A stretch of 33,806 bases of DNA from Sphingobacteriaceae bacterium (lineage in GTDB: Bacteria; Bacteroidota; Bacteroidia; Sphingobacteriales; Sphingobacteriaceae), in the NCBI GenBank assembly GCA_947479815.1, contig CANKAT010000031.1, positions 1-33,806 of the forward strand, given 5' to 3'. The notes beneath the pieces are model-generated. The model saw only the letters and a list, made by a program, of their open reading frames with translations, ran no database searches and was not told where the DNA came from. This document shows, piece by piece, positions 1 through 33,806 of this stretch. Position 1 is the stretch's first letter, and each line of letters opens with the position of its first letter. The translations under genes and the position numbers were made by a program.

Positions 1-606
1 GGAATTGACGAGGCTTATGAATTAGGTGCAACAAGTTTTGCTTTTTTGAGTGGCAACTATGAAGAAAGCCGGAAGGAGGAAGCTTTTCAGGCTCTGGTTA
101 ATTCTACCAATGAAATTTGCCGATATGCAAAAAGTAAAGGCGAAATGAAAATTGCATTGGAGGTTTTTGATTATGATGTAGATAAAAGAAGCCTGATTGG
201 TCCGGCCGACCTTGCACTGCGTTATGCCAAAGAGATCCGAAAAAGCCACGATCATTTTGGTTTGATGGTTGATTTAAGTCATATTCCTTTGATCCATGAA
301 ACGATTGAAGAATCGTTGCTACCTGTAAAGGATTACATTGTTCATGCACATATTGGAAATTGTGTAATGAAGGATCCTGAAATGGCAGCTTATGGCGATG
401 TTCATCCCCGTTTTGGGTTCCCAAATGGCGAAAATGATGTGGATGAAGTGGTAGATTATCTTAGAGTACTCTTAAATATTGGATTTCTGAATACGCAGAC
501 CCCTCCGGTGGTCAGCTTTGAGATCAAGCCTTTTGGAGATGAAGATGCAGATATCGTAATTGCAAATGCAAAGCGCGTGCTGAATCTGGCATGGGCAAGG
601 GTTTAG
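1..606 (+). CDS. Sugar phosphate isomerase/epimerase-like TIM-barrel protein (5' truncated)
   Basis: The reading frame is open from the first base, so the N-terminal part lies outside the window; 201 residues are visible. It looks like the xylose-isomerase-like TIM-barrel family (AP endonuclease 2 type). Visible metal-site motifs in order are ALEVFD (Glu near visible residue 54), MVDLSHIP (Asp and His), HAHIGN (His) and FEIKP (Glu), the usual Glu/Asp-His/His/Glu set for a divalent cation. The substrate cannot be read from sequence. The next genes are a hydroxypyruvate-reductase-like dehydrogenase and a glycerate kinase, so a role in isomerising a hydroxypyruvate- or tartronate-semialdehyde-like compound is possible, but this is inference from context. 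A TTG at 46 is inside the open frame and is not the likely start. The stop codon is followed directly by a heptamer repeat. Confidence 0.75.
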   Translation, partial: GIDEAYELGATSFAFLSGNYEESRKEEAFQALVNSTNEICRYAKSKGEMKIALEVFDYDVDKRSLIGPADLALRYAKEIRKSHDHFGLMVDLSHIPLIHETIEESLLPVKDYIVHAHIGNCVMKDPEMAAYGDVHPRFGFPNGENDVDEVVDYLRVLLNIGFLNTQTPPVVSFEIKPFGDEDADIVIANAKRVLNLAWARV

Positions 607-676
607 TAAGCTTAAAGCTTAAAGTCGAAAGCTAAAAGTCGAAAGCTGAAAGGGAAAAGCTTAAAGCAGAAAGTAA
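607..676. repeat. Heptanucleotide repeat, AAAGNNN family, locus 1 (10 units)
   Basis: Ten contiguous 7-nt units begin right after the stop codon of the upstream gene. Apart from the first (TAAGCTT), each begins AAAG followed by a variable trimer: CTT, TCG, CTA, TCG, CTG, GGA, CTT, CAG, TAA. There is no length variation between units. The same family occurs in inverted orientation at 18114-18204 and 26547-26616. Confidence 0.85.
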
Positions 677-698
677 AAATATTAGAATTTAAATAAGC

Positions 699-1658
699 AT
701 GAAGTTAGTTGTATTAGACGGTTATACCTTAAATCCAGGAGATCTTTCCTGGGATGGATTAAAGCAGTTTGGTGATCTGCAGGTGCATGACAGAACTCCC
801 GAGAGCCAGATTGTGGAGCGATGCAGGGGTGCAGAAATCATATTCACAAATAAGACACCACTTAGAGAACATATTCTCGAACAGCTTCCTAATCTTAAAT
901 ATATTGGAGTTTTGGCAACGGGTTATAATGTAGTAGATGTTGATTATAGCAAAAAAAGAGGTATTGCAGTTGCTAATATTCCTGGATATGGTACAGCATC
1001 GGTCGTGCAAATGACATTTGCGCTTTTACTTGAGTTATGTCAGCATGTTCAAAGTCATAGTGATTCAGTGTTTAAGGGTGGCTGGGCAGCTTCGCCCGAT
1101 TTTTGTTATTGGAACTATCCCTTGGTTGAATTAGAAGGAAAAACCATAGGTATAATCGGTTTTGGGATGATTGGACAAAAAGTTGCGGATGTTGCTGCAG
1201 CCTTTGGAATGAATGTAATCGCATACTCCCGCAGCCAGTCTGATCAATCGCATCGTAAAAACTTCAGTTGGGTAGAATTAAACAGACTTCTTACCGATTC
1301 AGATGTAGTCAGTATTCACTGCCCATTATTCCCTGATACCCAGGGTATGATCAATAAAGATACTTTGAAGTTAATGAAGAAGTCAGCCTTCTTTCTGAAT
1401 ACCTCGAGAGGTCCACTCATGGTAGATCAGGATTTGGCTGATGCCCTGAATGAAGGAGTAATTGCAGGTGCCGGAATTGATGTTCTATCGGTCGAACCTC
1501 CTTCAGCCGACAATCCTCTTTTTAAAGCAAAAAATTGTATGATCACCCCTCATATTGCCTGGGCAACGAAAGAAGCCAGAGGTAGATTGATGGGAATTGC
1601 AGAAAATAATTTATCTTCATTCCTGAATCAAAAACCTATTAACATTGTAAATAAATAA
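699..1658 (+). CDS. D-2-hydroxyacid dehydrogenase, hydroxypyruvate/glycerate dehydrogenase-like
   Basis: A 319-residue NAD(P)-dependent D-2-hydroxyacid dehydrogenase of normal family length. The Rossmann dinucleotide motif GFGMIG is at residues 154-159. The catalytic triad is complete: Arg237 in SRGP, Glu266 in VEPP and His285 in TPHIAW. The N-terminal LDGYTLNPGDLSW segment is typical of the glycerate dehydrogenase (HprA-like) branch, which reduces hydroxypyruvate to D-glycerate. A glycerate 2-kinase lies downstream at 2948, so the pair would move hydroxypyruvate to phosphoglycerate in the cytosol. Specificity is inferred from family resemblance and context. The gene is separated from its upstream neighbour by a heptamer repeat and followed after 19 bases by the first RidA lipoprotein gene. 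Confidence 0.85.
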   Translation: MKLVVLDGYTLNPGDLSWDGLKQFGDLQVHDRTPESQIVERCRGAEIIFTNKTPLREHILEQLPNLKYIGVLATGYNVVDVDYSKKRGIAVANIPGYGTASVVQMTFALLLELCQHVQSHSDSVFKGGWAASPDFCYWNYPLVELEGKTIGIIGFGMIGQKVADVAAAFGMNVIAYSRSQSDQSHRKNFSWVELNRLLTDSDVVSIHCPLFPDTQGMINKDTLKLMKKSAFFLNTSRGPLMVDQDLADALNEGVIAGAGIDVLSVEPPSADNPLFKAKNCMITPHIAWATKEARGRLMGIAENNLSSFLNQKPINIVNK

Positions 1659-1677
1659 AAACCAAAATTAAATTATT

Positions 1678-2244
1678 ATGAAAAAGTACTCCCTATTATT
1701 TCTTATCACGGCTGCCTTATTAAGTTGTAATCCAAAGCAGGATGATGCTGCAAAAAAGGAAATGGATGCTGCCGCTGATACAGTGAATATCGAAGCTCGT
1801 TTGAAGGAATTGAATATAGAGCTAACAACTCCGAAGCCACCAACTGCAAACTTTGTAAAAACAGTACGCGTAGGTAATTTGGTTTATACTTCAGGCCACG
1901 GACCAGACAGAGCAGAAGGTGGACCTGTAACCGGTAGAGTAGGTGATGATCTTACCTTAGAGCAAGGTCAGGAAGCAGCACGCTTAACTGGTATTGCTTT
2001 ATTGTCAAGCCTTAAAAAAGAAATTGGTGATTTAGGTAAAGTGAAAAGAATAGTTAAAGTTCTTGGAATGGTACAGAGTACGCCTGAATTTAAGGATCAA
2101 CCTAAAGTGATGAATGCATTTTCTGACATGATGGTAGATATCTTCGGTCAAAAAGGAAAGCATGCTCGTTCAGCTGTAGGTATGTCAGCACTTCCGGGTA
2201 ATATTGCCATTGAAATTGAAATGATCGTTGAAGTAGAGGATTAA
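1678..2244 (+). CDS. RidA (YjgF/YER057c/UK114) family lipoprotein, copy 1
   Basis: 188 residues. An N-terminal signal with a lipobox-like LLSC (Cys17) is followed by about 25 Lys/Ala/Asp-rich residues and then a RidA-fold domain (about 45-188). HARSAVGMSALP near the C-terminus contains Arg164, equivalent in position to the Arg that binds the substrate carboxylate in RidA enamine/imine deaminases. Classical RidA proteins are short cytosolic trimers without signals, so a lipid-anchored form is unusual. The domain belongs to the longer RidA subfamily with the GRVGDDLTLEQGQEAARLT segment. It is the closest relative in this window of the next gene. It starts 19 bases after the dehydrogenase stop and is followed by an intrinsic terminator, so it probably ends that transcript. 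Function outside the cytosol is unknown. Confidence 0.85.
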   Translation: MKKYSLLFLITAALLSCNPKQDDAAKKEMDAAADTVNIEARLKELNIELTTPKPPTANFVKTVRVGNLVYTSGHGPDRAEGGPVTGRVGDDLTLEQGQEAARLTGIALLSSLKKEIGDLGKVKRIVKVLGMVQSTPEFKDQPKVMNAFSDMMVDIFGQKGKHARSAVGMSALPGNIAIEIEMIVEVED

Positions 2245-2273
2245 TAATTTCCCAAATACAAACATTTTTATTC

Positions 2274-2325
2274 TTAATGCTGATTTACTATTCTCAAAGA
2301 TTTAGTAAATCAGCATTAATTTTTT
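2274..2325 (+). terminator. Strong intrinsic terminator between the two RidA genes
   Basis: A perfect 17-bp inverted repeat: TTAATGCTGATTTACTA at 2274-2290 pairs with its exact complement at 2303-2319, with a 12-nt loop. A run of six T follows (2320-2325). This fits a rho-independent terminator for the genes ending at 2244. It may also act as an mRNA 3'-end stabiliser. Confidence 0.8.
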
Positions 2326-2366
2326 ATAGAAATTTATTTAATTTAAATTTTCCCAGCATTAAAATT

Positions 2367-2927
2367 ATGAAGAAGTATTTCGTAATATCCATAATCGCTA
2401 TTGCTTTACTTGGCTGTAATTATGCATCCAAAGCGCAAGTAAAAGGGGGTTCAAAAGCTGAAGTTATTGATTTTGATAAGCGCCTGAAAGACCTCAATAT
2501 CGTTTTAGTAAAGCCAAGTGCGCCTTTAGCCAGCTATGTAAAGATTGTGCGAGTTGGTAATCTCATTTTTACAGCCGGACATGGCCCTGATAAACCGGAC
2601 GGTACCAGAGTTACCGGAAGAGTTGGAGACGATTTGACTCTTGAACAGGGCCAGGAAGCTGCGCGATTAACCGCAGTTGCATTGCTTTCGAGCTTAAAGG
2701 CAGAACTTGGTGACTTGAATAAAGTAAAGCGAATTGTTAAGGTTTTGGGAATGGTACAATCTACTCCCGAATTTAAAGATCAGCCAAAGGTGATGAATGC
2801 ATTTTCTGATCTAATGGTTCAAGTATTTGGAGAGAAAGGTAAACATGCCCGCTCAGCAGTGGGTATGTCAGCACTTCCTGCTAATTGGGCCATAGAAATC
2901 GAAATGGTTATTGAGGTTGAAGACTAA
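2367..2927 (+). CDS. RidA family lipoprotein, copy 2
   Basis: 186 residues from the ATG at 2367. The open frame extends upstream to 2277, but that extension lies in the terminator hairpin, and only the 2367 start gives a signal peptide with lipobox LLGC (Cys17). The RidA domain covers about 45-186, with Arg162 in HARSAVGMSALP as the conserved carboxylate-binding Arg. Long stretches are identical to copy 1, including GRVGDDLTLEQGQEAARLT and KVKRIVKVLGMVQSTPEFKD, while the DNA differs at many third positions and the N-terminal linkers differ, so the duplication is not recent. It is followed 20 bases later by glycerate kinase, probably on the same transcript. The tandem pair at the centre of a glycerate cluster suggests an accessory role, but no substrate can be named. 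Confidence 0.85.
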   Translation: MKKYFVISIIAIALLGCNYASKAQVKGGSKAEVIDFDKRLKDLNIVLVKPSAPLASYVKIVRVGNLIFTAGHGPDKPDGTRVTGRVGDDLTLEQGQEAARLTAVALLSSLKAELGDLNKVKRIVKVLGMVQSTPEFKDQPKVMNAFSDLMVQVFGEKGKHARSAVGMSALPANWAIEIEMVIEVED

Positions 2928-2947
2928 AACTCAGTTCAATCTGTATT

Positions 2948-4087
2948 ATGCATATTCTGATTGCTCCTAATGCCTTTAAACATAGCCTTTCAGCAAATGA
3001 GATTGCTGAGGCTATTCAGGAAGGTTTGAAACGGAGTGGTGCAACCTGCACTTCTGAGTGCTTTCCAATTGCCGATGGAGGTGATGGTACAGGACATTTG
3101 ATCGTAGAAAAATGTGATGGAATTTGGCATAAATACGATGTTCATGATCCATTAGGAAGATTGATTAAAGCTCCCTTAGGTATTATTGATCAGGGTAAAA
3201 CGGCTGTAATTGAAATGGCGGATGCCTCGGGTATTCGCTTAGTACGCAGTGATGAAATGTCGCCATTAATGGCCTCCTCTTTTGGCACCGGCGAATTGAT
3301 TCGATTTGCACTCGACAGACAGGTATCAAGTATCATCATTGGGCTTGGTGGTTCGGCAACTGTTGATGGTGGGATTGGAATTTTAAGTGCTCTTGGTATT
3401 AAATTTCGAGATGCTGATGGCGCTGAATTACCAGCTTTGCCCATCAATATATCCCGATTCCGTCAAATTGATATGTCGGGTTTCGATTCGCGTATTTTAA
3501 CTTGCCAGATTACAGTTTTATGCGATGTTGACAATTTATTATTAGGTGAACAGGGCTCAGCAGTGATTTTTGGTCCTCAAAAAGGAGCTAGCCCCTCAGA
3601 TATAAAACTTCTGGATATGGCTTTAACAAACCTTAGGGATCTGGCTTTTCAATCCACTGGAATTAACATGAATGAAATTCTTCATGGAGGTGCTGCAGGT
3701 GGTATAGCGGCTTCATTGTTCACTTTTCTAAATGCCAGATTAGTGAATGGAGCTGAACATTTTCTAGAGCTTACCGGCTTTGAAAAAAGATTGAAAAATG
3801 CAGACCTTCTCATAACTGGCGAAGGGTGTCTCGATGAGCAGACCTTGCAGGGAAAGGGCCCTTTTGCTGTGGCTAAACTTGCAAAAGAATACGGTATCAC
3901 GGTCATTGGAATTGCAGGCAGCGTGCCACTCAATGAAAATCCAGACCTGAATAAGTATTTTGATATAATAATGCCCATTGGCAATCAACCAACTGACCTC
4001 CAAACAGCGATGAATTTTACCGCATCTAACCTAATCAGGACCGCTAGTGTAATTGGTAAATTTCTTTTCTTGTCCAAAACTATTTAG
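2948..4087 (+). CDS. Glycerate 2-kinase (GlxK/GarK type)
   Basis: 379 residues, the usual length for the PF02595 glycerate kinase family, which phosphorylates D-glycerate to 2-phosphoglycerate (or 3-phosphoglycerate in some members) with ATP. Family signatures are APNAFKHSLSA at the N-terminus (residues 6-16), PIADGGDGTG (40-49), GLGGSATVDGG (132-142) and ITGEGCLDEQTLQGKGP in the C-terminal half. It lies 20 bases downstream of RidA copy 2 and in the same cluster as a hydroxypyruvate-reductase-like enzyme, so it likely feeds glycerate into lower glycolysis. No terminator was recognised before dacB, which starts 55 bases later. Confidence 0.9.
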   Translation: MHILIAPNAFKHSLSANEIAEAIQEGLKRSGATCTSECFPIADGGDGTGHLIVEKCDGIWHKYDVHDPLGRLIKAPLGIIDQGKTAVIEMADASGIRLVRSDEMSPLMASSFGTGELIRFALDRQVSSIIIGLGGSATVDGGIGILSALGIKFRDADGAELPALPINISRFRQIDMSGFDSRILTCQITVLCDVDNLLLGEQGSAVIFGPQKGASPSDIKLLDMALTNLRDLAFQSTGINMNEILHGGAAGGIAASLFTFLNARLVNGAEHFLELTGFEKRLKNADLLITGEGCLDEQTLQGKGPFAVAKLAKEYGITVIGIAGSVPLNENPDLNKYFDIIMPIGNQPTDLQTAMNFTASNLIRTASVIGKFLFLSKTI

Positions 4088-4142
4088 TGTAATTTTAGGT
4101 CCTTGATTAACGTAATTCGTCTAATCTATTGGCTTTCAACAT

Positions 4143-5555
4143 ATGAAAAATATTTTTTCTTTTTTTCTTCTATTAATCGTTTCATCACTTTCTGCACAAT
4201 CGTTAAAGCAGAAAATCGAAATGGCCTATTCGCGTTTTGAAAATGATTCTCAAATGAAGTTTGGGACAAGTTCAATTAGCATTTTGAATGCAGAAACTGG
4301 AGCTATAGTTTATGCTAAAAATGAGAATGTGGGTCTAGCCAGTGCCTCAACTTTAAAAACAATAACAGCAGCAACTGCCTACCACTTGCTGGGTAAAGAT
4401 TTTGTTTGGGAAACCAGCCTGGGTTACAATGGAACAATTTCATCAAATGGTACATTAAATGGCGATGTGATCATAACCGGAGCTGGCGATCCAAGTTTAG
4501 GAAGCGACCGCTATGATCAAACCAGGCCTGAACTTATTCTTAGGAGATGGGCAGAGGCAATTGCCCGCTCAGGCATAAAAAATATTACCGGTTCAATTAT
4601 AGCTGATGATCGTTTATTTGGTACTCAAACGATGCCCGGAGGGTGGACTTGGCAGGATATGGGCAATTATTACGGTGCTGGGCCATCCTCATTAACTTGG
4701 GGGGAGAATCAGTTTGACCTTATTTTTAAGCCCGCAAATCGAGTAGGTGAGCCAGCAGAACTGATGCGTACAGAACCACAAATGAACTACCTTAAAATTG
4801 TGAATGAAGTATTGACCGGTGCTCCAGGTTCAGGTGATAATGTTTATGCCTATTCTGCGCCTTATTCTACTGTGATTTATTTGAGAGGTACTTATGGTAT
4901 TGATCTCAAAAAAGCAATTGCTGCCTCTGTTCCTGATCCTGCATACCATCTGGCCTATCAATTATTGAATAGATTAAAACAGTCGGGCATTTCGGTTGCT
5001 AAAGATGCTGTAACAGCTAGAGAACTGTCATTGAATAATCAGCTTTTTCAAGGTCCGTCAAAGATTATTGATATCCACACTTCGCCAACTCTTGATAAAA
5101 TTATTTATTGGTTCAATCAAAAAAGTATCAATCTTTTCGGAGAACATTTGATTAAAACTATTGCCTGGAAAGAGGCTAAAGAAATTACTACTACGAATGG
5201 CGTTAAGGTACTGAAAGATTTTTGGGCAAAAAAGGAAGGAATTGATCCAGATGCAATGAATATTTATGATGGTAGCGGATTGTCGCCTTCTAATAGAATC
5301 ACCACTCTGGCAATGGCACAGGTACTTCATTCAATTAAAAAAGAAACCTGGTTTGCTGGATTTTATGAAAGTTTGCCAGTCTATAACGATATGAAAATGA
5401 AAAGTGGAAGCATAAGCGATGTAATTGCGTATACCGGGTATCAGATAAGCTCAAATGGAACTCCTTTAGTATTTTCGTTCATTATCAATAATTATAAGGG
5501 GAGTAGCTCAACAGCCCGGCAAAAAATGTTCAGTGTTCTTAATACCTTGAAATAG
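4143..5555 (+). CDS. dacB: D-alanyl-D-alanine carboxypeptidase/endopeptidase, PBP4 class
   Basis: 470 residues with a cleavable signal peptide (about 1-19, ending LSAQS), so it acts in the periplasm on peptidoglycan stem peptides and crosslinks. All three penicillin-binding motifs of the S13 family are visible: SxxK as Ser69-Thr-Leu-Lys72, SxN as Ser328-Ile-Asn330, and the KTG box as Lys420-Ser-Gly422 (a common KSG variant). The DGSGLSPSN segment typical of PBP4 is at about 376-384. The long insertion between the first two motifs agrees with the PBP4 (DacB) architecture rather than the short DacA type. It stands alone between the glycerate and carotenoid clusters, with 85 bases to the latter. 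Confidence 0.9.
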   Translation: MKNIFSFFLLLIVSSLSAQSLKQKIEMAYSRFENDSQMKFGTSSISILNAETGAIVYAKNENVGLASASTLKTITAATAYHLLGKDFVWETSLGYNGTISSNGTLNGDVIITGAGDPSLGSDRYDQTRPELILRRWAEAIARSGIKNITGSIIADDRLFGTQTMPGGWTWQDMGNYYGAGPSSLTWGENQFDLIFKPANRVGEPAELMRTEPQMNYLKIVNEVLTGAPGSGDNVYAYSAPYSTVIYLRGTYGIDLKKAIAASVPDPAYHLAYQLLNRLKQSGISVAKDAVTARELSLNNQLFQGPSKIIDIHTSPTLDKIIYWFNQKSINLFGEHLIKTIAWKEAKEITTTNGVKVLKDFWAKKEGIDPDAMNIYDGSGLSPSNRITTLAMAQVLHSIKKETWFAGFYESLPVYNDMKMKSGSISDVIAYTGYQISSNGTPLVFSFIINNYKGSSSTARQKMFSVLNTLK

Positions 5556-5640
5556 TAGTTTACATAAACCGTATTGAAATAATCCCGTCATTTTTCTTTG
5601 TTCTTATTTAAAGGAGATTGAAATACTGTAATTTCGTATT

Positions 5641-7101
5641 ATGTCTAAAGCCATTGTAATTGGTGCAGGTATTGCCGGTATTGCTTCTGCAATTCGTCTG
5701 GTTGTAAGAGGATATCAGGTAGAGGTCTTTGAAGCCGGTCCGAGGGCAGGTGGTAAGCTTTCCGAACTCAATTTGGGTGATTTCCGATTTGATACAGGTC
5801 CTAGTTTGTTTACAATGCCTCAATACGTTGATGAACTTTTTACCCTAGCGGGTAAGGATTCTGCGGATTATTTCCAATATCAAAAGCTCAAAATTGTCTG
5901 TAATTATTTCTATGAGGATGGCACACGCATCAGTGCATTTGCAGATCGCAGTAAATTCTCTGAAGAAATAGCTGAAAAAACGAAGGATAGCGCTGAATCT
6001 GTGATCAAATTCCTTGAAAAAAGTAAAGATATCTACGAAATTACAAACGCTGTATTCCTTCAAAGATCATTGCATAAGTTCAGAACTTATTTTAATTGGA
6101 AAACCTTCAAGTCTTTACTCCGATTTCCCGAAATTGATGCATTTCGGTCAATGAATCAAGCAATTGAGGCTAATTTTAAAGATTATAAAACAATTCGTTT
6201 TTTTAATCGCTATGCAACATATAACGGTTCTAATCCTTATAAAGCTCCGGCAACATTAAATGTTATACCTCATTTTGAACAGCATTTTGGAGCCTATTTC
6301 CCCGTTGGGGGTATGTATTCAATAGCTAGTTCACTGGTAAAACTTGCAATTGATTTGGGTGTAAAATTCAATTTCAATAGTTATGTTGATGAGATAGAAT
6401 TGAATAACGATCGGGTTTCTGGTGTAAAGGTCAGGGGCTTAAGCTATCCTGCAGACCTTGTGATCTCCAATATGGATATCTGGTATACCTACCAAAAATT
6501 GTTAAAAGGATTCGAAGTTCCCGATCGTATTAAACAGCAAGAACGAAGCAGTTCTGCCCTAATCTTTTACTGGGGCATCAACAGGTCATTCCCCGAGCTT
6601 GAAATGCACAACATTTTTTTTACAGAAGATTACAGAGAAGAATTTAAAAAGATATGGGACGATCAAACAATTTATAATGATCCTACAATCTATGTGAATA
6701 TAAGTTCCAAAAATAAAATAGATGATGCACCTGAAGGATCCGAAAACTGGTTTACTATGATCAATGTGCCCGCTAATACAGGGCAGGATTGGGATGTCTT
6801 AATCATTGAGGCCCGTAAAAATATCATTGATAAATTATCTAGAATACTTGGTTTAGATGTAAATAAGCTAATTGTTTGTGAAGCAATTCTGGATCCAAGA
6901 AGCATCGATTCGAAGACCTTTTCCTATCAGGGCTCACTTTATGGCAGCAGCTCCAATAGTCAATTTTCAGCTTTTTTAAGGCACGCAAATTTTTCATCAA
7001 AAATTGAAAATCTATTTTTTGTAGGTGGAAGTGTGCATCCCGGTGGTGGGATACCCCTTGCCTTGTTGTCAGCAAAAATTGTAGAGGGTTTGATAAAATA
7101 A
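5641..7101 (+). CDS. CrtI/CrtD-family carotenoid desaturase
   Basis: 486 residues. An FAD-binding Rossmann motif lies at the N-terminus (GAGIAG, residues 8-13, followed by an acidic residue ending the second beta strand). The C-terminal carotenoid-desaturase signature reads VGGSVHPGGGIPLALLSAK. The family includes phytoene desaturase (CrtI), 1-hydroxycarotenoid 3,4-desaturase (CrtD) and carotenoid oxygenases. Because the downstream genes encode a CruF-like hydratase, a glycosyltransferase and an acyltransferase, all acting on the acyclic end of a monocyclic carotene, CrtD activity (3',4'-desaturation) is the best guess; CrtI cannot be excluded. An AAGGAG at about 5611 is too far from the ATG to be a normal ribosome site. 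A 10-bp hairpin spans the stop codon. Confidence 0.8.
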   Translation: MSKAIVIGAGIAGIASAIRLVVRGYQVEVFEAGPRAGGKLSELNLGDFRFDTGPSLFTMPQYVDELFTLAGKDSADYFQYQKLKIVCNYFYEDGTRISAFADRSKFSEEIAEKTKDSAESVIKFLEKSKDIYEITNAVFLQRSLHKFRTYFNWKTFKSLLRFPEIDAFRSMNQAIEANFKDYKTIRFFNRYATYNGSNPYKAPATLNVIPHFEQHFGAYFPVGGMYSIASSLVKLAIDLGVKFNFNSYVDEIELNNDRVSGVKVRGLSYPADLVISNMDIWYTYQKLLKGFEVPDRIKQQERSSSALIFYWGINRSFPELEMHNIFFTEDYREEFKKIWDDQTIYNDPTIYVNISSKNKIDDAPEGSENWFTMINVPANTGQDWDVLIIEARKNIIDKLSRILGLDVNKLIVCEAILDPRSIDSKTFSYQGSLYGSSSNSQFSAFLRHANFSSKIENLFFVGGSVHPGGGIPLALLSAKIVEGLIK

Positions 7102-7117
7102 ACATGCTTTTATCAAA
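7089..7117 (+). promoter_or_regulatory. Hairpin across the desaturase stop codon
   Basis: TTTGATAAAA at 7089-7098 and its exact complement at 7108-7117 form a 10-bp AT-rich stem with a 9-nt loop that contains the TAA stop (7099-7101). No T-run follows, so it is not a standard terminator. It could stabilise or segment the carotenoid mRNA. Confidence 0.4.
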
Positions 7118-7162
7118 TGTGCTGAGAATTTTCAAAATGCTAAAAAATGATTACTTTAACCT

Positions 7163-7786
7163 ATGCTTGAACCGCGCAAAAACTGGATAGTTTTCAAATT
7201 CTTTTCCTGGTATATAAACAGAATTATTAAATCTGATTTTCAAGAACTGAAATTCAATAAAATCAGTATTGATCAGAGCAAGTCGATTCTCTTAATAGCC
7301 AATCACTTTTCCTGGTGGGATGGATTTGTTCTTTTTCAAATTAATCGTCTTTATTTCAGGAAAAAATTTCATGTAATGATTACCCAGGAAAACTATCAGA
7401 AGGTTTGGTTCATGAAGTACCTTGGTAGTTTCTCAGTAAAAAAAAATTCAAGGAGCATAATTGAAACACTCGAATACGCAGGTCATTTACTGGATGACCC
7501 CGAAAATCTGGTCCTCATCTTCCCCCAAGGGAAGCTATACTCAGGTCATGTAGAGCAAATACAATTTGAGAAGGGCTTGATGAATTTGATAAATGTTTCT
7601 TCAAAAACTTTCCAATATATATTTGCAGCTAGTTTTACTGATTATTTTGAAAATCGTAAGCCTACTATAAACTGTTTTTTGCAGGAATGGGAAGGTGCAG
7701 AGTTTACAAGCTTGCAATTAATTAAAAGCGCCTTTAATAAACATTATGAATTATCGCGGCAAAATCAAACCGCGTCTGCCGTTTAA
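7163..7786 (+). CDS. Lysophospholipid-type acyltransferase of the carotenoid cluster (CruD-like)
   Basis: 207 residues of the PlsC acyltransferase fold. The catalytic HX4D motif is NHFSWWD (His48, Asp53), and the acceptor-binding FPQG motif is at residues 120-123. It is a short, probably membrane-associated protein with a basic, aromatic N-terminus. In green sulfur bacteria the analogous CruD acylates the sugar of a carotenoid glycoside. Here the gene sits between a carotenoid desaturase and a glycosyltransferase with only 2 bases to the latter, so acylation of a carotenoid glycoside is the likely role. A plain 1-acyl-glycerol-3-phosphate acyltransferase is the alternative. The assignment to the pigment pathway rests on context. 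Confidence 0.7.
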   Translation: MLEPRKNWIVFKFFSWYINRIIKSDFQELKFNKISIDQSKSILLIANHFSWWDGFVLFQINRLYFRKKFHVMITQENYQKVWFMKYLGSFSVKKNSRSIIETLEYAGHLLDDPENLVLIFPQGKLYSGHVEQIQFEKGLMNLINVSSKTFQYIFAASFTDYFENRKPTINCFLQEWEGAEFTSLQLIKSAFNKHYELSRQNQTASAV

Positions 7787-7788
7787 GA

Positions 7789-8880
7789 ATGATACTAATT
7801 TACCTGATTTTCTTCTTTTTAGTTCTGCGGTTTACGGTTACGCTGTTTAATTTTTTGTCGAATCCAAAGCTAACAAATTCGTTTAGGCAGTATGACGATT
7901 TCGTCTCCATACTGATACCTGCACGCAATGAAGAAGCGGATATACAACATTTGCTTCATTCTATCCGCTTACAAAATTATCAGAACTATGAGGTTATCAT
8001 TCTTGATGATAATTCTACTGATCGTACTTTTAAAGTTTGTCAGGATTTTTGCAATCAGCATGAACGTTTCAAAGTTTTGTCAGGCGCTCCTCTTCCCAAA
8101 GATTGGCTCGGAAAAAATTTTGCCTGCTTCCAGTTGGCCAAGGCCGCTCAAGGTAAGTATTTGATTTTTCTGGATGCCGATGAGACCATTTCAGATGGAT
8201 TGATTAATAATTCTATTCATCGCATGAAATTGAATCAATTAAGCTTGTTAAGCCTTTTTACTGATCAAATTATGCTTACTTGGGGTGAGCGTCTGGTTGT
8301 GCCACTTATGCATTTTGTGTTGTTAAATTTATTACCCCTCAGATTGGTCAGGCTATCAAAAAATTCATCATTTTCTGCTGCAAGTGGACAATTTATGATG
8401 TTTGATGGGTCACACTATCAGGAGAATCAATGGCATGAGCAGGTAAAACATCAGGTTGTTGAAGATGTGGAGATCATGAAACTGATCAAAGGCTTTGGAT
8501 ATAATGGCGAAGCACTGCTTGCTAACGGGTTCATAAATTGCAGGATGTATAAAAGCTTTAGCGAAGCTGTTGATGGTTTTAGCAAGAACTTTCTGGCCGG
8601 ATTTAATAATAATGTGTTTGGGCTTTTTCTTTATTTGCTACTTGTTGTAATGGGCCCGATTGCAATTGCCTTTTTTCTGAGCCCTGATTTAGGTCTCTTT
8701 GCCCTATCTTTGATTGTTTTAAGCAGGGTAATGATATCACTTTCTGCCAAACAAAGTGTATGGCAAAATGTGCTTCTTCATCCATTGCAATTACTTAGTA
8801 TGGTATTCATCTCTGTAATCGCTGTAAAAAAACACTTTACTAAAACTATCGTTTGGAAAGGAAGGGCAATAAGACAATGA
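7789..8880 (+). CDS. Family 2 glycosyltransferase of the carotenoid cluster (CruC-like)
   Basis: 363 residues. An N-terminal membrane segment (about 1-20) precedes a GT-A domain with SILIPARNEEADI (about 40-52), IILDDNSTDRT (70-80) and the metal-binding DAD (129-131); VVEDVE later supplies the acidic catalytic motif. About three hydrophobic segments follow at the C-terminus. The architecture matches membrane glycosyltransferases found in carotenoid clusters (CruC/CrtQ-like) that glycosylate a 1'-hydroxy or other hydroxyl group. The start is 2 bases after the acyltransferase stop, and the stop overlaps the next gene's ATG, so the three are translationally coupled. The sugar transferred cannot be told from sequence. 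Confidence 0.75.
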   Translation: MILIYLIFFFLVLRFTVTLFNFLSNPKLTNSFRQYDDFVSILIPARNEEADIQHLLHSIRLQNYQNYEVIILDDNSTDRTFKVCQDFCNQHERFKVLSGAPLPKDWLGKNFACFQLAKAAQGKYLIFLDADETISDGLINNSIHRMKLNQLSLLSLFTDQIMLTWGERLVVPLMHFVLLNLLPLRLVRLSKNSSFSAASGQFMMFDGSHYQENQWHEQVKHQVVEDVEIMKLIKGFGYNGEALLANGFINCRMYKSFSEAVDGFSKNFLAGFNNNVFGLFLYLLLVVMGPIAIAFFLSPDLGLFALSLIVLSRVMISLSAKQSVWQNVLLHPLQLLSMVFISVIAVKKHFTKTIVWKGRAIRQ

Positions 8881-9515
8881 AACTAAACAAAACTATTATT
8901 TGTACTTTTTTCATCGTATTGTTTCACCTGGTTGGCCTCTATGGGTTTTCAAACTCAGAGCTGGAAGAGTTATTCATAGTACTTGTTCCTTTTCATTTAT
9001 TGCTTATGCTTAGTTTGCTGGTCATTAGCACGAATGATTTTTCTTTAACTATCAGGACCTTTGCAATCCTTGTTTATCTGGCAGGCTTTTTCATAGAGGT
9101 AATCGGAGTCAATACAGGGCTTATTTTCGGTTCATACACTTATGGCGAAGCCTTGGGTTTTAAGCTATTCTCAACTCCATTACTTATCGGCGTCAACTGG
9201 TTAATATTGGTCTATTGTACCGGTGTTTTTCTTGAACAATTTAAAATAAAGAGTGCTTTAATTTTTTGCTTGATAGGCGCTTTGGTACTTTTAAGCCTTG
9301 ATTTTTTAATTGAGCCCATCGCAATAAGATTCGATTACTGGTCATGGGCAGGAGGTAAAATTCCATTGCAAAACTACTTGGGATGGTATCTATTTTCTTG
9401 CTTATTATTTTGGATCTTTAGAAGGCTTGACTTTCAAAAACAAAACACGGCTGCGATTGCCCTGCTTTTTGCTCAAGTGGTGTTTTTCCTAGCATTGAAT
9501 TTTTGGGCTTTGTGA
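8877..9515 (+). CDS. CruF-like carotenoid hydratase (DUF422 membrane protein)
   Basis: 212 residues from the ATG at 8877, which overlaps the preceding stop as ATGA; an upstream in-frame start at 8853 would overlap the glycosyltransferase more and is less likely. The protein is almost entirely hydrophobic, with about seven membrane segments. It contains the family's polar motifs: YGEALGFKLFSTPLLIGVNW in the middle and DFLIEPIAIRFDYWSW further on. Members of this family (CruF) add water across the 1',2' double bond of gamma-carotene-type pigments, giving the hydroxyl that CruC-like enzymes glycosylate. Family membership is confident; the exact carotenoid substrate is inferred from the neighbouring desaturase and ketolase genes. 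Confidence 0.75.
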   Translation: MKLNKTIICTFFIVLFHLVGLYGFSNSELEELFIVLVPFHLLLMLSLLVISTNDFSLTIRTFAILVYLAGFFIEVIGVNTGLIFGSYTYGEALGFKLFSTPLLIGVNWLILVYCTGVFLEQFKIKSALIFCLIGALVLLSLDFLIEPIAIRFDYWSWAGGKIPLQNYLGWYLFSCLLFWIFRRLDFQKQNTAAIALLFAQVVFFLALNFWAL

Positions 9516-9535
9516 TAAACTATTTAGTATTTTTG
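9502..9535 (+). promoter_or_regulatory. Candidate Bacteroidota promoter for ispH-crtW
   Basis: TTTG at 9502-9505 and TATTTTTG at 9528-9535, 22 bases apart, match the Bacteroidota -33 (TTTG) and -7 (TAnnTTTG) boxes. The -33 box lies within the end of the CruF-like gene. Transcription would start near 9541, about 40 bases before the ispH ATG. Confidence 0.5.
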
Positions 9536-9580
9536 TAAACGAAAAACTTTCTGGCCAACAAAAAGAATTAAGCTTAGCTA

Positions 9581-10429
9581 ATGAAATATAATCTTGACGT
9601 AACAATCGATACCGATTCAGGCTTTTGTTTTGGAGTAGTTTATGCGATTGATATGGCTGAAGAGATCCTGGATGAAGACGGGTATCTTTACTGCCTTGGA
9701 GACATTGTTCACAATGATGAAGAAGTAAGCCGTTTGAAATTGAAAGGGCTTAAAATCATTTCACATGAAGATCTTCTAGACATAAGAAACGAAAAAGTTT
9801 TAATTCGTGCCCATGGCGAAGCACCTGAAACCTATCGTCTTGCCCTTGATAATAATATAACGCTAATTGATGCCTCTTGCCCAGTGGTTTTAAAGCTGCA
9901 GAACAGGATAAAAAATACATACGACAGTAAGGAAAAGGTGTTAATTTTTGGTAAACATGGGCATGCAGAAGTGATCGGCTTGCAAGGCCAGACCAATAAT
10001 GAAGCGCTTGTATTCCAGGATATTGCAGAGCTTGATAATGTTGAACTTCCACAAAAATTCACCCTATATAGTCAAACCACGAAAAGTACGGACAAGTTCT
10101 ACGAGATAAAAGATGAGCTAATCAAACGTGGCTACGATATCAAAGCTAATGATACTATTTGCAGGCAGGTTTCAAACAGGTATGAAGACTTAAGAAAATT
10201 TGTCATCGGTTACGATAAAATTGTATTTGTTTCTGGCAAGAAATCGTCTAATGGCAAGGTTCTTTTTGAGGTCTGCAAGCAATTTAATCCGAATACCTAT
10301 TTTGTTAGTAGTGAACAAGAATTAGATTTAGCAATGTTTATTCCTGGAGATAAGGTCGGAATTTGTGGAGCTACATCTACTCCAATGTGGTTAATGGAAA
10401 GAGTAAAATCTGCTCTAGAAGAATATTGA
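9581..10429 (+). CDS. ispH: 4-hydroxy-3-methylbut-2-enyl diphosphate reductase
   Basis: 282 residues. It catalyses the last step of the MEP pathway, reducing HMBPP to IPP and DMAPP in the cytosol with a [4Fe-4S] cluster. The three cluster cysteines are visible: Cys16 (GFCFGV), Cys100 (ASCPVV) and Cys194 (DTICRQ). Active-site histidines lie in DIVHND, RAHGE and KHGHAEV; the Glu of the last motif is the conserved acid. SSNG (222-225) replaces the more usual SSNS. The position inside a carotenoid cluster makes sense, since it supplies the C5 precursors. It may be the only ispH of the genome and thus essential. It probably shares a transcript with crtW, 14 bases downstream, from the TATTTTTG promoter. 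Confidence 0.93.
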   Translation: MKYNLDVTIDTDSGFCFGVVYAIDMAEEILDEDGYLYCLGDIVHNDEEVSRLKLKGLKIISHEDLLDIRNEKVLIRAHGEAPETYRLALDNNITLIDASCPVVLKLQNRIKNTYDSKEKVLIFGKHGHAEVIGLQGQTNNEALVFQDIAELDNVELPQKFTLYSQTTKSTDKFYEIKDELIKRGYDIKANDTICRQVSNRYEDLRKFVIGYDKIVFVSGKKSSNGKVLFEVCKQFNPNTYFVSSEQELDLAMFIPGDKVGICGATSTPMWLMERVKSALEEY

Positions 10430-10443
10430 AATTCGCTCAACCG

Positions 10444-11121
10444 ATGTTAAGTAATCAGTCAAAAACTGGGGTTATTATTGCTTTTATTATAATCTGCCTC
10501 TGGTTTCTAAGTATTTTTTCTCTGATGAATTGGGTGGTTAATTTCAAAAATCCCCTCCTTTATGTTTTGATTCTGGTTCAAATGCATTTATATACTGGTC
10601 TCTTTATTACTGCGCACGATGCAATGCATGGTACAGTATCCTCTAACCCAAAACTTAATAAGTTAATTGGTCAGATTTGTACTGCATTGTATGCCTGCTT
10701 TCCTTTTAGTAGTTTATATACCAAACATCATGAGCATCATCAGTATGTTCATACAGAAAAGGACCCGGATTACTCGGAAGGAAACTTTTTTATTTGGTAT
10801 CTTAATTTTATTAAACAATACCTTACCTGGTGGCAGGTTGTACTAATGGCATTGATCTTTAATATATTAAAAATATGGGTGCCTGAGCTCAATTTATTTT
10901 TGTTTTGGGTACTCCCATCACTTTTGAGCACAGTCCAACTATTTTATTTTGGTACTTGGCTTCCTCATCATGGAGAACATTCCAATAAACATCAATCAAG
11001 CACACAAAGAAAAAATCATATTCTTGCTTTTCTTACTTGTTATTTTTTTGGTTACCACTTTGAGCATCATGATTCGCCCGGAACACCCTGGTGGAGCCTT
11101 TGGAAACTGAAAAATTCGTAA
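10444..11121 (+). CDS. crtW: Beta-carotene ketolase, CrtW type (fatty-acid-desaturase superfamily)
   Basis: 225 residues from the ATG at 10444; an in-frame start at 10363 would overlap ispH by 67 bases and adds a non-conserved leader. This membrane di-iron oxygenase carries the histidine boxes HDAMH (58-62), HHEHH (95-99) and GYHFEHH (203-209), with DPDY (107-110), FYFGTWLPH and PWWSLW, as in bacterial CrtW. It would put a 4-keto group on the beta-ionone ring. With the CruF-like, CrtD-like and glycosyltransferase genes this predicts a ketolated monocyclic carotenoid, possibly flexixanthin-like or a glycoside of it. crtB, crtY and crtZ are not in the window. Confidence 0.85.
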   Translation: MLSNQSKTGVIIAFIIICLWFLSIFSLMNWVVNFKNPLLYVLILVQMHLYTGLFITAHDAMHGTVSSNPKLNKLIGQICTALYACFPFSSLYTKHHEHHQYVHTEKDPDYSEGNFFIWYLNFIKQYLTWWQVVLMALIFNILKIWVPELNLFLFWVLPSLLSTVQLFYFGTWLPHHGEHSNKHQSSTQRKNHILAFLTCYFFGYHFEHHDSPGTPWWSLWKLKNS

Positions 11122-11157
11122 AACAATTGTTTTTTTTAAGTCAAATGGAATGAAGCA

Positions 11158-11189
11158 TTTCCAACTAATGATCTGTAAGACTATCTTTG
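11158..11189 (+). promoter_or_regulatory. Candidate promoter for hemH
   Basis: TATCTTTG at 11182-11189 is an exact TAnnTTTG -7 box; TTTC at 11158-11161, 20 bases upstream, is one base from the TTTG -33 box. The TTG at 11187 falls inside the -7 box, so the hemH start is the ATG at 11208, not this TTG. Confidence 0.45.
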
Positions 11190-11207
11190 ACTTTCTTTAG
11201 AAAATAT

Positions 11208-12233
11208 ATGGGTAAGCAAGGTGTTTTATTGGTAAATTTAGGTACTCCTGATAGTCCTTCAACGAGTGATGTTAGAACATATCTTGGAGAATTTTTAATG
11301 GATGGGAGGGTAATAGACGTACCCCTTGTGTTGCGTGCTATACTGGTAAAGGGAATCATTGTCCCTTTCCGCGGACCAAAATCTGCTAAGTTATATAAGG
11401 CAATATGGTCTGATACTACTGGTTCTCCATTGATGCACTACAGTATTATTCAAAAAGATCTTTTGCAGAAACGCTTAGGTGAAGATTACCATGTTGAGCT
11501 GGCCATGCGTTATCAAAACCCTTCTATTGAGAGTGCTTTAAAATTGTTAAAAGATGCCCAGGTTAACAGTATAAAAGTTATACCCATGTTCCCTCATTAT
11601 GCTTCTGCTAGTACAGGCTCTGTGATGGATAAAGTAATGAAACTAGTCAGAAAGTGGCAAACCATTCCAAATATTTCATTCATTAATTCATTTCATGATG
11701 ATGAGCGAATGATTGAGGCTTTTTCTGATAATGGAAGAAAGCATCATCCTGAAACTTATGATCATATTTTATTTAGTTTCCACGGCTTACCACAAAGACA
11801 ACTTCGCAAATCAGACCATTCTAAGCTGCATTGCATGAAGGTTGAAAATTGCTGTTCTGTACTTACTGAAAACAATAAATTTTGCTATTCTGCCCAGTGT
11901 CATGACACCGCACGATTAATAGCTGAAAAATTGGAATTGCCCAAGGAAAAATATTCGGTATGTTTTCAATCACGACTTGGAAAAGATCCATGGGTGCAGC
12001 CTTATACAAGTGTTGTAATTGAACAATTGGCAAAAAAAGGAGTTAAAAGATTACTTGTATTTTGTCCTGCCTTTGTCGCAGATTGCCTTGAAACCGTTTA
12101 CGAGGTTTCTGTTGAGTATGGCGATGAATTTAAAGAATTGGGTGGTGAACATGTACAGCTTGTAGAAAGCTTAAATGATCATCCTTTATGGATCGACTCT
12201 TTGGAAGGCCTGGTTAAAGGTCAGATCAATTAA
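11208..12233 (+). CDS. hemH: Ferrochelatase with an internal cysteine cluster
   Basis: 341 residues from the ATG at 11208, chosen because a -7 promoter box covers the TTG at 11187. Ferrochelatase inserts Fe2+ into protoporphyrin IX (or coproporphyrin III). Family signatures are GVLLVNLGTPDSP at the N-terminus, His192 in FSFHGLPQRQ (metal-site His) and Glu295 in ADCLETVYEV. Unusual here is a block between 209 and 231 with Cys209, Cys215, Cys216, Cys226 and Cys231, a spacing that could hold a [2Fe-2S] cluster as reported for some microbial ferrochelatases. It lies just after the carotenoid genes, and its 3' end overlaps the convergent waaA gene by 8 bases. Confidence 0.93.
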   Translation: MGKQGVLLVNLGTPDSPSTSDVRTYLGEFLMDGRVIDVPLVLRAILVKGIIVPFRGPKSAKLYKAIWSDTTGSPLMHYSIIQKDLLQKRLGEDYHVELAMRYQNPSIESALKLLKDAQVNSIKVIPMFPHYASASTGSVMDKVMKLVRKWQTIPNISFINSFHDDERMIEAFSDNGRKHHPETYDHILFSFHGLPQRQLRKSDHSKLHCMKVENCCSVLTENNKFCYSAQCHDTARLIAEKLELPKEKYSVCFQSRLGKDPWVQPYTSVVIEQLAKKGVKRLLVFCPAFVADCLETVYEVSVEYGDEFKELGGEHVQLVESLNDHPLWIDSLEGLVKGQIN

Positions 12234-13473
12234 AACCGTTCTTGTAAATATAATCTAAGAAGCTTTTTGTAGCCCCTGTATGACTACTTACATATTCTCG
12301 GGCAGATAAGCCACTTTTTATACGGTTTTTCTCCTTTGAAAGTATTTCCATTTGGGTATTTAATTCTTTAGAGTCATTTACTGAAAATGCAGATCCGTTT
12401 TTGATTAGTTCAACAGCCTCCATGAATGTTGAATAATTTGGTCCAAAAATAAGGGGTAATCCAAATGCCGCAGCTTCAAGTGTATTATGAATGCCTGCTC
12501 CAAATCCTCCTCCTATATAAGCGATATTCCCGTATTGATAAATTGAAGAAAGTAATCCAATGCTATCTATGATCAAAACTTGTGGGGTTTCATTAGTTTG
12601 TGTTTCTTTCTCCTGTTTTTGAATCGACGATAATTTAACTGAGTTTGAAAATTGTTTCTCAATGCCCTCGATCCGGGCAGTATTTACTTCATGTGGGGCG
12701 ATAATAAATTTCCATTTGGGATAAATCAGTACTAAATTTGAAATGATTTTTTCGTCATCCGGCCAGGTGCTTCCAGCAATAAAAACAGGATTGTTTCCAC
12801 GAAATTCTTCAATAGCCTTGATTTGGATCGGTTTTTTTGCATTAAACGCTACCCGGTCAAATCGGGTGTCACCGCTTACCGTCACTTGCTTAATGCCAAT
12901 TCGTTCTAATAGTTCTTTGCTTTCATTATTCTGAACAAATACATGTGAAACCCAGCTTAACATTTTGCGATGTAAACTCCCGTACCATTTAAAAAATGCC
13001 TGATCCTTCCTAAATATTCCTGATATGATGTAATGTGGGGTTTTATGATCATGGAGTGCTTCAAAATAGTGGTACCAGTATTCATATTTTGTAAAAACAG
13101 CAATAGTGGGGTTTATCAGGCTCACAAACTTCCTGGCATTGTTTCTAGTATCTATGGGTAGGTAAAAAACATGATCAGCTAAAGCATAGTTTTTTCTGAT
13201 CTCGTATCCGGATGGTGAAAAGAAAGTTATAACTATGGATGTGCCTGGATAATCAGCCTTTAGTTTTTCTAAAACGGATCTGCCTTGTTCAAACTCTCCT
13301 AATGAAGCAAAGTGAAACCAGGCGTATCGTTTATTTTTATCAATACTACTTTCAATTCGTTCCAGAATTCCTTTTCGCCCATTTAACCACAGGGCAGCTT
13401 TTTTATTTTTTAGTGATACAAGTGTGATCAGTAGGGTATAAAAGCAGATTCCAGCATTGTATAAAAAAAGCAT
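12226..13473 (-). CDS. waaA: 3-deoxy-D-manno-octulosonic acid (Kdo) transferase
   Basis: 415 residues, the usual length of WaaA/KdtA, the GT30 enzyme that transfers Kdo from CMP-Kdo to lipid IVA at the inner membrane, so the organism makes Kdo-containing LPS or LOS. An N-terminal hydrophobic segment (about 1-20) anchors it. Conserved stretches are GRKG, FASLGEFEQG (the Glu of this loop is the catalytic base in the family), KYEYWYH, GDTRFDRV, IAGSTWPDDE and the C-terminal nucleotide-site GGGFGAGIHNTLEAAAFGLP. It is transcribed toward hemH, overlapping it by 8 bases, and diverges from ugd across a 193-base gap. Confidence 0.93.
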   Translation of the reverse strand: MLFLYNAGICFYTLLITLVSLKNKKAALWLNGRKGILERIESSIDKNKRYAWFHFASLGEFEQGRSVLEKLKADYPGTSIVITFFSPSGYEIRKNYALADHVFYLPIDTRNNARKFVSLINPTIAVFTKYEYWYHYFEALHDHKTPHYIISGIFRKDQAFFKWYGSLHRKMLSWVSHVFVQNNESKELLERIGIKQVTVSGDTRFDRVAFNAKKPIQIKAIEEFRGNNPVFIAGSTWPDDEKIISNLVLIYPKWKFIIAPHEVNTARIEGIEKQFSNSVKLSSIQKQEKETQTNETPQVLIIDSIGLLSSIYQYGNIAYIGGGFGAGIHNTLEAAAFGLPLIFGPNYSTFMEAVELIKNGSAFSVNDSKELNTQMEILSKEKNRIKSGLSAREYVSSHTGATKSFLDYIYKNGFN

Positions 13474-13518
13474 TTTTTAATTAAATTAATTCTTCATCGA
13501 AGTTAATATTTAATTTTT

Positions 13519-13526
13519 TATTTTTG
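13519..13526 (+). promoter_or_regulatory. Candidate -7 box upstream of ugd
   Basis: TATTTTTG matches the TAnnTTTG consensus on the + strand in the waaA-ugd divergent gap. No good TTTG -33 box is seen 17-23 bases upstream, so this is weak. The rest of the 193-base gap holds no other recognisable element. Confidence 0.25.
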
Positions 13527-13666
13527 TTGCTCTGTTTTAGATGAGAGAAACAGCGGTTTACCTCTTCACTGGCTGTAAAACTCAATTAAAAAACAAAATG
13601 GGTAATGGAGGTCTTCCGATCTGGTGCCGGACATAAATTCATGGGCATAACAAACAAAAAATACGT

Positions 13667-14980
13667 ATGAAAATTGCAGTTGTAGGTACAGGATATGTTG
13701 GTTTAGTAACGGGTACATGCCTGGCAGAAACAGGAAATACAGTTACCTGTGTCGATGTCAATGAAGAAAAGGTAAAAATGATGCAGGAATTTAAATTACC
13801 TATATATGAGCCTGGTCTAGATTTACTTTTTCACAGAAACATTGACCAGGGCCGGTTAAAATTTACTACCAATTTAGCAGATGCTATTTCAGATGCCCAA
13901 ATCATTTATTTGGCCTTACCAACTCCACCGAATGGCGATGGTGCAGCAGATCTCAGTTATGTTCTCGGAGCTGCTAAAGATATTGCAAAATTGATCACAG
14001 AATATAAGGTCATTGTTACCAAATCAACCGTGCCAGTTGGAACTGCAGATAAAGTGATTAAGGTTTTCAAAGACAATACCTCAGTTGAAGTTGATGTAGT
14101 TTCAAATCCTGAATTCCTTCGCGAAGGGGTTGCAGTTGAAGATTTTATGAAACCAGACCGTGTTGTTGTCGGTACAGAAAGTATAAGAGCACAAAAACTA
14201 ATGGCCGAGTTGTATGGCCCATATGTAAGACAGGGAAATCCAATTATATTCATGGATGCTCGTTCATCAGAACTAACTAAATATGCGGCAAATTCATTCC
14301 TAGCCACAAAAATTACCTTTATGAATGAAATTGCGAATCTGTGTGAGCTTGTTGGGGCTGATGTGGATGCCGTTAGAAAAGGAATAGGCTCTGATGATCG
14401 TATTGGGAAACGCTTTTTATTCCCCGGTGTTGGTTACGGAGGCAGCTGCTTTCCTAAAGATGTCCAGGCTTTAGCACATTCAGCAAGAGAGAATAAATAT
14501 GATTTTAAAATTCTCGAATCTGTCATGGAAGTCAATGATATCCAAAGGAAGGTATTGGTTGAAAAAATGAGAAAGTACTATGGCGGGCAGCTTAAAGGAA
14601 AGAAAATTGCTATTTGGGGTCTTGCATTTAAACCTGAAACAGATGATATCCGCGAAGCTCCTGCTCTTTATATTATAGAGGAGTTACTCAAAGATGGTGC
14701 GATCATAAGCGCATTTGATCCTGAGGCAATAAGTAATGTAAAAAAGGTTGTGGGTGATAAAATTCACTTTGGAGATAATCAGTATGATATTTTGAAAGAT
14801 GCAGATGCACTTGTTATCGTAACAGAGTGGTCGGTTTTCAGAACTCCTGATTTTGACAGGGTTGGGTCACTTTTGAAAAGTAAAGTTATTTTTGATGGCC
14901 GTAACTTATATGATTTGCAAAAAATGATTGACAGTGGCTATTATTATAACAGTATAGGTAGAAAAACCATCAGCATATGA
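13667..14980 (+). CDS. ugd: UDP-glucose 6-dehydrogenase
   Basis: 437 residues. It oxidises UDP-glucose to UDP-glucuronate using 2 NAD+. Visible motifs are the N-terminal NAD site [11 protein letters not shown] (residues 6-16), the TKSTVPVGT segment (118-126), NPEFLREG (147-154) and the catalytic Cys261 in [10 protein letters not shown]; a C-terminal UDP-binding domain follows, containing [16 protein letters not shown]. All match the UDP-Glc/GDP-Man dehydrogenase family. Its last four bases overlap the next gene's start as ATGA, so UDP-glucuronate production is coupled to the decarboxylase that uses it. The products feed capsule, exopolysaccharide or LPS sugars; no glycosyltransferase operon is next to it. 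Confidence 0.93.
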
Positions 14981-15963
14981 TCCCAAGAAAACGTATTTTA
15001 ATAACAGGAGCAGCCGGATTTCTTGGCTCACACTTATCCGACCGCTTTATTAAGGAAGGTTTTCATGTGATTGGCATGGACAATCTGATTACAGGTGATC
15101 TCCGTAATATCGAGCATTTATTTCCCCTTGAAAATTTTGAATTCTATAATCATGATGTGTCTAAATTTGTCTATGTAGCAGGTGAATTGGATTATATTCT
15201 TCACTTCGCCTCTCCAGCAAGCCCTATCGATTATCTTAAAATCCCAATACAAACCCTAAAGGTTGGTTCTCTGGGTATTCATAATCTACTGGGTTTAGCT
15301 CGGTCCAAGAAATCCAGGATTTTGATTGCTTCAACATCCGAGGTTTATGGTGATCCAACCGTAAACCCTCAACCTGAAGAGTATTGGGGTAATGTTAACC
15401 CTGTAGGACCGCGCGGAGTTTATGATGAAGCCAAGCGTTTTCAGGAAGCAATGACCATGGCTTATCATACATTTCATGGTTTAGAGACTCGAATTGTCAG
15501 AATATTTAATACTTATGGCCCTCGGATGCGCCTGAATGATGGCAGGGTATTGCCTGCATTTATTGGTCAGGCCTTAAGAGGTGAAGACCTAACCGTGTTT
15601 GGTGATGGCTCTCAAACCCGTTCATTCTGTTATGTTGATGATCTTGTAGAAGGAATTTACCGCTTGCTATTCTCAGATTATTCCATGCCTGTAAATATTG
15701 GCAATCCTGATGAAATCACTATAAAAGAATTTGGTGAAGAGATCATCAAGCTCACAGGAACGAAGCAAAAAATGATTTATAATCCTCTGCCCACCGACGA
15801 TCCTAAACAACGCCGGCCCGATATTACTAAAGCCAGAAATATACTTTCCTGGGAGCCTAAAGTTAACCGGGCAGAAGGTTTAAAGATCACTTATGATTAC
15901 TTTAAATCACTGCCAGAGCATGAAATAAAGCATAAAGATTTTACATATTACAATACTAAATAA
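14977..15963 (+). CDS. UDP-glucuronate decarboxylase (UDP-xylose synthase)
   Basis: 328 residues of the extended short-chain dehydrogenase family. The NAD motif [10 protein letters not shown] is at residues 11-20, the active-site segment STSEVYGDP at about 119-127 and the catalytic YxxxK at Tyr149/Lys153. The sequence pattern ([48 protein letters not shown]) is that of UDP-xylose synthase, which converts UDP-glucuronate to UDP-xylose with bound NAD+. The ATG overlaps the ugd stop, and the stop overlaps the galE start as TAATG. Together ugd and this gene give UDP-glucose to UDP-xylose, implying xylose in a surface glycan. Confidence 0.9.
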
Positions 15964-16988
15964 TGCCGGGAAAGAAAATTTTAGTCACAGGCGGTACTGG
16001 TTATATAGGCTCACATACCGTTGTTGAATTGATCAATGCTGGCTATGTACCAGTAATTGTCGACAATCTTTCTAATTCAAGCCCTCAAATAATTGATCAG
16101 ATCATGAAGATTACTGGCAAAAAGCCTGATTTCTTTAAGTTTGATCTGTGCGATGAAACGTTAACTCGGCAATTTCTTGACACTCACCCGGATATAGAAG
16201 GTATAGTACACTTCGCAGCATTTAAAAGTGTTGGTGAATCAGAAAAAGAACCTTTAAAGTATTATAAAAATAATATTTACTCACTCGTCAATTTGCTTTT
16301 GGCTGCTTCTGAACGAAAGATGAATATTGTTTTTTCTTCGAGCTGCACTGTTTATGGAGAGCCAGATAGCCTACCTGTAAATGAGCTGGCCACTGTAAAA
16401 AAGGCAGAATCAACCTACGGAAACACGAAGCAGATTGCTGAAGAGATTTTAAGTGAAACTGCCCGGGTAAACCAAAACTTAAAGGTAATCGCACTTCGTT
16501 ATTTTAATCCGGTAGGGGCTCATTCTTCGGCATTGATTGGAGAGTTACCCATTGGTGTACCTCAAAATTTAGTTCCCTTCATTACACAGGCTGCAATTGG
16601 TAAAAGGGGCAATATCATTGTTTTTGGTGATGATTACGACACGATCGATGGTACTTGTATCAGAGATTATATTCATGTAGTTGACCTTGCAAAAGCGCAT
16701 GTTGCGGCTTTAAAGAAATTAGAGGTTGAGCCGGAGCAATTTGATATTTATAATATTGGAACCGGTCGTGGAAATTCTGTTTTAGAAGTAATTCATGCCT
16801 TTGAAAAGGCAAACGGCCAGAAATTGAATTATTCTATAGGCCCAAGAAGACCCGGTGATATTATTAGGATCTTTGGTGATGTTACTAAAGCTGAGCGTGA
16901 TCTTTCATGGAAAGCTGAGCTGGGTTTATTAGATATGATGAGCTCTGCATGGGAGTGGGAGAAATATATAAAACAGAATCCTCTTTAA
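15963..16988 (+). CDS. galE: UDP-glucose 4-epimerase
   Basis: 341 residues. The NAD-binding motif TGGTGYIGSHT is at residues 9-19, SSSCTVYG at 125-132 and the catalytic Tyr152-Lys156 in YGNTK. The GalE-specific segments VHFAAFKSVGES and ALRYFNPVGAH are present, so interconversion of UDP-glucose and UDP-galactose (or the N-acetyl forms) is expected. The start overlaps the previous stop by one base (TAATG), indicating translational coupling with ugd and the UDP-xylose synthase gene. Epimerisation of UDP-xylose to UDP-arabinose is a possible side or main activity given this neighbour, but nothing in the sequence proves it. Confidence 0.9.
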   Translation: MPGKKILVTGGTGYIGSHTVVELINAGYVPVIVDNLSNSSPQIIDQIMKITGKKPDFFKFDLCDETLTRQFLDTHPDIEGIVHFAAFKSVGESEKEPLKYYKNNIYSLVNLLLAASERKMNIVFSSSCTVYGEPDSLPVNELATVKKAESTYGNTKQIAEEILSETARVNQNLKVIALRYFNPVGAHSSALIGELPIGVPQNLVPFITQAAIGKRGNIIVFGDDYDTIDGTCIRDYIHVVDLAKAHVAALKKLEVEPEQFDIYNIGTGRGNSVLEVIHAFEKANGQKLNYSIGPRRPGDIIRIFGDVTKAERDLSWKAELGLLDMMSSAWEWEKYIKQNPL

Positions 16989-17045
16989 ATGATGTAAAGT
17001 GTCTTGTGGAGCACATGGTCCCTTAATAAAAAATCTATTTTAGAA

Positions 17046-18098
17046 ATGAAGAAAATTTTGATTACCGGTGGAGCGGGTTTTATTGGCTCTCATGTTGTTA
17101 GGCGATTTGTAAATAACTATCCCAATTACCAGATTATCAACCTGGATAAGTTAACCTATGCCGGAAATCTTCTTAATCTTAAAGATATTGAGCAAAGGCC
17201 TAACTATAAATTCATAAAAGGTGATATCGTTGATGCTGCATTCATTGATCAATTATTCACTGAAGAACAGATCGACTCAGTGATACACCTTGCAGCTGAA
17301 TCTCATGTCGACAGATCAATAAGTAATCCTTTAGAGTTTGTGATGACCAATGTTGTTGGTACTGTAAACCTTTTGAATGCAGCTCGTCATCAATGGAAAC
17401 ACGCGTATAGTAATCATCGCTTCTATCATGTTTCTACAGACGAAGTTTATGGAAGTCTTGGAGAAACAGGTCTATTTACAGAGGAAACAGCTTATGATCC
17501 CCATAGCCCTTATTCAGCTTCTAAAGCTAGCTCTGATCATTTTGTTAGATCCTACCATGATACATACGGTATCGATGCGGTGATCTCTAATTGCTCTAAT
17601 AATTATGGATCTTTTCATTTTCCTGAAAAGCTGATCCCGCTCTCTATAAATAATATTAAAAATAACCTTCCTATTCCGGTTTATGGGAAAGGTGAAAATA
17701 TCCGCGACTGGTTATGGGTAGAAGATCATGCCCGTGCAATTGACTTGATTTTTCACCAAGCTCCTGCTGGAAGCACCTACAATATTGGAGGGCATAACGA
17801 GTGGACAAATATTGATTTGATTCGGTTATTGTGTAAGATCATGGATCAAAAGTTGGGAAGAGAACCTGGTTCATCAGCAAAACTCATCACTTTTGTAACA
17901 GATCGTGCTGGGCATGACCTTAGATATGCAATTGATTCGTCAAAACTACAGGCAGATCTGGGATGGAAGCCAAGCCTACAATTTGAAGAAGGGCTTGAAA
18001 AAACTGTTGATTGGTTTTTGAATAATGAGGAGTGGCTTCAAAGCGTAACCTCTGGTAATTATCAATCGTATTATAATGATCAATACGGAAAGAGATAA
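17046..18098 (+). CDS. rfbB: dTDP-glucose 4,6-dehydratase
   Basis: 350 residues from the ATG at 17046; an open extension to 17004 lacks family similarity. The NAD motif is GGAGFIGSH (residues 8-16). The dehydratase triad is visible as Thr131-Asp132-Glu133 (STDEVYGSLGE) with Tyr156-xxx-Lys160 (YSASK). SNCSNNYG and GENIRDWLWVEDHARAI are RmlB signatures. It makes dTDP-4-keto-6-deoxyglucose, the precursor of dTDP-rhamnose and other deoxysugars. rfbA, rfbC and rfbD are not nearby. The gene follows galE after 57 bases and is probably co-transcribed. It ends convergently to a MacB-like permease, with an AAAGNNN-family repeat between them. Confidence 0.92.
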   Translation: MKKILITGGAGFIGSHVVRRFVNNYPNYQIINLDKLTYAGNLLNLKDIEQRPNYKFIKGDIVDAAFIDQLFTEEQIDSVIHLAAESHVDRSISNPLEFVMTNVVGTVNLLNAARHQWKHAYSNHRFYHVSTDEVYGSLGETGLFTEETAYDPHSPYSASKASSDHFVRSYHDTYGIDAVISNCSNNYGSFHFPEKLIPLSINNIKNNLPIPVYGKGENIRDWLWVEDHARAIDLIFHQAPAGSTYNIGGHNEWTNIDLIRLLCKIMDQKLGREPGSSAKLITFVTDRAGHDLRYAIDSSKLQADLGWKPSLQFEEGLEKTVDWFLNNEEWLQSVTSGNYQSYYNDQYGKR

Positions 18099-18113
18099 AA
18101 CGTTAAATTCCCC

Positions 18114-18204
18114 TTTTAGCTTTCAGCTTTAACCTTTTAGCTTTAGGCTTTTAGCTTTTAGCTTTCAGCTTTCAGCTTTAACCTTTCAGCTTTAACCTTT
18201 CAGC
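18114..18204. repeat. Heptanucleotide repeat, AAAGNNN family, locus 2 (13 units, inverted)
   Basis: Thirteen exact contiguous 7-nt units on the + strand: TTTTAGC, TTTCAGC, TTTAACC and TTTAGGC in mixed order. Read on the - strand this is AAAG followed by CTA, CTG, GTT or CCT, the same family as 607-676. It fills the gap between the convergent rfbB and permease genes. Confidence 0.88.
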
Positions 18205-18209
18205 TCCCT

Positions 18210-19454
18210 TTACTCATACCTAAGCGAATCCACAGGATCTAGCTTGGATGCCTTAACAGCAGGGTAAAGTCCAGACATTAATCCTACGCCAATACAAAGG
18301 GTTAAACCAAGGATAGTCCATACCCAGGGCATAATGAATGATCCGCCCATCACCATGGAGAGTAAATTACCAATGAGGATTCCTAGAAATACGCCTGTAA
18401 TACCTCCCATCAAACAAATAACGATTGCCTCAATCAGGAATTGTCTGCGAATAACCAAAGGTGTTGCACCAATAGCCTTGCGTATTCCAATTTCACGAGT
18501 TCGCTCTGTTACTGAAACGATCATGATATTCATCAGTGCAATTGCAGCCCCTATAAGTGTGATAGCCCCAATAACAATTCCTCCAATTCGAACAAACTTC
18601 AGGTTTTCAACTAGCGTCTGAGCAATAGCATCACTTTTTGTTATCTCAAAATTATTTTCATCAGATATTTTTAAATTTCTGACATTTCTGAACAAGGCTG
18701 TTGCCTCACCAATTGCATATTCCATTTGTGCTGGATCGTCACTCATTACAGAAATAGTGTAAGATGGATTTGCGATAGTCATTACCTGCTTGGCACGAAG
18801 TAGAGGGATGACACAGATCTTGTCGCCGCCAAAACCAACACTCGAACCTTTAGCGGCCAGTAGTCCTACGATTCGGAATTTATTATTCCCAATACTGATT
18901 GTTCTGTTGATCGGATCTACATTAGGAAAGAGTCGGGTCTTAATTTCATCGCCTATGATTACAACGCTAGTTCCATATTCAAGTTCTGCCTGAGAAAAAT
19001 TTCTGCCATTAGCTATTTTGTATCCTGCCGACATTAAATAATTTTCGTCGGCACCGATTACAGAAATATTCGGATTGGTCTTTTCGTTTCCATACTTTGC
19101 AGTTCCTCCAAATGAAGCGAAGGTATTTACGGATATGGTTGCAGGGAAGTCAAAATTGCTTTTAAATGCAGTGGCTTGTCTGTAATCTATTGATTTATAT
19201 CGTTTAGGCCTCTGGCCACTTCCACCAATCCGGATTCCGATACCTCTATTTCTGATGGTAAATGAATTAGCTCCCATGCTTGAAAATGTATTATTCAAAG
19301 ATCCTTCAATTGCATCAATAGAGGTTAAAATGCCAACTAATGCGGTTATGCCAATTGCTATGATTATTGCAGTTAAAAATGTCCGAAGCTTATTGCCCTT
19401 TACAGATTGCAAAGCAACCTTGACATTTTCAGAATAACTCATTGTTCCCGCCAT
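18210..19454 (-). CDS. MacB/FtsX-type ABC transporter permease
   Basis: 414 residues from the start at 19454 (410 if from 19442). The open frame continues to 19499, but that part contains the intrinsic terminator of the upstream gene, so a start after it is more likely. One N-terminal membrane helix (RTFLTAIIIAIGITALVGIL) is followed by a MacB-like periplasmic core and a C-terminal FtsX domain with three helices and the conserved cytosolic loop VTERTREIGIRKAIGATP. Such permeases work with a MacB/LolD-type ATPase in export of peptides, drugs or lipoproteins, or in mechanotransmission. No ATPase gene is adjacent, so the partner and substrate are unknown. Confidence 0.87.
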   Translation of the reverse strand: MAGTMSYSENVKVALQSVKGNKLRTFLTAIIIAIGITALVGILTSIDAIEGSLNNTFSSMGANSFTIRNRGIGIRIGGSGQRPKRYKSIDYRQATAFKSNFDFPATISVNTFASFGGTAKYGNEKTNPNISVIGADENYLMSAGYKIANGRNFSQAELEYGTSVVIIGDEIKTRLFPNVDPINRTISIGNNKFRIVGLLAAKGSSVGFGGDKICVIPLLRAKQVMTIANPSYTISVMSDDPAQMEYAIGEATALFRNVRNLKISDENNFEITKSDAIAQTLVENLKFVRIGGIVIGAITLIGAAIALMNIMIVSVTERTREIGIRKAIGATPLVIRRQFLIEAIVICLMGGITGVFLGILIGNLLSMVMGGSFIMPWVWTILGLTLCIGVGLMSGLYPAVKASKLDPVDSLRYE

Positions 19455-19464
19455 GATATAAATA

Positions 19465-19496
19465 TAAAAAGTCCTGCTAGTTTGACAGCAGGACTT
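19465..19496 (-). terminator. Intrinsic terminator downstream of the Fe-S carrier gene
   Basis: A perfect 10-bp inverted repeat (AAGTCCTGCT at 19469-19478, complement at 19487-19496, 8-nt loop). On the - strand the stem is followed by a T-rich tract. It ends the gene at 19521-19874 and sits just before the permease start. Confidence 0.8.
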
Positions 19497-19520
19497 CATA
19501 AAATGTTACAAAAATATATT

Positions 19521-19874
19521 TTAAACTGAGAATGATGTGCCACAACCGCAGGTGCTGCTGGCATTCGGGTTGCTGAAAGTAAATCCACGTGCATTTAATC
19601 CATCCTTGAAATCAACTTCCATGCCGGCTAAATATAAACCATGCGCCTTATGCATAAAGACAGTGATCTCATCAATACTATATTCTTGATCGCCTTCCTT
19701 CTTCTGATCAAAACCTAAAATATAATTCATTCCTGCACATCCGCCTCCTTCAACTCCCAAACGTAATCCATAATCTGAACCTAGTTCCTGCTGTTGAATA
19801 AGTTTTTTTATTTCTTTCTTAGCCCCATCCGTTAAGGTAACTGGTGCTGTAAGATTTGCAATTTCTGTACTCAT
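19521..19874 (-). CDS. A-type iron-sulfur cluster carrier (HesB/IscA/ErpA family)
   Basis: 117 residues, the normal size of the family. The three conserved cluster-binding cysteines are present: Cys46 in GGGCAGMNY and Cys109/Cys111 in the C-terminal CGCG. These proteins carry [2Fe-2S] or [4Fe-4S] clusters to target enzymes in the cytosol; clients could include the IspH encoded in this window. It is transcribed alone, ended by the terminator at 19465-19496. It diverges from the gene at 19969 across 94 bases. Which A-type subclass (SufA, IscA or ErpA) cannot be decided here. Confidence 0.92.
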   Translation of the reverse strand: MSTEIANLTAPVTLTDGAKKEIKKLIQQQELGSDYGLRLGVEGGGCAGMNYILGFDQKKEGDQEYSIDEITVFMHKAHGLYLAGMEVDFKDGLNARGFTFSNPNASSTCGCGTSFSV

Positions 19875-19968
19875 ATTTCTTTTAAAATCTTACCGTAAAT
19901 ATACATGAAATTGCTCACTTTTGTTTTGATCCACAGCTTTTTGACCATTTATTAACAATTGCAGAATC

Positions 19969-20502
19969 ATGAATATCATCACTTTTTTGTTTGATATAGT
20001 TAAATATACACTTTCAGGACTCTTGGTATTCTTTGCTGCCTGGTATTTTGTGAAGCCATTACTTTTGCAAAATCTTAATTTTCAAAGGCTGGAATTAAAG
20101 AAAGCTGGGATTATACATACCCTTCCATTAAGGCTGCAGGCTTATGAGCGTACAGTATTATTCTTAGAAAGAATCAATCCTTCAAATTTATTGGTTCGTT
20201 TACATGCGCCCGGTATGAGTGCTATTGAAATGCAAAAACTTATCATAACTGAAATTCGAGCAGAATATCAGCACAATATTTCTCAGCAGATCTACGTGAC
20301 TGAAATGTCCTGGTCTGTAGTAAAAGAAATTAAAGAACAGACAATTGGAATGATCAGCAGTGCTGCAAATGCTTTGCCGGCTGAAGCAAGTGCCATGGAC
20401 TTGAGTAAATCGGTTCTTACACATCTGGCTAATCTGGAAAGCGAAAATCCCTATGAGCTTGCGCTGAGTATATTAAAAAAGGATGTTCAGTCTTTATTTT
20501 AA
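19969..20502 (+). CDS. Conserved membrane-anchored protein of unknown function
   Basis: 177 residues that I cannot assign to a characterised function; it resembles small uncharacterised proteins found in Bacteroidota. One hydrophobic helix spans about residues 8-28 (ending AAWYFVKP). The rest is soluble, mainly helical by composition, with [20 protein letters not shown] in the middle. The N-terminal helix probably anchors it with the domain in the cytosol. It ends 4 bases before the mutase ATG at 20507, so the two are very likely co-transcribed, which is the only hint to its role. Confidence 0.75.
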
Positions 20503-20506
20503 ACGA

Positions 20507-22051
20507 ATGAGTGAAAAAAAGATTAAAACCAGTTCTGGAATTGAAATAAAGGAAGTCTATACAGAACCTAAACGTCTGGAATTGCCCGGTGAGTTTCCCT
20601 TTACCCGCGGAATTCAAAAGGATATGTATAGGGGTCGAATGTGGACTATGCGGCAGTATGCTGGATTTTCTACTGCTTTTGAATCAAATAAACGATATCA
20701 TTATTTGCTTTCACAGGGTACAACCGGCTTATCTGTGGCCTTTGACCTTCCTACACAGATTGGCTACGACTCAGATCATGAAATGTCTGATGGTGAAGTC
20801 GGAAAAGTAGGCGTGGCAATTGATTCACTTATGGATATGGAGATTCTTTTTGATGGGATCGATCTTAGTAAAGTAACTAGCTCAATGACCATTAATGCAA
20901 CTGCACCAATCTTATTGGCCATGTATATTTGCCTAGCAAGAAAGCAGGGTGCCGATTTAAAGCAGATTTCAGGAACTATTCAGAATGATATATTGAAGGA
21001 ATATGCTGCTCGTGGAACGTATATTTATCCACCTAAAGCATCCATGCGACTTATTACAGACGTTTTTGAATTCTGTAGTAAAGAACTTCCAAAATGGAAT
21101 ACCATTTCTATATCTGGCTATCATATTCGGGAGGCAGGATCAACGGCGGTGCAGGAACTTGCTTTTACCTTAGCCAATGGTAAGGCTTATTTGCAGGCAG
21201 CTATAGACAAGGGCTTGGATATTGATGTTTTTGCCAAACGTCTGTCTTTCTTTTTCAACTGCCACAATAATTTTTTTGAAGAAATTGCAAAATTTCGTGC
21301 TGCCAGAAGAATGTGGGCGCAACTTACAAAAAGTCTGGGTGCAACAGATCCAGCCGCACAGAAACTGCGTTTTCATACGCAAACAGGAGGCTCAACATTA
21401 ACCGCTCAACAACCTTTGAATAATGTAATCAGGGTAACTAATCAGGCAATGGCAGCAGTATTGGGTGGAACTCAATCCTTACATACCAATGGATTTGATG
21501 AAGCACTCTCATTACCTACTGAGGCTGCAGCAAAGGTGGCCTTAAGAACACAGCAGATCATCGCATTTGAAAGCGGCGTTGCCGATACTGTAGATCCGCT
21601 AGCAGGCTCTTTTTTTGTCGAATCTTTAACTGATGAAATTGAAGCAGCCGCATGGAAATATATCGAAATTATTGACGCAAAAGGGGGTTCAGTAGCGGCA
21701 ATTGAAGAAGGGTATATTCAGAATGAAATTGCTAATTCGGCTTATCAGTATCAAAAAGATATAGAAAGTGCAGAAGCTACCTTGGTGGGAGTAAATAAAT
21801 ATGTAGATGCAGAAGGGTTAAAGCCAGAAGTTTTCCGTGTAGATGATTCTATCCGCAAAGTACAAATTGATAAACTGATCAGTCTTCGTGCCAAAAGAGA
21901 CAGCTTGGCTGTTGATAAAGCTTTGGAAGCCTTACGAGTTTCTGTACAGAATGGCTTGAATACAATGCCCTATATTATAGCTGCAGTAGAGGTATATGCT
22001 ACTTTGGGTGAGATCGCTGATGTTTTTAGAAAAGAATTTGGCGAATATTAG
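20507..22051 (+). CDS. Methylmalonyl-CoA mutase-type catalytic subunit without B12-binding domain
   Basis: 514 residues from the ATG at 20507 (an alternative at 20483 would overlap the previous gene). The whole protein is the acyl-CoA mutase TIM-barrel domain; the C-terminal cobalamin domain (DxHxxG) of full-length MutB is missing, so a separate small subunit must supply B12, as in isobutyryl- or hydroxyisobutyryl-CoA mutases. Yet by ungapped comparison with known methylmalonyl-CoA mutase the residues that recognise the substrate carboxylate are retained: the Tyr of TMRQYAGFS and the Arg of [13 protein letters not shown], and the His of [11 protein letters not shown]. Substrate could therefore be methylmalonyl-CoA or a similar dicarboxyl-CoA. 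No B12-domain gene is in the window. Confidence 0.85.
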
Positions 22052-22752
22052 TGTCTGATGTATCTAATGGCTTCATTTACTAATGTTAGACCTTATTTAA
22101 TTCCTGATAGCTTAAAATCTTCTTATGCATTAATGTTAAAGATTGAACCTGAAGGGTATTTTAAACAATTTGCTTGAGTTGTTGTCATGCAATTTATTAT
22201 TGAACATTATTGATGCGGCATATTCTTATTTTCTAAGCTATTGTTTTAATACATCTTGGAACTAAAGTATCTCTACTGACCTGTTGCAGATTAAAAATTA
22301 AACATCACATTTCTAATCAAATTTTTCATTGTTAACCATGAAATTCATACTATTTTCGGGATCATTCAACAGAAGAAAAATCCTTTTATAATTGAAATCA
22401 TACAGAAAATTAATTTTCTTTTACATTTGCCAAGACGGAAATAATTATTTTTAAAGTTTCATAATTTAATAGCAACCATATTTTTTTAATATTTATGTGC
22501 ATAAATACTTTAAATTCTGCCAATTTTGCGATAAATAGGGCCATAATTTAGGCAAAATCATACTAAATAAATCCTTTTTTATCTTTAGGGTTAGATTGCT
22601 AAAAAATAAGTTATTCTCCTGAATAACAATAAGTTGTAACTAATTTCAAATTATAATTTTTTAATCAATTTTTTTTCCGATAATTGAATCTCCAAAGAGT
22701 TATCAACATTTCTTTCGTCACCGATTGTAAATCAATTTATTAGTAAAATTAT
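22052..22752. other. AT-rich 0.7 kb intergenic region upstream of dnaA; possible oriC or regulatory region
   Basis: No credible ORF or RNA gene was seen. It contains TGTGCATAA at 22496-22504, an exact match to the reverse complement of TTATNCACA, inside a palindrome (22491-22506). TTATCAACA at 22700-22708 is one base from a DnaA box. An inverted repeat GTTATTC-TCCT-GAATAAC lies at 22610-22627, and a -7-like TACATTTG at 22422-22429. The region is strongly AT-rich. This would fit dnaA autoregulation or a replication origin; two boxes are too few to claim an origin. Confidence 0.35.
22496..22504 (-). promoter_or_regulatory. Candidate DnaA box
   Basis: TGTGCATAA reads TTATGCACA on the - strand, a full match to TTATNCACA. 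It is centred in the palindrome ATTTATG-TG-CATAAAT. It lies about 250 bases before the dnaA start. Confidence 0.4.
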
Positions 22753-24180
22753 ATGGAAAAAACTTCTTCACATGTATGGAATAGCTGTCTTCAGATTATT
22801 AAGGATAATATCCCGGCTCAGAGTTTCAAAACCTGGTTTGAGCCTATAAAAGCCTTACGACTTGAGGGTAATGTTCTTACCATACAGGTGCCGAGTTTAT
22901 TTTTTTACGAATGGCTTGAAGAACACTATGTTGGCCTACTCAGAAAAACAGTAAAAAAGCAATTGGGTGAAGATGGCAGGCTTGAGTACAATATTGTCGT
23001 GGAAAAGTCTTCAACCAGTATTCCCTACACAACCAATATGCCATCCAATGGTAATGGTGCTGAGGGTAAAAATCAGTCTATGCCAATGCCAATTTCCCTG
23101 AATAAGGATATAAAAAATCCTTTTGTAATTCCTGGGCTTAAAAAATTGCAAGTCGATCCTCAGTTAAATCAGAATTATACTTTTGAAAATTTTATTGAAG
23201 GTGATTGCAATAGGTTAGCACGTTCAGCTGGTTATGCAGTTGCAGGTAAGCCTGGTGGCACTTCATTTAATCCACTGATGATTTATGGTGGAGTTGGATT
23301 AGGTAAAACTCACCTTGTACAGGCAATTGGAAATGAAATTAAACGTACTCTGACAGATAAATTGGTGCTTTATGTTTCTTGTGAGAAATTTACACAGCAA
23401 TTTGTTGACGCTTTGAAGAATAATAATATTAATGATTTTGTAAATTTCTATCAGGCAATGGATGTTCTCATTATGGACGATGTTCATAATTTTGCCGGCA
23501 AAGAAAAAACACAAGATATTTTCTTCCATATTTTCAATCACCTGCATCAATCAGGTAAACAGTTAATCATTACTTCAGACAAAGCACCTAAAGATCTATC
23601 CGGGCTAGAAGAACGTTTATTGTCTCGTTTCAAATGGGGCTTATCAGCCGACCTTCAGATCCCTGATCTTGAAACTAGAATGGCTATTCTTAACAAAAAA
23701 ATGTATTTTGATGGAATTGAACTTCCTTCTGAAGTAATTGAATATGTTGCTCATAATATCGACAATAATGTTCGGGAGCTCGAAGGTGCCATGGTATCGC
23801 TATTGGCTCAATCTACGCTCAACAAAAAGGAAATTGATCTGAACTTGGCTAAATCAATGCTTAAGAATTTCATCAAGAATTCAAGTAAAGAGATTTCAAT
23901 GGAATATATTCAGAAACTTGTATGCGAGTATTTTGAGGTTCCTATCGAAATGGTGAAATCTAAAACTAGAAAACGCGAAATTGTTCAGGCTCGTCAAATC
24001 TCAATGTACTTAGCAAAGCTTCATACTAAAACTTCATTAAAGTCAATTGGTGCTTTCTTTGGTGGACGTGACCACTCAACAGTGATCTACGCCTGTCAAA
24101 CGGTAGATGATCTAATTGATACAGACAAAAAATTCAAAGGCTATGTAGCCGATATTCAAAAGAAACTAAAAATGAGCTAA
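22753..24180 (+). CDS. dnaA: Chromosomal replication initiator protein DnaA
   Basis: 475 residues with the full DnaA domain order: domain I (about 1-85, including AQSFKTWFEPIKAL), a short low-complexity linker (about 86-125), AAA+ domain III with Walker A GGVGLGKTH (179-187) and Walker B LIMDDVHNF (Asp242-Asp243), and C-terminal domain IV with the DNA-binding signature GGRDHSTVIYA (437-447). It binds DnaA boxes and opens oriC. dnaN, the frequent neighbour, is not present; the next gene is a PQQ dehydrogenase. The long AT-rich upstream region with DnaA-box-like sites suggests autoregulation. Confidence 0.97.
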   Translation: MEKTSSHVWNSCLQIIKDNIPAQSFKTWFEPIKALRLEGNVLTIQVPSLFFYEWLEEHYVGLLRKTVKKQLGEDGRLEYNIVVEKSSTSIPYTTNMPSNGNGAEGKNQSMPMPISLNKDIKNPFVIPGLKKLQVDPQLNQNYTFENFIEGDCNRLARSAGYAVAGKPGGTSFNPLMIYGGVGLGKTHLVQAIGNEIKRTLTDKLVLYVSCEKFTQQFVDALKNNNINDFVNFYQAMDVLIMDDVHNFAGKEKTQDIFFHIFNHLHQSGKQLIITSDKAPKDLSGLEERLLSRFKWGLSADLQIPDLETRMAILNKKMYFDGIELPSEVIEYVAHNIDNNVRELEGAMVSLLAQSTLNKKEIDLNLAKSMLKNFIKNSSKEISMEYIQKLVCEYFEVPIEMVKSKTRKREIVQARQISMYLAKLHTKTSLKSIGAFFGGRDHSTVIYACQTVDDLIDTDKKFKGYVADIQKKLKMS

Positions 24181-24359
24181 TTGCTCTTTTAAGCTCAATT
24201 TTATTCCCTCTTTTAAGATCTCATAGGCCAAATTTTAGTACTGGTATATGAGATTTTTTATTTAGTAATTTCCTGAATATTAACTATTTACTTGCTTTTA
24301 TTCGCATTTATTCCTTAATTGCTTCTTGTATTTGCTTTATCATTCCTCTGAAATAATAA

Positions 24360-26516
24360 ATGAAAACATTATACCTTTTAGTACTTAGCACCATTCTCTT
24401 TTCTTCCTGTTCAAACTCAGTATCTGATGATTATTCTGGCTGGGCGAATTATGGTGGAACTAAAGATGCTAACCGATATTCGTCTATTGATCAAATCAAT
24501 GTAGAGAATGTTTCGGAGTTAAAGCAGGCATGGGTTTTTAATACAGGCGATAAAGATACTGCCAACCGAAGTGAGATGCAGTGTAATCCGATCGTTATCG
24601 ATGGAACATTGTATTTAACTAGTTCAAAATTCAAGTTATTTGCCTTAGATCCAACAAGCGGAAAACAAAAATGGGTTTTTGATCCTTCAGCAAACTCAGT
24701 TGAGAAATTGGGTTTTGGAATAAACCGCGGATTAATGTATTGGCAAGATGAAAAGGGAACCGATAAACGTATTTTTTATGGCGCTGCCTCTAAACTTTAT
24801 GCAGTGAATGCAATAAATGGTGAGCCCATTAAAGATTTTGGAAATGGGGGATCGATTGAATTGAAGGAAGGTCTTGACATCCCTGAATCGCAGGATGGAT
24901 CTTTGCTCCTTAAAACTCCGGGGGTAATTTTTAAAGATCTTTTAATTGTTGGGATGAGTCTTTCTGAAGATGCTGATGCCTTGCCAGGTCATGTCCGAGC
25001 ATTTGATGTCAGAACAGGAAAACGTAAATGGATATTTCATACCATCCCTCAGCCAGGTGAATTTGGATATGATAGTTGGGAGGATAAGGAAGCATGGAAA
25101 AATATCGGGGGTGCAAATAACTGGACGGGTATGTCGCTCGATGAAGAGAGAGGTATAGTTTATGTGCCAACTGGTACAGCATCTCCTGACTTTTATGGTG
25201 GTACCCGTAAAGGATCAAACCTTTTTGCGAATAGTATTATTGCTCTAGACGCTGCTACTGGAAAGTATATCTGGCATTATCAGGTAGTTCACCATGATCT
25301 TTGGGATCGCGATCTACCAGCAGCTCCCAATCTGATTACAGTAAATAATAATGGAAAAAACATTGATGCATTGGCCCAGATCACTAAGCATGGCTATATT
25401 TATTTACTTGATCGCTCAAACGGGAAGCCTATTTTTCCAATCCCTGAAGTTTCGGTTCCTCAAGAAGCCCTTCCCGGTGAAAAACCCTGGCCAACTCAGC
25501 CGATACCAACACTCCCAGAGTCATTTTCAAGACAGAAATTCGGCCCTGAAGATATCAGTAACATCAGCCCTGAAACCCAAAGAGAATTGACTGAAAGATA
25601 TGTTCAGATCAAAAATAGAAAACAGTTTACCCCTCCATCTAAAGAGGGTAACTGGATGTTTCCTGATTTTGGAGGAGGTGGTGAATGGGGAGGTGCTGCA
25701 GTGGATATGGAAACTAAGATTCTTTATGTCAATAGCAATGAAGTGCCCTCAACACAGATTATGCTTGATGCTCCGCAAACAGAAGGGTCAGGCATTACAC
25801 CTGGTAGAGCAGTTTATAATAAACATTGTATCAGTTGTCATGGCCCCGAATTAAAGGGCAGCGGAACCGAATATCCTTCTTTGCAGAATTTGAAGAAGAA
25901 GTATAATGTAATACAGTTAAGCCAAATTATTCAACAAGGCCGGAACAGAATGCCTTCATTTAAGCATGTGCCTGAATCAGAACAAAAATCAGTGATTGCA
26001 TTTTTACTGCAAATGGAAGCTGGATACAAAGAAAAAAATACTGTTCTCAAGACTGTGGTAACTAAGAAAAGTCAGATCCCATTCATCATGAAAGGCTATG
26101 ATCGTTTTGTGGATAAGGATGGTTATCCTGGCATCAAACCTCCATGGGGCACCTTAAATGCCGTAGATCTGAATAGCGGAAAGCTTCTGTGGAAAGTGCC
26201 TTTGGGTGAATATGCAGAATTAATAAAAAGAGGCTTGGGAATAACTGGGTCACGTAATTATGGCGGGCCAGTAGTTACAAAGGGGGGCTTGGTGTTTATT
26301 GCAGCCACTCCGGATGAAAAAATAAGAGCATTTGATAAAAAATCTGGTAAAATGGTTTGGGAATCTAAATTACCTGCGGCAGGCTTTGCCAGTCCTGCTA
26401 CTTACATGATCAATGGCAAGCAATTCCTGGTAATCGCTTGCGGAGGTGGTAAATTGGGTACAAAATCAGGCGATAGTTATGTTGCCTTTGCATTACCTGA
26501 TCCTAAGAGTAATTAA
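24360..26516 (+). CDS. PQQ-dependent dehydrogenase with inserted cytochrome c domain (lipoprotein)
   Basis: 718 residues. A signal with lipobox-like FSSC (Cys17) predicts a lipid-anchored periplasmic protein. The body is a quinoprotein beta-propeller like glucose dehydrogenase (GWANYGGTKDANRYSSI near the start; repeated tryptophan-docking-like strands such as SGKLLWKVPLG, GKMVWESKLP). Between about 480 and 553 a cytochrome c domain is inserted into the propeller: heme motif CISCH at 490-494 and likely axial Met531 in RMPSF. Electrons from an alcohol or sugar would pass from PQQ to this heme and on to the respiratory chain. No PQQ synthesis genes are in the window, so the cofactor may come from elsewhere in the genome or the environment. 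Substrate is unknown. Confidence 0.85.
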   Translation: MKTLYLLVLSTILFSSCSNSVSDDYSGWANYGGTKDANRYSSIDQINVENVSELKQAWVFNTGDKDTANRSEMQCNPIVIDGTLYLTSSKFKLFALDPTSGKQKWVFDPSANSVEKLGFGINRGLMYWQDEKGTDKRIFYGAASKLYAVNAINGEPIKDFGNGGSIELKEGLDIPESQDGSLLLKTPGVIFKDLLIVGMSLSEDADALPGHVRAFDVRTGKRKWIFHTIPQPGEFGYDSWEDKEAWKNIGGANNWTGMSLDEERGIVYVPTGTASPDFYGGTRKGSNLFANSIIALDAATGKYIWHYQVVHHDLWDRDLPAAPNLITVNNNGKNIDALAQITKHGYIYLLDRSNGKPIFPIPEVSVPQEALPGEKPWPTQPIPTLPESFSRQKFGPEDISNISPETQRELTERYVQIKNRKQFTPPSKEGNWMFPDFGGGGEWGGAAVDMETKILYVNSNEVPSTQIMLDAPQTEGSGITPGRAVYNKHCISCHGPELKGSGTEYPSLQNLKKKYNVIQLSQIIQQGRNRMPSFKHVPESEQKSVIAFLLQMEAGYKEKNTVLKTVVTKKSQIPFIMKGYDRFVDKDGYPGIKPPWGTLNAVDLNSGKLLWKVPLGEYAELIKRGLGITGSRNYGGPVVTKGGLVFIAATPDEKIRAFDKKSGKMVWESKLPAAGFASPATYMINGKQFLVIACGGGKLGTKSGDSYVAFALPDPKSN

Positions 26517-26546
26517 CCCTTCTATGAGAAATTTCTCCCTTCTTTC

Positions 26547-26616
26547 TTTCCCCTTTCAGCTTTCCCCTTTTAGCTTTCCGCTTTTAGCTTTAACCTTTCA
26601 GCTTTAACCTTTCCCT
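26547..26616. repeat. Heptanucleotide repeat, AAAGNNN family, locus 3 (10 units, inverted)
   Basis: Ten contiguous 7-nt units on the + strand: TTTCCCC, TTTCAGC, TTTCCCC, TTTTAGC, TTTCCGC, TTTTAGC, TTTAACC, TTTCAGC, TTTAACC, TTTCCCT. It shares units with locus 2 and, like it, lies between the 3' ends of two convergent genes. Confidence 0.87.
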
Positions 26617-26619
26617 CAA

Positions 26620-27402
26620 CTACCAGCTACCACTAGATCCCCCACCGCCAAAACTTCCGCCACCAAATCCACCGAATCCGCCGCCACCACCAAATCCACC
26701 GCCGCCACCAGAAAATCCGTCGAACCCACCACTATTACCTCTTCCAAGCTGTGAACCCATTAATAGCCACCAAAAAGGACTTGCACTTCCACGACCGCCA
26801 ATTACTTCACTTCCTCCTCCACCTTTTTTGATTGCAAGGAGTATGATAATGATCATGATGATTATAAATCCAATTCCACTTCCGCTTTTCCTCCCTTTTT
26901 TCTTAGGAGCATCGTTTTTATATTCACCTTTTGTGTACGAAATGATTGCATTTGTACCTTGATCTAGGCCTGAAAAGTAGTCGCCAGTTTTGAAATTTGG
27001 AGTGATCTCACGTTCAATAATTCTTTTGGTGATCGCATCAGGTAATGCCCCCTCTACGCCATAGCCCGTTTGAATGGTTACTTTTCTATCGCCAAGTGAG
27101 ACTAGCAATAATACTCCATTATTATTTTTTGCGCCTCCAATTCCCCATGCTTCTGCCAGTCTAACACCATAATCTGCTACATCGTAACCCTCTAGTGATT
27201 TGATCAGTACTACCGCAATTTGTGTGCTTGTTGAATCATTAAAGGCAACTAATTTTTGCTCAAGTTGATTGATCTGGTCTGGTGAAAGAGTTTGGGTGTA
27301 ATCATTCACAAGTCGATTAGGCTTTTCCGGAAAAGTTTGTGCCAGAAGCATTACACTTAGAAATAGAAATACGACTGTAGATATTAGGTGTTTAAATTTC
27401 AT
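26620..27402 (-). CDS. TPM-domain membrane protein with Gly-rich tail (YgcG-like)
   Basis: 260 residues from the start at 27402, chosen because it gives a proper signal peptide (hydrophobic to LLAQTFPEKP); the frame is open to 27471, but that part overlaps the upstream gene. A TPM domain (about 25-150) contains LVNDYTQTLSP, TQIAVVLIKSLEG and NNGVLLLVSLGDRKVTIQTGYG. A transmembrane helix follows (about 172-190) and then a Gly/Ser/Phe-rich low-complexity tail to the end. TPM proteins are found in photosystem repair and in bacterial envelope operons with lemA; biochemical activity in bacteria is unsettled. It is the last gene of the lemA operon. Confidence 0.85.
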   Translation of the reverse strand: MKFKHLISTVVFLFLSVMLLAQTFPEKPNRLVNDYTQTLSPDQINQLEQKLVAFNDSTSTQIAVVLIKSLEGYDVADYGVRLAEAWGIGGAKNNNGVLLLVSLGDRKVTIQTGYGVEGALPDAITKRIIEREITPNFKTGDYFSGLDQGTNAIISYTKGEYKNDAPKKKGRKSGSGIGFIIIMIIIILLAIKKGGGGSEVIGGRGSASPFWWLLMGSQLGRGNSGGFDGFSGGGGGFGGGGGFGGFGGGSFGGGGSSGSW

Positions 27403-27430
27403 TTGAAGCTTTATTGAATTATAAATTTCA

Positions 27431-27865
27431 CTATTTACCATCCATCTGAGTGATCTCATTAGGTAATTCATTCACATCCCCATCAAGGTATGGAAAAAAT
27501 GTTTGGAGCTGTTCACCGGCAATTTTTATACCTGCAATGATTCCGCCAGTCATATTTCCTTCCTTAAAATAGCCTAACATTGCATCCTTGGTACTATCCC
27601 AAAAATCATGTGGAACTAATTTATTGATACCTGCATCACCAATTATCGCGAATTGCTTGTCCTGAGTAGCAATATAAATCAGAACGCCATTCCTTTGAGC
27701 TGTTTTGTCCATTCCAAGTTTTTTGAAATAGGTTGCAGCACGATCCAGAACCGGTTCGCTGCAAGTCTTCTCAACACATATTCGGATCTCTCCTGATGTG
27801 AATCGTTCTGCTGATTCAACAGCCTCACTGATAAGCTGTTGCTCTTTTTCACTAAAAATTGACAT
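27431..27865 (-). CDS. TPM-domain protein, soluble
   Basis: 144 residues without a signal or membrane segment. It holds a second, divergent TPM domain: ESAERFTSGEIRICVE, an RNGVLIYIATQDKQFAIIGDAG strand-turn matching the NNGVLLLVSLGDRKV part of the neighbouring TPM protein, and a C-terminal helix GGIIAGIKIAGEQL. It lies between lemA (70 bases upstream, with a hairpin in the gap) and the membrane TPM gene (28 bases downstream). This lemA-TPM-TPM order is common in Bacteroidota. Function is unknown; it may be a cytosolic partner of the membrane proteins. Confidence 0.82.
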   Translation of the reverse strand: MSIFSEKEQQLISEAVESAERFTSGEIRICVEKTCSEPVLDRAATYFKKLGMDKTAQRNGVLIYIATQDKQFAIIGDAGINKLVPHDFWDSTKDAMLGYFKEGNMTGGIIAGIKIAGEQLQTFFPYLDGDVNELPNEITQMDGK

Positions 27866-27878
27866 GGCTTAAATTTAA

Positions 27879-27903
27879 ATCGCCGGAATCAGATTCCGGC
27901 GAT
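27879..27903 (-). terminator. GC-rich hairpin between lemA and the TPM genes (attenuator-like)
   Basis: ATCGCCGGAATC and its exact complement flank one base, giving an effective 9-bp GC-rich stem with a 7-nt loop. On the - strand it is followed by TTTAAATTT, an imperfect U-tract. It may partly terminate, reducing TPM expression relative to lemA. Confidence 0.6.
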
Positions 27904-27935
27904 CAGTGTTAATGAATAAATAAGGTTAGTTATAC

Positions 27936-28514
27936 TTAAAACTCAACCTTTGGAGCTTTATTTGCACCGGCTTCTGCCTGGAAATATCCTTTGGTTTTAA
28001 ATCCAAACATACCTGCAGTCAGGTTATTTGGGAACGTTCTGATTGAAGAGTTATACTCTTGTGTTACTGTATTGAATTTTTGACGCTCAACAGTAATTCT
28101 GTTTTCAGATCCTTCCAATTGTGCCTGAAGCTCAAGGAAATTCTGATTTGCTTTTAGTTCAGGGTATGCTTCAACAGTTGCCAGTAAGCGTCCTAAAGAT
28201 TGGCTTATAGCCCCTTGAGCTGCCTGAAATTGCGCGATTGATTCTGGAGTAAGTTTGGTCGGATCTACATTAACTGAAGTAGCTTTGGCACGTGCCTCGA
28301 TAACTTGAGTTAAAGTTTCTTTCTCAAAATTCGCAGCTCCTTTTACAGAGTTTACTAGATTTGGAATAAGATCCGCCCTGCGTTGGTACACATTCTCTAC
28401 CTGAGCCCATTGTGAAGTTACCTGCTCATCCAATTTAACCATACTGTTATATCCGCAAGAGCTTAATGAAAGCACTGCGAAGAATCCAATGATATTCAAT
28501 ACTATTTTTTTCAT
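27936..28514 (-). CDS. lemA: LemA family lipoprotein
   Basis: 192 residues. The N-terminal signal ends in SLSSC (Cys20), so the protein is probably lipid-anchored rather than held by the usual LemA transmembrane helix. The LemA four-helix region shows the family's typical sequence: QWAQVENVYQRRADLIPNLV, TLTQVIEARAKATS, AYPELKANQNFLELQAQLEG and ENRITVERQKFN. The biochemical role of LemA is not established. It is first in a three-gene operon with two TPM-domain genes, and diverges from the FAD protein gene at 28609 across 94 bases. Confidence 0.93.
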   Translation of the reverse strand: MKKIVLNIIGFFAVLSLSSCGYNSMVKLDEQVTSQWAQVENVYQRRADLIPNLVNSVKGAANFEKETLTQVIEARAKATSVNVDPTKLTPESIAQFQAAQGAISQSLGRLLATVEAYPELKANQNFLELQAQLEGSENRITVERQKFNTVTQEYNSSIRTFPNNLTAGMFGFKTKGYFQAEAGANKAPKVEF

Positions 28515-28568
28515 AATTAATTAAGTTTTCTATAGACTATAAATTTACACTATAGGAATCAATTTTCA

Positions 28569-28576
28569 TACCTTTG
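28569..28576 (+). promoter_or_regulatory. Candidate -7 box for the FAD protein gene
   Basis: TACCTTTG is an exact TAnnTTTG match 32 bases before the ATG at 28609. TTTA at 28544-28547, 21 bases upstream, is a weak -33 box. Confidence 0.4.
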
Positions 28577-28608
28577 TTACATATCCAGGATAATACCCGG
28601 CAAAAAAT

Positions 28609-30156
28609 ATGATCAAAGAAATTGAACTGGTCCTCCTCCCGGAACATTCTGATGATGAGAATTTCATCAGAGACTCAGCATGTAAGTTATTAAATATCAG
28701 CCTTGAACGCGTAAAAAACGTGCAAATTCTTAAGCGTTCAATCGATGCACGTAGCCGAAAAGTAGTATTCAGAATAAGGTTAAATGTTTTTATTGATGAA
28801 GTTTTTGAACCTGAAATAATTACAGAATCTTATCAAAATGTCAGCGACAAAAAGCCGGTTTTAATAATCGGGGCTGGTCCTGCCGGTTTATTTGCTGCTT
28901 TAAGATGTATTGAAATTGGACTTAAACCTATTATTATAGAGCGGGGAAAGGATGTCAAGCAACGTAGGAGAGACCTTGCTTTAATTAATAAAGAAGGTAT
29001 CATTGATCCCGATTCAAATTATTGCTTTGGCGAAGGCGGTGCAGGCACTTATTCGGATGGGAAATTATATACTCGGTCCAATAAACGTGGCGACATTCAA
29101 TATGTATTAAAAACATTTGTATCCCATGGTGCTACAACAGATATATTAATTGATGCAAGACCTCATATCGGTACTAATAAGCTTCCTAATATCATTGTAT
29201 CAATTCGTGATAGAATTCTAAATGACGGCGGCGAAATTCATTTTGATTGTCGTGTGACAGATTTGATAATTTCTGGAAATACGCTAAAAGGAGTTCTAGT
29301 TGGCGATAAAAAGTTTGAGGCTGAAAGTGTTATACTTGCAACCGGACATTCAGCTCGCGACATATATTTTTTGTTAGAGAAACACAATATATTAATTGAG
29401 GCTAAACCTTTTGCCCTTGGCGTAAGGATCGAACATCCTCAAGAAATCATCGACCAAGCTCAGTATCATTGCAGCGATCGGGGGCCTTATTTACCTCCTT
29501 CTTATTATAGTTTAGTAGAACAGGTTGATAATAGAGGGGTATTTTCTTTTTGCATGTGCCCCGGAGGGATTATTGCGCCATGTTCTACTGATCAGAACGA
29601 AATTGTGGTCAACGGTTGGTCACCATCTAAACGGAATAATCCGTTTGCCAACTCAGGAACAGTAGTTCAGATCAATATGGAGGATGTTCCTGGGAGCATT
29701 GAGGATCCGTTTAAAATGCTGAAGTTTCAGGCCGAGATCGAACAGCTTGCATTCAATGCAGGAGGTGGTCAATTGGTCGCGCCAGCTCAGCGTATGGTTG
29801 ACTTTGTGAATAACAGGTTATCTACAGATCTGCCAAGAAATTCTTATATTCCCGGAACAAGGTCTGCTGATTTGGCATCCGTATTGCCTGAATTTATCCG
29901 CAAAAGATTACAGAAGGCATTGCCGGTATTTGGTAAAAAAATGAATGGCTATTATACAAATGAAGCCATTTTGGTTGGTGTGGAATCTAGAACATCTTCA
30001 CCATTACGAATTCCGAGAGATAAAGAAACCTTGCAACATCCTCAGCTTTTGGGGCTATTTCCATGTGGAGAAGGGGCAGGTTATGCAGGCGGCATAGTTT
30101 CTGCTGCAATTGATGGGATGAACTGCGCGGATGCTGCTTTCAAAAAACTGAATTAA
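28609..30156 (+). CDS. NAD(P)/FAD-dependent oxidoreductase (COG2509-type)
   Basis: 515 residues. A short N-terminal alpha/beta domain (about 1-75) precedes the FAD site, GAGPAGLFAALR (88-99). Other flavoprotein motifs are CFGEGGAGTYSDGKLYTR, which resembles the family's active-site loop, and near the C-terminus LFPCGEGAGYAGGIVSAAIDG, which closes the FAD site. This architecture belongs to a widespread uncharacterised dehydrogenase family, distantly related to geranylgeranyl reductases and succinate-dehydrogenase-like flavoproteins. The substrate is unknown. It starts from its own candidate promoter and is followed 22 bases later by a small CoA-binding protein, probably on the same transcript. 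Confidence 0.85.
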   Translation: MIKEIELVLLPEHSDDENFIRDSACKLLNISLERVKNVQILKRSIDARSRKVVFRIRLNVFIDEVFEPEIITESYQNVSDKKPVLIIGAGPAGLFAALRCIEIGLKPIIIERGKDVKQRRRDLALINKEGIIDPDSNYCFGEGGAGTYSDGKLYTRSNKRGDIQYVLKTFVSHGATTDILIDARPHIGTNKLPNIIVSIRDRILNDGGEIHFDCRVTDLIISGNTLKGVLVGDKKFEAESVILATGHSARDIYFLLEKHNILIEAKPFALGVRIEHPQEIIDQAQYHCSDRGPYLPPSYYSLVEQVDNRGVFSFCMCPGGIIAPCSTDQNEIVVNGWSPSKRNNPFANSGTVVQINMEDVPGSIEDPFKMLKFQAEIEQLAFNAGGGQLVAPAQRMVDFVNNRLSTDLPRNSYIPGTRSADLASVLPEFIRKRLQKALPVFGKKMNGYYTNEAILVGVESRTSSPLRIPRDKETLQHPQLLGLFPCGEGAGYAGGIVSAAIDGMNCADAAFKKLN

Positions 30157-30178
30157 TAATGACCTAAAATAAAAAGAT

Positions 30179-30538
30179 ATGAAGAAGACACTCATTTTAG
30201 GAGCAAGTACCAATCCGTCACGCTATTCCAACCTTGCGGCACATCGTTTGGTTGAGCAGGGTCATGTGATCGTGAATGTAGGAATGAAGCCGGGAGAGGT
30301 TGCAGGTGTACCAATTGAAATGCCCGAAACCATTCATCAGGATCTGGATACAATTACGCTATATCTGGGGCCGGATAATCAGATTTCTTATTATGACTAC
30401 ATCCTGAAATCTAAGCCAAAGAGAATTATATTTAATCCCGGCACCGAAAACCCCGAGCTTGAAGAATTGGCAAAAGTGCAGGGGATAGAATGTACAGAGG
30501 CTTGCACATTGGTTTTACTTTCAACGGGTCAATATTAG
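30179..30538 (+). CDS. CoA-binding domain protein (YccU-like)
   Basis: 119 residues forming a single Rossmann-like CoA-binding domain of the PF13380 family. The N-terminal LGASTNPSRYSNLAAHRL is the nucleotide-binding turn, followed by GHVIVNVGMKPGEVAGVPI and, near the C-terminus, IIFNPGTENPELEELAKVQG. Members bind CoA or acyl-CoA and may regulate metabolic enzymes, but no catalytic role is established. It is just downstream of the FAD oxidoreductase gene. The 278-base gap that follows contains no ORF, terminator or promoter I can support. Confidence 0.87.
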   Translation: MKKTLILGASTNPSRYSNLAAHRLVEQGHVIVNVGMKPGEVAGVPIEMPETIHQDLDTITLYLGPDNQISYYDYILKSKPKRIIFNPGTENPELEELAKVQGIECTEACTLVLLSTGQY

Positions 30539-30816
30539 ATATGTTGAACTAGTGTTTGAGCTGTAAAAAATCTGATCAATAAAATTTAGTGTTTTTTGGA
30601 ATTAGTGATTATTTTCCATGATTAGATTAATTAGTTCTGTGCTCTAATGCGCAAAATTGAAGATAACAATCAATGGTAGGTTAAAATAAATTGCAATTAG
30701 CGAATTGGGTTTGTGGTATAAATGAAAACTTCTCTGTTTTGTAGGATTAAAAATTATAGCATAAACCGTTCAAAAGGTTCGCAGCTAGAAAGAATATGCA
30801 AAAATCTATAGTTATC

Positions 30817-31515
30817 TTACCATCCACCTTTTGAAATTGAATCTACTTTAGTAAGAATCAGATCTGCAATGTTCTTCATTCCCACATCTCCAGGATGATT
30901 AGCGACACCCTGATCAGTAACTTTATATTTTAAGCCATCTGCGCCAATTACCTCTTCTCCAATGAATGATTTGTTAATCTGTGTATCCAATTGCTGTAAT
31001 TTAATAAAAGGTATCTTCCTTAACTGAGATTCAGCAATCAATACCTTATTAACAGGGTCATTCTGCCAAAAAGTACCAGCGATTACAATTTTTGCATTAG
31101 GAGCCTTTTCTTTTATGTATGATATAAATTTTGTGAATGACTTATCAAAATCGGTTGTTTGCAAAACGTTTTCACCTAATTTAATGATTATCAGGTCAGG
31201 AGTTTGCACAAAATACTTTTCTAGGTTCTTCAAATCAAATACTGTATGAGACATTTCAAAGTCGCTTATATTTACAGGAGTCATTTGGGCTTTTAATGCT
31301 GTGCCAATGATGTGCGAGAAATCTTTACTTTGAACACTGGCAGCCATGCCCCAATTCCCATACCAACCAACTTGAGGTCCAGGTGGATGTTTTGTTATGC
31401 TATTGCCGAGTATAAGAATATTCTTAAATTGAATGGGAACAACTTTAATGTCCTCTTTTACTTGACATGAGGTAAGTAAAATACTTAAAATAAAAGCTAT
31501 CGATATTTTTTTCAT
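30817..31515 (-). CDS. SGNH-hydrolase-like lipoprotein, probably lacking the usual Asp
   Basis: 232 residues with a lipoprotein signal (LLTSC, Cys17). The SGNH/GDSL fold motifs are ILILGNSIT (nucleophile Ser39 in a GNS variant of GDS), LGEN (Asn116) and a C-terminal NHPGDVGM (His207). In classical members an Asp lies three residues before the His; here that position is Val204, so it may use a Ser-His dyad, take Asp from elsewhere, or be inactive. Such envelope-anchored members in Bacteroidota often deacetylate glycans. No polysaccharide-utilisation genes surround it, so substrate is unknown. It is monocistronic. Confidence 0.75.
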   Translation of the reverse strand: MKKISIAFILSILLTSCQVKEDIKVVPIQFKNILILGNSITKHPPGPQVGWYGNWGMAASVQSKDFSHIIGTALKAQMTPVNISDFEMSHTVFDLKNLEKYFVQTPDLIIIKLGENVLQTTDFDKSFTKFISYIKEKAPNAKIVIAGTFWQNDPVNKVLIAESQLRKIPFIKLQQLDTQINKSFIGEEVIGADGLKYKVTDQGVANHPGDVGMKNIADLILTKVDSISKGGW

Positions 31516-31572
31516 ACTACTAAATTGCGAAATTTTGTCTGCACTAATCAGCCCAATTCGACAAATACCGCT

Positions 31573-32940
31573 TTAATTAATTTTCTGATTCACAATTCTC
31601 AACTCTTTTGGAAAGTAATTATTCAGTCGCTTATCCAGAATCTTGGCCCAGCCTAGGGGTTGATCTTTATAACACATCAAAGCCCAGCCTCGGTGATCTG
31701 ATTCCAGTCGCAGCTCTTCTCTTTTTAAAAAGGATATCGATTGGTCATGGCCTAGGTTGATCCGGTGAACATTAGGGTTATTCAAGAGGCTTACTGCCAG
31801 CTCATGATTTGGAACCAGGTCTTGCCCCATTACCTTACCTATTCTAATGCCTGATTTTTTGAGATAAAGCCTGGATTGCAAATAGGATAAGTCTGCTTCA
31901 AGACTGGCAGGAATAGCAAAAAACTCCTCTTGCAGATTTATTAATCTGATCTCGGGAGAATCGATCAGCCATCTTTTAATAATTTCTTTGTTCTTTACAT
32001 TGACTGTATTTTCTCTGGCTCTCCTAATCTGCGGGAATGCACTTATTGATTTTTTTCTGAAAGCAGCAATAAAAAATCCTTCTCCTTTTACTTTATGAGG
32101 ATAGAATCGGTATCCATAACATTGATGATCATCAGATTGTGTTTCCACGATTCCCCATTCAGTTTCTAGTGGTATTCTGATGCTTTCCAGTTCGAAAGTT
32201 TCAACAAGCCAGTCCGATATTTCTTCATTTTCTTGTTTAGAATAGGAGCAGGTAGAATAAATGAGCGTCCCGTTTTGTTTTAATGATTCAATCACGTCGG
32301 CAAGTATGCGCTGTTGCCTTTGGCTGCAAAGTTGAACTGCACTTTCCGACCATTCATTAATTGCTGCAGGATCTTTTCTGAACATGCCTGAGCCAGAACA
32401 GGGTGCGTCAACTATTATTACATCGAAATAACCTTCGAGTCTTTTAAAGTCTTTCGGGTCATTATTGCTGACAAATGTATTCTCTGGCCCCCATTTGTTC
32501 AGATTATCGCAAAGTACAGGCACCCTAGTTTTGATGATCTCATTGGCCAGTAATAAGCTTTCTTTAGTTAATAATGAGCTAATTAAAGTACTTTTTCCAC
32601 CCGGTGCGGCACACAGATCAAGAACTTTTAAGTTTTCTGATAGGTCAACAGTATTTTTTAGAACATGCTCCAGAAACATCGACGAAGCCTCTTGCACATA
32701 ATAACAGCCTGCATGAAATAAAGGGTCTGCTGTGAATGAAGGACGTTCAGTAAGATATCTGCCATTGATACACCAAGGAATTGGCTCAGAATTTGCAAAA
32801 GATTGAGAAGGCTTGAACGGATTTAGTCTTATAGAGGTCAGCTGTTCTCCAGTCGTATGTATTGCAATAAATTCTTCATCTTCAATAGAATAGTTTTCTT
32901 TTAAAGATCGAACTAGTGCAGGAGGCAGTTTACTTGTCAT
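31573..32940 (-). CDS. RsmB/RsmF-type rRNA (cytosine-C5) methyltransferase
   Basis: 455 residues from the start at 32940; the frame is open to 32985, but MTSKLPPALVRSL is the typical start. The class I methyltransferase core has SAM motif I LDLCAAPGGK (107-116), motif IV DAPCSGSG with Cys181, and motif VI STCSYS with catalytic Cys231, the two-Cys arrangement of m5C RNA methyltransferases. A C-terminal extension of about 170 residues resembles the RNA-binding part of RsmF/NOP2 relatives. It most likely methylates 16S rRNA. The gene is monocistronic, with a promoter that overlaps the start of the heptamer array at 32971. Confidence 0.9.
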   Translation of the reverse strand: MTSKLPPALVRSLKENYSIEDEEFIAIHTTGEQLTSIRLNPFKPSQSFANSEPIPWCINGRYLTERPSFTADPLFHAGCYYVQEASSMFLEHVLKNTVDLSENLKVLDLCAAPGGKSTLISSLLTKESLLLANEIIKTRVPVLCDNLNKWGPENTFVSNNDPKDFKRLEGYFDVIIVDAPCSGSGMFRKDPAAINEWSESAVQLCSQRQQRILADVIESLKQNGTLIYSTCSYSKQENEEISDWLVETFELESIRIPLETEWGIVETQSDDHQCYGYRFYPHKVKGEGFFIAAFRKKSISAFPQIRRARENTVNVKNKEIIKRWLIDSPEIRLINLQEEFFAIPASLEADLSYLQSRLYLKKSGIRIGKVMGQDLVPNHELAVSLLNNPNVHRINLGHDQSISFLKREELRLESDHRGWALMCYKDQPLGWAKILDKRLNNYFPKELRIVNQKIN

Positions 32941-32948
32941 AATTAATT

Positions 32949-32978
32949 CAAAAATACAGGAATACTTGATAAGACAAA
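32949..32978 (-). promoter_or_regulatory. Promoter for the rRNA methyltransferase, -33 box inside the heptamer array
   Basis: On the - strand, TTTG (32975-32978) and TATTTTTG (32949-32956) lie 18 bases apart, a full match to both Bacteroidota promoter boxes. Transcription would start very near the ATG at 32940, so the mRNA would have an extremely short leader. The TTTG is part of the first heptamer units. Confidence 0.5.
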
Positions 32979-33469
32979 GAAGCAAGAGTCAAGATGCAAG
33001 AACCAAGATCAAAGAACAAAGACAAAGGATCAAAGAACAAGGACTGCATACTGCTCATTTGAGATTTACTCCCTTTTTCTGACAACTGAGAACTGACAAC
33101 AGATAACAGACAACTGAAAATGGAACCAAGAACCAAGAACCAAGATCAAAGAACAAGGATCAAGGACTGCATACTGCTCATTTGAGATTTACTCCCTTTT
33201 TCTGACAACTGACAACTGATAACAGACAACAGATAACTGAAAATGGAACCAAGAACCAAGACAAAGGATCAAAGAACAAGGACTGCATACTGCTCATTTG
33301 AGATTTACTCCCTTTTCTGATAACAGACAACTGATAACAGATAACAGACAACTGAAAATGGAACCAAGAATCAAGAGTCAAGAACCAAGATCAAAGAACA
33401 AGTACTGCATACTGCTCATTTGAGATTTCCTGCTTTTTCTGACAACAGACAACTGACAACATCTTTTTT

Positions 33470-33504
33470 AGTATTGAGTATAGCGTATTGAGTATTGAGA
33501 TAAT
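33470..33504. repeat. Heptanucleotide repeat, AGTATTG family (inside the composite array)
   Basis: Contiguous units AGTATTG, AGTATAG, CGTATTG, AGTATTG, then a decaying AGATAAT. Period 7 but unrelated in sequence to the flanking families. Confidence 0.75.
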
Positions 33505-33526
33505 TTAGCTTCATTTCATAGCAGCA

Positions 33527-33568
33527 CCTCCTACCTCAGACCTCTTGCCTCCTACCTCAGACAGCAGA
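33527..33568. repeat. Heptanucleotide repeat, CCTCNNN family (inside the composite array)
   Basis: Units CCTCCTA, CCTCAGA, CCTCTTG, CCTCCTA, CCTCAGA, followed without a break in register by CAGCAGA and the next GACAACT-type block. Five units keep CCTC fixed and vary the last three bases. Confidence 0.78.
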
Positions 33569-33806
33569 CAACTGAAAATGGAACCAAGAACCAAGAACCA
33601 AGACAAAGGATCAAAGACAAAGGACAATTCAGTGCTCATTTGAGATTTACTCCCTTTTTCTGACAACTGACAACAGACAACAGATAACTGAAAATGGAAC
33701 CAAGAATCAAGAGTCAAGAACCAAGATCAAAGAACAAGGACTGCATACTGCTCATTTGAGATTTCCTGCTTTTTCTGACAACAGATAACAGATAACAGAC
33801 AACAGA

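Follow-up and report, generated by a model that had tools for sequence, protein, structure and literature searches.

The STRR heptanucleotide repeats of cyanobacteria are direct tandem arrays of 7-nt units, and MITEs and REP/REPIN sequences are short dispersed intergenic repeats that may accompany a small gene family. Heptamer direct repeats, TAACTGA and related sequences, have also been described from Beggiatoaceae, cyanobacteria and five Bacteroidetes in the parts of MacGregor (2015, PMC4679880) available to us. In Coxiella, heptameric repeats precede the S23p open reading frame (ORF) of an rRNA intervening sequence that has terminal inverted repeats and is cut in vitro by RNase III (PMC4990558, available in part). 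PF05635 denotes the 23S rRNA intervening-sequence protein (IVP), a four-helix bundle (TIGR02436) that is distantly Avd-like; the Avd accessory proteins of diversity-generating retroelements belong to the same broad protein family, as far as the accessible parts of PMC10053308 go.

The window analysed here is a whole stretch of 33,806 nucleotides from a Daejeonella-like genome of the Sphingobacteriaceae, and the heptamer array at its end is one copy of a scattered repeat. The array was rightly likened to cyanobacterial heptanucleotide repeats when it was first annotated. It resembles the TAACTGA repeats, as portrayed in the accessible parts of PMC4679880, in its 7-nt unit, intergenic position, many sets per genome, patchy presence in relatives and occurrence in the same phyla; TAACTGA-type heptamers are even present in one of its repeat families, family B. 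In those same parts, however, TAACTGA repeats are mostly single-family direct repeats before start codons, whereas arrays of the window kind are linker-bearing mosaics at gene ends.

We further describe paired inverted heptamer arms around PF05635 genes, a gene family unmentioned in the parts of MacGregor (2015) at hand. With the 23S rRNA intervening sequences that carry an S23p/IVP ORF, judged from the portions of the literature accessible to us, these elements share the PF05635 ORF and stem-forming inverted repeats. The intervening sequences sit inside rRNA genes, whereas the elements lie between protein genes, many per genome, and both of their arms are tandem heptamers of free sequence, unlike those of the rRNA intervening sequences. 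Such arms, which have no constant end motif, also set them apart from MITEs and REP/REPIN sequences.

Architecture of the array and its linker

Self-match at lag 7 and TRF confirm a composite heptamer array with six linkers at positions 32973-33806 (no strand assigned to it or to its parts), as the initial annotation had described. The array also runs to the end of the window as stated there, and it stops only where the assembly contig does. Self-match reaches 0.59 at lag 7, while lags other than multiples of 7 give 0.23-0.33, and TRF reports periods of 7, 14, 116 and 123. When the stretches fetched from the same genome were scanned at other lags, lag 8 gave three arrays and lags 5, 6 and 9 gave none. 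The array begins at most about 35 nt from the start region of an rRNA-methyltransferase-like gene on the minus strand (31573-32940).

Each unit runs from family A heptamers (ACCAAGA, ACAAAGA) through a linker of 34-35 nt into family B (CTGACAA, CAGATAA). The first A block (32973-33044) consists of GTCAAGA, ACCAAGA, TCAAAGA and ACAAAGA types and is followed by linker copy 1 (33045-33079, 35 nt) and the first B block (33080-33118; CTGACAA and CAGATAA types). Further linkers lie at 33168-33202 (copy 2), 33284-33317 (copy 3, 34 nt), 33406-33439 (copy 4, 34 nt, CCTGC variant), 33626-33660 (copy 5, AATTCAG start variant) and 33742-33775 (copy 6, 34 nt, CCTGC variant). The resulting linker-to-linker spacings are 123, 116, 122, 220 and 116 nt, of which three fit the originally proposed units of 116 or 123 bp, whereas 122 and 220 depart from them. 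An additional module of about 105 nt (33462-33566), made of GTATTGA and then CTCCTAC/CTCAGAC heptamers, lies within the 220-nt interval. Because this interval holds two further heptamer families, the array has at least four instead of the two first counted, and with these and its linker it is not a simple one-family array. The broader description, a composite higher-order array that varies in 7-nt steps within a larger duplicated unit, was correct.

The array encodes no ORF of its own except reverse-strand frames of 62-68 aa, and a PF05635 search of the window's contig returned no match. Its A and B blocks are not reverse complements. A hairpin structure was ruled out for the array, a 530-nt part of which folds no better than shuffled sequences (z +1.9 and +1.0 for the two strands).

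The linker had been called non-heptameric, which is true of its downstream side only. Towards family B it is out of register (distance 26 or 27), but counted from the nearest heptamer anchor upstream it falls on a multiple of 7 in 6/6 window copies, and at two loci of the same genome (L066 and L084) GTATTGA heptamers have grown within it. It is also shorter than the nearly invariant stretch of about 38 bases first reported. Near-invariance holds inside the window, where a 17-mer is exact in five of the six copies; this 17-mer occurs nowhere else in the genome. Diverged relatives are numerous: a profile search covering the window together with 34 fetched stretches gave 64 matches, and 50 of these linkers could be aligned with a mean column identity of 78%. 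The 50 aligned copies display neither consensus RNA pairing nor a palindrome or fold, and an Rfam scan of the window yielded no match; on these grounds a structured RNA was ruled out for the linker.

Dispersal within one clade and placement at gene ends

Used as a query, the window array gave 116 matches on 32 contigs of its own genome (hand count of the match table). For genome counts we used a sequence-only linker model made from the 50-copy alignment. Among 20 genomes of the genus, the linker is abundant only in the window's own genome (G000, 71 places), G004 (53) and G003 (21); single matches occur in G006, G012, G017 and G019, that in G017 being by eye one A-linker-B unit, and the other 13 genomes have none. 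Stricter settings, which lose weak matches, placed it in 4/201 genomes of a family sample, all of the genus, and in 1/395 genomes of a class sample, namely the window's own. The linker was thereby ruled out as a widely shared element, and it is equally not confined to the window, a case the initial annotation had envisaged, given its 71 places in this genome and its presence in relatives of the genus. In a single-protein tree, G000, G003 and G004 cluster as one clade (support 100/99). The initial proposal, in which function resides in the linker and the heptamers serve as spacers or as binding sites, is not supported, given the linker's lack of a fold or Rfam match and its abundance in three close genomes only. 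Heptamers are the more general feature, being present without the linker in other genomes of the genus and also as the paired arms of PF05635 genes.

At the arrays inspected in the window's genome the order A, linker, C (CTCAGAC/TTCATAC), B recurs, with exceptions, and at many loci the linker is flanked by A on one side and by C or B on the other, as parts of a dispersed unit of conserved order. This recurrence bears on two alternatives. Short reads might have collapsed or chained repeats into a higher-order arrangement that is unreal; in line with this, the array is cut off by the window end and several of its matches fall at contig ends. The same order nevertheless recurs in contig interiors, where genes flank it left and right (L060, L067, L073), and in two further species (G003, G004), and we regard an assembly artefact as highly improbable. 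Alternatively, the arrays could be pure slippage satellites that arose by 7-nt copying errors in tolerant untranslated sequence and subsequent unit duplication, their co-location with PF05635 genes being incidental. Slippage of 7-nt units was proposed by Mrazek, as cited in the accessible parts of PMC4679880, and agrees with arrays that abut stop codons and with the gene-less arrays common in one genome of the genus, G001 (see below). Independent slippage does not, however, give one and the same order at many separate loci.

The rRNA-methyltransferase-like gene beside the array has 73-92% identity to its six best named relatives, four of which are from Daejeonella and one from Sphingobacteriales; the closest (92%) belongs to a MAG labelled Pedobacter schmidteae (L039), and one short A-plus-linker unit lies upstream of the gene there. 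By eye, a 16S rRNA gene is located upstream of the methyltransferase-like gene in L040, L042 and L044, at the position of the window array. Three other heptamer arrays of AAGCTTA and CTTTCAG types are present in the window, at 604-679, 18107-18208 and 26543-26632, one in a co-directional spacer and two in convergent ones; the array at 26543 is found in L039 with other copies and is missing from L040. In addition, a 16-nt palindrome, CCCGATAGCTATCGGG, which looks REP-like, repeats in G000 and G016, several times within heptamer arrays (L065, L070, L072, L077, L079, L080, L091, L247 and L124/L288).

Placement was surveyed in the window and the 34 stretches, which were picked by matching the window array, so that the survey covers arrays of the window kind. 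By simple ORF calling, 61/62 array segments lie outside ORFs. The 43 segments with called neighbours on both sides comprise 16 in convergent, 12 and 10 in co-directional and 5 in divergent positions. Scored spacer by spacer, the counts are 15 convergent versus 3 divergent (one-sided binomial 0.004, under the expectation that the two kinds are equally common on a circular chromosome). Many arrays start no more than about 20 nt from a stop codon, and those at L058, L067, L073 and L087 span the whole gap from stop codon to stop codon.

PF05635 genes between heptamer arms

Searching the 20 genomes of the genus for PF05635 gave 114 matches in 18 of them, 6 marked as below the cut-off. We analysed two batches of loci. 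The first held 30, best matches first and at least one per matching genome, of which 28 had both flanks; the second held 40 further matches in roughly descending score, of which 39 were usable, and omitted loci that were already in the first, near contig ends or partial. Arrays of 7-nt units within 300 nt of the gene were found on the left, right and both sides in 14, 13 and 9 of the 28 loci and in 17, 17 and 10 of the 39. The corresponding counts are 21, 15 and 3 for 293 ordinary genes from a 400-kb sample of G001, and none of 30 TetR genes has such an array. The PF05635 flanks in both batches contain no arrays at lags 5, 6, 8, 9 or 10.

The usual pattern is a heptamer array upstream of the gene and the reverse-complementary array downstream of it, the heptamers varying from element to element. 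An inverted arm score of at least 19 was reached by 25/28 genes of the first batch and 31/39 of the second, 56/67 altogether, but by just 1/293 ordinary G001 genes and 1/30 TetR genes; this cut-off was picked after the first batch had been viewed and was then kept unchanged for the second. In direct orientation, the same score was reached by 1/28 and 5/39 PF05635 genes. Arms pair best with their own partners: the own mean is 24.8 versus 14.3 on permutation in the first batch (sd 0.9; maximum of 20,000 permutations 18.2) and 23.6 versus 13.3 in the second (sd 1.0; maximum 19.6). TetR flanks exhibit a small excess over permutations (12.5 versus 11.2). Stop codons served for a provisional assignment of strand and gene boundaries, an unreliable method where the match is as short as that of TetR, and a rerun with the longer open frame on the TetR genes, the first genus batch and the phylum set gave equal counts, with one TetR row (L222) misplaced in both runs. 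Alignment scores were preferred to RNA duplex energy, a weaker measure of pairing by which TetR flanks, too, pair better with their own partners (-72.2 versus -67.4, sd 1.6). Pure slippage does not yield reverse-complementary arms around a gene at the frequencies seen here, and taking this together with the conserved order of the composite units, we consider it an unlikely explanation.

Nine of the PF05635 loci, from nine species, represent one site between a gene ending in ...GKPLRN and a thiolase-like gene. The heptamers vary among these species, some of which share GTATTGA, and the duplex energy of the own arms is -76.7 versus -58.8 for exchanged arms, with 1/20,000 permutations equalling the own value. 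In the window's own genome, all five PF05635 genes above the cut-off are flanked by arrays left and right, while a sixth match (C26) scores below it; the second gene on contig C60 is flanked on both sides by the window's family A heptamers in direct orientation. For two PF05635 elements the predicted fold is far more stable than that of shuffled sequences (z -3.9 and -6.1), with the arms closing around the gene. Both own-genome PF05635 proteins compared with the Avd model match it weakly, at 27.9 and 30.1 bits and thus well under its cut-off of 80 bits; at the loci read, no reverse transcriptase was noticed beside the elements. Structures of relatives of the PF05635 proteins have been solved (2gsc, 2rld). 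Arrays also occur without the gene, 26 of them in the 400-kb sample of G001, which contains none of that genome's PF05635 matches. In L255:12150-12480 (G001), heptamer runs seem by eye to be in frame inside a GTPase-like ORF.

A search for the linker at PF05635 loci, covering 33 sources, recovered only the G017 linker locus itself and a weak match in L147 (E 0.009). As it was not found at the PF05635 loci searched, the linker was ruled out as the core of these elements.

Outside the genus, we read 13 of 34 plasmid records that hold a relative of an own-genome PF05635 protein; 11 of the 13 are cyanobacterial. Arrays flank the gene on the left in 7, on the right in 7 and on both sides in 6 of the 13 loci, all of these cyanobacterial, and 8 loci, seven of them cyanobacterial, score at least 19. 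Nostoc plasmids, for instance, pair GGGAGTA with TACTCCC and GGGAACA with TGTTCCC. These arms look like the STRR type, and the paired arrangement around a PF05635 gene is an addition to the direct arrays known as STRR. In a phylum sample of 29 loci, 8 score at least 19, and the flanks have 7-nt arrays at 3 loci on the left and 3 on the right and 8-nt arrays at 3 and 3; these lower counts and the 8-nt arrays indicate that the pattern is weaker beyond the genus and that the unit is not always 7 nt.

On plasmids of Pseudanabaena, Anabaena and Picosynechococcus (L232, L235 and L238), PF05635 genes were seen between cas6 and cas4 (on two of the plasmids) and between cas10 and a cmr3-type gene. The 23S rRNA IVP also appears in a CRISPR-related figure legend in the accessible part of PMC10910872. 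PF05635 genes within cas loci could be passengers.

One orthologous site

A convergent spacer of the window's genome, L067:4019-4500, was found by DNA search and read in the 20 genomes of the genus, its states being assigned partly by eye. It holds composite arrays in G000, G003 and G004, and a PF05635 gene beside heptamers in G006, G013, G015 (where the right-hand gene was not located) and G018. Inverted heptamer pairs without a gene are present in G014, G016, G017 and G019, inverted units of about 8 nt in G005, and A- and B-like heptamers in a different arrangement in G010. The spacer is repeat-free in G001, G002, G007, G008, G011 and G012, and G009 was left unassigned. A transposase-like ORF with TTTACCGGACAG-type ends lies within the heptamers of this spacer in G006 (L277) and G018 (L290). 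Since composite arrays and PF05635 genes alternate at one and the same spacer, an array of the window kind occupies the site of a PF05635 element of sister species.

Heptamers or linkers that bind a protein or RNA and thereby act on neighbouring genes, for example on translation or termination, would suit the gene-end position and the excess of convergent spacers, and MacGregor proposed translational regulation by the Beggiatoaceae TAACTGA repeats (PMC4679880, available in part). The latter lie just before start codons, however, whereas the arrays described here favour gene ends. Moreover, close species differ in the sequence or presence of repeats at this one spacer, 6/20 genomes being repeat-free, and a conserved fold is lacking. 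We rate a regulatory role as quite unlikely.

The comparison also bears on a non-autonomous, MITE- or REP-like element that is mobilized by an unrelated transposase and has the linker as its recognised core. The dispersal of linker copies in conserved order within one clade would be expected of such an element, and the idea overlaps with the first step of the origin proposed below. Yet the one-site comparison reveals neither a constant terminal motif nor a target duplication, the repeat-free and repeat-bearing spacers differing too much in length and sequence for a duplication to be read, no transposase associated with the linker was noticed, and the linker has no palindrome or fold; we judge this explanation quite unlikely. 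To our knowledge, PF05635 proteins have no transposase activity.

Proposed origin and implications

On the basis of these results, we somewhat favour a reading of the window array as a composite relative of heptamer-armed PF05635 elements, one that lacks the gene, has overgrown and was amplified in one small clade. Descent from a PF05635 element is suggested by the site, the period and the family A heptamers that the two have in common. In their compact form, heptamer arrays would make up both arms of a small element that is set between genes and bears a PF05635 gene. With a heptamer run as one arm and its reverse complement as the other, the transcript is predicted to close into a stem around the gene, by analogy with the stem of rRNA intervening sequences. 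Such a stem may make an insertion between genes tolerable, and it may undergo processing of the RNase III type. The arms, whose heptamers differ from element to element, presumably grow and shrink by 7-nt steps. In the three-genome Daejeonella-like clade, a derived composite of A, the 35-nt linker, C and B would have lost the pairing, increased in number within loci as units duplicated, and reached dozens of places through copying or recombination. Its copies lie mostly in gene-end spacers, where extra DNA would cost little, and it would have become a dispersed satellite there. The window array itself is probably without a function of its own for the host.

Several observations argue against this origin. 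The linker was not found at PF05635 loci, the window array does not fold and gene-less arrays are common in G001. Furthermore, some arms are direct, the phylum sample shows a weaker association than the genus does, and TetR flanks score slightly above their permutations.

More tentatively, and with a little less than even confidence, we suggest that many bacterial heptamer arrays, STRR, TAACTGA and window types among them, are the arms, or the debris, of a single element class that is widespread yet undescribed, in which a PF05635 gene lies between reverse-complementary short tandem repeats. Elements of this class would enter spacers and operons in several phyla, their arms changing heptamer yet staying complementary, and the rRNA intervening sequences would be a special case. 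Heptamer repeats (PMC4679880, available in part) and IVP-bearing rRNA sequences are already known; their joining outside rRNA genes may be new. Among the open-licence PMC papers that our searches listed, which are weak evidence of absence, no title or opening of an abstract joins PF05635 or four-helix-bundle genes to heptamer arrays outside rRNA genes.

For the annotation of CRISPR and other operons, the elements carry a warning, as PF05635 genes found there may be passengers and not working parts. Heptanucleotide repeats and stand-alone genes for four-helix bundles (IVP, S23) are both common and both unexplained. The strong association of PF05635 with paired arms of free sequence opens both to testing and suggests an origin for the repeats and a possible target for an Avd-like protein.
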